Assembly: GCF_022808715.1 (NCBI RefSeq) | Contig: NZ_JAKZKX010000027.1 | Coordinates: 1 to 45,086 of the forward strand | DNA from: Fundidesulfovibrio agrisoli | GTDB taxonomy: Bacteria; Desulfobacterota; Desulfovibrionia; Desulfovibrionales; Desulfovibrionaceae | Direction: 5' to 3' | DNA: 45,086 bases | In this document: one piece after another, positions 1 to 45,086 of the stretch | Layout of the letters: every line of letters starts with the position of its first letter | How positions within the stretch are numbered: position 1 is the stretch's first letter | Made by a program: the position numbers and the translations under genes | The notes under the pieces: model-generated | Seen by the model: only the letters and a program-made list of their open reading frames with translations | The model's database searches: none | What the model was told of the DNA's origin: nothing

Positions 1-51
1 GCCCCTGCAGGCGGTGCAGCGCGAGGTGTCTACGAATATCGCCTTGGGCAT
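1..51 (-). CDS. fdhB: Formate dehydrogenase beta (iron-sulfur) subunit, N-terminus only
   Basis: Only the first 17 codons lie in the window. They read MPKAIFVDTSRCTACRG, which matches the opening of the ferredoxin-like beta subunit of formate dehydrogenases; the CTAC run begins the first [4Fe-4S] cysteine motif. The ATG at 51-49 is preceded by an AGGGAGA Shine-Dalgarno. The gene follows fdhA by about 50 bp on the same strand, the usual fdhAB order. By family knowledge the product passes electrons from the molybdenum or tungsten subunit towards periplasmic cytochromes c. The identification rests on a short peptide plus its context. Confidence 0.8.
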   Translation of the reverse strand, partial: MPKAIFVDTSRCTACRG

Positions 52-70
52 GATGCAATCTCCCTGCGGG

Positions 71-94
71 GCCGGCCCGGCGCGCCGGGCCGGC
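71..94. repeat. 24-nt perfect palindrome between fdhA and fdhB
   Basis: The sequence equals its own reverse complement over 24 nt (arms GCCGGCCCGG and CCGGGCCGGC around CGCG). In the fdhAB transcript it would fold into a very stable hairpin with no U-run. It may stabilise or attenuate the message between the two cistrons; that role is inferred. Confidence 0.6.
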
Positions 95-102
95 CCTGCT
101 GA

Positions 103-3100
103 TTAGATCGAGAGTTCGGTGACCTTGTCGGCCTTGCGGATGTTCACCAGGCTGGCCTTGTACTCGGGGATGGCCGTGTTGGGGTCGCCCACGGTCGGCG
201 TCAGCCGGTTGGTGGCGTCACCCACGCCGGGCGTGGTCCAGCCGAAGCAGAAGGGCATGCCGATCAGGTGCACGGTCTTGCCTTGCACTTTGAACGGGGT
301 CATGCGCACGGTGACCATGGCGATGGCCTCGACCTTGCCCCGGATGCTCTCCACAACCACCGGGTCGCCGTTGGCGATGCCCTTCTCCTTGGCCAGCTCC
401 TGGCTGAGCTCCACGTAGAGCTGGGGCTCGGCCTCGAGCAGGTTGGGGGTGTTTCTCGTGTCGCCGCCACCGCACCAGTGTTCGGTGAGGCTGTAGGTGG
501 TGAGCACGATGGGGTAGTTGGGGTCGGCCGGGGCGGCCAGCTTGTCCATGTCGCTCTTGATCCACTTGATGCAGGGATTGTTCAACTGCTTGGAGAACGG
601 ATGCGCCTTGACCGGGGTCTCGGCGGGCTCGTAGTGCTCCGGGAAGGGGCCGTCCACCCGGCCTGGGCCGTAGAGTTGGCCGTGGCCTTCGGTGTGCATG
701 ATGAAGGGGTACTTGCCGCCCTCCATGGCCATGGGCGGCCAGGGGCCGTCGGGCACGTCGCCCACCCACTTGCCGTCCTCCCAGGAGATCACGGGCAGCT
801 CCGGGTTGAAGGGTTTGCCGTTCACGTCCACGGAGGCGCGGTTGTAGATGATGCGGCGGTTGACCGGCCAGGCCCAGGAGAAGTTCGGGAACAGCCCGAT
901 CTTGGCCTGCATGGGCGTCTGGGTGTGGTCGCGCCGTTTGGCCAGGTTGCCCGAGGGGCCGTAGCAGCCGCAATAGAGCCAGTTGAGGCTCGTGGTGGAG
1001 CCGTCGTCCATCAGCATGGCGAAGGCGGGCACCTGGTCGTCCTTCTTGTACTCCTTGTCGCCCACCTTCACGTCGCGGGTGAACGAGCCGTTGATCTTCC
1101 TGGCCAGGATGTCCGCGTCGTAGGATTCGGGCCAGTCCGAGTTCAGGATGGGCTCGGCGAACGCGCCGCCGTCCTTCATGTAGAGCTCACGGATTTTCTT
1201 GAATATCTCAACGACCATATAGCCCATGGGCTTGCTCTCGCCCATGGGCTCGACGCCCTTGTGGTGCCACATGTGCCAGCGGCCGCTGTTGGAGATGGTG
1301 CCGTCCTTCTCGCCGCGCTGGCAGGAGGGCAGCACGAAGATTTCAGTCTTCACCGACTTGGGGTCCACGCCGGGGCCGCGCCAGAAGTCCGTGGTCTCGG
1401 TGTGGTGCACCTCGCCCATCACGAGCCAGTCCAGCTTGGGCAGGGCCTTCCGGATTTTGTGGGTGTTGGGCATGCTCTGGGCCGGGTTGTGGCCGAAGAT
1501 GAAGCCGCCCTTGATCTTGCCCGCGTACATCCTGTCGAACAGGAACATGCTGGCGTAGCTCACCCCGGCGTCGACCTTGGGCAGCCACTCGTAGCCGAAG
1601 CCGTTCTCCTTGGTGGCTTTCTCGCCGAACCAGGCCTTGAGCAGGCTTGCCATGTACTTGGGCCTGTTCTGCCACCAGTTCACGCTTTTGGGGTCCGCGG
1701 TCTTGGGCGTATTGGCTTTGAGGTAGTCGTCGTAGGTCGCCCAGTTGGTGTTGGGCACGGGGTTGTAGCCCGGCAGCGAGTCCCAGAGCAGGGCATGGTC
1801 AGTGGAGCCCTGAACGTTGGGCTCGCCGCGCAAGGCGTTGATGCCGCCGCCGGCCACGCCGACGTTGCCCAGCAGCAACTGGATCACGCCCGCGGCCCGG
1901 ATGTTCTGCACGGCCACGCTGTGGTGGGTCCAGCCCAGGGCGTACATCATGGTCCCTGCCTTGTCCGGCCTGCCGGTGGCCGTGTAGACCTCGTAGACCT
2001 TGAGCAGGTTGGCCTTGGACACGCCAGTGATGGCTTCGACCTTGTCCAGGGTGTAGCGGTCGTAGTGCTTCTTCATGAGCTGGAAGACGCACCTGGGATT
2101 CTTGAGGGTCATGTCGCGCTTGGGCGTGCCCTTGTCGTCGCGTTCGAAGTCCCACTTCTTCTGGTCGTAACCGGCCTTCTGCGCGTCATACCCGGAGAAG
2201 AGGCCGTCCTTGAAGTCGTAGTCCTTGCCGACGATGAACGCAGCGTTGGTGTACTGCAGGACGTAATCCTTGAAGTATTTGTCCTTCTCGAGGATGTAGC
2301 GGATCATGCCGCCCAGGAGGGCTATGTCCGTGCCGCTGCGTAGCGGCACGTGCATGTCGCAGCGGGCCGACGTGCGGGAGAACTTGGGGTCGATGTGCAT
2401 CACCGTGGCCCCGGCGTCCTTGGCCTTGAGCACCCACTTGAAGGCTATGGGGTGATGCTCCGCGCAGTTGCTGCCCATTATCAGAATAGCATTGGCGTTC
2501 TTGATATCGATCCAATGCTGGGTCATCGCACCACGTCCGAACGACTCTGCCAGAGCCGGTACAGTGGGGCTGTGTCAGACCCGCGCCTGGTGGTCGATGT
2601 GCACGACCCCCAGGCTGCGAAGCATCTGGTGCGATACGGCGCACTCCTCGTTGTCCATCTGGGAGGTTCCCAACTGGAACACGGACTCCAGGCGGTTGAC
2701 CGCCTGGCCCTTGTCGTTCTTGAGGATGAAGTCCTTGTCGCGGGTCTCCTTCACCTTCTGGGCGATGCGGTTCAGGGTCCAGTCCCAGTCCTTCTCTTCC
2801 CACTTGTCGCTGCCGGGAGCGCGGTACAGCGGCTTTGTGAGCCGGTGGTCGGAGAGGTGCATGGAGAGGAAGGCCGCGCCCTTGGCGCACAGCGCGCCTT
2901 CGCTCACGGGGTAGTCGGGGTCGCCCTCTGCGCTGACGAGCTTGCCGTCCTTCACGGACATAACGATGTTGCAGCCGCAGGAGCAGAAGCCGCAAATGGA
3001 GATCACCTCTTTCGCGCCAGCAATCTTGAGCGTTGCGGCGTGAGCCTTCACAGGTGCAAGGTTGAAGCCCAGCTCCGTAAGGCCCAGGCAGGTGGCCGTC

Positions 3101-3141
3101 GCCCCTGCCAGCTTTACGAATCCTCGCCGTGAAATGTTCAT
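103..3141 (-). CDS. fdhA: Periplasmic formate dehydrogenase alpha subunit, selenocysteine-containing
   Basis: This catalytic subunit oxidises formate to CO2 at a bis-pterin molybdenum or tungsten centre and passes electrons to the beta subunit. The gene is split into two reading frames only by an in-frame TGA at 2577-2575. The surrounding residues ARV-Sec-HSPTVPALAESFGRG are the classic active-site motif, with Sec at residue 189. Start ATG at 3141 follows AAGGAGG. The N-terminus SRRGFVKLAG is a twin-arginine signal, giving periplasmic export. CGFCSCGC (about residues 50-57) and a later ALCAKG form the [4Fe-4S] site. The length of 1012 residues fits the Desulfovibrio enzymes. A SECIS-like hairpin lies just after the UGA. 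fdhB follows. Molybdenum versus tungsten cannot be decided from sequence. Confidence 0.95.
2542..2577 (-). promoter_or_regulatory. Selenocysteine UGA and SECIS-like hairpin in fdhA
   Basis: The UGA lies at 2577-2575. Sixteen nt further along the message is a hairpin (2558-2542) with a 7-bp stem CGGCTCT/AGAGTCG, including one G-U pair, and a GGC loop. Bacterial SECIS elements sit in this place inside the coding region and bind SelB. The hairpin is visible; SelB recognition is inferred. Confidence 0.7.
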
Positions 3142-3612
3142 GCAGCCTCCTTGGCTTCGAGAGGTGCCCGCGTGGGAGCGCGCGTGTGCGTGTGGGTTGG
3201 CGTCCTCTCGTTGGGTTGGTGGGCGCATGGTGGCACGTTTCGTTATGTCAAACAAGGCATAATCTGAAAAAGTTCAATTATTTTAATATGTTTAATCTAA
3301 CACATTAACATACAGAATGGAATTGATCGAGTGTGCCTATGGGTTTTCCGGCAGCACGCATCGCATCCTCCAAATTCGATGGTGTTTGACTGGGGGAAGA
3401 ATGATTCAGAAGTCGGTATGAAAAGTGAAATTTTTCCTTATACCATGAAAAATAGATGAACTCAATACATCGCGGCAGATTTAATCTTGTCACCTGATTC
3501 CTATTTCCCTAGGGTTGGGCCGTCAGCATTTTCGAGGCCCGGTTGCAAGTCCCGCCCTGTTGGATCGGCGGGGGCCGGGCCTTCAACGACTCCACCTTCC
3601 GGATGGTGCTCT
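3142..3612. other. AT-rich intergenic region between divergent fdhA and cytochrome gene
   Basis: About 3240-3480 is much richer in A+T than its surroundings and separates two divergent genes, so it probably holds both promoters. No convincing -35/-10 or -24/-12 pair was found on either strand. A 62-codon minus-strand frame here (3305-3493) has no ribosome-binding site and resembles no protein I know. Confidence 0.5.
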
Positions 3613-5238
3613 ATGCGCAGATCGGCACTCTACCTCCTCCTCATGCTGGCCGGCATGTCGTTCCCGCTGGCTGACCCGGTGGCCGCACTCGCCTTTGCAG
3701 ACGACGATCTCCTCCTCCTGACCGTGCCGGGAATCGCCGCCGCCACGCATCTGACGGGCAGCCACGCCACCCGCGTGGCCGGGCTGGACCCCAACAACAT
3801 CACCGCCACCTGCCTGAAATGCCACCAGACCCAGGCCGCCGCCATGGGGGCCTCGGCCCACTATCGCTGGCGCGGCGACGCGGGGGGCGTCTCCAACCTC
3901 ACCGGGGACGTGGGCAAGCTGGGCGGCATGAACGATTACTGCATCTACCCGGATTTCAACTGGCTCACCAAGCTGACCAACGTGGACGGCAAGGCCGTGG
4001 ACGGCGGTTGCGCCGCCTGCCACGTGGGCAAGGGCAAGAAGCTCGACGCCACCGAGCTGGCCAACCCCACGCTGACCAACATCGACTGCCTGATGTGCCA
4101 CTCCAAGAAGTACAAGCGCACCGTCTCGCTGGACGGCGGCACCGCGCACTTCGTGCCCGACGTGGCGGCCATGGGCGTGAGCGCCAAGCAGGCCGCGGCG
4201 GACATCGCCAAGCCCGACCGCGACGCCTGCCTGCGCTGCCACCTTCGGTCCGGCGGCGGCAACAACAACAAGCGCGGCGACATCGAGCCCATCCTGACCA
4301 ACCCGCCCTTCACGCATGACGTGCACATGTCCGCCGACGGGCAGAAGTTCACCTGCGCGAGCTGCCACAAGACCACCAACCACCGCATCGGAGGGCGCGG
4401 CGTCGACCTGCGCGAGGTGGACAACCCCGCCCAGCCCGTGAGCTGCACCATGAGCGGGTGCCACACCGCCACGCCGCACACCAACACCGCCAACCTTTCC
4501 CGGCTCAACAAGCATGCGCAGAAGATCGCCTGCCAGACCTGCCACATCCCCACGTTCGCGGCGTCGACCCCCACCGACATGTTCCGCGACTACTCCAACA
4601 CGCCCCAGGTCAACGCGGCGAGGCTCTACGAGCCCTGGATCCAGTTCCAGTCCAACGTGACCCCCACCTACGGCTGGTCCAACGGCACGAGCACCTTCTA
4701 CAAGTTCGGCGACCCCGTGGCCCCGCAGGCCAACGGGCGCACCCTCATGGCCGGCCCCGTGGGCGGCGTGAACGACAAACCCTCCAAGCTGATGCCGCTC
4801 AAGCACCACCTTGCCAAGCAGCCCGTGGACCCCGCCACCAAGCGCCTGCTGCCGCTGAAGATGGGCATTCTGTTCCAGACCGCCGATGTGAACCAGGCCA
4901 TCCTGCAAGGCGCGGCGGCCGTGGGCTGGTCACTGCCCAGCGGCTACCAGTTCGCGGACACCGAGCGCCTCCAGGGCATCTACCACGGCGTGCGCCCCCG
5001 CACCCAGGCCCTGGCCTGCGCCACCTGCCACACGGCCCCCGGCGTGCAGGGCCCCGTGGACTTCGACGCCCTGGGCTACGCCCTCAAGAACCCCGACCTG
5101 CACACCTGCAGCAGCGGCTGCCACGGGGACAGGTCCGGCGAGTGGAGCGCCAGCCAGCTCTTCAACGGCGTTCACGCCCAGCACGTGACGGACGAGAAGT
5201 TCGACTGCTCCAAGTGCCACAACTTCACCCGCCTCTAG
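3613..5238 (+). CDS. Multihaem c-type cytochrome (8 canonical plus 2 variant haem motifs), octahaem-reductase-like
   Basis: I chose the ATG at 3613 because it opens a Sec signal peptide (MRRSALYLLLMLAGMSF...); longer frames add an arginine/proline-rich leader. The mature protein holds eight CXXCH motifs (CLKCH at residue 67, CAACH, CLMCH, CLRCH, CASCH, CQTCH, CATCH and CSKCH at 532). It also has two spaced variants, CTMSGCH (CX4CH) and CSSGCH (CX3CH). With 541 residues and scattered histidines it recalls octahaem tetrathionate-reductase-type cytochromes, but I cannot assign a substrate. It is periplasmic and could exchange electrons with the divergent formate dehydrogenase. It stands alone before a strong terminator. 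The ribosome-binding site is weak, so the start is moderately certain. Confidence 0.8.
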   Translation: MRRSALYLLLMLAGMSFPLADPVAALAFADDDLLLLTVPGIAAATHLTGSHATRVAGLDPNNITATCLKCHQTQAAAMGASAHYRWRGDAGGVSNLTGDVGKLGGMNDYCIYPDFNWLTKLTNVDGKAVDGGCAACHVGKGKKLDATELANPTLTNIDCLMCHSKKYKRTVSLDGGTAHFVPDVAAMGVSAKQAAADIAKPDRDACLRCHLRSGGGNNNKRGDIEPILTNPPFTHDVHMSADGQKFTCASCHKTTNHRIGGRGVDLREVDNPAQPVSCTMSGCHTATPHTNTANLSRLNKHAQKIACQTCHIPTFAASTPTDMFRDYSNTPQVNAARLYEPWIQFQSNVTPTYGWSNGTSTFYKFGDPVAPQANGRTLMAGPVGGVNDKPSKLMPLKHHLAKQPVDPATKRLLPLKMGILFQTADVNQAILQGAAAVGWSLPSGYQFADTERLQGIYHGVRPRTQALACATCHTAPGVQGPVDFDALGYALKNPDLHTCSSGCHGDRSGEWSASQLFNGVHAQHVTDEKFDCSKCHNFTRL

Positions 5239-5264
5239 GCGAGCGATGACGGACCCAAATGAAG

Positions 5265-5298
5265 GGGCGGCCGGCAGATGCCGGCCGCCCTTTTCTTT
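5265..5298 (+). terminator. Intrinsic terminator after the multihaem cytochrome
   Basis: A perfect 11-bp stem GGGCGGCCGGC/GCCGGCCGCCC with an AGAT loop is followed by TTTTCTTT. It lies 26 nt after the cytochrome stop codon. Confidence 0.92.
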
Positions 5299-5340
5299 GG
5301 AGGTGGGGAGGACCCTGGCGCCAGGCCCCAGGAGCCCGGG

Positions 5341-5408
5341 CATGGTGCCCCGGCCCCGAAGCACGCGCCATTGAACCCGCGCCATGGAGCCCGGTCCATG
5401 GAGCCCGG
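5341..5408. repeat. Imperfect short tandem repeats (CCATGGAGCCCGG-like)
   Basis: Roughly four imperfect copies of a CCATGGAGCCCGG unit occur, the last two nearly identical and adjacent (5382-5408). They sit in the 340-nt gap between the cytochrome terminator and the glutaredoxin-like gene. The gap shows no supported gene. Frames across it are proline/arginine-rich and lack ribosome-binding sites. Confidence 0.45.
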
Positions 5409-5635
5409 CCCGGATGCATGCAGGCGCGGGGTGGTGCCGCCCCGGAACCCCGCTGGGTTGGATGAGGTGAACGTGAAGGAGCGTTTCCAGGGCGTCAACG
5501 CCCCGGCCCGGGCGAAATCCGCCGGGAACGGCCCCGCCTGTCAGACCAGGCGGCAGGGCTTGAGGGGCGTCACGGACGCGCACGAGCGCCCTTACCGGTT
5601 CTCACGGGTTTCATCCCCGCCGCCTGGGGCGGCTG

Positions 5636-5911
5636 TCATTCGCCTGGGGCGCTTACGGAGAGGGCCTCCAAGGCCGCATCGATCTTGTCAGCCTGGAAAC
5701 CGGCAATAATCGTCTCCCCGATGACGATGGTGGGGAAGGTGAGGGTGGGGTTGATCCTGCGCAGCTCGGCCATGACCTGGTTGCGGTCCTCGGTGTAGAG
5801 GCGGTCCACATAGACGCAGTCGAAGGGCAGGTCGCGCGAGGTCAGGTATTCCTTGGCGGCGGCGCAGTGGTGGCAGGTGGACAGGGCGTAGACCTTGATC
5901 GCAGGGGTCAT
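5636..5911 (-). CDS. Glutaredoxin-like protein with CHHC redox motif
   Basis: The ATG at 5911 follows GAGGAGA and gives a 91-residue single-domain protein of glutaredoxin/NrdH size. The N-terminal strand VYALSTCHHCAAAKEYL carries the CXXC redox pair near residues 11-14, then FPTIVIGETIIAGF holds the cis-proline and glycine typical of the fold. It probably reduces protein disulfides in the cytoplasm; no signal peptide is present. It is monocistronic, tail to tail with the cytochrome gene and divergent from the metalloprotease. The partner reductase is not in the window. Confidence 0.85.
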   Translation of the reverse strand: MTPAIKVYALSTCHHCAAAKEYLTSRDLPFDCVYVDRLYTEDRNQVMAELRRINPTLTFPTIVIGETIIAGFQADKIDAALEALSVSAPGE

Positions 5912-6179
5912 GGGCGTCTCCTCATGCGGCACTGATTTTGGCGATTGTAACGTCCTCCCCCGGCCGAAGGTCAAGTTCTGGGGAGGGGTAGGGTACATGC
6001 TCCACACGCTCCGGTGCGCAGCCTGAACAATTTATTCAATTATAAAATGATGATACGTATTGTGGTCAACAGAGGTATGAAATGATGCCTTGTGCCGGGG
6101 CGGAACTGAGTTATTAGTTATTAGTTTCATTTCCACGTGGCGGCTCAAGCCTCGGGCCGACTCCAGAAAGGGCTCAACC

Positions 6180-7979
6180 ATGCCGTTCCTCCCTCGCATC
6201 CTCGCTGCCGTCGCTATCCTGTCGCTTGCCGTGAATTCCCTGGCCCTGGCCGGCCCGGCCAACCCGTTTCCGGTGGAGGCGGAGCAGCCCGACGGCTCGA
6301 AGCTGACGGTCCGCATCCGGGGCGACGAATTCCAGAACTGGACGGAGACCACCGACGGCTACACCCTGGTCCGCGACAAGGCCAACGGATACTTCGAATA
6401 CGCCCTCCCTTCCGGGCCGAAGAACACCAAGCGCCAGGCCTCCGGCGAGACGTTCTCCGAAAGCCCCGGGCTCGTCCCCTCGGGATTGATACCCGGCAGG
6501 CACGCGCCCCCCGCCGATGGCATGCATCTGCGCCCCGCCCCCGATGCGGCCAAGAAGGAAGGCTACGCCCTGGGGTTGCGCCTGACGCGCGATGCGAACT
6601 GGCAGGCCGCCGGGGTGCAGGCAGGCTCGGCCGCGTCGACGGCCGCCCAGTCCGCCGCCCAGTCCGTCGCGGTGCAGAGCGCCGCCAACCCGTGGACGCC
6701 CACCCTGGTGCAGGGCCAGAAGAAGATGCTCATCGTCCTGGTGGCCTTCGCCAACCGGGCCCTCTCCACCACCAACCAGGCCTGGTACGACCGCGTGTTC
6801 AGCACCGCGCCCGGCGTGAAGTCCGTGGCCAATTTCTACAAGGACAACTCCCACTCCAAGCTGGCGGTCACGCCCATAAACCACACCCAGAACGGCAACG
6901 CCACGCCCGGGGTGGTCAACGTGACTATCGCCTCGAACCATCCAAACTACGGCGGCAACTACACCTACCCGGCCGAGACGGCCTGGCTGAACCAGGCCCT
7001 GGCCGCCGCCGCGCCCTATGTGGACTTCGCCAGCCTGGACGCCAACAACGACGGCTCCATCACTCCCTCCGAAGCGGTGATCTACTTCATCCCCGCGGGC
7101 TATGAGGCCTCCGGCACCGCCCTGACCCCCAGCATCTGGGCCCACGCCTGGGGCGGCGCGGGCGTGCTGGCAGGCGGCAAGACCCTGACGAACTGGGCCA
7201 TGAACGGCGAGCTCAACGTGTATTCCCGCCAGCACCCCATGGGCGTCATCGCCCATGAGATGGGCCACCAGATGTGCGGCATGCCCGACCTCTACGACAC
7301 CAGCTACACCAACTACGGGCTGGGCATGTTCTCCATCATGTCCTTCGGCTCCTGGGGAGCGGACACCGGGGAAGACCCCGCCACCACGCCGGTGACCTTC
7401 GACGCCTGGTCGCGGGCCTATTGCATCTGGGACACGGTGCGCACGACAGGCATCAACGGCCATACGCGCAGCTTCGGGCCGGCGCTTTCGGACACCACCC
7501 TCAAGCTCGTCGACACGGGCCTGAGCACCACCGAATACTTCCTGGCCGAGAACCGCAACTGCGAGGGGTGGGACAAGGGGATCAGGTACTTCCGCCCCGG
7601 CTACCAGGGCGGTCTGCTCATCCTGCACGTGGACAACGCCGTCGGCACCCCCGGCGTGGGCAACCCCGGCAACAACGACATCAACACCTATGTGGCGGGT
7701 TCGCACCAGGGCGTCACCGCGGTGCAGGCCTCCAGCGCCTACAACATCCTGGGGCCATACGGAGCCGGGGGCTCCTACGGCGACCAGACCGACCTGTTCT
7801 ACCTGGGCAACGTGACCAACGCCTTCACGCCCGCGAGCACGCCCGCCTCCAGCCTGTATAACGGGCAGGCCACGCACCTGGGCCTGAAGGACATCTCCTT
7901 CGTGGGCTCCACCATGACGGCGACCATCGTCTCGCGGACGAACCTGTTCCTGCCGCTGACGATCCTGCTCGGGAACTGA
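6180..7979 (+). CDS. Secreted M6-family zinc metalloprotease (immune inhibitor A-like)
   Basis: The 599-residue protein starts at the ATG at 6180, with AAAGG upstream and a Sec signal (MPFLPRILAAVAILSLAVNSLALA). The catalytic motif HEMGHQMCGMPD is at residues 359-370: two zinc histidines, the catalytic glutamate, and the HEXXHXXGXPD extension diagnostic of peptidase family M6. The N-terminal part resembles an inhibitory propeptide. A DANNDGSITPSEA stretch resembles a calcium-binding dockerin or EF loop. It is predicted to be exported and to degrade extracellular protein. A 270-nt A+T-rich upstream gap has a TTATTAG direct repeat but no clear promoter. Confidence 0.88.
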   Translation: MPFLPRILAAVAILSLAVNSLALAGPANPFPVEAEQPDGSKLTVRIRGDEFQNWTETTDGYTLVRDKANGYFEYALPSGPKNTKRQASGETFSESPGLVPSGLIPGRHAPPADGMHLRPAPDAAKKEGYALGLRLTRDANWQAAGVQAGSAASTAAQSAAQSVAVQSAANPWTPTLVQGQKKMLIVLVAFANRALSTTNQAWYDRVFSTAPGVKSVANFYKDNSHSKLAVTPINHTQNGNATPGVVNVTIASNHPNYGGNYTYPAETAWLNQALAAAAPYVDFASLDANNDGSITPSEAVIYFIPAGYEASGTALTPSIWAHAWGGAGVLAGGKTLTNWAMNGELNVYSRQHPMGVIAHEMGHQMCGMPDLYDTSYTNYGLGMFSIMSFGSWGADTGEDPATTPVTFDAWSRAYCIWDTVRTTGINGHTRSFGPALSDTTLKLVDTGLSTTEYFLAENRNCEGWDKGIRYFRPGYQGGLLILHVDNAVGTPGVGNPGNNDINTYVAGSHQGVTAVQASSAYNILGPYGAGGSYGDQTDLFYLGNVTNAFTPASTPASSLYNGQATHLGLKDISFVGSTMTATIVSRTNLFLPLTILLGN

Positions 7980-7996
7980 GCGGCTAAAAGTGTTCA

Positions 7997-8018
7997 CACG
8001 GGCGCCTAGGCGCCCGTG
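7997..8018. terminator. 22-nt palindrome between convergent genes
   Basis: Perfect arms CACGGGCGCC and GGCGCCCGTG flank TA. The palindrome includes the stop codon of the minus-strand kinase gene and lies 18 nt after the metalloprotease stop. It could end transcription from both sides, but neither strand has a clear U-run. Confidence 0.5.
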
Positions 8019-11000
8019 GCCTCCCGGATGGCGGCCAGCAGGACCTCCTTCTCCACCGGCTTCGAGATGTAGCCGTTCATGCCCGCCTCGAGGCACTTCT
8101 CCCTGTCGCCCTGCATGGCGTAGGCCGTCATGGCCACTATGGGCACCAAGGCCTTCGCGCCCAGCGACGTGTCCGCCCGGATGGCCCGTGTGGCCTCGAG
8201 GCCGTCCATCACCGGCATCTGCACGTCCATGAGGATCAGGTCGAAGTCCTGCTCGCGGAAAAGGTCCAAGGCCTGCGCGCCGTCCGCCGCACGCCGGACC
8301 TGGTGCCCGCACTTCTCCAGGATGCGCCTGCCCGCCATGGCGTTCACGGCGTCGTCCTCCGCCAGCAGGATGCGCAGGGGCCGCCCCCCGGCCGGGGCAT
8401 TGGGCCGGGCCTGGGCCATTGGCCCCGGCGTTGCGCCGCTTGGGAGCCCGAACGGCAGGCTGAGGGTGATGGAAGTCCCCTCCGGCCCGGAATTGTCGAT
8501 GCACATCTCCCCCTTGAGCAGGCCCGTGAGCTTGCGGGCGATGGTCAGGCCCAGCCCGGCCCCCTGGAAGCTGCGCGAGTAGGAGGCCTCGGCCTGCGTG
8601 AAGGGTTCGAGGATGTGCTCGAGCTCGGCGTCCGGGATGCCGATGCCCGTGTCGCTCACCGTGAACAGCACGCGGGGCTCCCCGCCCGGCCCGGACGGCA
8701 GGGGGGACGCCTCCACCAGCACCCGGCCTTTCGAAGTGAATTTGATGGCGTTGCCCACCAGGTTGAAGAGGATCTGGAGCAGCCTGTTCTCGTCGCCCAC
8801 CAGTGTTCGCGGGAGTCGCTCGTCGAGCCGTATCTCCAGGGCGAGGTTCTTTTCCCGGGCGGCCACGCCGAAGAGCTCTAGCAGGGTGTCGCCGATCAGG
8901 GATGTCTTGAACTCAGTCACCCGTATGGCGAGCTTGTGGGCCTCGATGCGGGAGAGGTCCAGGATGTCGGTGAGCAGGCTGGCCAGCCGCAGGGAGGCCT
9001 TGGTGGCGGCCTGGTGGTATTCCCGCTGCTGGGGGTCCAGCTCGCCCATGTCCATGAGCTGGAGCATGCCGATGATGCCGTTGAGCGGGGTGCGTATCTC
9101 GTGGCTCATGTTGGCCAGGAATTCGCTCTTGGCCTTGCTGGCAGCCTCGGCCCTGTCCTTCATCTCGATGAGTTCGGCCTCCGCCCGCTTGCGGGCGGTG
9201 ATGTCGCGCGCGATGGTCGAGATCCCCGTGACGTTGCCCTGCCGGTCCATGATGGGGGAGACGGATACGGAAACATCCACGGGGGAGCCGTCTTTGCGCA
9301 GGCGCACGGTGTCGAACGGCGGGATCGCTTCGCCGGTGCGGGCGCGGGCCATGATGTCCGCTTCCGTGGCGGCCAGTTCGGGCGGGAAGAGCCTGAGCGC
9401 CGACCGGCCCAGGATCTCCCGCGCCGGGTGCCCGAATATCTTCTCCGCGCCCGAGTTCCAGGTGAGGATCACGCCGTCCAGGGATTTGCCGATGATGGCC
9501 TCGTCCGTGGACTCGACGATGGCCGCCAGCCTGGCCTGCTCCTCCTGGATTTTCAGCCTGCCGCTGACGAGCAGGGCCACCCTGGCCTGGAGCTCCGCCA
9601 CCGAGAAGGGCTTGGCGATGTAGTCCTGCACGCCGCTGCGCAGCATTTTCTCCCGCAGGGCCTCGTCCGCCTTGGCTGTGAGCATGACGATGGGGGTGTC
9701 CGCCGTCTCGGGGCGCCGCCGCAAGGCCAGGGCCATCTCGTCCCCGCTCATCTTCGGGATCATCACGTCCGCCAGGACGATGTCCGGCTGGAGCTCCAAG
9801 GCCTTGGCCAGGCCCTCCTCCCCGTCGAAGGCGTTGACCACCCGGTAGCGCCGCTCCAGGGCGGAGGTGATGAACCTGTTCATGTCCGGGTTGTCCTCCA
9901 CCACCAGCACGACCGGGGCGTGCGGATCGGCGGGGCAGGCGTCCTGGGCGGGGGGGATCGGCTCCGGCGTGAATCCGCCCCAGTTGAGGCGGAACATGTC
10001 CTCGTCGATGTTCTGGGGGTCGGCGTCGAAAATGGTGCCGGCCGGCGCGGTCAGGGGCATCTCCAGCATGAAGGCCGCGCCGCCGCCCGGGGCGTTGGCC
10101 GCATGCACCCGCCCGCCGTGCAGTTCCGCGAATTCCTTGACGATGACGAGGCCCAGGCCCGTGCCGCCGTGCTTGCGCGTGGCGCCATCGTCCACCTGGC
10201 GGAAACGTTCGAACACGGCCTGGAGCATGTGCTCGGGGATGCCGGGGCCGTTGTCGCGCACGGTGAGAGCGGCGCGGCCGGCCTCCACGGTCAGGCTCAC
10301 GCGGATTTCGCCGCCGTCAGGGGTGAACTTGAAGGCGTTGGAGAGCAGGTTCAGCAGAATCCGCTGCACCTTGTCGGAGTCCATCTCGCAGGGCAGGTGC
10401 GCCGGAGTCTCGATGTGGAAGGCGACGCCCCGCACGCTGGCCAGGGATTCGAAGTGCGAACACATGACCCGGGTGAGGTAGGCCAGGTCGAAGCGGGAGT
10501 AGCGCATGGCCATGCGCTTGGCCTCCAGCTTGGCCACGTCCAGCAGGTCCGTGACGTGGCGCTGGAGCAGGCTGGCGTTGCGCCTGATGACCTCCAGGTT
10601 GTGGCGGGTCCTGTCGTCGAGGGAGCCGGAGGCCAGGCTCTGCTCCGTGGGCCCGAGGATGAGGGCCAGGGGGGTGCGCAGCTCGTGGCTGACGTTGGCG
10701 AAGAAATTTGTCTTGAGCCGGTCGAGCTCGCGGGTCTTCTCGTAGAGCGCGGTGATCTGGTTCTTGGCCTCAAGGGACTCGCGCAGGGAGTCCTCGGCCT
10801 GCAATCTGGCGCGGCGCAGCCGTTCCTGGCTGTCGCTGAACAGCGCGCCCATGACCAGGAACAGCAGCACCGAGTAGAAATTGCCCGGTGAGGTGATGGT
10901 CCAGGAGAAGCGCGTGGGCATGAACGCATACCACACGATGACGGCGGAGATCAGGGTGGAGGCCAGTCCGCCGTGCAGGCCGCCGATGCGGGCGCTGAAG

Positions 11001-11170
11001 AACACGGCGGGGAAGAACAGGAACCAGACGAAGGGGTCGATATATTGCCAGAAGGCCAACTGCACCGCGAACGCCAGGAAGGGCAGCAACACGGCCAGCA
11101 ACAGGTTCCTGAGTGGTTCGGTGCGGTTGGTGTCCAAGGCGGGGCCTCCCGCAGTGGCGTTCTCTTTCAT
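8006..11170 (-). CDS. Membrane hybrid histidine kinase with two kinase cores and two receivers
   Basis: The 1054-residue protein has hydrophobic segments in about residues 20-115, resembling the DUF4118/KdpD-type membrane sensor. It then runs HisKA (ANVSHELRTP, His162), HATPase (DNGPGIP, GGTGLG), receiver 1 (Asp468 in ADVMIP), PAS (about 546-660), a second HisKA (ANMSHEIRTP, His690), a second HATPase and receiver 2 (Asp982 in MDVQMPVMDG). All four phospho-acceptor residues are present. It is an orphan: no response regulator or HPt gene adjoins it. The duplicated core suggests an internal phosphorelay or integration of two inputs. The start lacks a strong ribosome-binding site and could be slightly misplaced. 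Confidence 0.88.
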   Translation of the reverse strand: MKENATAGGPALDTNRTEPLRNLLLAVLLPFLAFAVQLAFWQYIDPFVWFLFFPAVFFSARIGGLHGGLASTLISAVIVWYAFMPTRFSWTITSPGNFYSVLLFLVMGALFSDSQERLRRARLQAEDSLRESLEAKNQITALYEKTRELDRLKTNFFANVSHELRTPLALILGPTEQSLASGSLDDRTRHNLEVIRRNASLLQRHVTDLLDVAKLEAKRMAMRYSRFDLAYLTRVMCSHFESLASVRGVAFHIETPAHLPCEMDSDKVQRILLNLLSNAFKFTPDGGEIRVSLTVEAGRAALTVRDNGPGIPEHMLQAVFERFRQVDDGATRKHGGTGLGLVIVKEFAELHGGRVHAANAPGGGAAFMLEMPLTAPAGTIFDADPQNIDEDMFRLNWGGFTPEPIPPAQDACPADPHAPVVLVVEDNPDMNRFITSALERRYRVVNAFDGEEGLAKALELQPDIVLADVMIPKMSGDEMALALRRRPETADTPIVMLTAKADEALREKMLRSGVQDYIAKPFSVAELQARVALLVSGRLKIQEEQARLAAIVESTDEAIIGKSLDGVILTWNSGAEKIFGHPAREILGRSALRLFPPELAATEADIMARARTGEAIPPFDTVRLRKDGSPVDVSVSVSPIMDRQGNVTGISTIARDITARKRAEAELIEMKDRAEAASKAKSEFLANMSHEIRTPLNGIIGMLQLMDMGELDPQQREYHQAATKASLRLASLLTDILDLSRIEAHKLAIRVTEFKTSLIGDTLLELFGVAAREKNLALEIRLDERLPRTLVGDENRLLQILFNLVGNAIKFTSKGRVLVEASPLPSGPGGEPRVLFTVSDTGIGIPDAELEHILEPFTQAEASYSRSFQGAGLGLTIARKLTGLLKGEMCIDNSGPEGTSITLSLPFGLPSGATPGPMAQARPNAPAGGRPLRILLAEDDAVNAMAGRRILEKCGHQVRRAADGAQALDLFREQDFDLILMDVQMPVMDGLEATRAIRADTSLGAKALVPIVAMTAYAMQGDREKCLEAGMNGYISKPVEKEVLLAAIREATGA

Positions 11171-11426
11171 TGGAGCGTGCCCGCGGCCACGCCCGCCGCA
11201 TGTGACCGGGAAACGTCACGGTTCTTTTTAAGCTGTTTGTTATGGTGGCATCAGAACGGTAACTTTGCAAGATCTTCAGGGATTGAAGTTGTGAAGCGCA
11301 CGTTTCAGGCGTATCTGGCGACGCAATTCACTCCTTCGCGGTATGTTTTGTGTCGGGTTGCTCAGTGCCATGGGGCGATTTTTTGGCGGTAATTAACAGT
11401 TTTGTCGTCTGGGTGGCGTGGTGCAC

Positions 11427-11455
11427 AACAGTATGCTCCGGCACGGCATACTGTT
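11427..11455. promoter_or_regulatory. Inverted repeat, operator-like or RNA hairpin
   Basis: Perfect 10-bp arms AACAGTATGC and GCATACTGTT are separated by 9 nt. The size suits a dimeric repressor site, or the top of a structured RNA, since another long-range stem starts 3 nt later. Confidence 0.5.
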
Positions 11456-11578
11456 GGAGTGGCGCTGCGCCGGGATTTCGCCGCAAACCAAGAGGGATTT
11501 TCCCGCTCCGCCACTGCGCACAGGCCGCCCCTTCCGCCGGTACACACGCAAGGCGTTCGCGGCTGTAACCTTACGGGG

Positions 11579-11601
11579 CCGCAGGGCGACTTCCCCTGCG
11601 G
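11579..11601. repeat. 8-bp hairpin CCGCAGGG/CCCTGCGG
   Basis: A perfect stem with a 7-nt loop lies in the structured non-coding region. No U-run follows, so it is not a conventional terminator. Confidence 0.45.
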
Positions 11602-11803
11602 ATGCATAGCCCGGGGGCCGTTTATGCGGCGGCCTTCGGCCCGCGGCGGACGGCGCACTACCAGGGTGCCCGCCCGCCGCGAGCGCCGGCCTCGGCCCTT
11701 CCGACACGCGGCCCGCCCGGAAGGGCGCCTGGCCCGCGACGGCTGACGATCCCCGTCATTTCCCGGGCAATCCGTTGCCCACGTCACCTTCCCACTAGAG
11801 GGC

Positions 11804-11830
11804 GGTTCAGGCGACGATATCGTCTGAACC
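11804..11830. promoter_or_regulatory. Inverted repeat with central ATAT
   Basis: GGTTCAG pairs with CTGAACC, and inside it ACGAT pairs with ATCGT, with a three-base bulge on one side. As DNA it resembles an operator; as RNA, a stem. It lies about 140 nt upstream of the proposed multicopper oxidase promoter. Confidence 0.45.
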
Positions 11831-11969
11831 TGCCACACAAAAACCGCCGCCTCCCGGCCCGCAGCGGAGGCACGCTCTCCGCAGGCACCGCCAGCCGGCA
11901 GGAATGTCTGGGAATATTGTTTCCGGAGATGAAACCTATTGCCGGATATGTCGATTGTGAGAATTTTTC

Positions 11970-11998
11970 TTGACCAAGACTGGATTTCTAGGAATATC
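11970..11998 (+). promoter_or_regulatory. Candidate sigma-70 promoter for the multicopper oxidase operon
   Basis: TTGACC (11970-11975) and AATATC (11993-11998) are 17 nt apart; TATCTT two bases later is an alternative -10. The start site would lie about 90 nt before the gene. This is by-eye consensus only. Confidence 0.4.
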
Positions 11999-12097
11999 TT
12001 TATAAGTCCGCCCTCGCCCAGGGTGACATCTGCTTTCGATGCAGTGGGGGATTTGCCGTTTTGCAGAGAAGAGCGGGATCAAACGGAGGACGTCTTC

Positions 12098-14395
12098 ATG
12101 CGGCACCATTTTTGTGTGTTCCTTAAATCGGCTGTGGCCACCGTCCTGCTCCTTGCGGCGACGGCGCTTCCCTGGAACGTGGATCAAAACGGGATCGGCA
12201 CCACAAAGGCGTACGGGTTCGCCCAGAGCCCCATCCTGAGCAAGTTCGTGGACCCGTTGCCCTCGATCCCCATCGCAACCCCTGACCCGGGGCAACCTTA
12301 CGGGCCCAACTGCGACTATTACGTCATCGGCATCCAGCAGTACTCGATGGTCATGCACAGCGAGATGCCGCTGGGCACCAAGCTGCGCGGCTACGTGGAC
12401 CTGACCACCAACCCGGTCAACACCCCCAGCTTCGGCGGCCCGCTGATCGTGGCCCAGAAGGGCAGGCCGGTGCGCATCAAATACATCAACCAGTTGCCGC
12501 AGGATAATTTCTTCCTCCCGCTGGACACCACGCTCATGGGCGGCATGCTGCCCCAGAACGCCGTTTCCGTGCACCTGCACGGCGGCTTCACCCCCTGGAT
12601 CAGCGACGGCACGCCCTTCCAGTGGTTCACCCCGAGCGGACAGACCGGCCCGAGCTACAGCAACGTGCCGGACATGCCCACGCCCAACCCCGGCGAGGAG
12701 ACGGTCTACTACTCCAACGACCAGAGCGCCCGCCTGCTGTGGTACCACGACCACTTCGTGGCCATGACCCGCGTCAACCCCTACGTCGGGCTGGCCGCCG
12801 GATACTTGATTACGGACAGCGAGGAGCAGGCCCTCATCAACAACAATACCCTGCCCGGCTACGGCGTGCCCCTGATCATCCAGGACAAGAGCTTCGTGGC
12901 CGCCGACATCGCCACGCAGGACCCCACCTGGGCAGCCAACCCCGACTGGGGCCAGACCGTGGGCTCCCTGTGGTATCCGCACATCTACGAGGTCAACCAG
13001 GACGCGGCCACTGGCGCACCCGTGCCCTCCGGCCGGGTGGATTACGGCAAATGGGTCTATCCGCCAGTGCAGAACGTGACGGAGCCGCTGCCCACGCCTT
13101 CGTGCGTGCCCGAGTTCTTCGCCGACACCCCGGTGATCAACGGCAAGGCCTACCCCTACCAGGCGGTCAGGCCCCAGGTGTACCGCTTCAGGGTTCTCAA
13201 CGGCTCCAACGCCCGCAACTATAACCTGCAGCTCTACTTCGAGCAGCCGGGCGACAACGGCGAGCCCGTGCTGCCCGCAACTCCGGTGACGCCGCTGGTA
13301 ACCGCCCCCCCGACAATCCTGCAGATCGGCAACGAGGGCGGGTTCCTGCCCGCCTACACGGAGCTCAACACCAACCCGCCAGCCCAGTGGGACGGCATCC
13401 ACTACAACCTCTGGCTGGCCCCGGCGGAGCGCGCGGACGTTCTCATCGACTTCTCCGGCCTGCCCGACGGAACCCGGCTGATCCTCTATAACGACATGGC
13501 CGCGCCCGCCCCGGGCGGCGATCCCCGCAACGACTACTTCACCGGCGACCCCAACTTCTCGTCCACCGGCCCCGGCGCCCTAAGCATGGGCGGCGCGCCC
13601 ACCACCCTGATTGGCAAGGGGCCCAACACCCGCACCCTGATGGAGTTCCGGGTGGACAGCAACGCCCCCGATCCGGCGTTCAACACCAGCCTGGCCACCA
13701 TCAAGACCCGCCTGGCCGACCCCAACACCGGCCTGCCGGGCATTTTCGCGCGCTCCCAGCCCGGGCCCATCGTGCCCCTGAACACCGCGGTCAACAACCG
13801 CTCCGCCACCGTGGGCGGGCTGCCCAACCAGATCAAGACCCTCAACGAGGACTTCGACGACTACGGCCGCCTGATCCAGAAGATCGGCACGGCCCAGTAC
13901 CACCTGAACAACCAGGGCATGTACATCCAGGGCTTCGGCTACGATGAGAAGGTCACCGAGACGGGCATGGCCGGGGCCAAGCAGGTCTGGACCGTGGTCA
14001 ACAACACGGGCGACGTGCACCCCATCCACTTCCACCTGTTCAACGTGCAGGTGGTGGCCAGGACGGACTGGGCCGGAAACAGCCTGCCCGTGGACCCCAA
14101 CGAACAGGGCTGGAAGGAGACCGTGAGGATGTTCCCCGGCACCAACACCACCGTGGCCCTGAAGCTGGACCTGCCCAAGACGCCCTTCCCGGTGAAGGAC
14201 AGCGTCCGGCCGCGCAACGGGGCCATGCCCTTCGACGCGGTCATGAACCCCCTGGTGAACTTCGGGCACGAGTACGTGTGGCACTGCCACATCCTGGAGC
14301 ACGAAGAGCACGACATGATGCGCCCGCTCTCTGTGTATCAGGTGCGCGTCCTGCCGGGCATCTTCTCGCTTCTGGGGTTGCTGCAGACCAACTAG
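12098..14395 (+). CDS. Secreted multicopper oxidase
   Basis: The ATG at 12098 follows AACGGAGGA and opens a hydrophobic Sec-type signal. All four copper-binding motifs are intact in this 765-residue, three-cupredoxin protein: HLHGG (His159, His161), WYHDH (His217, His219), HPIHFH (His641, His644, His646) and HCHILEHEEHDMM (His729 to Met741, including the type-1 Cys730 and a Met ligand). It is therefore probably an active CotA/bilirubin-oxidase-like enzyme reducing O2 to water while oxidising metals or phenolics. In an anaerobe the plausible roles are copper or manganese handling, or oxygen defence (inference). A small four-cysteine secreted protein follows by 45 nt and probably shares the transcript. 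Confidence 0.9.
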   Translation: MRHHFCVFLKSAVATVLLLAATALPWNVDQNGIGTTKAYGFAQSPILSKFVDPLPSIPIATPDPGQPYGPNCDYYVIGIQQYSMVMHSEMPLGTKLRGYVDLTTNPVNTPSFGGPLIVAQKGRPVRIKYINQLPQDNFFLPLDTTLMGGMLPQNAVSVHLHGGFTPWISDGTPFQWFTPSGQTGPSYSNVPDMPTPNPGEETVYYSNDQSARLLWYHDHFVAMTRVNPYVGLAAGYLITDSEEQALINNNTLPGYGVPLIIQDKSFVAADIATQDPTWAANPDWGQTVGSLWYPHIYEVNQDAATGAPVPSGRVDYGKWVYPPVQNVTEPLPTPSCVPEFFADTPVINGKAYPYQAVRPQVYRFRVLNGSNARNYNLQLYFEQPGDNGEPVLPATPVTPLVTAPPTILQIGNEGGFLPAYTELNTNPPAQWDGIHYNLWLAPAERADVLIDFSGLPDGTRLILYNDMAAPAPGGDPRNDYFTGDPNFSSTGPGALSMGGAPTTLIGKGPNTRTLMEFRVDSNAPDPAFNTSLATIKTRLADPNTGLPGIFARSQPGPIVPLNTAVNNRSATVGGLPNQIKTLNEDFDDYGRLIQKIGTAQYHLNNQGMYIQGFGYDEKVTETGMAGAKQVWTVVNNTGDVHPIHFHLFNVQVVARTDWAGNSLPVDPNEQGWKETVRMFPGTNTTVALKLDLPKTPFPVKDSVRPRNGAMPFDAVMNPLVNFGHEYVWHCHILEHEEHDMMRPLSVYQVRVLPGIFSLLGLLQTN

Positions 14396-14440
14396 CGCAT
14401 GAAGCCGTGCGTAAAAACATTTGAGCGGAGGAGTCCGATC

Positions 14441-14713
14441 ATGCTGCGGACAATGAAACACTTCTGCGCGCTCGCCCTGCTGGGCGGGCTGCTGCTCGGC
14501 GCGGCGGCCGCGGGCCAGGCTCAGAGCCAGGTCCAGGCCCCGAGCCCCTATGCGGACCCGGGCTACTGCAAGAGAACCTACAGAACCTGCATGGCGACCA
14601 GCCAGGATAAGGCCCAGTGCGCCAAGGCCTACCAGAGCTGCGTGGTGAGCGCCACGAAGCAGACCAACGCGCAGGCCGCCAAGGCTGCCGCCGCGGTGAG
14701 TCCGGCGAACTGA
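14441..14713 (+). CDS. Small secreted four-cysteine protein
   Basis: The ATG at 14441 is chosen over an upstream in-frame start because GGAGGAG precedes it and a signal peptide begins there (MLRTMKHFCALALLGGLLLG). The mature part, roughly 65 residues, has cysteines in a symmetric C-X6-C-X9-C-X6-C pattern (from CKRTYRTC to CAKAYQSC), as in a helical hairpin held by two disulfides or a metal site. An alanine-rich tail follows. I do not recognise the family. Its position right after a multicopper oxidase and before a strong hairpin suggests a periplasmic partner or copper-binding accessory (inference). Confidence 0.72.
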   Translation: MLRTMKHFCALALLGGLLLGAAAAGQAQSQVQAPSPYADPGYCKRTYRTCMATSQDKAQCAKAYQSCVVSATKQTNAQAAKAAAAVSPAN

Positions 14714-14731
14714 GGTTCGGATTCACAACGT

Positions 14732-14775
14732 GAAAGGGAGGGGAATGCCCGGCGGCGGGCATTCCCCTCCCTTTC
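14732..14775. terminator. 19-bp perfect hairpin, probable bidirectional terminator
   Basis: A 19-bp perfect stem with a 6-nt GC-rich loop starts with GAAAGGGAGG and ends with CCTCCCTTTC, so its A/T ends may act as a short U-tract either way. It lies 18 nt after the four-cysteine gene. Confidence 0.7.
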
Positions 14776-15041
14776 TGCCGCGCTTCGAACCCGTTGGTGC
14801 CTGTCGGTGCAATCCTACGCTGTTGGAGGGCCGGACCGGCCCGGCCCAGGCCGGGGCGTTTACGTCAATGAAACCCCCGCACGCCGGCCCACGACATACT
14901 GTTCGAGGCCGAGGTTGCCACTCGGCGAAACATGACCATTTTTCTGGAAACCGCGAGGGCGCGAAGCGGACACCGCCAGCCCAGCCCGAGCGTCTGACGG
15001 GCGCTCACTGGGGCAATGCCCAAACGCGCCGGGGAGGAAGC

Positions 15042-15266
15042 ATGAAACGCCTGATGCTCGGCCTCTGCCTGCTGCTGTTGAGCGGCTGCGCCGTCTACAA
15101 GGACAAGGACGGCGTGACCCACTACGAGCTGCTGCCGCCAGCCCCGGCGGTCTACTACGGCCCTGATCCGTATTATGCCCCCCCGGCCTACTATTACGGG
15201 CCCTACCCGTATTACTATCAAGGGTACTACTACGGCCCCGGGCACTACCGCTGGTACTGGCGCTGA
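15042..15266 (+). CDS. Small tyrosine/proline-rich lipoprotein
   Basis: GGGGAGGAAG precedes the ATG at 15042. The 74-residue product has a lipoprotein signal (MKRLMLGLCLLLLSGC) with lipobox LSGC, so the cysteine at about residue 16 should be lipidated. The mature part is very rich in Tyr, Pro and Gly, with YYYGP-like repeats. A longer reading frame in phase adds about 100 basic residues without a ribosome-binding site, so I reject it. The role is unknown; such tails occur on small envelope proteins. It appears to be transcribed alone. Confidence 0.78.
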   Translation: MKRLMLGLCLLLLSGCAVYKDKDGVTHYELLPPAPAVYYGPDPYYAPPAYYYGPYPYYYQGYYYGPGHYRWYWR

Positions 15267-15289
15267 TCGTCCGCCGGGTGTCCCCACTG

Positions 15290-15309
15290 GCCGGACCGTG
15301 CCGGCTTTT
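15290..15309 (+). terminator. Weak intrinsic terminator after the small lipoprotein
   Basis: A 5-bp stem GCCGG/CCGGC with an ACCGTG loop is followed by TTTT, 24 nt after the stop codon. Confidence 0.45.
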
Positions 15310-15474
15310 CGATGATTCGCCCTTGTGAATCGCCATCGCCGACAGGCTGCCAGGGTAATGCGGGCGCGAAACGGGAAGTGAGCGTCGTGGCGGCGGCAAT
15401 GGTTCCGCTCCGTCCGTCGGGCACGGCGCGCCAGCTTGACCTGGCTGGGCCGTTCCGGGCGGAGGCCCCGCCGC

Positions 15475-15708
15475 TCAGGCGGGGTCGAACTTGGCCAGGA
15501 ACTCCCGCTCCTTGCGAACGCTCACGAAGGCCGGGTCGTCCCGCGGGCAGTAGACCACCACGGGCAGGCCGTCGCGCTCGTTGGTGCAATCCACGGCCCT
15601 GGCCAGCATCACGTAGAGCTTGCCGTTCTTCTTGTTGCGGTACAGCGCGGCCTCTTCCCCGGCCCAGGCCGGAAGCCCCTGGCCGCCCTTGCTCTGCGGT
15701 CCCGTCAT
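15475..15708 (-). CDS. Small DUF1653-like protein
   Basis: The ATG at 15708 follows GAAGGAGCG, a strong ribosome-binding site. The 77-residue product has YRNKKNGKLYVMLARAVDCTNERDGLPVVVYCPR, which resembles the DUF1653 pattern of a Tyr-Arg, a KLY strand and a VVVY strand. No signal peptide or membrane segment is present. The function of that family is not known to me. It stands alone, convergent with the small lipoprotein and divergent from the leader region of the two-component operon. Confidence 0.7.
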   Translation of the reverse strand: MTGPQSKGGQGLPAWAGEEAALYRNKKNGKLYVMLARAVDCTNERDGLPVVVYCPRDDPAFVSVRKEREFLAKFDPA

Positions 15709-15753
15709 GTGCGCTCCTTCTCGGGGCCGGGCGCTTTTTGTGCCCGCCGCCCC

Positions 15754-15781
15754 TGGACAGACTGAATTTCCTGACTATTTA
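15754..15781 (+). promoter_or_regulatory. Candidate sigma-70 promoter for the terminated leader RNA
   Basis: TGGACA and TATTTA are separated by 16 nt, with an A+T-rich TATTTAATAAG discriminator. It drives transcription rightward into a region with stable hairpins that ends in a strong terminator. Confidence 0.45.
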
Positions 15782-15787
15782 ATAAGC

Positions 15788-16100
15788 ATGGCAAAGGCAA
15801 CGTGGACCACCCCAACGGAGGTGAAGACCATTGGGCCAGCATCAGGACCATACCGGCGGATGACCGCGACGACCCCTCGCCTCGGCAACCGGGCGCACAG
15901 CCCACAAGGCCAGGCAAACCAGACGGAGTGACCGTCACCGGATCGCGGACCATCCATAGCGGACCGGTAAAGCCATGAAGATCCCGCCGTGGAAGGCAGC
16001 GGCGGGGCGCCACGAGGAAGGGATGCGATCCCTGAAGCGGCAGCGAATGCCTCCGAATCCAACGCCTCGTCCCCACCCAAGGGACGGGGCTTTTTTTATG
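15788..16100 (+). ncRNA. Candidate structured leader or small RNA upstream of the two-component operon
   Basis: This stretch lies between a plausible promoter and a strong terminator and has no supported gene. It can form hairpins at 15983-16006 (CCCGCCG/CGGCGGG) and 16020-16032 (GGGAT/ATCCC), followed by the terminator stem. It could be a riboswitch-type leader controlling read-through into the kinase gene 130 nt downstream, or an independent RNA. A 47-codon frame starts at 15788 without a ribosome-binding site. I could not match it to a known riboswitch class. Confidence 0.35.
16064..16097 (+). terminator. Strong intrinsic terminator ahead of the kinase gene
   Basis: GCCTCGTCCC pairs with GGGACGGGGC (one G-U pair) over a 7-nt loop, followed by seven T. 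It lies 135 nt before the histidine kinase start, with no other gene upstream on this strand for about 800 nt. Confidence 0.88.
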
Positions 16101-16231
16101 GCCTTCCGCCGCGTCTATGCGCCGCCTCGCCGGCGGCCCGCGCCGCAACATGGCTGACAAACAGGACTTCCGGGTCTATCATGGCCGAGCGCCGTTTTAC
16201 GCCATATCAAAAAGCGAGCAGGATCAGGCCC

Positions 16232-17698
16232 ATGAGCACCCTCGACGCGCTTCTTTCCCGGCTTCCGCACCTGACCATCCGCCAGAAGGTGCTGGTGGGC
16301 GTGGTGATCCCCGTACTGCTCTTCACCGTGGTGGGCGTGGTCTCCTACAACTACCTCATCCGCCTGGAGGCCACCCTGACGCTCATGGAGGGCGCGGACG
16401 ACCTCTCCAACACCATCCTCGAGATCAGGCGCTACGAAAAGAACTACATGCTCTACGGCCACGACGAGGACTTCGACGAGGCCCAGAACTACACGGCCCA
16501 GGCCCGCAAGACCCTGGCCGAAATGGCCGCCATCGCCCGCGACGGGCGCGCCAAGAACGCCATGGCCCGGCTGGCCGTCGCCCTGGACGGCTACCAGTCC
16601 CTGAGCATGTCGCTGCACCCGGTCAAGCCGGGCACGGAAATCTCCCAGGCTCGGGAGGAGCTGCGCCAGACCGGCAAGGACATGGTGGACCTCTCCCTGG
16701 ACATCAAGAACTCTGAACGCAACCGCACCTTCCGCCTGGTGGCGGACCTCAAGCGCCAGCTGTTCGTCTCCGGCCTGCTCATCACGCTCTCGGGCATCGT
16801 GCTGGCCTTCCTGCTGGTGCGCAAGATCCTGCGGGCCCTGGGCACCATCACCAGGGCGACCACCGAGGTGGGGCAGGGCAACTTCAAAACCCTGGACGTG
16901 CCCCGCTCAGGCGACGAGACCCAACTCGTGCTGGAGGCCTTCAACCGCATGACCCGCGAGTTGGAGCGCCGCCAAGACCAGCTCATCCAGGAGAAGAAGC
17001 TCTCCTCCCTGGGCGTGCTCACCTCGGGCATCGCCCACCAGCTCAACAACCCGCTGAACAACATCTCCACCTCCTGCCAGATCCTCATCGAGGAGCAGAC
17101 CGAGTGCGACCCGGCCTTCGCGGCCAAGATGCTCGGGAACATCCAGCAGGAGGTCATCCGCGCCCGCGACATCGTGAAGGGCCTGCTGGAGTTCGCCCGC
17201 GCCAAGGATTTCAGCCTCAAGCCCGCCAGCCTCGACGAGGTGGTGGCCAAGGCCTTCAGGCTCGTCTCCTCCCAGGTTCCGGCGGGCATCACGCTGAGCA
17301 AGTCCATCCCCGAGGGGCTGGTGGTGGATCTCGACGCCGCCCGCATGCAGGAGGTGTTCATCAACCTGCTGCTCAACGCCGCCCAGGCCATCCCCGCGCC
17401 GCCGGGGGCCATCACCGTCTCCGCCGAGGCCGACGCTGCGGACAACACGGCCGTGATCGCCGTGGAGGATACGGGCGTGGGCATCCCCGAGGAGGACCTG
17501 GGCAAGGTTTTCGACCCCTTCTACACCACCAAGGAGGTGGGCAAGGGCACCGGGCTGGGGCTTTCCATCGTGTTCGGCATCATCGAGAAGCACAAGGGCT
17601 CCATCGCGGCCGAGCGCAACCCGGGCAAGGGGGCGCGCTTCGTGATCCGCCTGCCGCTGCACGGCGGGGCCAAGAACTCTGAGCAGGCGGGCAGATGA
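16232..17698 (+). CDS. NtrB/ZraS-type membrane sensor histidine kinase
   Basis: The 488-residue protein has transmembrane segments at about 18-43 and 176-199. They enclose a helical periplasmic sensor domain, followed by HAMP and a HisKA with SGIAHQLNNPLNN (His269) of the NtrB class. The HATPase has N, G1 (DTGVGIP) and G2 (GKGTGLGLS) boxes. It should autophosphorylate and pass phosphate to the adjacent sigma-54 regulator, whose ATG overlaps its stop by 4 nt. An earlier in-frame ATG at 16181 is possible; I chose 16232 for its AGGATCAGG context. The signal sensed is unknown. A receiver-Lon protein encoded 3 kb away is a possible second target (inference). Confidence 0.9.
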   Translation: MSTLDALLSRLPHLTIRQKVLVGVVIPVLLFTVVGVVSYNYLIRLEATLTLMEGADDLSNTILEIRRYEKNYMLYGHDEDFDEAQNYTAQARKTLAEMAAIARDGRAKNAMARLAVALDGYQSLSMSLHPVKPGTEISQAREELRQTGKDMVDLSLDIKNSERNRTFRLVADLKRQLFVSGLLITLSGIVLAFLLVRKILRALGTITRATTEVGQGNFKTLDVPRSGDETQLVLEAFNRMTRELERRQDQLIQEKKLSSLGVLTSGIAHQLNNPLNNISTSCQILIEEQTECDPAFAAKMLGNIQQEVIRARDIVKGLLEFARAKDFSLKPASLDEVVAKAFRLVSSQVPAGITLSKSIPEGLVVDLDAARMQEVFINLLLNAAQAIPAPPGAITVSAEADAADNTAVIAVEDTGVGIPEEDLGKVFDPFYTTKEVGKGTGLGLSIVFGIIEKHKGSIAAERNPGKGARFVIRLPLHGGAKNSEQAGR

Positions 17699-19050
17699 AG
17701 GGCGGCACGATCCTCATCGTGGACGACGAGTCCATAGCCGTTGAGAACCTCACGCACATCCTCACGCGCGAGGGCTACGCCACGGCGTCCGCCGCCAGCG
17801 GCGAGGAGGCCGTGGCCCTGCTGGACAACCGCGAGTTCGACCTGGTGCTCACCGACCTGCGCATGAAGGACCTGGACGGCCTGGCCGTGCTGGCCGAGTG
17901 CAAGCGCCTCTGGCCGGACACCGAGGTGGTGGTCATGACCGGGCACGCCACCGTGTCCACCGCCGTGGAGGCCATGCGCCTGGGGGCCTGCCACTACCTG
18001 ACCAAGCCCTACAGCCTGGCCGAGGTGCGCGCCACCGTGGCCGAGGCCATGGTCAAGCGCCGCCTGCGCCAGGAGGTTGCCCGCCTCTCCCGCCAGGTGG
18101 CGGATTTGGGCAGCGGCCCGCTGATAATCGGAGAGAGCCCGGCCATCCAGGCCCTGCGCGACAACATCCACCACATCGCGCCCACGGACTCCACCGTGCT
18201 CATCCTGGGCGAAACCGGCACCGGCAAGGAGCTTGTGGCCCGGGCCATCCACGAGGCCAGCCCGCGCGGGGGCGGCCGCTTCCTGGCCATCAACTGCGGG
18301 GCCTTCAACGAGGATCTGCTGGCCAACGAACTTTTCGGGCACGAGAAGGGGGCCTTCTCCGGGGCCTCCACGCTCAAGAAGGGGCTCCTGGAGGTGGCGG
18401 GGGAGGGCACGCTCTTCCTGGACGAGATCGGCGAGATGTCGCTGACCATGCAGGTGCGCCTGCTGCGCGTCTTGCAGGAGCGGCGCTTCTTCCGCGTGGG
18501 CGGCACCCAGGAGATAGACGTGAGCGCGCGCATCCTGGCCGCCACCAACAAGGACCTCAAGACAGAGGTGGACCACGGCATGTTCCGGGCCGACCTCTAC
18601 TACCGGCTCAACGTCATCACCCTGCGCGTGCCCCCGCTGTCGGAGAGACGGCAGGACATCCCGCTGCTGGCCGGGTACTTCATCGCCAAATACGCGCCCG
18701 CCATGGGCAAGACGGTCTCAGGGGTGTCGTCCGAGGCGCTCAGGCACCTGATGGCCTATGACTACCCCGGCAACATCCGCGAGCTCGAGAACATCGTGCA
18801 GCGAGCGGTGATTATGGCCAAGGGCGAAAAGCTGGAACCGGCGGATTTGCCGCAGGATCTGAGGGGCGAGGCCCCGGCCCTGGTGAAGCACGAAGGCCCG
18901 GAGCTCATCACGCTCGAAGAGCTGGAGAGAAGGCACATCGAGGCCGTGCTGGCCCACGAAGGCGGGAACAAGACCAAAGCCGCCGAGATTCTGGGGATCG
19001 ATCGGGTGTCGCTGTGGCGGAAGGTGAAGAGATATGGGTTGGGGGAGTGA
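17695..19050 (+). CDS. Sigma-54-dependent response regulator (NtrC family)
   Basis: The 451-residue protein has a receiver domain (about 3-120, phospho-acceptor Asp54 in LTDLRM), an AAA+ sigma-54 activation domain (GETGTGKE Walker A, FLDEIGEM Walker B) and a C-terminal Fis-type helix-turn-helix (NKTKAAEILGIDRVSLWRKVKR). The sigma-54 contact loop reads GAFSGA at 219-224 instead of GAFTGA. It overlaps the kinase gene by 4 nt, indicating translational coupling. It should oligomerise when phosphorylated and drive -24/-12 promoters. The promoter at 22930 with upstream palindromes is the nearest candidate target (inference). No terminator follows before the convergent hicB. Confidence 0.93.
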   Translation: MKGGTILIVDDESIAVENLTHILTREGYATASAASGEEAVALLDNREFDLVLTDLRMKDLDGLAVLAECKRLWPDTEVVVMTGHATVSTAVEAMRLGACHYLTKPYSLAEVRATVAEAMVKRRLRQEVARLSRQVADLGSGPLIIGESPAIQALRDNIHHIAPTDSTVLILGETGTGKELVARAIHEASPRGGGRFLAINCGAFNEDLLANELFGHEKGAFSGASTLKKGLLEVAGEGTLFLDEIGEMSLTMQVRLLRVLQERRFFRVGGTQEIDVSARILAATNKDLKTEVDHGMFRADLYYRLNVITLRVPPLSERRQDIPLLAGYFIAKYAPAMGKTVSGVSSEALRHLMAYDYPGNIRELENIVQRAVIMAKGEKLEPADLPQDLRGEAPALVKHEGPELITLEELERRHIEAVLAHEGGNKTKAAEILGIDRVSLWRKVKRYGLGE

Positions 19051-19081
19051 TAACCGAGCGGTGCTCCTTCGGCGTCCAGGG

Positions 19082-19480
19082 TCAAGGGTGTTTTCTCTCC
19101 GCAAGAGCCTCCGCCGCCTGAACCAGAAAGCCCGACCTGGTCAGGCCCAGCTTCTTCGCGGCCGCGTCGATTCGCTCCAGTCGGAACCTGGGAACGCTGA
19201 TGTTCACCCGCACCGGTTCCTTATCCAAAAAGGCGAGGTCAAGCTCGACAAAAGCCAGAACGCCTCCCTCGGCTTCGGCCAAGGCCAACACCGCACCAGG
19301 CGCGCTCGGCTCCGGGGCCTTGTCCGCGTCGAACAGAAAGGCTTCCACAGCCTCCTGGACGTTTGAAAGCGCTTCCTCAAGCGTGTCGCCGGAAGTGAAG
19401 CAGCCGGGCAGGTCCGGCACGGTGACACCGTAGGCAACGCCGTCGTCGGTATGCAGGATTACGGGATAGTGTTTGCGCAT
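19082..19480 (-). CDS. hicB: HicB-family antitoxin
   Basis: The ATG at 19480 follows AGGAGAAACC. The 132-residue protein has an N-terminal HicB-like partial RNase H fold (YPVILHTDDGVAYGVTVPDLPGCFTSGDT) and a C-terminal ribbon-helix-helix (VNISVPRFRLERIDAAAKKLGLTRSGFLVQAA). By family knowledge it neutralises HicA and binds its own promoter. It follows the toxin gene by 12 nt, the usual hicA-hicB order. The palindrome at the hicA start is a likely operator. Confidence 0.92.
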   Translation of the reverse strand: MRKHYPVILHTDDGVAYGVTVPDLPGCFTSGDTLEEALSNVQEAVEAFLFDADKAPEPSAPGAVLALAEAEGGVLAFVELDLAFLDKEPVRVNISVPRFRLERIDAAAKKLGLTRSGFLVQAAEALAERKHP

Positions 19481-19492
19481 GTATGGTTTCTC

Positions 19493-19684
19493 CTATCGGG
19501 GCGGCCAGGGCCAACCAGCCTGCCGGAAGATATTGCGCAGGGTACCGGCGGGGATGTCCTTGCGGGGATGTGGTACAACCACCCGTTGCCCGTCGGGTCG
19601 CCCTAAAACATGGTGGCTGCCGTTTACGCGTAGCAGGGTGAATCCGCACTGTTCAAGGCGTTGGATGATTTCCCTGCTCTCCAT
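19493..19684 (-). CDS. hicA: HicA-family mRNA interferase toxin
   Basis: The 63-residue product MESREIIQRLEQCGFTLLRV... has the HicA dsRBD-like fold and the catalytic-His segment NGSHHVL. It should cut mRNA when released from HicB. A GTG at 19699 is an alternative start in phase, but the ATG at 19684 fits HicA length. Neither has a Shine-Dalgarno. The ATG lies only 6 nt after a -10 element, so the message is probably leaderless. hicB follows directly. Confidence 0.9.
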   Translation of the reverse strand: MESREIIQRLEQCGFTLLRVNGSHHVLGRPDGQRVVVPHPRKDIPAGTLRNIFRQAGWPWPPR

Positions 19685-19718
19685 GTGTGTAGAATACACA
19701 CCGCAGGGCGTCAGTCAA
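19685..19718 (-). promoter_or_regulatory. hicAB promoter overlapped by a palindromic operator
   Basis: On the minus strand TTGACT (19718-19713) and TATTCT (19696-19691) are 16 nt apart. The -10 lies inside a perfect palindrome, GTGTGTA-GAA-TACACAC (19685-19701). The ATG follows the -10 by 6 nt, so transcription should start at or next to the initiation codon. Autorepression by HicB is expected from the family. Confidence 0.65.
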
Positions 19719-19749
19719 GCCGGATCGCGTGCGATACCCCCTGGAACGG

Positions 19750-19865
19750 CTACACCCCCGCTAACGCCAACGCCTCCAGCGCGCCCATCACGAACACCAC
19801 CTTCACCCCTGACAGCTCCTCCGCGCTCATGGCCTCCACCTCGGGCCTGTTGCCCTCGGGCAGAA
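19750..19865 (-). pseudogene. Duplicated 3' end of the lon-type gene (about 38 codons)
   Basis: These 116 nt match 20710-20825, the end of the receiver-Lon gene, with seven differences and no gaps (about 94%). They keep the same frame and TAG stop and encode [20 protein letters not shown] and the rest of the tail. Similarity stops abruptly beyond 19865. No start codon or protease domain is attached, so it is a remnant. It forms a direct repeat flanking the MazEF-like cassette. The rest of 19866-20030 shows no gene. Confidence 0.85.
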
Positions 19866-20030
19866 GCAGCAGCACTGGTTGACGCCCCCATCCGCCTGCA
19901 TTATACAAAATTATCATCCCTGCCGTTGCATCACCGCACAATGACCGGATGAGCGGCATCGGCGGCGGGATGCAAGCGATCCCGCTCGGGATTCTCACGT
20001 GAATCCATCGACAGGAGCCGGAGGTAACCC

Positions 20031-20276
20031 ATGACCATGGAAGTCGTTCTGAAACGCTGGGGCAACAGCATCGGCCTGCGTATCCCCAAGGGAATCGCGG
20101 ACGCGGCGGGGTTCAAGGCCGACGACGCCGTGAGCATCGACACGTCGGTTGACGGGCTGACCATCAAAAAGGCCCGGCGGAAATACGACCTTGCGGAGCT
20201 GCTCAGCAAGGTGACGCCTGAGAACAGGCACGACGCCCTCGATATGGGCGGCCAAAAGGGCAGAGAGCTGCTGTGA
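20031..20276 (+). CDS. MazE/AbrB-type antitoxin
   Basis: GGAGGTAACCC precedes the ATG at 20031. The 81-residue protein has the swapped-hairpin AbrB/MazE DNA-binding fold (VVLKRWGNSIGLRIPKGIADAAGFKADDAVSID), then a C-terminal tail likely to bind the toxin. It should repress its own operon and neutralise the downstream MazF-like toxin. Its stop overlaps the toxin start by 4 nt. The pair lies between two copies of the lon 3' end, suggesting acquisition as a cassette. Confidence 0.9.
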   Translation: MTMEVVLKRWGNSIGLRIPKGIADAAGFKADDAVSIDTSVDGLTIKKARRKYDLAELLSKVTPENRHDALDMGGQKGRELL

Positions 20277-20611
20277 GCGGGAAAACGCCTGACAGGGGCG
20301 ATTACGTGCACCTCGATTTCGACCCCCAGGCCGGCCACGAGCAGGCGGGGGCGCGATTCGGGCTTGTGATGTCCCCGCGCGCGTTCAACGAAGTCACCGG
20401 GTTCGCCTTCGTGGCTCCGCTCACGAGCCAGGTGAAAGGCTATCCCTTCGAAGTCGAAATCCCGTCCGGCGAATGCTGCTACGGCGTCGTTCTGGTCGAT
20501 CAGACCAAAAGCCTGGATTGGCGCGCAAGGGGCCTGAAAGTGAAGGGCCGGGCATCGAACGCCCTTGTGGAAGAAGCCAGCGCGAAACTTGCCGCCATCC
20601 TGGGCTGGTAG
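20273..20611 (+). CDS. MazF/PemK-type endoribonuclease toxin
   Basis: A GTG start at 20273 overlaps the antitoxin stop (GTGA), implying translational coupling. The 112-residue protein shows the MazF pattern: GDYVHLDFDPQAGHEQAGAR near the N-terminus, the strand FAFVAPLTSQVKGYPFEVEI, and VVLVDQTKSLDWRARG with the conserved DQ-K-DW-R residues. It is predicted to cleave specific mRNA sequences when free of antitoxin. It converges on the receiver-Lon gene, 98 nt away; that gap holds a small GATGG/CCATC stem and no clear terminator. Confidence 0.92.
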   Translation: MSGKTPDRGDYVHLDFDPQAGHEQAGARFGLVMSPRAFNEVTGFAFVAPLTSQVKGYPFEVEIPSGECCYGVVLVDQTKSLDWRARGLKVKGRASNALVEEASAKLAAILGW

Positions 20612-20709
20612 GCGGGAGGGTTATCACACTCGACGCACGGGCCTCGCATCGATGGTTGCCGCCTGCCATCGCAACACTGGCCTGCGGGGGCCGCGCCCGT
20701 TCAGGGCCC

Positions 20710-22728
20710 CTACACCCCAGCCAACTCCAGCGCCTCCAGCGCGCCCTTAACGAACACCACCTCCACCCCTGACAGCTCCTCCGCGCTCATGGCCTCCACC
20801 TCGGGCCTGTTGCCCTCGGGCAGAATCACCCGCGCGGCCCCGGCGCGTGCGGCCGCCAGAATCTTCTCCCTGATCCCCCCTACGGGCAGCACCTGCCCGG
20901 TCAGCGTGATCTCCCCGGTCATGGCCACGTCGCGCCTGAGCGCCCGGCCCGTATAGAGCGAGGCCAGGGCCGTGGCCAGGGTCACGCCCGCCGAGCTGCC
21001 CTCCTTGGGGATGGACCCGGCGGGGATGTGCACGTGCAGATCCTCGCAGAGGAAGCACTCCCCGTCGATGCCCAGCTCCGCCGCCCTGGAGCGCACCAGG
21101 CTGTGCGCGGTCCGGGCCGACTCGCAGAGCACCTCGCCCAGCGACCCGGTCATGGTGAGGTTGCCCTGGCCCTTCATGCGGATGGCCTCCACGAAGATGA
21201 TCTCCCCGCCGTGGTCGGCGTAGACCAGCCCCGTGGCCACGCCCACACGCGGCTCGCCCCCGGCGGCCTCGCGGGCGTATTTCCTCGGCCCGAGCAGTCC
21301 GGGGATGAGGTCCTTGCCGACAGTGACGGCCGCTGCGGCGGCGCCGTCCGGCCCTGCCTCCAGGCGCAGCTTGGCCAGCTTGCGGCAGGCCCGGCCCAGC
21401 TCGCGGTCCAGGTTGCGCACGCCCGCCTCGCGCGTGTAGCCGTCCACCACCGCGCCCACGGCGTCGGCGGTGAACTCCGGGAAGGGGTGGGTCAGGCCGT
21501 GCTCGCGCAACTGCTTGGGCAGCAGGTGGCGCAGGCCGATCTGCACCTTTTCGGCGGTGGTGTAGCCCTGGAAGGGCACCAGCTCCAGGCGGTCCAGCAG
21601 GGGGCCGGAGAGTTCGCGCACGTCGTTGACCGTGGCGATGAACAGCACCTGGGAGAGGTCGAAGGGCACCTCCAGGTAGTTGTCCACGAACTGGCTGTTC
21701 TGCTCGGGGTCGAGCATTTCGAGGAAGACGGCGGCCGGATCGCCCCGGAAGTCCTTGCCGATCTTGTCCAGCTCGTCGAGCATGAACACGGGGTTGCGCA
21801 CGCCCAGGCGGTTGATGGACTGCAGCACCCGGCCCGGCAGCGCGCCCACGTAAGTGCGCCGGTGGCCGCGCAGTTCGGCCTCGTCGCGCAGGCCCGCCAG
21901 GGAGATGCGGTGGAACTTGCGCCCCAGGGCCTGGGCGATGGCCTGGCCCACGGAGGTCTTGCCCGTGCCCGGGGGGCCTGAGAAGCAGAGCACCGGGCTG
22001 CGGAACACGGTGGGGGCCGCCTTCTCCCGCGCGATGCGGGCCACGGTGGCGCGCAGCTCGTCCAGGTTCACGGGCTTGGCCAGGTAGTACACCGCGCCCT
22101 GGCGCATGGCCTGCACCGCGGTGTCCACGGTGGCGAAGCCGGTGACCATCATCACCTGCGTGTTGGGCGAAATCTTGCGGGCTTCCTCTAAGAGCTGCAT
22201 GCCGTCCATGCGGTCCATCTTGAGGTCCGTGACGATCAGGTCGAACTCCCAGCGCCCGATCTCCTCCAGGGCCTCCAGCCCGTTGCCCGCGCCGCGCACG
22301 CGGTAGCCTTCCTTCTTGAGCACATACTCGAGGTTGGTGCGGGCGATGTCCTCGTCGTCCACCACCAGGATGTGGAAATCGCGCGAGGCCCGAAGCGCCC
22401 GCGAGGCCAGGTACTCAAGCACACGCTCCTTCACCTGCCCAAGGCCGTAGTGGCGTTCGGCCAGCACTTCCCCGGCGGCGGCCAGGTCCAGCTTGTCCTG
22501 CGTGAGGGCGTTCCAGGGCAGGCCCAGGAGGAAGTCCAGGTAGCCCAGGCCCACGGAGTATTCCGCCACGGAGGGGTCGGTCTTGGCCAGGCGGTCCAGC
22601 TCGCGCAGGGCGGCCTCGCTGGCGTGGGCGGGCAGGTCCGGGCTCTTGGCCCGCGCTCGCAACGCCTCCAGGTCGGAGGTGGGCGATTCGGGAGTTTTCC
22701 CCTCTGTGCGCTTCTGGAAGAAGATCAT
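20710..22728 (-). CDS. Lon-family ATP-dependent protease with an inserted response-regulator receiver domain
   Basis: The ATG at 22728 with GAGGTG upstream gives 672 residues. Order: short Lon-like helical stretch (about 50-110: [18 protein letters not shown]...[16 protein letters not shown]); complete receiver domain (118-236; acid pair Asp124/125, phospho-Asp168, Thr196, Lys218); AAA+ (Walker A GPPGTGKT 251-258, Walker B FMLDEL); then the Lon proteolytic domain with Ser579 in PKEGSSAG and Lys622 in GGIREK. The long substrate-binding N-domain of ordinary LonA is mostly missing, and the receiver sits just before the AAA+ module. Phosphorylation could thus gate proteolysis (inference). The gene is divergent from the TSUP operon and is flanked by a duplicate of its own 3' end. 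A GTG at 22749 is an alternative start. Confidence 0.93.
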
Positions 22729-22784
22729 GTGCACCTCGCAGGTTTGCACCTGTCTACGTTCAATCCCGCCCCCGGCGCAACAGC

Positions 22785-22878
22785 GCCGTTGCAGCGTGTA
22801 ACATTATGCAACGGCTGTTGTGATGCGCAACACGCCGTGCAGCCCCCTTGGGCCGAAAGGCGTTGCACGATGCAACGC
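22785..22878. promoter_or_regulatory. Three GTTGCA/TGCAAC-type palindromes in the divergent promoter region
   Basis: Site 1: GCCGTTGCA (22785-22793) and TGCAACGGC (22807-22815). Site 2: TGTTG/CAACA (22816-22832). Site 3: GCGTTGCA-CGA-TGCAACGC (22860-22878). Their centres lie roughly 155, 131 and 86 nt before the inferred start of the sigma-54-like promoter, typical of upstream activator sites. They could equally control the divergent receiver-Lon gene. Confidence 0.65.
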
Positions 22879-22929
22879 AAAAATCTTCTGCCATTCAAAA
22901 AAGTCAAATAATTACAGCACGTATGCTGT

Positions 22930-22944
22930 TGGCACGCATCTTGG
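22930..22944 (+). promoter_or_regulatory. Sigma-54-like -24/-12 promoter for the TSUP operon
   Basis: TGGCAC-GCATC-TTGG fits the consensus TGGCAC-N5-TTGC except for G instead of C in the last position of the -12 box. The predicted start near 22955 leaves a leader of about 24 nt before the ATG at 22979, with an AACGAGGAGG ribosome-binding site in between. Confidence 0.6.
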
Positions 22945-22978
22945 ACTATGGGGGCAACGAAACGAGGAGGACACGATC

Positions 22979-23140
22979 ATGGCCAGCATCAGGGAACGCA
23001 TTGAAACCGTGTTTGCAGCCCTGGCCTTCGCGGAGCAGGACCTGGACCGCGAAGCCCTCGAGATCATGGCCGCGCAGCGTGGCCGCAAGGCTTCGGCCGC
23101 AACCAAGCGCCCCGACAACCGCCCGAGGGCGAGGGTCTAG
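22979..23140 (+). CDS. Small protein of unknown function (53 aa)
   Basis: GAGGAGGACACGATC precedes the ATG at 22979. The product starts MASIRERIETVFAALAFAEQ; its first half is a predicted amphipathic helix and its end (GRKASAATKRPDNRPRARV) is basic and probably disordered. It has no signal peptide, cysteine or known motif. As first gene behind the sigma-54-like promoter and 6 nt before the next gene, it is probably translated. I do not recognise the family. Confidence 0.65.
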   Translation: MASIRERIETVFAALAFAEQDLDREALEIMAAQRGRKASAATKRPDNRPRARV

Positions 23141-23146
23141 CCAGTC

Positions 23147-23686
23147 ATGGCGAGGCGCGTCAGCGACAAGCCCGAAGGGGCTGTCCGCATCCGGCGGCCC
23201 GGCCGCATCCGGGAGTTCCTGGAGCAGACCGGCCAGGCCGCCGGGTTGGCCGAATACGGCCTCTCCGGCCCTGACCTTGGCCTCACCCCCACCGGCGGGG
23301 AGAGCAAGAAGATCGTGGCCGTGTCCACCGAAGCGGAATTTTCTCCGGCGCTCATCCGTCAGGCCCTGGGTGTGGCCGGCAGGCTGGGCACGGAAGTGGT
23401 GGGACTGAGCGTCGGCAGGCCCGACGCGGACAAGAACGACGAGCAGGCGGCCAAGCGCCGTGGGCTCTTCGAGATGCGGGCCGAGAAGTCCGCTGGGGAT
23501 TTCGCCCGCGAGGCGCGCCAGGCCGGGGTCGTTTTCCGGCACGTGCTGCGCTTCGGCAGGGCCTCTGATGTGGTGGAGCAGGAATGCGGCAGGCTTCGGC
23601 GGGTCGAATTCGTGCTCGCGGTGAAGGAGCAGCGTGGCAGGGACGGATTCCATGTGAGCATGCCCCTGTTCGAGGTGATCGGGTAG
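23147..23686 (+). CDS. Unknown protein with a degenerate universal-stress-protein-like core
   Basis: The 179-residue protein has a basic N-terminus (MARRVSDKPEGAVRIRRPGR). It then shows alternating strands and helices (KKIVAVSTEAEFSPALIRQALGVAGRLGTEVVGLSVGR, then FAREARQAGVVFRHVLRFGRASDVVEQE) recalling the USP fold without its ATP-binding glycine signature. It begins 6 nt after the 53-aa gene and is followed by the small membrane protein, so it belongs to the same operon. No TM segment or signal is visible. Similarity to USP is a fold-level impression only. Confidence 0.65.
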   Translation: MARRVSDKPEGAVRIRRPGRIREFLEQTGQAAGLAEYGLSGPDLGLTPTGGESKKIVAVSTEAEFSPALIRQALGVAGRLGTEVVGLSVGRPDADKNDEQAAKRRGLFEMRAEKSAGDFAREARQAGVVFRHVLRFGRASDVVEQECGRLRRVEFVLAVKEQRGRDGFHVSMPLFEVIG

Positions 23687-23741
23687 GGGTGGGGTTGGAC
23701 CGCCCTTGTTTGTGAAAATTTTAGCAACAAGGAGACTCAGA

Positions 23742-24041
23742 ATGCACGCCAACAAGAAGAAGCCCTACGGCAAGCTCGTGGCATACGGCATCGGCAGCTG
23801 CGCGTTGTACACCGCCGTGTACATGTTACAGGACGTGATCATGGCCAACTTCGCCCGCGGCGGCATCTATACCGCGCTGCCCATCGCCACCGTGTTCCTG
23901 TTCTCCTGGATCCATGGAACCTTCGCCGGCACCCTCTGGCAGGTGCTGGGCATCGACGCCGTGAAGAAGGCCCCGGCCCAGGCCACCGCCCAGGCCCCCG
24001 CCCGCAAGGACACCCGCCCCCGCGCGGCCGTCAACGCCTAA
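23742..24041 (+). CDS. Small inner-membrane protein of the TSUP operon
   Basis: ACAAGGAGAC precedes the ATG at 23742. The 99-residue product has two predicted membrane helices (about 12-35 and 43-66: LVAYGIGSCALYTAVYML and ALPIATVFLFSWIHGTF) and a hydrophilic Ala/Pro/Lys-rich tail. It lies 28 nt before the permease gene and may be its accessory subunit (inference from position). I do not recognise the family. Confidence 0.7.
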   Translation: MHANKKKPYGKLVAYGIGSCALYTAVYMLQDVIMANFARGGIYTALPIATVFLFSWIHGTFAGTLWQVLGIDAVKKAPAQATAQAPARKDTRPRAAVNA

Positions 24042-24069
24042 CCAGCCCAGAACCGCAAGGAGAACGACA

Positions 24070-25131
24070 ATGGATATGCTCAACGAAGCCACCAAATTCA
24101 TCACGCTCGATCCCGCCGGGATCAGCTTCCTGTTCATCGTGGGCTTCATCGGCGGCCTGGTCAGCGGCTTCATCGGCTCCGGCGGTGCCTTCGTGCTCAC
24201 CCCGGGCATGATGAGCCTGGGCGTGCCCGGCACCGTGGCCGTGGCCTCCAACATGTGCCACAAGTTCCCCAAGGCCCTGGTGGGCTCCATCAAGCGCTAC
24301 CGCTACGGCCAGGTGGACATCAAGCTGGGCCTGTTCATGGCCGCCTTCGCGGGCATCGGCGTGCAGATCGGCATCAAGATCCAGAATTTCATCCTGAACG
24401 CCTGGGGCCAGGCCGGCTCCAACCTGTATGTCAGCGTCTCCTTCGTGCTGGTGCTGGTGGTGGTGGGCGGCATCGTGATGATCGACGCCCTCAAGTCCTC
24501 CAAGAACTCCTGCGGCGTCGAGCAGACCTGCTCCCTGGCGCTCAGGCTCCAGAAGATCGAGCTGTGGCCCATGGTCAGCTTCAAGCGCGCCAACCTGCGC
24601 ATCTCCCTGTGGTTCCTGCTGCCCGTGGGCCTGGCCACCGGCCTGCTGGCCGCCACCATCGCCGTGGGCGGCTTCGTGGGCGTGCCCGGCATGATCTACA
24701 TCCTGGGCGCCACCAGCCTGGTCGCCTCCGCCACGGAGCTGGTCATCGCCTTCGTCATGGGCCTGGCCGGCTCCATCAACTGGGCCATGCAGGGCATGGT
24801 GGACATCCGCCTCACGCTTATCATCCTGGCCGGGTCGCTCTTGGGCGTGCAGCTCGGCGCCATCGGCACCACCTACGTCAAGGAGCACATGATCAAGATC
24901 GTCATGGGCACCATCATGCTCATCGTGGCCGTGTCCCGCGCGCTGGCCATGCCCGAGTACCTGGGCAAGCTGGGCCTCATGGACGTGAGCGACGCCACCC
25001 TGGCCGTGCTCAGCAAGGTCAGCTTCGGGTTCATGGTCGTCTCCCTGGTGGTGGGCGCGGTCATCATCCTGGGCAGCATGCTCAAGGCCAAGAAGGCCAT
25101 GTCGCCCACGAGCGTGGAACAGGAAGCATAA
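24070..25131 (+). CDS. TauE/SafE (TSUP)-family anion permease
   Basis: CAAGGAGAAC precedes the ATG at 24070. The 353-residue polytopic membrane protein shows the two TSUP repeats with glycine-rich motifs (GFIGGLVSGFIGSGGAFVLTP and, in the second half, GLLAATIAVGGFVGVPGMIY). TSUP members move sulfite, sulfonates or other small anions; in a sulfate reducer sulfite or another sulfur oxyanion is likely (inference). It follows three small genes behind the sigma-54-like promoter and is closed by a terminator. Confidence 0.9.
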   Translation: MDMLNEATKFITLDPAGISFLFIVGFIGGLVSGFIGSGGAFVLTPGMMSLGVPGTVAVASNMCHKFPKALVGSIKRYRYGQVDIKLGLFMAAFAGIGVQIGIKIQNFILNAWGQAGSNLYVSVSFVLVLVVVGGIVMIDALKSSKNSCGVEQTCSLALRLQKIELWPMVSFKRANLRISLWFLLPVGLATGLLAATIAVGGFVGVPGMIYILGATSLVASATELVIAFVMGLAGSINWAMQGMVDIRLTLIILAGSLLGVQLGAIGTTYVKEHMIKIVMGTIMLIVAVSRALAMPEYLGKLGLMDVSDATLAVLSKVSFGFMVVSLVVGAVIILGSMLKAKKAMSPTSVEQEA

Positions 25132-25173
25132 CACTCCGCCAAGGCACCGGCGCGCGCAGCGCTTTGGATGAAC

Positions 25174-25217
25174 AGTCAGGCCCCTGGTATGCGCAATGCT
25201 TCGGGCCTGACTTTTTC
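25174..25217 (+). terminator. Intrinsic terminator after the TSUP permease
   Basis: Perfect 10-bp arms AGTCAGGCCC and GGGCCTGACT enclose a 19-nt loop and are followed by TTTT. It lies 43 nt after the permease stop, before the stress-protein gene. Confidence 0.85.
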
Positions 25218-25281
25218 TTGCGCCCGGCCCGGGCGGATGATTTGTAGAAGAACACGAACCGTTAGCACCCGGAGGTCCATC

Positions 25282-26133
25282 ATGCCCATCAAGCGCCTGC
25301 TCGTGAGTGTGGACGAATCCCAGCCCAGCATGCACGCCCTGAAGGCGGCCCTCGACCTGGCCGGAACGCATGGGGCCTCACTGACGGCGGTGGCCGTGGC
25401 CCCGCCCTACCAGGGCGACCTGAGGCTGGTGGGCGTGGGGGACATCTCCCGCGTGCTGCGCCAGCCCTGCGAGCAGGCCCTGGCCGCGGCATCGCGGGAG
25501 GCCTCCTTGCGGGGCCTCACCATCGCAACCGTCTGCGAGAGCGGCGAGCCGGGCGAGGTCATCGCGGATCTGGCCGACTCCATGCGCGCCGACCTGGTGG
25601 TCATGGGGCGGCGCAACACCTCCACCATGGGCCGTCTGCTGCTGGGCAGCGTCACCGCCCGGACCATCGGCTTCTCCCATACCGACGTGCTCATCGTGCC
25701 CGAGGGCGCCGCCGTGAACCTGCGCCGCCTGGTCCTGGCCACGGACGGCTCCCGCTACGCCCTGGCCGCCGCCGAGAAGGCCCTGGCCGTGGGCGCGGAG
25801 CTCAACTCCCTGGTGGAGGTGGTCTCCGTGATGGACGTGCCCAACGAGTACCTGGCCCTGGCCCCCCAGGCCGCGCAGGAGCTGGCCGTATCCACCAAGG
25901 GTTTTGTGGGCGAGGTGCTGGAGATGGCCAAGGCCAAAGGGGTCGCCGCCAAGGGCAAGGTGCTCGAGGGCAACGCGCCGGAGGAGATCCTCAAGTACGC
26001 CGAGGAGGGCGGCAGCGGGACCATCGTCATCGCTTCCCACGGGCGCACCGGGCTGCGCAGGCTGCTCATGGGCGGCGTGGTGGAGTGGATCGTGGCGCAC
26101 TCCGGCCTGCCGGTCTGGATCACCAAGAGCTGA
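25282..26133 (+). CDS. Tandem-domain universal stress protein
   Basis: CCGGAGGTCC precedes the ATG at 25282. The 283-residue protein holds two USP domains, about 1-140 (KRLLVSVDESQPSMHALKAA through MGRRNTSTMGRLLLGSV) and 148-283 (RRLVLATDGSRYALAAAEKA through SHGRTGLRRLLMGGV). The second keeps the glycine-rich nucleotide-binding signature well; the first is altered. It is cytoplasmic with no signal peptide. Its own promoter is implied by the terminator just upstream, but no consensus was found. A role in stress or anion metabolism next to the permease is inferred. Confidence 0.9.
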   Translation: MPIKRLLVSVDESQPSMHALKAALDLAGTHGASLTAVAVAPPYQGDLRLVGVGDISRVLRQPCEQALAAASREASLRGLTIATVCESGEPGEVIADLADSMRADLVVMGRRNTSTMGRLLLGSVTARTIGFSHTDVLIVPEGAAVNLRRLVLATDGSRYALAAAEKALAVGAELNSLVEVVSVMDVPNEYLALAPQAAQELAVSTKGFVGEVLEMAKAKGVAAKGKVLEGNAPEEILKYAEEGGSGTIVIASHGRTGLRRLLMGGVVEWIVAHSGLPVWITKS

Positions 26134-26232
26134 TTTCTCACCCACCGGGGGCGGAGTCCTGACCCGACACCATGTTGGGAAGGGGCCTTGTATGTTTGCC
26201 ACGTTTAGACGAGGTGAGCCATGGCGGGTCCA

Positions 26233-26309
26233 GCCGGGGCCTCCTCAGGGCCGAACTGGCTGATGTTCTTCAAATACAGCGGCCGGTTCGGCCCTGGGGA
26301 GGCCCCGGC
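26233..26309. repeat. 77-nt hairpin element with TTCTTCAAATA loop (copy 1)
   Basis: Two 34-nt arms (26233-26266 and 26276-26309) pair with only four irregular positions, three of which can be G-U pairs, around the loop TCTTCAAAT. The same loop with different but self-complementary arms recurs at 45042-45086. About 20 nt further on is GGCCTCCGGCGGGGCAAG, which also reappears, slightly expanded, beside the second copy. This explains the non-coding gap 26134-26439. Confidence 0.75.
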
Positions 26310-26385
26310 GGGTGCCTGGACCAACGGGGGCGGCCTCCGGCGGGGCAAGGGAGTTCCTCCCTTTGGAATCCCTTATCATTCAAAA

Positions 26386-26414
26386 GGCCCCCGGCTTTCG
26401 CCGGGGGCCTTTTT
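26386..26414. terminator. Bidirectional intrinsic terminator between stress protein and gabD
   Basis: A perfect 10-bp stem GGCCCCCGGC/GCCGGGGGCC with a TTTC loop is flanked by AAAA on the left and TTTTT on the right, so it can work on both strands. It lies between convergent genes. Confidence 0.92.
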
Positions 26415-26439
26415 CATAGTGTGGTGAGGCTTGGCGAGG

Positions 26440-27897
26440 CTAGGCGTCGATGCCGCCCATGAGGATGTACTTGGTGTCCATGTAGTCCATGAGCCCCTCG
26501 TGCCCGCCCTCGCGGCCCATGCCGCTCTCCTTGACGCCGCCGAAGGGGGCCTCGGCCATGGCCAGGGTCACCTCGTTCACGCCGACCATGCCGTACTCCA
26601 GGGCCTCGCTCACGCGCCAGATGCGCCCGATGTCCCGGGTGAAGATGTAGGAGGCCAGCCCGGCGTTGGTGTCGTTGGCCAGGGCGATGGCCTCTTTCTC
26701 AGAGCTGAAGCAGACCACGGGGGCCAGGGGGCCGAAGATCTCCTCCTTGAAAACGCGCATGGAGGGCGTGACGCCCGTGAGCAGGGTGGGCTCGTAGAAC
26801 AGCCCGCCCAGGGCGTGGCGCTTGCCGCCCACGGCCACCCTCGCGCCGGAGGCCACGGCGTCGGCCACGAGCGACTCCATGAAGGCCACGGCCTTGGAGT
26901 CGATCAGCGGCCCGAGGGTGGTGGCGGGCTCCAGGCCGTTGCCGGGCTTGAGGCCGTCCACCTTGCTGCCCAGGCGGCGCACGAAGGCGTCGTAGATGCC
27001 GTTCTGCACCAGGATGCGGTTGGCGCAGATGCAGGTCTGGCCCGCGTTGCGGAACTTGGAGCTCAGGGCGGCCTCCACGGCCTTTTCGATGTCCGCGTCG
27101 TCGAAGACGATGAGCGGGGCGTTGCCGCCAAGCTCCAGGGAGAGGCGCTTCACGGTGCCCGCGCACTGGGCCATGAGCTTCTTGCCCACCTCGGTGGAGC
27201 CCGTGAAGGAGAGCTTGCGCACGCGCGGGTCGCCCGTGAGCTCGGCCCCGATGCGCGAGGAGTCGCCGGTGACGACGTTGAACACGCCCGCGGGGAACCC
27301 GGCCTCCTGGGCCAGGGCGGCCAGGGCCAGGGCGCAGTAGGGCGTCTGGGAGGCGGGCTTGATGACCACCGTGCAGCCCGCGGCCAGCGCGGGCGCGGCC
27401 TTGCGCGGGATCATGGCGAAGGGGAAGTTCCAGGGCGTGATGACGCCCACCACGCCCAGGCCCTGGTGGATGGTCAGGGGGCGCTTGCCCCGCGCCGGAG
27501 TGGGGATCACCTGCCCGCAGGCGCGGCGGGCCTCCTCGGCGTACCAGGGGAAGTAGGACGCCCCCTGCAGGATCTCGCCCCTGGATTCGGCCAGGGGCTT
27601 GCCCTGCTCCAGGGTGAGCAGGGCGGCCAGCTCGTCCAGGTTCTCCAGGATCAGGGCGTGGAGTTTGTGCAGGAAGGCCCCGCGCTCCAGCGCCGTCATG
27701 GATCGCCAGGCCGTCAGCGAGCGCGAGGCCCCGGCGATGGCCAGGGAGGCCTCCTTGGTGCCGCAGCGGGGCACGGTGCCCAGGGCTTCGCCCGTGGCGG
27801 GGTTAGTCACCTCGATCGTCTCGCCGTCCAGGGCGGGCATCCACTTGCCGTCGATGAAGCAGAGGTTGCGGAAAACTTTGAAACCGTCGGGCCGCAT
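26440..27897 (-). CDS. gabD: NAD(P)-dependent succinate-semialdehyde dehydrogenase-like enzyme
   Basis: ACAGGAGTGAGCC precedes the ATG at 27897. The 485-residue aldehyde dehydrogenase has the catalytic cysteine in NAGQTCICANR, the general-base glutamate in LSLELGGNAP and the PWNFP cofactor segment, and resembles GabD closely. It should oxidise succinate semialdehyde, or a related omega-semialdehyde, to the acid. It is the last gene of the gabT-liv-aor unit, 125 nt after the CBS gene, and a bidirectional terminator follows. Substrate assignment depends on the linked gabT. Confidence 0.88.
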   Translation of the reverse strand: MRPDGFKVFRNLCFIDGKWMPALDGETIEVTNPATGEALGTVPRCGTKEASLAIAGASRSLTAWRSMTALERGAFLHKLHALILENLDELAALLTLEQGKPLAESRGEILQGASYFPWYAEEARRACGQVIPTPARGKRPLTIHQGLGVVGVITPWNFPFAMIPRKAAPALAAGCTVVIKPASQTPYCALALAALAQEAGFPAGVFNVVTGDSSRIGAELTGDPRVRKLSFTGSTEVGKKLMAQCAGTVKRLSLELGGNAPLIVFDDADIEKAVEAALSSKFRNAGQTCICANRILVQNGIYDAFVRRLGSKVDGLKPGNGLEPATTLGPLIDSKAVAFMESLVADAVASGARVAVGGKRHALGGLFYEPTLLTGVTPSMRVFKEEIFGPLAPVVCFSSEKEAIALANDTNAGLASYIFTRDIGRIWRVSEALEYGMVGVNEVTLAMAEAPFGGVKESGMGREGGHEGLMDYMDTKYILMGGIDA

Positions 27898-27929
27898 GGC
27901 TCACTCCTGTGGGGCGGTCCCCTGTTATT

Positions 27930-27988
27930 GGGGCCTTGCGGCCCCGGATTTTGGACGCACTCCAGGACACGGCTTTTTCAAGCCGTCC
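27930..27988 (-). other. Two hairpins between the CBS-domain gene and gabD
   Basis: In the minus-strand message GGACGGCTT pairs with AAGCCG-T-GTCC (27988-27965, one bulge). GGGGCC-GCAA-GGCCCC (27945-27930) then forms a GNRA-capped stem. Neither has a U-run, so they look like mRNA-stabilising or attenuating structures in the longest gap of this operon. Confidence 0.45.
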
Positions 27989-28022
27989 CGGAGGGCGCTG
28001 ATTGTCGGCGCGAAGTTCTAGC

Positions 28023-28679
28023 TTAGTCTTTGACCCAGTAGAGCAGCTGATGCCTGGATTGGATGCGGTCCCTGATGCGGTACTCGTCGGCCTCGGTCAT
28101 GGGCCGGAGGCGGATGTAGACCGTGCGCTTCTTCTCGTCGCTGGCGTTGAGGTGCGAGAGCATGCTCACGATCTTGGCGTCCATGCCGCGCAGGTCGTCG
28201 ATGAGTTGCTTGAGGTTGCCCTGCTCCACGGGCAGCACGGCGGCCAGCTGCACGCCGCCCCGGTCCACGCCGCTTATCATGGTGAAGAGCCGGAAGATGT
28301 CGGTATCGGTGATGACGCCAACCACGCGGTCGTCGTCGTCAACCACGGGCAGGCCGCCCACCTTGTTGTCGCGCATGATGGCCGCCGCCCGCTCCACCGT
28401 GCCCCCGGGGCGGATGCGCAGGGGCTTGGGCGTCATGATGTCGCGCACCTTGATCTGGGAGAGCAGCTGCGTCATCTCGTAGATGTCGAGCGAGGTGGCC
28501 TTGGAGGGCGATGCGGCCTTGATGTCGCGCTCGGTGACGATGCCGGTCAGCCTGCCCTCGCCGTCCACCACGGGCAGGCGGCGCACGCCGCGCTGCTGCA
28601 TGATCCTGCCCGCCTTGTGCATCGACACGTCCTCGGTAACGGTGGTGACGTCCTTGAGCATCCATTCGCCCACAAGCAT
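28023..28679 (-). CDS. CBS-domain pair protein (AcuB-like)
   Basis: AAAGGAGCGGCTT precedes the ATG at 28679. The 218-residue protein has two CBS repeats (about 5-60 with RRLPVVDGEGRLTGIVTERDI, and 78-135 with GGLPVVDDDDRVVGVITDTDI) and a C-terminal ACT-like region (VQLAAVLPVEQGNLKQLIDDLR). CBS pairs bind adenine nucleotides and regulate partners. It lies 33 nt after the aldehyde:ferredoxin oxidoreductase gene and before gabD, so it may tune this catabolic unit to energy charge (inference). Confidence 0.88.
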   Translation of the reverse strand: MLVGEWMLKDVTTVTEDVSMHKAGRIMQQRGVRRLPVVDGEGRLTGIVTERDIKAASPSKATSLDIYEMTQLLSQIKVRDIMTPKPLRIRPGGTVERAAAIMRDNKVGGLPVVDDDDRVVGVITDTDIFRLFTMISGVDRGGVQLAAVLPVEQGNLKQLIDDLRGMDAKIVSMLSHLNASDEKKRTVYIRLRPMTEADEYRIRDRIQSRHQLLYWVKD

Positions 28680-28712
28680 AAGCCGCTCCTTTGGTGGCGT
28701 TACGGGTTCGGG

Positions 28713-30503
28713 TCAGCTGGCCGCCGCGCCCGGAACCGGCTCCTTGAGGCAGCCGTTGTCCGTCCAGCCGCGCAGCCGGTAGTAGTCCGCCAGCATGTAG
28801 TCCATCTCGTCCTTCGTCAGCTTCCGGCCGTCGGGCAGGGCCTCGCGGTGCAGCCTGGCGGGCAGGCGGTCGTGCTCCGGGGTCAGACCCTCGCGCAGGT
28901 TGAAGGCCCGCGCCATGTCGGACACTGCGGCCGCGCGGCGGCGCAGGGCGGGCTTGGAGGCGTCCAGCCCGGTGACCAGGTGCACGGCCTTTTCCAGCTC
29001 CTCCCAGGTGTAGAGGTCGCGGAAGAAGCGGCAGAGGATCAGGGTGTCGAAGATGGTCAGCCTGTCCTCGTAGTCGATGAGCATCTCGGCCTTGTTCTCC
29101 ACGGCGTCCGCCGGGATGAAGCCGGCCAGCTCGGGCTTGTAGAAGGTGGTGCGCAGGTGGCAGGCGCCCCGGTCCGAGGTGGCGTAGGCCAGGCCCATGC
29201 CCTTGAGCACGCGCGGATCGTACCCGGGGGGCTCCATGCCCTTGACGTGGATGGCCAGGTCCTCCAGGCCCCACTCTCGCGCGGCGTGCACGATGCCCTT
29301 GGCCAGCACGGCCCCGGCGCCACGGCGCGCGGCGATGTCCTCGATGAGGCGGGCGCAGGCGTCGGCGTCGCCGTAGCGCACGTCCATGTCCAGGCGGCCC
29401 CGCTCCACGGCCTCCATCACCAGGGCGCAGAGGTTGCCCGCGGTGATGGTGTCCATGCCCAGGCGGTCGCAGAGGTCGTTCAGGTAGACCACCTCGGTCA
29501 TGTCCGTAATCATGCACAGGCCGCCGAAGGCGTAGATGGTCTCGTATTCGGGGCCTTCCAGGGTCAGCCCGGCGTGGCGGCCGGTCTTGAGGGTGGCCAT
29601 GCGCCCGCAGGCCATGAAGCACTTCAGGCAGGCGTGGGGCTCCACCTGATGCTCCTTGTGGAAGCGCTCGCCCGAGAGGTTGGGCCAGTGCTCGCAGCTG
29701 CCCTGCGACCAGTACTTGGCCGGGAAGGCTCCGGCGGTGTTCATCAGGGCCACCATCATGGTGGTGCCCTGGGCCTTGTAGGCCTTCACGCCGGGCGACT
29801 GCACCCCGGCCTTGGCGAAGGCCGCCGCGTAGGAGCGCAGGCCCATGGGGTCCGCCGGGACGCGCTTGGCGTCGCCCTGGAACACGATGGCCTTGATCTT
29901 CTTCGAGCCCATGACCGCGCCAACGCCCGCCCTGCCGGCGCAGCGCCAGTGGTCGTTGGCGATCATGGCGAAGCTGACCAGGTTCTCGCCCGCCGGGCCG
30001 ATGACCACCGCGCCGGGCCTGCCGTAGCCCGGCTTGTCGATGGAGAAACGGGCCAGGGCCTCGTCTTCTGACTTGTAGGAGTCCATGCCCCAGAGCTCCG
30101 AGGCGTCGTGGAACTCGCAACCCCCGGGGTGGATGGTCAGGGCCAGGGGCGCGTCCGCCGCGCCCTCGATGACCACGGCGTCGAACCCTGCCGAGTCCAC
30201 AGCCTCGGGCGTCCTGCCGCCGGAGTAGGACTCGGCGTAGAAGCCCGTCTGGGGCGACTTGGTGAACACCCCGTAGCGGCTGCCGCCCCAGGCCGCGCCG
30301 CCGCAGAAGGGCCCGGCCGCGAAGATCAGCCTGTTCTCCGGCCCGAGGGGATCGGCCCCGGCGGGGTTGCGGGTGAGCAGGAGCCAGGTGGCCAGCCCCT
30401 TGCCCCCAAGGTAGGCCTCGTACACCTCGTCGGGGACGCTCTCGACGCTGAAACTGCGCGAGGTTGCGTCCACCACCAGGATCTTGCCGTGGAAACCGTG
30501 CAT
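28713..30503 (-). CDS. Aldehyde:ferredoxin oxidoreductase, tungsten-pterin family
   Basis: The 596-residue protein begins MHGFHGKILVVDATSRSFSV and carries family motifs such as GPFCGGAAWGGSRYGVFTKSP and AGRAGVGAVMGSKK (pterin binding). Cluster cysteines are CLKCFMAC (CX2CX3C, mid-protein) plus LILCRFFRD near the C-terminus. Members oxidise aldehydes to acids with ferredoxin. AGGGACG abuts the ATG at 30503, 7 nt after livF, so it is cotranscribed with the transporter. With gabT and gabD it gives a low-potential electron route for the semialdehyde (inference). It has no signal peptide and is cytoplasmic. Confidence 0.92.
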   Translation of the reverse strand: MHGFHGKILVVDATSRSFSVESVPDEVYEAYLGGKGLATWLLLTRNPAGADPLGPENRLIFAAGPFCGGAAWGGSRYGVFTKSPQTGFYAESYSGGRTPEAVDSAGFDAVVIEGAADAPLALTIHPGGCEFHDASELWGMDSYKSEDEALARFSIDKPGYGRPGAVVIGPAGENLVSFAMIANDHWRCAGRAGVGAVMGSKKIKAIVFQGDAKRVPADPMGLRSYAAAFAKAGVQSPGVKAYKAQGTTMMVALMNTAGAFPAKYWSQGSCEHWPNLSGERFHKEHQVEPHACLKCFMACGRMATLKTGRHAGLTLEGPEYETIYAFGGLCMITDMTEVVYLNDLCDRLGMDTITAGNLCALVMEAVERGRLDMDVRYGDADACARLIEDIAARRGAGAVLAKGIVHAAREWGLEDLAIHVKGMEPPGYDPRVLKGMGLAYATSDRGACHLRTTFYKPELAGFIPADAVENKAEMLIDYEDRLTIFDTLILCRFFRDLYTWEELEKAVHLVTGLDASKPALRRRAAAVSDMARAFNLREGLTPEHDRLPARLHREALPDGRKLTKDEMDYMLADYYRLRGWTDNGCLKEPVPGAAAS

Positions 30504-30510
30504 CGTCCCT

Positions 30511-31221
30511 CTACATGCCCAGATAGGCGGATTTGATGTGCTTGTTGTCGATCAGTTCGGCGGCCGGGCCTTCCAGGGCCACGCGGCCGTGCTCCAGCAC
30601 GTAGCCCCGGTCCGAGAGGCTGAGCGAGTGGTGCACGTCCTGCTCCACCAGGAGCACCGTGGTGCCGGTATCCGCGATCTTGCGCAGGGTCTCGAAGATG
30701 GACTTGACCAGGATGGGCGCCAGGCCGAGCGACGGCTCGTCCAGCATGAGCAGGCCGGGCAGGGCCATGAGCCCGCGCCCGATGGCCACCATCTGCTGCT
30801 CGCCGCCGGAGAGGGTCATGGCCATCTGGTCGCGCCGCTCCAGGAGCCTGGGCAGCAGCTCGTAGACCTGGCGCAGGGTCTTGTCCTTCACCTTGAAGGC
30901 GCGCTTGATGTAGGCCCCGATCTCCAGGTTGTCGGCCACGCTCATGAGGGAGAACAGCCTGCGTCCCTCGGGCACGTGCACAAGGCCGCGCTCCACGATG
31001 GTCTCCGGGGGCTGGTTCTCGATGCGGTCGCCCTTGAAGGTGATGCTGCCCGAGCGCACGGGCATAAGCCCCGAGATGGTCTTGAGCAGGGTGGACTTGC
31101 CAGCGCCGTTGCCGCCGATGATGGACACCACCTCGCCCTCGTTCACGGTGAGGGAGAGCCCGTTTATCACCTGGACGTCGCCGTAGAAGACGTCGATGTT
31201 CTCCACGCTAAGCAGCGCCAT
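30511..31221 (-). CDS. livF: Branched-chain amino-acid-type ABC transporter ATPase
   Basis: The 236-residue ATPase has Walker A GGNGAGKST, signature LSGGEQQM and Walker B LLMLDEPSLGL, of the LivF type (VPEGRRLF after the Q-loop). I chose the ATG at 31221, preceded by GGGGAG, over a GTG at 31227. It overlaps the end of livG by 14 nt. It works with LivG on the LivHM permease to drive uptake of an amino acid. Confidence 0.93.
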   Translation of the reverse strand: MALLSVENIDVFYGDVQVINGLSLTVNEGEVVSIIGGNGAGKSTLLKTISGLMPVRSGSITFKGDRIENQPPETIVERGLVHVPEGRRLFSLMSVADNLEIGAYIKRAFKVKDKTLRQVYELLPRLLERRDQMAMTLSGGEQQMVAIGRGLMALPGLLMLDEPSLGLAPILVKSIFETLRKIADTGTTVLLVEQDVHHSLSLSDRGYVLEHGRVALEGPAAELIDNKHIKSAYLGM

Positions 31222-31933
31222 ATTCACTCCCCAGGTAGGCCTTGATCACGTTCTCGTCCTTGGTGACGTCCTCGGGCTTGCCCTCGGCGATCTTCTCGCC
31301 GAACTGGATCACCACCACCCGGTCGGAAAGGGCCATGACCGCGCGCATGATGTGCTCGATCACGAACACGGTGACGCCCCGGTCGCGCAGGCCCTTGATG
31401 ATGGCGATCATGTCGTCCACCTCGGTGGGGCGCAGACCGGCCATGACCTCGTCCAGCAGCAGGAGCTCGGGGTCGGTGGCCAGGGCCTTGGCGATCTCCA
31501 GGCGCTTGCGGTCGGCGATGGTCAGGTTGCTGGCCAGCTGGTCCTTGCGGTGGTCGAGCTGGAGGGTTTCGAGCACCTCCATGGCCTTGTCGCGGGCCTT
31601 GGAGGTGGAGCCCGTGTGCAGGAACGCGCCCACCATGACGTTGTAGAGCACCGTCTTGGAGCCGAAGGGCTTCACGATCTGGAAGGTGCGGGCCAGGCCC
31701 AGGGAGCACAGGTCCCACGGCTTCTTCCCGGCGATGGACTCGCCCTTGAAGCGGATGTCGCCCACCGAGGGGGGGAACACCCCGGCCACGCAGTTGAACA
31801 GGGTGGACTTGCCCGCGCCGTTGGGGCCGATGAGGCCCAGGATCTCGCCCTTGGCGATGTGCAGGTCCAGGTCGTGGATGGCGGTGAGGCCGCCGAAGTG
31901 CTTGGTCAGGTCCTTGATTTCCAGGATGTTCAT
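31208..31933 (-). CDS. livG: Branched-chain amino-acid-type ABC transporter ATPase
   Basis: The 241-residue LivG-type ATPase has Walker A GPNGAGKST and LLLLDEVMAGLRPTEVD as Walker B. The signature sequence is unusual: SNLTIADRKRLE replaces the common LSGGQQR, as in several LivG-like proteins. The ATG at 31933 follows GAGGGAGG. It overlaps livM by 4 nt (ATGA) and livF by 14 nt. Confidence 0.92.
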   Translation of the reverse strand: MNILEIKDLTKHFGGLTAIHDLDLHIAKGEILGLIGPNGAGKSTLFNCVAGVFPPSVGDIRFKGESIAGKKPWDLCSLGLARTFQIVKPFGSKTVLYNVMVGAFLHTGSTSKARDKAMEVLETLQLDHRKDQLASNLTIADRKRLEIAKALATDPELLLLDEVMAGLRPTEVDDMIAIIKGLRDRGVTVFVIEHIMRAVMALSDRVVVIQFGEKIAEGKPEDVTKDENVIKAYLGSEYGAA

Positions 31934-32934
31934 TTCGCGCCTCCCTCACCGGTGATCCGCGCGGCGAATTTGTCGTAGAGCCTGGCCAGGGGGGGCGTGA
32001 GGCCCTTGGGCTGGAAGAGCATCACCAGGATCAGGATCGTGCCGAAGATGACCAGGTGCAGGCCCGGCAGCTGGGAGCCCAGGTAGATGCGGGTGAACTC
32101 GTTCAGGGGCCGCAGGGCCAGAGCGCCGATGACCGGCCCGGCGATGGTGCCGCGCCCGCCGATGAGGGCGATGAAGGCGATCTCGAAGGAGAGGTCGAGC
32201 CCCAAGAGGCCCTTGGGGTAGAAGTAGAGCATCAGCTGGGCGTAGAAGGTGCCCGCCAGGGCCGTGAGGAAGCAGCTCATGGCCATGGAGATCAGCTTGT
32301 AGCGCGCCACGTTGATGCCCAGGGCCTGGGCGGCTTCCGGCTCTTCGCCGCCGGCGGCCAGGTAGTAGCCCATGCGCGAGCGGGAGATGAACCAGGTCAG
32401 GGCCACCACCAGGAGGAGCATGGTCAGGATGATGTAGTAGTAGGGCTCCTTGTGCATGAACTGGTAGTTCCAGAAGGAGTCCCCCTTGAGCGGGATCAGC
32501 AGGCCGCGCGGGCCGTTGATCTTGATGGGCCCGATGGAGTCGATGTTCTCGATCATCACCCGGATGCCCTCGGCGAAGGCGATGGTGCACAGCGCGAAGT
32601 AGGCCCCGCGCATGCGGAAGGTCGGCTTGCCGATGAGCACGCCCACGAAGGCCGCGATCACGCCGCCCGCCAGCATGCCGATCCAGGGCGAGACGCCGTA
32701 CTGGTTGGAGAGAATGGTGGAGGTGTAGGCCCCGATGCCCACGAACACGGAGTGCCCCAGCGGCAGCACGCCCGCGAACCCGCCCACCAGGTTCCAGGCC
32801 GTGGTCAGGTAGGCGTAGAAGAAGAGCAGAATGAGGATCTGCAGGTACGTCGGGCTCGTGATGACCAGGGGCAGTGCGAAGCACACGGCCACGGCCAGGA
32901 CGAGCAGCGTCATGTCGAGTTGTTTCCGGCTCAC
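31930..32934 (-). CDS. livM: Branched-chain amino-acid-type ABC transporter permease
   Basis: The 334-residue polytopic membrane protein has the LivM signature region (AWNLVGGFAGVLPLGHSVFVGIGAY, then the EAA-like loop near RGTIAGPVIGA). GTG start at 32934 with TAGGAGGCGC upstream. It lies 9 nt after livH and pairs with LivH to form the membrane channel. Confidence 0.93.
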   Translation of the reverse strand: MSRKQLDMTLLVLAVAVCFALPLVITSPTYLQILILLFFYAYLTTAWNLVGGFAGVLPLGHSVFVGIGAYTSTILSNQYGVSPWIGMLAGGVIAAFVGVLIGKPTFRMRGAYFALCTIAFAEGIRVMIENIDSIGPIKINGPRGLLIPLKGDSFWNYQFMHKEPYYYIILTMLLLVVALTWFISRSRMGYYLAAGGEEPEAAQALGINVARYKLISMAMSCFLTALAGTFYAQLMLYFYPKGLLGLDLSFEIAFIALIGGRGTIAGPVIGALALRPLNEFTRIYLGSQLPGLHLVIFGTILILVMLFQPKGLTPPLARLYDKFAARITGEGGAK

Positions 32935-32943
32935 GTGCGCCTC

Positions 32944-33828
32944 CTACCAGTCCTGTTTTTTCCCGAAGAAGCCGGAAGGTTTGACGAAGAGGATCACCAG
33001 GAACACGGCGTAGATGATCGCCTCTGTCCAGGTGGAGGGCATGAACTGCGAGAACACCGACTCGATGAGCCCGATGATCACGCCGCCCAGCATGGCCCCG
33101 TGGATGCTGCCCAGGCCGCCCAGGACCACGATGATGAAGGCCCTGATGTCGAAGACCACGCCCACCGAGGGGTAGACGTAGTAGAAGGGCATGATGACGC
33201 AGCCCGCGATGCCCGCGATGGCCGTGCCGATGCCGAAGGCCAGGTTGTAGATGCGGTACTGGTCGATGCCCATGAGGTTGGCGGCCTCGCGGTCCAGGCT
33301 GGTGGCCTGCAGGGCCTTGCCCGTGCGCGTCTTGACCATGAACAGCCAGAGGCCCACGGCCGTGGCCACGGAGACCACGAAGCCCGAAAGTTTGGGTATG
33401 GAGACGATGAAGTCGCCCATGGAGAAGGATGTGCCGGTGATGGAGGTCTTCACGGTGCGGTACTCCGCGCCGAAGAGCATCAGGGCCAGGTTGTCCAGCA
33501 CGTACCATACGCCCGTGGTGACGATGATGACCGTGAGCGGTTCGCGCACCTGCTGCTCGGCCCTGAACACGGGCTTGATGAGCAGGTTCTGCATGTAATA
33601 GCCGAAAAAGAAGAGCAGCGGCGGAACCACCAGCAGGGAGAGATAGGGGTGGATGCCCGTGAGCTTGATCAGCCAGTAGGCGGCGAACATGCCCACCATC
33701 AGAAGCGACCCGTGGGCGAAGTTGACCACCTTCATCACCCCGAAGATCAGGGTGAGCCCCAGGGCCGTCAGGCCGTACATGGCCCCCATCATGATGCCGT
33801 TTATCACCGCCTGTATCACCGCGGTCAT
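32944..33828 (-). CDS. livH: Branched-chain amino-acid-type ABC transporter permease
   Basis: The 294-residue protein has about eight hydrophobic segments and the LivH hallmarks: NGIMMGAMYGLTALGLTLIFGVMKVVNFAHG at the start and VLGGLGSIHGAMLGG near the end. GGAGACGACGC precedes the ATG at 33828. It is separated from livK by a stable hairpin, a usual place to set the high binding-protein to permease ratio. Confidence 0.93.
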   Translation of the reverse strand: MTAVIQAVINGIMMGAMYGLTALGLTLIFGVMKVVNFAHGSLLMVGMFAAYWLIKLTGIHPYLSLLVVPPLLFFFGYYMQNLLIKPVFRAEQQVREPLTVIIVTTGVWYVLDNLALMLFGAEYRTVKTSITGTSFSMGDFIVSIPKLSGFVVSVATAVGLWLFMVKTRTGKALQATSLDREAANLMGIDQYRIYNLAFGIGTAIAGIAGCVIMPFYYVYPSVGVVFDIRAFIIVVLGGLGSIHGAMLGGVIIGLIESVFSQFMPSTWTEAIIYAVFLVILFVKPSGFFGKKQDW

Positions 33829-33855
33829 GCGTCGTCTCCGGTGTTTGTGCGCCTC

Positions 33856-33884
33856 CCCGGGCCCGTGCGGCGGACGGGCCCGGG
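33856..33884 (-). other. GC-rich hairpin in the livK-livH gap
   Basis: An 11-bp perfect stem (CCCGGGCCCGT/ACGGGCCCGGG) with a 7-nt loop lies between the binding-protein and permease genes. No U-run follows. It probably protects livK mRNA or limits read-through so that more binding protein is made (inference). Confidence 0.55.
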
Positions 33885-33919
33885 CCCGGGGAGGGCTGTG
33901 GCAGAAGCGGGTCGGTGTT

Positions 33920-35164
33920 TTACTTGTTGGCCGGGAAAACCGGAGTGTACCCGGCGCGGCGGGCGTTCTTGGGCCAAACGGTCACGCGGTCGAGCTGGCC
34001 GTTCACGTCGGCGACCTGCACGATGACGATGCCCGCGTTCTTGTTCTGGCCGGATTCGTCGAACTCGATGCTGTCGTAGGAGCAGATCATGGCCGGGCCG
34101 GTGGAGAGCTTGGTGGCGGCCAGGGCGGCGCGGACCTTCTCCGGGTCGGTGGAGGCGGCGCGCTCCAGGGCGTCGGCGATCACGTACATGGCGACGTAGG
34201 CGTCAACGGACTCGCCGGTGAGGTCGTAGCCGTACTTGGCCTTGAAGGCGGCGTTGGTTTCCTTGGCACCGGGCTTGTTCACGTCGGTGTTCCATTCGAC
34301 CTCGTCGAACAGGTACAGGGCGTTCTTGCCGGCGTTCTCGAGGAACTTGGGGTCGGCGTGGCCGCCGCCGCTGGCCACGGTGACCTTGGGCTTCACCTTC
34401 ATTTCGGCCATGGTGTTGGTGATGAGGATGGCGTCGGCCGCGTTGGACACGAGCATCACGATGTCGGGGTTGGCGGCCTTGAGCTTGGTGACCACGGGGG
34501 TCAGGTCGGAGGCGGTGGAGGGGTAGGGCTCGTCGAGCACCAGTTCGTAGCCGTCCTTCTTGGCCAGGGCGCGCCACTTCTCGGCGAAGCCGGTGCCCCA
34601 GTCGCCGTTCTCGAAGACCAGGGCCATGGTCTTGAGCTTCACGCCGGTCTCGTCCTGCATGTCCTTGAGGAAGCGGAACTGGTCGCGCACCCACCAGGAG
34701 TCCTTGGCGGCGATGCGGAAAACGTACTTGAAGCCGCGCTCGGTGATGGTGTCGCGCACGGCGACGGGCACCACGAAGGGGACGCCGTAGCGCTCGGCCA
34801 CCTGGGTGGCGGGGTAGGTGACGGCGGAGTTCCAGCAGCCGGTCATGAGCTGCACCTTCTCGGTGTTGATCAGGCGCTCGGTCTCGGTGACGCCGACGGT
34901 CGGGTCGGACTTGGAGTCGGCGTAGACCAGCTCCAGCTTGGCGCCGCCCAGGCTCTTGATGCCGCCGTTCTTGTTGATCTCCTCCACGGCCATCTCGCGG
35001 GCCTGCTTGCCCTGGACGCCGACGGAGGCCGAGGGGCCGGAGAGGGGCTCCACGTTGCCGATCTTGATGGTTTTCTGTGCGAACGCCGGGCCGGAAAGGC
35101 CGGCGGTCAGCAGGCCGATGGCGGCCAGTCCGAGAAGCCGTTTGCCGATGGAGGCGTAGCTCAT
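33920..35164 (-). CDS. livK: Periplasmic amino-acid-binding protein of the liv-type ABC transporter
   Basis: The 414-residue protein has a Sec signal (MSYASIGKRLLGLAAIGLLTAGLSGPAFA) and then IKIGNVEPLSGPSASVGVQGKQAREMAVEEIN, the standard opening of type I periplasmic binding proteins. AGGGAGTAAGGC precedes the ATG at 35164. The ligand cannot be read from sequence. Placement directly after gabT, in one unit with gabD, favours 4-aminobutyrate or another omega-amino acid over leucine (inference). Confidence 0.92.
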   Translation of the reverse strand: MSYASIGKRLLGLAAIGLLTAGLSGPAFAQKTIKIGNVEPLSGPSASVGVQGKQAREMAVEEINKNGGIKSLGGAKLELVYADSKSDPTVGVTETERLINTEKVQLMTGCWNSAVTYPATQVAERYGVPFVVPVAVRDTITERGFKYVFRIAAKDSWWVRDQFRFLKDMQDETGVKLKTMALVFENGDWGTGFAEKWRALAKKDGYELVLDEPYPSTASDLTPVVTKLKAANPDIVMLVSNAADAILITNTMAEMKVKPKVTVASGGGHADPKFLENAGKNALYLFDEVEWNTDVNKPGAKETNAAFKAKYGYDLTGESVDAYVAMYVIADALERAASTDPEKVRAALAATKLSTGPAMICSYDSIEFDESGQNKNAGIVIVQVADVNGQLDRVTVWPKNARRAGYTPVFPANK

Positions 35165-35229
35165 GCCTTACTCCCTGAGTTGACGGTTGTCGCGCTGCGG
35201 GGGGTCCCCGGTCCTCGTTGCGTTGATTG

Positions 35230-36558
35230 CTACAGCGTGCCCCTGGAAAGCTCGCTGAAACCTTCTTCAAGAATCGCCAGGCCGCGTTCGAGCTGCTCGT
35301 CGGTGATGACCAGCGGCATGAGCGTGCGGATGACGTTGCCGTGCGTGCCGCAGGAGAGGAGCAGCAGGCCCCTGTCCACGCAGTATTTCACCAGGGCCTT
35401 GGCCTGGGTGGTGGCCGGGGCCTTGGTCTCGCGGTCGGTCACCAGTTCGAGGGCGCGCATGGGGCCGAGGCCGCGCTCCTCGCCGATGATCTCGTACTTC
35501 TCCATCCAGGAGGCGAAACGGGCCTGGAGCTTGGCGCCCAGGGCGCGGCCGCGCTCCAGGAGCTTGTCCTCCTCGAAGGCCTCGATGACGGCCAGGGCCG
35601 AGGCGCAGGAGAGGGGGTTGCCGCCGTAGGTGCCGCCGGTGCCGCCCACCTGGGGCGCGTCCACGATCTCCCTGCGACCCACCACGCCGGAGATGGGCAT
35701 GCCGCCGCCCAGGCTCTTGGCCACGCTGGTCAGGTCGGGGGCCACGCCGTGGTGGTTCATGGCGAAGTATTCGCCGGTGCGGCCGAAGCCGGTCTGCACT
35801 TCGTCGGCCACGAAGACGATGCCGTTCTCGCGGCAGATGGCGGCCAGCTTCTGGAAGTAGAGGCTGGGGGGGGTGACGAAGCCGCCCTCGCCCAGCACCG
35901 GCTCCACCACCAGGGCGGCCACGCTCTCGGCGGCGGCGTTCCCGATGAAGAAATCCTTGAGCATGTCGGCGCAGGCCGCGTTGCAGGTCTTGCGGTCCAG
36001 TCCGATGGGGCAGCGGTAGCAGTAGGCGTAAGGCATGCGGTACACTTCGGGGGCGAAGGGGCCGAAGCCGAACTTGTAGGGCTTGACCTTGCTGGTCATG
36101 GTCATGGTCAGCAGGGTGCGGCCGTGGAAGCCGCCCTCGAACACGATGACGCCCTGGCGCTTGGTGTGGCTGCGGGCGATCTTGACGGTGTTCTCCACGG
36201 CTTCCGCGCCGGAGTTGGCGAACAGGGCCATCTTCTCGAAGTCGCCCGGGGCCAGCTCGCAGAGCTTCTTGGCCAGCTTGATATAGGGCTCGTACATGAC
36301 GATGTGGAAGCAGGTGTGGATGAACTTCTCAGCCTGCTCCTTGATGGCGGCCACGACTTTGGGGTGGCAGTGCCCCACGTTGACCACGCCGATGCCCCCG
36401 GCGAAGTCGATCAGCTCACGGCCTTCAAGGTCGGTGATCACGGCTCCGTTGGCGGAGGCGGCGATGTAGCGGCTCGCGTTGAACGGCCCCTTGGGCACGT
36501 AACGGTCGCGCATTTCGAGAAGTTCTTGGACGGACGAAGTTGAGTGTCCCACGGGCAT
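35230..36558 (-). CDS. gabT: 4-aminobutyrate aminotransferase-like PLP enzyme
   Basis: The 442-residue class-III aminotransferase has ANSGAEAVENTVKIAR, FEGGFHGRT, the VADEVQTGFGRTG aspartate motif and the PLP-binding lysine in SVAKSLGGGMP. It should convert 4-aminobutyrate and 2-oxoglutarate (or pyruvate) to succinate semialdehyde and an amino acid. A cysteine-rich segment, CYRCPIGLDRKTCNAAC, lies near the middle, as I recall for homologues from anaerobes. It is the first gene of the transporter/aor/gabD unit, behind a sigma-54 promoter. The ATG at 36558 has GAGGG directly against it, so the exact start is uncertain; Met16 is an alternative. Confidence 0.9.
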   Translation of the reverse strand: MPVGHSTSSVQELLEMRDRYVPKGPFNASRYIAASANGAVITDLEGRELIDFAGGIGVVNVGHCHPKVVAAIKEQAEKFIHTCFHIVMYEPYIKLAKKLCELAPGDFEKMALFANSGAEAVENTVKIARSHTKRQGVIVFEGGFHGRTLLTMTMTSKVKPYKFGFGPFAPEVYRMPYAYCYRCPIGLDRKTCNAACADMLKDFFIGNAAAESVAALVVEPVLGEGGFVTPPSLYFQKLAAICRENGIVFVADEVQTGFGRTGEYFAMNHHGVAPDLTSVAKSLGGGMPISGVVGRREIVDAPQVGGTGGTYGGNPLSCASALAVIEAFEEDKLLERGRALGAKLQARFASWMEKYEIIGEERGLGPMRALELVTDRETKAPATTQAKALVKYCVDRGLLLLSCGTHGNVIRTLMPLVITDEQLERGLAILEEGFSELSRGTL

Positions 36559-36582
36559 CCCTCATGGCAGGAGGTTATAGGA

Positions 36583-36753
36583 ATGGGCCAGTGCCGCACC
36601 TTTTACGAAAAGGTAAAAAAGTTCAGCAAGAAGCAGGCCAGCGCAGGATGCCGTGGTAAGTCCAGCTATTTCAGCGTATTGAGTAAATGGCCTGCCCGTC
36701 TTGCGCGTGCTTTTGATTCATTATCGGATCAAATTTTTCACGAATGTATGTAA
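36583..36753 (+). CDS. Possible small protein (56 aa), weakly supported
   Basis: AGGAGG lies 8 nt before the ATG at 36583, an ideal ribosome-binding site, and the frame stays open for 56 codons (MGQCRTFYEKVKKFSKKQAS...). It runs antisense to the gabT leader and over its sigma-54 promoter, and resembles no family I know. The site may be coincidental. It lacks the G+C-rich third positions of neighbouring genes. Confidence 0.2.
   Translation: MGQCRTFYEKVKKFSKKQASAGCRGKSSYFSVLSKWPARLARAFDSLSDQIFHECM
36625..36640 (-). promoter_or_regulatory. Sigma-54 promoter of the gabT-liv-aor-gabD unit
   Basis: On the minus strand TGGCCT-GCTTC-TTGCT matches TGGCAC-N5-TTGCW at all key positions (GG at -24, GC at -12, correct spacing). 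Transcription should start near 36613, about 55 nt before the gabT ATG. The adjacent sigma-54 activator gene is the obvious regulator. Confidence 0.75.
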
Positions 36754-36969
36754 TTTCAGTGCGTTAAATCTGATTCAAAACAGATTCAAAACAATTTTCA
36801 CAAAATTCGGAAAAATCAACAAAGCAGGAAGCGAGAGGCAAAAACCAGGTCTGAGGCGGTGATGCGTTGAGCAGGAAAAACGAACCGTTGTCTGGCCTGC
36901 GGGGCCAAATCCAGGAAAAATGAAGCCTGTTTCGTTTATGAAACCGCGTCCTGATTCACTTGTGAATCA
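36714..36969. promoter_or_regulatory. Repeated TGATTCA half-sites upstream of the gabT promoter
   Basis: TGATTCA occurs at 36714, 36771 and 36952, with AGATTCA at 36782. The 36952-36969 copy is a perfect palindrome, TGATTCAC-TT-GTGAATCA, inside the 3' end of the activator gene. Copies at 36771 and 36782 are an 11-nt direct repeat (GATTCAAAACA). They lie 75-330 nt upstream of the -24/-12 promoter, where enhancer-binding proteins bind. The region is A+T-rich compared with its surroundings. Confidence 0.55.
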
Positions 36970-38690
36970 GAAAGCCTGATGCCGTACTTGGCGAGCTTGC
37001 GCACCACCGTGGACTGGCTCACGCCCAGGCAGGCGGCCATCTCGCGCGTGGTCCTGCAGCGGGCCGCGGCGTGCCTGAGCGCCAGCACGCTGGCCTGGTC
37101 CGTGCTCTCCACCAGGCCGCGCGTGGACCCCAGAGCCGGCGCCACGCCGAGGGCCTCCTCGATGGCTTCGGTGATATCATCACCTTCGCTCATCACGAAA
37201 GCCTTCTGGATGATGCCCACCAGTTCGCGCACGTTGCCGGGGAAGTCGTGGGCCTCCAGCAGGCGAATGGCCCTTGGCGAGAGCCGCTTGCTCTTGTTGT
37301 AGCGCGTGTTGCAGCCGGCCAGGTAGTGCTCGGCCAGGCCGAAGATGTCCTCGCGGCGGTCGCGCAGGGGGGCGATGCGCACGATGAAGGTGTTCAGGCG
37401 GAAGAAGAGGTCCTTGCGGAAGCGTTTCTGCTCCACCAGGCGTTCCAGGTCGCAGTTGGTGGCGGCCACCACGCCGCAGACCACCTTCTTGGAGAGCGAC
37501 CCGCCCAGGCGGCGCAGTTCGTAGTCGTCCAGGTACTTGAGCAGCTTGGCCTGCACCGAGAGCGGGATGTCGCCCACCTCGTCCAGGAAGAGGGTGCCGT
37601 CCTTGGCCAGCTCGATGAGCCCGGCCTTGCCCTCCTTGAGGGCGCCGGTGAACGCGCCCTTTTCGTAGCCGAAGAGCTCGGCCTCGAACAGGTTCTCGGG
37701 CACGGCGGGGCAGTTGATGGGCACGAAGGGCTTCTTGGCCCGGGGGCTGTGCTGGTGCAGGAACTTGGCCAGGAGCCCCTTGCCCGTGCCGGATTCGCCC
37801 AGGATCAAAATGCGCGAGGCGTCCATGTTGGCCAGCTTGAGCAGGGCGTGCAGGCAGTGGCGCATGGCCGGGCTGTCCGCCACGATCTCCTTCTGCCGAA
37901 GCTCCAGCATGGAGAGCTCGGCCAGCTCGTTGCGGTATTTCTCCTCCACCTTGCGGGCGTTCTGCAGGCCCTCGCGCAGGGCGTTGAGCTCGGTGACGTC
38001 GCGCTCGTTGACCACGACCATGGAGATCTCGCCGTCGTCGCCGAACACCGGCGAACCCGTGACCAGGAGCTGCTTGCCGGTCTTGGTGATGCGCTGGATG
38101 ATGCTGGACTGGCGCTTGTAGCGCAGCACGTCCAGGGTGACGGAGTGGTCCACCAGGCCTTCGTCCAGGATGCAGCGGATGCTGCGGCCCACGTAGTCCG
38201 AGGCGCGCACGGAGTTGAGGCGCTGGGATTCGCGGTTGATGTCCAGGATGGTGCCCTGGCCGTCGCAGATCCAGATGCCTTCGGAGACCGACTCCAGCAC
38301 CGCGCGCAGCGGAATTTCCGGCACGGGCAGGCCGCAGGGGCCGGGCTCGCCCATGAGCGCCATGGCCCCGGCCACCCCGCCCTTGCGCCGGATGGGCGAG
38401 ACCTCCACCTGGAGCATGCGGCCGTCCACGTTGACCAGGGCCGGGGGCACGGCTTCGCCCTCCAGGCAGGTGCGCAGCCGGACCGTCAGCTCCTGCAGGG
38501 GGTCGGGCAGGTGCTGGCCCCGGTCGCGCGCGGCGTCAAGCTCCAGGAGGCTCGCGGCGTAGGCGTTGAAGGAGACGATGCGGCAGGCTGCGTCCACGGT
38601 GAGCACCCCGCGCGCCAAGGAGTGCAGCACGTCGTCTGGCGTGTAGGGCGCGGTGGCCGGATGCCTGGTCTGCATGGCGTGGTGGGGCAT
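36936..38690 (-). CDS. PAS-PAS sigma-54-dependent transcriptional activator
   Basis: The 584-residue protein has two N-terminal PAS-like domains (about 15-110 and 125-235) and a linker helix. The AAA+ activation domain has GESGTGKG Walker A, an intact GAFTGA loop and FLDEVGDI Walker B. A TyrR-like helix-turn-helix (TTREMAACLGVSQSTVVRKLAKYGI) ends the protein. There is no receiver domain, so it should sense a small molecule or redox state directly. It is transcribed towards the gabT unit and its 3' end carries a TGATTCA palindrome. It very probably activates the gabT sigma-54 promoter. GAGGGC precedes the ATG at 38690. Confidence 0.92.
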   Translation of the reverse strand: MPHHAMQTRHPATAPYTPDDVLHSLARGVLTVDAACRIVSFNAYAASLLELDAARDRGQHLPDPLQELTVRLRTCLEGEAVPPALVNVDGRMLQVEVSPIRRKGGVAGAMALMGEPGPCGLPVPEIPLRAVLESVSEGIWICDGQGTILDINRESQRLNSVRASDYVGRSIRCILDEGLVDHSVTLDVLRYKRQSSIIQRITKTGKQLLVTGSPVFGDDGEISMVVVNERDVTELNALREGLQNARKVEEKYRNELAELSMLELRQKEIVADSPAMRHCLHALLKLANMDASRILILGESGTGKGLLAKFLHQHSPRAKKPFVPINCPAVPENLFEAELFGYEKGAFTGALKEGKAGLIELAKDGTLFLDEVGDIPLSVQAKLLKYLDDYELRRLGGSLSKKVVCGVVAATNCDLERLVEQKRFRKDLFFRLNTFIVRIAPLRDRREDIFGLAEHYLAGCNTRYNKSKRLSPRAIRLLEAHDFPGNVRELVGIIQKAFVMSEGDDITEAIEEALGVAPALGSTRGLVESTDQASVLALRHAAARCRTTREMAACLGVSQSTVVRKLAKYGIRLSDSQVNQDAVS

Positions 38691-38742
38691 GCCCTCAAAT
38701 GCCCCGAAACGGCCCGGGGCGCAATGCCCGCGCGCGACAGGA

Positions 38743-40896
38743 TCAGGGCTTCGCGACCAGCAGGGTATGCTCCGCGCAGGTTTCGATGGGCTTGTAGTTT
38801 TCGCGGACGGTGCGCGTGATGACGGACTCCATGTCGTTGCGCAGGAGCACCAGGTGGAAGCGCCTGGCGGCGATGTCCTTGAGCAGCCCCGAGCAGGGCC
38901 AGCACCACTGGCCGGACTTCTCGTAGCAGAGCATCTCCATGGAATCGAAGGTGTACAGCTCGGACTTGCCGCCGGCCAGCAGGAAGTAGGATTCCGAGTC
39001 GCACAGCGTGGGCCCGGTGATGGCGGAGGTGATGTTGCCGAGCCTGCGCCGGAAGGTGAGGAACTCCTCGGCCTGGGGCGCGTCCGGCAGAGCGGCGAAG
39101 GCGGGCAGCCCGGACCAGGTGAGCCCCTGCGCGCCCCGGCCCCCGGCCAGGGCCAGGCACATCACCGCGCAGCACAGCCAGACCTGGCGCCGCCGGCCGT
39201 CGAACAGCCGCGCGCAGGCGGCCACCGTGCCCGCCGTGACCAGCAGGATCAGGCCCAAAGAGTAGTTGGTGTCCGCGCCCCAGCTGCGCATCAGGCTCAC
39301 GTAGAAGGGCAGGTAGACCAGCAAAAGGGTGAGCGACAGCGCGCCCGCGCCCCGCAACAGCCCGGCCAGGGACAGCAGCAGGAAGGCGAAGGTCAGGGTG
39401 AAGTTGCCGAAGAAGTAGGTCGACAGGCGGTCCAGCAGCCAGCGCGTGCGGTTGAAGTCCGGCTGGGAGCTCAGGCCCACCGGATATTCGAGGATGTTGA
39501 ACAGGAAATTGCCATCGGTCAGGGCGTTGAGCGCCAGGGCTGCGCCCAGCGCCAAGACGCCGAAGGGCAGGGCGAAGCGCTTGAACACGTCCTCGCGGTG
39601 TTCGCCGTAGAGACCGTAGCAGAGCATGCCCAGCACGATGGGCAGGGTCTGCTGCTTGGTGAAGATCGCCCCCGCGCACAGGCCCGCCGCCGCGTACAGG
39701 TGGTTCCGGCGGCCCCCCAGCCCGGAGAGGAATGCCAGAAGCCCCAGGGCCAGCAGGCCCCATGCCGTGGCGTCCGGGCGGCCCAGGGCGGCCCACTGGG
39801 CAAGGGTGGGGTCGCACGCCAGCATGAGCATGGCGATGCCTGCGAGCGCCCTGTTCCCGGTGGCGCGAAGAACCAGCCAGCCCAGGCTGCCGATCAGCAC
39901 CGCGCAAAAGAGAATGGATACGGCGCGCGAGGCGTAGAGCGTCTCGCCCAGAAGCAGGGTGGCGCCCTTGACCAGGGCCGAATACACCGGCGGGTAGATG
40001 GTGATGAGGTAGTTGTAGGCGTCGGCGGAGGTGTACATGGCCCGCAGGTCCGGGAAGAGCGCGCCCTTGTAGAGCTCCCGGCCCTCCACGGGGTTGCCCT
40101 CCATGGGCAGGGCCAGGGTGTGGGCCATGCCCGCCAGGCTCTTGTTGGCCACGATCACCACCAGCAGCAGGAACAGACCCAGGCCAGCGATGTGGGCCGC
40201 GCGCAGCAGCTTGTCCGGCATCGACTGCTGGCCTCTGCCGGATGCGGCCGCGTCGAAAAGCAGCAGACAGAGGAAGAACAGCCCCAGGCCGGTGTAGGGG
40301 TTGGCCAGCGCACCGGCCACGGCGGCCGGGTCCGCGAGGCCGTCCAGGCGCTCGGCCAGAATGTCCAGCGCGCGCCGCACATAGCCCGCCTTGGCGAAGG
40401 GGAACACGTCGTTCACGTTGGCGGCATCTATGGAGAAGGCGGAGAAGCGGACCACGCCCGCCGGGGCCGGGTCCTGCCGGCCGCCGGGGCCGGTGGCGGC
40501 GAGGCGCACGCGGTTGAGGCCGCGCTTGCCGCAGAAGGAGAGCGTCTCCTGCGCGGGGCTCGACCCGGCCTGGCGGTCGAAGAACCATTGGTCGTTTACG
40601 GCAATGGAGTACCCGTCGGCCTGCTGGAGTCCATCCAGGGCGCAGACTATCTGGAGCTGCTTGTCGCGGTCGAGCTTGAAGACGATTTCCGATTCACCGG
40701 AAAAGGAAAGGCCGGAAGTCCCTGTGCCAGCCCGGCCGGACGCGGAAACGCCCGTGCACTGGGCGGCCGCGCAGATGTCCCCGCCGCCCAGGGCGTCGGC
40801 CGCGCCGCTGCGGAAAAGGATCGCCACAACCATGAGCGCGCACAACGCCAGCGCCGCGGCGGCCCGGAACCCCCATTTCAAATAGATGCTGTCCAC
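38743..40896 (-). CDS. Polytopic membrane protein, GT39/ArnT-like glycosyltransferase
   Basis: The 717-residue protein has one N-terminal membrane helix and a soluble lumenal region of about 160 residues. About ten further hydrophobic segments follow (GLGLFFLCLLLFDAAASG, LLLVVIVANKSL, then many from 320 to 600), then a C-terminal soluble domain with several cysteines. The overall layout, including YNYLITIYPPVYSALVKG, resembles GT-C enzymes that use polyprenyl-phosphate sugars. The usual acidic motif in the first loop is not obvious, so activity is uncertain. GTG start at 40896 with AAGGTGG upstream. It is not obviously linked to its neighbours; it follows none closely and ends 52 nt before the activator gene. 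Confidence 0.65.
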   Translation of the reverse strand: MDSIYLKWGFRAAAALALCALMVVAILFRSGAADALGGGDICAAAQCTGVSASGRAGTGTSGLSFSGESEIVFKLDRDKQLQIVCALDGLQQADGYSIAVNDQWFFDRQAGSSPAQETLSFCGKRGLNRVRLAATGPGGRQDPAPAGVVRFSAFSIDAANVNDVFPFAKAGYVRRALDILAERLDGLADPAAVAGALANPYTGLGLFFLCLLLFDAAASGRGQQSMPDKLLRAAHIAGLGLFLLLVVIVANKSLAGMAHTLALPMEGNPVEGRELYKGALFPDLRAMYTSADAYNYLITIYPPVYSALVKGATLLLGETLYASRAVSILFCAVLIGSLGWLVLRATGNRALAGIAMLMLACDPTLAQWAALGRPDATAWGLLALGLLAFLSGLGGRRNHLYAAAGLCAGAIFTKQQTLPIVLGMLCYGLYGEHREDVFKRFALPFGVLALGAALALNALTDGNFLFNILEYPVGLSSQPDFNRTRWLLDRLSTYFFGNFTLTFAFLLLSLAGLLRGAGALSLTLLLVYLPFYVSLMRSWGADTNYSLGLILLVTAGTVAACARLFDGRRRQVWLCCAVMCLALAGGRGAQGLTWSGLPAFAALPDAPQAEEFLTFRRRLGNITSAITGPTLCDSESYFLLAGGKSELYTFDSMEMLCYEKSGQWCWPCSGLLKDIAARRFHLVLLRNDMESVITRTVRENYKPIETCAEHTLLVAKP

Positions 40897-41089
40897 ACGG
40901 CCACCTTGTGACGGTCTGCCCGGCCGGTCCCGGCGCGGGCGGCGCGAAGATACGGAAAGGCCCCCCCGCGCGCAAGGGAGCGCGCGGCCCTTAGGGCGGA
41001 TTTCGCGCTTCCAGCGCCTTGCGCGGCAGGGCGTTGTGTTTTAAACGTTGTGAATATCGACGTGCCGCCAGGCGGCATGGGAGGTCGGA

Positions 41090-41458
41090 TTGGATATTTC
41101 CAAGGCCATTGCCGAATTGAAGGGGATGCCGGGCTTCACCGAGAAGGTGGGCATGGTGCTGGTGCACAACGGCGTGGTCCGGGCCACCTCGCGCAACGAG
41201 GGCAAGGCCGTGGAGCGCCTGGAGGTGCACCCCGACCAGGAGAAGATCCAGGCCATCTGCCGTGAGATCGAGGCCCGGCAGGGCATCTTCGCGGTGCGCG
41301 CCGTGGCCAAGGACGGCATTTTCCACCCCGGGGAGGACCTGCTGTTCATCATCGTCGCCGGGGACATCCGGGAGAACGTGCTCTCCGCCCTGACCGACGC
41401 CCTGAACCGCATCAAGGCCGAAGCGGTGAGCAAGTGCGAACACTGCGAGGTGGCCTGA
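41090..41458 (+). CDS. MoaE-like protein (molybdopterin synthase large-subunit family)
   Basis: A TTG start at 41090 is supported by GGGAGGT 6 nt upstream and by in-frame homology from the first residues. The 122-residue protein follows the MoaE pattern (VGMVLVHNGVVRATSR, then RLEVHPDQEKIQAICREIEAR, GEDLLFIIVAGDIRENVLSALTDALNRIK). The usual C-terminal active-site KTxxPFWKKE is replaced by KAEAVSKCEHC, with lysines 109 and 115 and a CXXC. It may be a divergent MoaE making pterin for the formate dehydrogenase and aldehyde oxidoreductase, or a paralogue with another role. It stands alone. Confidence 0.75.
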   Translation: MDISKAIAELKGMPGFTEKVGMVLVHNGVVRATSRNEGKAVERLEVHPDQEKIQAICREIEARQGIFAVRAVAKDGIFHPGEDLLFIIVAGDIRENVLSALTDALNRIKAEAVSKCEHCEVA

Positions 41459-41529
41459 GGCCCCCCGGCCCGGCCGCAAGGCGGAGAAATCCCCGCCGCG
41501 CGGCCTGGGACGCCAGATTTGTGTTTACA

Positions 41530-41612
41530 CGGCCTGCATTCGGCCTGTAAGCGGAATGTTCGGGTGGCGACACCCGCGAGTCAGTACCTGGACCGCAGGC
41601 AGAGGCCTGCGG
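41530..41612 (+). other. Structured RNA-leader candidate upstream of the RRM gene
   Basis: The roughly 300-nt gap between the MoaE-like and RRM genes contains hairpins at 41561-41576 (CGGGTG with GCGA tetraloop) and 41593-41612 (CCGCAGGC/GCCTGCGG with AGAG loop). Further partial repeats of CCTGC follow at 41660-41680. No gene is visible. The stems could form an autoregulatory leader for the RNA-binding protein (inference). Confidence 0.4.
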
Positions 41613-41762
41613 CATGGATAACAGCTACCGGCTGAGTAATTGCGGAACCTGCCTGCGGGGCCGCAACGTTCAACGCGCATGGTTTCTTTGGATCTTGGGC
41701 TATGAAGGACGCGCAGCTCCAAGCGACGAGACACAGCATGCCAAAACAGGAGCTTTAAGCGT

Positions 41763-42065
41763 ATGTCTAAGAAACTTTATGTCGGCAACCTGTCCTTTTC
41801 CTCCACTGAAGACGACGTTCGCAACGCCTTCTCCGCTTTCGGTGAAGTCTACAACGTCAGCCTGATCACCGACCGCGAGACCGGCCGCCTGCGTGGCTTC
41901 GGCTTCGTCGAGATGGACGAGGAAGGCGCCAAGGCCGCCATCCAGGGCATGGACGGCAAGGAGCTCGGCGGCCGCACCCTGAAGGTCAACGAAGCCCAGG
42001 AGAAGCCCCGCAGCGGTGGCGGCGGCGGCTACAACCGTGGCGGCGGTGGCGGCGGCCGCTGGTAG
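41763..42065 (+). CDS. Glycine-rich RRM RNA-binding protein
   Basis: CAGGAGC precedes the ATG at 41763. The 100-residue protein has one RNA-recognition motif with RNP2 (LYVGNL, residues 5-10) and RNP1 (LRGFGFVEM, about 44-52), then a glycine-rich tail (SGGGGGYNRGGGGGGRW) like cold-inducible RNA-binding proteins. It should bind single-stranded RNA in the cytoplasm and may act as an RNA chaperone. It is monocistronic, with a structured leader and a strong terminator. Confidence 0.95.
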   Translation: MSKKLYVGNLSFSSTEDDVRNAFSAFGEVYNVSLITDRETGRLRGFGFVEMDEEGAKAAIQGMDGKELGGRTLKVNEAQEKPRSGGGGGYNRGGGGGGRW

Positions 42066-42148
42066 TATCCGCTTTCCGCCGGCGTGAACGCCTGGCCGCA
42101 TCGCCCTGAGAGGGGCGCGGCGGGGCGAAGCTGGCTGGCATTGCACGT

Positions 42149-42177
42149 AAGGCCGGGGGAAACCCCGGCCTTTTTTG
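42149..42177 (+). terminator. Intrinsic terminator after the RRM gene
   Basis: A perfect 10-bp stem AAGGCCGGGG/CCCCGGCCTT with a GAAA tetraloop is followed by a T-run. It lies 84 nt after the stop codon. Confidence 0.92.
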
Positions 42178-42390
42178 TTTGCGGTTCGGGAGGCGGAGCG
42201 CGGCAGGAGGGGCAGAAAAGTCCTGAGCAGAAACTATGCTGTATTGATCCGTGATTGAACGGTTTCGTCTCGCGCGGCTTCCAGTTGCGAGAAGTTTTAG
42301 CTTCGTGTTTCACTACCATGCCCGGAAGACACAGGCGGGAAGCCGTCTGGTGGGCGTCCCGGTCTTGACGGCTTTCACAGGTGTGTCATA

Positions 42391-42620
42391 ATGACATTCC
42401 AGGAACACAGTCGACCGCATCCACGCAACGGGCAGGGCAACGGGCCGCCGATATCGCTGGAGCCGGTGCTAGGTTTCAGTTTTGGGCATCCTGATTGGTC
42501 CGGGGCATCTGTGGCTGGCCGTAGCAAAAAATTCCATTCGTTCAGGAAGGATCTGCTCATCCTGCTCGCCTGCGTCACGGGCGTGCTGGTGGCGGGCGTG
42601 GTGCCGGCAACGGCTGCCTG
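42391..42620 (+). pseudogene. Out-of-frame N-terminus of the HD-GYP protein
   Basis: This frame (ATG 42391 or GTG 42511) encodes a basic stretch and one membrane helix, KFHSFRKDLLILLACVTGVLVAGVV. That is what the downstream sensor needs as its first transmembrane segment. It then runs into a shadow sequence, while the continuation (GNGCLLDAVITEFRE) is in the -1 frame. The change falls about 42590-42610. A one-base deletion, or an assembly error, is the simplest reading. Confidence 0.6.
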
Positions 42621-44231
42621 TTGGACGCCGTCATCACCGAATTCCGCGAGAGCCAGATCCGCTCCATGCTGGGCAACGTCCGCCGGACGCTGCTCATTCA
42701 GGACAGGGCCTACCTCCTCTACGAGACCATGCTGGACGAGCGCATGCGCGTCGCCATGCGCCGCTTCCAGGAGGCCTATTCCCGCAGCGGCGGGGACCTG
42801 GGCGCTCTGGACCTCTCCTCCCTGCGCCTCCCGCAGGACCAGGACATCGACTTCTTCGTCATCGACGGCGACAACGTCGTGGTGCGGACCACCTTCGATA
42901 AGGACCAGGGGCTCAACATCGCCGAACCCGGCACCGAAATCGCCGCCTACCTGGAGAAGGTGCGCCGCTCCGGCGAATACGCCACCTACCGGGCCACGGT
43001 GAGCCGCTACGACGGCATCAAGAAGTTCGCCTACCAGGTGGCCGAGGGCGGAAGGCACCTCCTGGAGGTGGGCGTTTCGCTCTCCAGGCACTCCGCAAGC
43101 CTCGCAGGGGTCAGGCTGGAGACCGTTCCCGGCGACATACGCCAGGACAACGACATGCTGCTCTCATTGCATGTGTTCAACTCCTCCGGGGTCTCCTTCA
43201 CCAGCGACGAGAACGGCAAGCATTTCCTGCTCCAGGGCGAGCGCCGCGAGGCCATGAACCACGCCATGGCCGCCGGGCAGGCGGAGCTCAAGGCCGGAGA
43301 CGGGGTGCACTACCGCTACTTCCAGCTCGCGCCCACGGAAAGCGGGCAGCTGGGCAAGGTGGTGGAGATCGCCCTGGACACGGCCAAGCTGCGTGGCCTG
43401 CGCAACGGCCACCTGCTCATTCTGCTGGGCGTGGGCCTCGTCAGCGTGGCCGGAGGCCTCGCTGCCAGCCTCTGGCTGGCCAGGCGGTTCAGCCGTCCGA
43501 TATTGCAGTTGTCCGAAGGGGTGCACCGCATCGCGGAAGGGCATCTGGACGAACCCGTGGTGGTGGACAGCACCAACGAGATAGGGCTGCTCGCCAGCGA
43601 CGTGGAGGCCATGCGCGTGCGCATCGCGGGGCTCGTCTCCCGACTGGAGGCCACCAACCAGGAGCTGCTCGGCAACTACGACCTGCTCATCCGGGCCTTC
43701 CTCAAGGCCCTGGAGCATCGCGAGAGCGGCACGGCCGCCCACTCCCTGCGGGTGAACCGCATCGCCATGGCCATCGGCGAGGCCATGGACCTGGACGAGC
43801 GCCGGATGAACCTGCTGGACTGGGGCTCCCTGCTGCACGACATCGGCAAGCTGACCCTCAGCAACGCGCTCCTACTCAAGCCGGGCTCCCTGACCCCCGA
43901 GGAATACGACTGCGTCAAGCGCCACCCCGTCCTGGGCCACGAGGTGCTGCGCGAGCTGCGCTACCTCGGCGGCGCGCTGGAGGTCACCCTGCACCACCAC
44001 GAGCGCTACGACGGCAAGGGCTACCCCCACGGCCTCTCCGGGGAGGACATCCCCCTGCTGGCCCGTATCTGCGCCGTGGCCGACGCCTTCGAGGCCATGA
44101 CCAGCGACCGCCCCTACCGCAGCGGCATGGACCGCGCCCGTGCCTGCGAGGAGATCAAGGCCGCTGCCGGGACGCAGTTCGACCCCGCCGTGGTGGAGGC
44201 CTTCCTGCTCCTGCCCTGGCGGACGCTCTAA
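42621..44231 (+). CDS. HAMP-HD-GYP cyclic-di-GMP phosphodiesterase, first membrane helix lost by frameshift
   Basis: From a TTG at 42621 the frame gives 536 residues: a periplasmic sensor region (about 1-255), a membrane helix (LLILLGVGLVSVAGGLAASLWL), HAMP, and an HD-GYP domain with LHDIGK, HHHERYDGKGYP and AVADAFEAMTSDRPYR. The HD-GYP residues needed for metal binding and hydrolysis of cyclic di-GMP are present. The natural start lies upstream in another frame, so this ORF alone lacks the first membrane segment and a ribosome-binding site. It is probably a recently broken gene or a sequencing artefact; catalytic domains are intact. Confidence 0.8.
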   Translation: MDAVITEFRESQIRSMLGNVRRTLLIQDRAYLLYETMLDERMRVAMRRFQEAYSRSGGDLGALDLSSLRLPQDQDIDFFVIDGDNVVVRTTFDKDQGLNIAEPGTEIAAYLEKVRRSGEYATYRATVSRYDGIKKFAYQVAEGGRHLLEVGVSLSRHSASLAGVRLETVPGDIRQDNDMLLSLHVFNSSGVSFTSDENGKHFLLQGERREAMNHAMAAGQAELKAGDGVHYRYFQLAPTESGQLGKVVEIALDTAKLRGLRNGHLLILLGVGLVSVAGGLAASLWLARRFSRPILQLSEGVHRIAEGHLDEPVVVDSTNEIGLLASDVEAMRVRIAGLVSRLEATNQELLGNYDLLIRAFLKALEHRESGTAAHSLRVNRIAMAIGEAMDLDERRMNLLDWGSLLHDIGKLTLSNALLLKPGSLTPEEYDCVKRHPVLGHEVLRELRYLGGALEVTLHHHERYDGKGYPHGLSGEDIPLLARICAVADAFEAMTSDRPYRSGMDRARACEEIKAAAGTQFDPAVVEAFLLLPWRTL

Positions 44232-44325
44232 CCGCCTTGGGGCTTGCGGGCCGCCTCCCCGGCTGCTACCCGGGTCCGGAAAAGGGGCCGCGCGGCAGCG
44301 CCCGGCCCGTCAAAGGCGCATCAAT

Positions 44326-44967
44326 ATGGACATCACCACCTTTCTGACCTTCGTCGGCCTGGTCTTCGTCCTGGTCATCACGCCCGGGCCGGACATGCTC
44401 TACATCGTCACCACCTCCATGGCTTCCGGGTCGCGCAGCGGGCTGGCCTGCGTGCTGGGCGTGGCCGTGGGGGCCTACGTGCACGCCGTGTGCGTGGCCT
44501 TCGGGCTCTCCGCCGTGCTGGCCGCCTCCCAGACGGCCTACGATGTGGTGCGCTGGGGCGGCGCGGCCTATCTGGTGTGGATCGGGCTCAAGACCATGTT
44601 CGGGCCTTCCGTGCTGGAGTTGCGGGGCGGCGGCGCGCAACGCACTTTTGCTCAAAGTTTCAGGCGCGGCGTGCTGACCAACGTGATGAACCCCAAGGCC
44701 TTCCTGTTCTGCGTCACCTTCTATCCGCAGTTCGCGAGCCCGGCGGCCGGGCCGGTGTGGTCCCAGGTGCTTATCATGGGGGTTGTCACGTCGCTGATGC
44801 TGCTGGCGGTGATGACGCCCATCTCGTTCTCCAGCGGGCGCTTCGGCCGCTTCCTGGCCCGCAACGCCCTGATGCGGGTGCACCTGCCCAAGGCGCTGGG
44901 CGCGGTGTTCGTTGGGCTGGGGCTGCACCTGCTGTTCAGGACGGACGGAGCGGGGGCGGCGCGGTAG
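44326..44967 (+). CDS. LysE/RhtB-family amino-acid exporter
   Basis: AAAGGCG precedes the ATG at 44326. The 213-residue membrane protein has about six helices and the RhtB signature (FLTFVGLVFVLVITPGPDMLYIVTTS near the start, RGVLTNVMNPKAFLFCVTFYPQF in the middle). Members export amino acids such as threonine or homoserine; the substrate here is unknown. It is 94 nt after the HD-GYP gene with no terminator between. A long hairpin lies about 75 nt downstream. Confidence 0.92.
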   Translation: MDITTFLTFVGLVFVLVITPGPDMLYIVTTSMASGSRSGLACVLGVAVGAYVHAVCVAFGLSAVLAASQTAYDVVRWGGAAYLVWIGLKTMFGPSVLELRGGGAQRTFAQSFRRGVLTNVMNPKAFLFCVTFYPQFASPAAGPVWSQVLIMGVVTSLMLLAVMTPISFSSGRFGRFLARNALMRVHLPKALGAVFVGLGLHLLFRTDGAGAAR

Positions 44968-45041
44968 CGGCGAAAGGCTTCGCGTTAGCGGCGCGAGGGC
45001 GTAAGAATTTGGGTTGTAGGCTCCCTGCCTGGCCTCCGGCG

Positions 45042-45086
45042 GGCGGGGCAAGCCGATATTCTTCAAATATATCGGTTTGCCCCGCC
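45042..45086. repeat. Hairpin element with TTCTTCAAATA loop (copy 2, cut by the window edge)
   Basis: 18-nt arms (45042-45059 and 45069-45086) pair with a single G-U position around the loop TCTTCAAAT. The right arm runs to the last base, so the true stem may be longer. It shares its loop, but not its stem sequence, with 26233-26309. It is preceded by GGCCTCCGGCGGG, also found beside copy 1. Confidence 0.72.

Follow-up and report, generated by a model that had tools for sequence, protein, structure and literature searches.

A LonA-type protease with a receiver domain, predicted to lie inside its AAA+ core, as a candidate phosphorylation-gated output of a conserved three-gene signaling set in sulfate-reducing bacteria

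Canonical LonA proteases choose their substrates through a large N-terminal domain (N-domain), and one gene of Fundidesulfovibrio agrisoli raises the question of how a Lon might be governed when that domain is missing and a response-regulator receiver is present in the same chain. The DNA analyzed, referred to here as the window, is a contig stretch of 45,086 nucleotides. The gene runs from 22728 to 20710 on the minus strand as a 672-amino-acid open reading frame that translated with zero internal stops; the same frame of the plus strand over 20710-22728 contains stops. We call its product RR-Lon (receiver-Lon protease). The original prediction was that the receiver had been inserted ahead of the AAA+ module of a Lon protease, and that the protein may be a two-component output acting by phosphorylation-gated degradation rather than by transcription. 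For Desulfovibrio vulgaris, Rajeev et al. (2011) reported a three-component system whose response regulator DVU3303 was characterized as "containing a lon protease"; they suggested that it may need phosphorylation for protease activity and placed orthologs in Thermodesulfovibrio, Thioalkalivibrio, and Dechloromonas (PMC3333781). The receiver and Lon arrangement, the three-gene system, and the suggested need for phosphorylation are thus already in print since 2011; the insertion site, the fixed linkers, the depth of conservation, the separation from housekeeping Lons, and a candidate operator are added here. Open-licence full texts mention DVU3303 only in PMC3333781, PMC10102598, and PMC4641369, and no biochemical study of a receiver-Lon protein (phosphotransfer, hexamer, or effect of phosphorylation) was found in the open-licence literature.

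RR-Lon combines a LonA-type protease with an intact receiver and lacks the classical N-domain. Pfam matched Response_reg at residues 120-229 (2.6e-29), AAA at 247-383 (3.7e-21), Lon_lid at 409-457 (9.1e-16), and Lon_C at 470-668 (1.7e-67), and the NCBIfam model for endopeptidase La (TIGR00763) scored 625.6 bits against a cut-off of 608.05. Alignment to Bacillus subtilis Lon (3m6a) fell into two stretches, residues 14-113 with 3m6a 4-103 and residues 242-668 with 106-527. The gap between the two stretches is two residues in 3m6a and about 128 residues in RR-Lon. Residues 14-113 (22390..22689, minus strand), a neck of three predicted helices plus the first two AAA+ helices, are the sole remnant of the Lon N-terminal part. 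Also on the minus strand, the receiver occupies residues 119-237 (22018..22374) according to Pfam, the predicted model, and the receiver residues that are kept. The AAA+ core and lid follow at 242-457 (21358..22005; Walker A at 251-258, Walker B DE at 318-319) from Pfam, the 3m6a alignment, and the model, and the Lon protease domain at 470-668 (20725..21321) from Pfam and the 3m6a alignment.

The residues expected of both parents are in place. The receiver has D124, D125, D168, T196, and K218 and follows (beta-alpha)5 order over 119-237 in the model, while S579 and K622 form the Ser-Lys dyad of LonA (S16) proteases, with Walker A and B also present. Translation put all of these acid-pair, receiver, and dyad residues at the positions originally given for them. 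From sequence, D168 (codon 22225-22227) is the expected phospho-acceptor. The large N-domain had been described as mostly missing, and this was borne out; no Pfam model of a Lon N-domain matched RR-Lon at E up to 10 (HMMER filters drop most matches above 0.1), and the neck alone aligned to LonA. The N terminus bears an M-x-F-F motif in which F4 is nearly invariant among 68 family members. The annotated start is probably correct, and the near-invariance of F4 indicates absence of the N-domain rather than its loss by frameshift.

An AlphaFold2 monomer model of RR-Lon, built from the 68 family members, had a mean pLDDT of 87.3 and a pTM of 0.80. The elements in the model run from neck helices (19-27, 34-48, 55-69) to helices 82-92 and 97-114, then to the receiver (119-237), and then to the Walker A strand (246-250). 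Helices 82-114 we take, from Lon structures, to belong to the AAA+ module. The receiver is therefore flanked by AAA+ elements in the model, helix 97-114 before it and the Walker A strand after it, and is predicted to be nested in the AAA+ core instead of only preceding it. An intact receiver within the Lon chain was correctly foreseen; its placement ahead of the AAA+ module is not borne out by the model. Foldseek aligned the model to LonA protomers, with 3m6a at TMt 0.90 and rmsd 3.5, and with 4ypl_A, the top rank, at TMt 0.65 and rmsd 8.2, a disparity indicating that domain angles vary among protomers. Neck, AAA+, lid, and Ser-Lys protease all align with housekeeping LonA (TIGR00763; B. subtilis 3m6a, Meiothermus 4ypl, E. 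coli 6u5z). In contrast to these enzymes, RR-Lon has no N-domain and carries the receiver where helix 97-114 leads into the Walker A strand.

The linkers on both sides of the receiver have fixed lengths. From L107 to D125 there were 19 residues in 68 of 68 RR-Lons, and from K218 to G251 there were 34 in 67 of 68; this set comprised the window and 67 sequences picked below 88% identity out of 83 full-length named rows. Of 30 canonical Lons, 26 could be parsed, and these had a helix-to-Walker A spacing of 23. The partner NtrC-type regulators served as a control; their receiver-to-Walker A spacing was 66-70 residues in 36 of 37. Because the partner spacing is also near-constant, the constancy in RR-Lon is consistent with coupling of receiver and motor and does not prove it. 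Fixed linker length is not peculiar to RR-Lon, and the partner NtrC too is a receiver joined to an AAA+ module. The two proteins are alike in having the receiver joined to an AAA+ ATPase at near-fixed spacing, and their receivers are nearest kin. NtrC-type regulators differ in that their output is sigma-54 transcription, their receiver is N-terminal to the AAA+ fold, and they have no protease.

The explanation we favor, with moderate confidence, is that degradation by RR-Lon is gated by phosphorylation beside an NtrC branch under one kinase. RR-Lon would itself be the two-component output, a processive ATP-dependent protease derived from a LonA that lost its large N-domain and gained a receiver in the loop that joins AAA+ helix 97-114 to the Walker A strand. 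The neighboring kinase would phosphorylate both Asp168 and the NtrC-type regulator, and the phosphorylated receiver, acting through the two fixed-length linkers, would alter assembly of the AAA+ ring or its ATPase cycle. Phosphorylation would presumably switch degradation on. In parallel, the regulator would bind GTTGC-N5-GCAAC and activate a sigma-54 promoter of the divergent genes for stress proteins and the transporter. What was computed is the domain anatomy, the conservation and linkage, the enrichment of the motif, and the predicted fold; phosphotransfer, gating, regulator binding, and substrates we infer. The more specific form, in which the receiver is part of the AAA+ motor and not an adaptor, aspartyl phosphorylation directly switches the ATP cycle, and one kinase has NtrC transcription and RR-Lon degradation as its outputs, we hold to be evenly balanced between right and wrong. 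If phosphorylation does gate RR-Lon, this would be a direct two-component output without transcription, in which a signal removes proteins, and a way of regulating Lon without its N-domain.

Another scenario, the main rival to motor switching, is that the receiver replaces the N-domain as a docking platform on an always active protease, with phosphorylation picking the substrate or adaptor, as RssB and CpdR do for ClpXP. The missing N-domain and the fact that the receiver is the sole added part of RR-Lon speak for docking. CpdR is a receiver adaptor whose phosphorylation controls degradation by ClpXP. For RssB, phosphorylation is required for high-affinity substrate binding and controls what an AAA+ protease degrades (PMC7226468). 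However, RssB and CpdR are separate adaptors for ClpXP, whereas RR-Lon is one chain and its protease is Lon, and a receiver nested in the AAA+ fold and flanked by fixed linkers suits mechanical coupling more than a tether. We regard docking as unlikely, although coupling and docking do not exclude each other. Phosphorylation is also a switch for Lon proteolysis at Ser654 in Xanthomonas citri, a likeness to the control proposed for RR-Lon; there, serine phosphorylation deactivates the enzyme, and the abstract mentions no receiver (PMC5784255).

The arrangement recurs widely. A search with RR-Lon residues 60-290 at E up to 1e-38, in which part of the candidates were scored, found the same architecture in at least 34 of 99 relatives, at least 99 of 247 genomes of the class, and at least 45 of 345 genomes of the phylum (window's genome counted each time; the samples overlap). 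Nearly all frames were single and about 640-830 amino acids long; a few matches lay in short frames, such as those of 205-288 amino acids in genomes G221, G270, G409, and G571, perhaps at contig ends or breaks. The odd architecture and a nearby 124-bp duplication of the 3' end of the gene could have pointed to an artefact of the window's genome, with a receiver and a Lon fragment fused by chance or by misassembly. Recurrence in independent genomes led us to reject this possibility, whose probability we consider negligible. In 72,556 plasmid records there were zero RR-Lon matches at E 1e-25.

A DNA pattern from the family Walker region, which fits 63 of 75 known members, listed at least 116 stretches in a scan of named genomes. 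Among the 116 listed, 108 had a receiver in the same frame. The other eight were the canonical Lons of loci L103, L145, and L189, three cut at the locus start (L108, L114, L180), and two whose frame opens only after the receiver (L135, L164). The 108 receiver-bearing rows among the matches listed comprised 84 Thermodesulfobacteriota, 17 named "Deltaproteobacteria bacterium," 3 "Proteobacteria," and 4 unplaced; the filing of the 17 under Myxococcota is probably only an effect of naming. RR-Lon is a family widespread in its phylum. As a separate observation, L103 and L189, both from Armatimonadota, are receiver-less Lons with the RR-Lon DNA signature; they lie near one another on a long branch.

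Conservation was read in three overlapping sets, which share genomes. In the first, all 75 of 75 rows, window included, have DDDTK as their receiver residues. In a set of 109 rows they read DDDTK in 107, EDDTK in 1, and were unreadable in 1 (frameshift plus a run of N), and in the set of 68 they read DDDTK in 67 and EDDTK in 1. The Ser/Lys dyad was present in 74 of 75 rows, the exception (L018) being cut before the Lys, and in 68 of 68; both residues were visible in 93 of 109, the remaining 16 frames reaching the locus end. Receivers that act as phosphate sinks exist elsewhere, and the RR-Lon receiver might likewise accept phosphate, or serve as a structural spacer, without controlling the protease. 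A sink would require neither a protease nor fixed linkers. The dyad is preserved in every row that is not cut, and the Lon gene of D. vulgaris shares the fitness phenotype of its kinase and regulator, as given in the study discussed below (PMC10102598). We judge the sink or spacer very improbable. One member, at L031 in genome G011, has FMLDDADK as its Walker B rather than the usual LDE, the sole such case in 75 rows; judged from this motif, its ATP hydrolysis could be altered.

Candidates for the remaining parts of the system lie beside the gene. A histidine kinase with HAMP, HisKA, and HATPase_c domains (Pfam) is encoded at 16232..17698 on the plus strand; its start codon is ambiguous, and the frame opens at 15989. 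It is the probable phosphodonor of RR-Lon. Its partner, an NtrC-type response regulator with receiver, sigma-54 activator, and Fis HTH domains (Pfam), is at 17695..19050 on the plus strand. On the other side of RR-Lon, five divergent genes at 22979..26133 (plus strand), probably one operon, encode a 53-amino-acid frame without a Pfam match (22979-23140), a weakly Usp-like protein below the Pfam cut-off (23147-23686), a 111-amino-acid protein (23706-24041), a TauE/SafE family transporter (24070-25131; Pfam), and a universal stress protein (25168-26133; Pfam).

This neighborhood was compared with the RR-Lon loci of 40 other genomes. A kinase and NtrC pair lay at most 8 kb from RR-Lon in 36 of them, a divergent TauE transporter was present in 30 and a Usp match in 16, and at least one of the pair and the divergent TauE was found in 37. 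Among the loci lacking a qualifying pair, L214 has a kinase adjoining Lon where the contig ends, L239 combines an NtrC with a kinase of lower score (210 bits), and at L222 and L225 neither kinase nor NtrC was found in the flanks searched. In the class sample (n = 247), 92 genomes had both kinase and RR-Lon, 7 had RR-Lon alone, 14 had the kinase alone, and 134 had neither, a count that ignores kinship; the kinase was within 15 kb of RR-Lon in 84 of the 92. Because about 6 kinase candidates were scored per genome, some of the genomes with RR-Lon alone are false negatives, such as G043, in which a kinase is beside Lon. The 14 with the kinase alone are mostly near 300 bits, like the second copies in G136 and G064, and thus may hold paralogues.

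These data fit the original view of RR-Lon as a two-component output in that the receiver sits on an intact LonA motor and protease, linked to a kinase and found across the phylum. The phrase "rather than transcription" was too sharp, because the locus also carries an NtrC-type transcriptional regulator, through which the same kinase probably has a second output. The locus resembles DVU3303-3304-3305 of D. vulgaris Hildenborough, in which a receiver and Lon in one protein adjoin a histidine kinase and an NtrC-type sigma-54 regulator with Usp-type and membrane protein genes nearby (PMC3333781); the window has Usp and TauE. Another paper lists DVU3305 as a sigma-54 regulator (PMC4641369). In contrast to the D. 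vulgaris arrangement, the window has its kinase-regulator pair pointing toward the Lon gene, from which two toxin-antitoxin modules separate it. At L210, Lon, kinase, and NtrC run in one direction with the 111-amino-acid, TauE, and Usp genes divergent, which is the published gene order of the DVU3303 system. RR-Lon is an old family that forms part of a conserved three-gene signaling set in sulfate-reducing bacteria.

The AAA+ and protease portions of RR-Lons are separated from those of housekeeping Lons. In a tree made by a quick method, one branch with an SH-aLRT of 99 split 53 RR-Lons from 29 canonical Lons of the same phylum; the tree omits the long outgroup rows L103, L145, and L189, a copy of L003 (L261), and a cut row (L192), and two pairs of its RR-Lon rows are identical. 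When the long outgroup rows were included, RR-Lons were not one clade, but those rows formed long branches, against which the tree program warns. The window's genome itself also encodes two canonical Lons of 827 and 839 amino acids.

The receiver probably has another source. In a search of the whole genome, the receiver nearest to that of RR-Lon was the partner NtrC at 107.9 bits, followed by a match at 83.6 bits (the partner match runs into the Walker A region). With the receiver alone, the partner scored 107.8 bits with 57 of 117 residues identical, and the next best of 28 loci scored 84.8. In a receiver tree of 118 columns, 41 RR-Lon and 37 partner NtrC receivers grouped with a support of 93, which is below the starred level, and the group excluded 35 of the genome's 36 other receiver domains (two being duplicates), which came from 28 other loci out of 101 receiver matches. 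The RR-Lon receiver is probably a copy from the neighboring NtrC-type regulator, the simplest reading of this grouping, for which 118 columns are insufficient as proof.

Kinship of the two receivers also allows a negative feedback, in which RR-Lon would degrade the partner regulator through receiver-receiver pairing and so shut off the transcriptional branch. The partner receiver is the nearest to that of RR-Lon among the genome receivers compared, the two kinds of receiver cluster, and their genes are linked. However, in Trotter et al. (2023) the three D. vulgaris genes were detrimental at 6.25 mM chlorate: mutants lacking Lon, kinase, or regulator showed positive fitness, with pairwise cofitness all > 0.9 (PMC10102598). 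If RR-Lon removed the regulator, the opposite sign of fitness would be expected, so this feedback is disfavored and we consider it quite improbable; the shared sign suggests that RR-Lon acts with, not against, the regulator. The same study reported that the target DVU3299 is important under chlorate (PMC10102598). As the D. vulgaris system has mutants and a chlorate phenotype, the question of phosphorylation gating is within reach of ordinary biochemistry, and the insertion site and fixed linkers of RR-Lon define precise constructs for testing.

The region upstream of RR-Lon contains three palindromes of the GTTGC-N5-GCAAC type within 22788..22876, an exact one at 22862-22876 and two with one mismatch each at 22817-22831 and 22788-22802. 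They are the probable operator of the NtrC-type regulator, as judged by their distribution. Upstream stretches of 760 nt from 41 loci, window included and 31.2 kb in total, contained 26 exact sites and 51 with one mismatch; the remaining 811 kb of these loci contained 3 and 24, respectively. Because the motif was read off the window, the remaining 40 loci are the test, five of them being of the same genus as the window; at least one site was upstream in 34 of these, and none was found there in 6. Exact sites occurred at 4 places in the 3.94 Mb genome, and a large palindrome regulon was unsupported; on the other side, sites with up to one mismatch numbered 99 per strand genome-wide vs 44 for a reversed control.

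A sigma-54-like -24/-12 site with one mismatch, TGGCACGCATCTTGGA, lies at 22930..22945 on the plus strand and faces the divergent operon. Over the whole window, sigma-54-like sites were not enriched. Such a site pointed away from RR-Lon in 16 of 41 loci, with a density of 0.59 vs 0.023 per kb. These intergenic sites are consistent with an NtrC-type regulator that would act on the promoter. The 53-amino-acid frame begins directly behind the site in the window, and similar frames were seen at 11 of the 40 other loci.

Some other genes near the locus seem to be bystanders. An aldehyde ferredoxin oxidoreductase (AFOR_N, AFOR_C) is encoded at 28713-30503, about 6 kb from RR-Lon. Since aor and the three-component system have a chlorate phenotype in common in D. 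vulgaris, a link between this gene and RR-Lon was considered; it was rejected, as the gene was near RR-Lon only in L200 among the 40 other loci (20-kb stretches). The toxin-antitoxin genes next to the locus seem not to belong to the system: MazE and MazF had matches at 0 of 40 other RR-Lon loci and HicB at 1 of 40. In the window, a HicA/HicB-type pair (19082-19684, minus strand; Pfam) lies beside a MazE/MazF-like pair (20031-20611, plus strand). A second copy of the final 124 bp of the RR-Lon gene (20710-20833) lies 960 bp away at 19750-19873, with 92% identity; the MazE/MazF-like pair sits between the two copies, as if the cassette had arrived with the duplication of the 3' end of RR-Lon.
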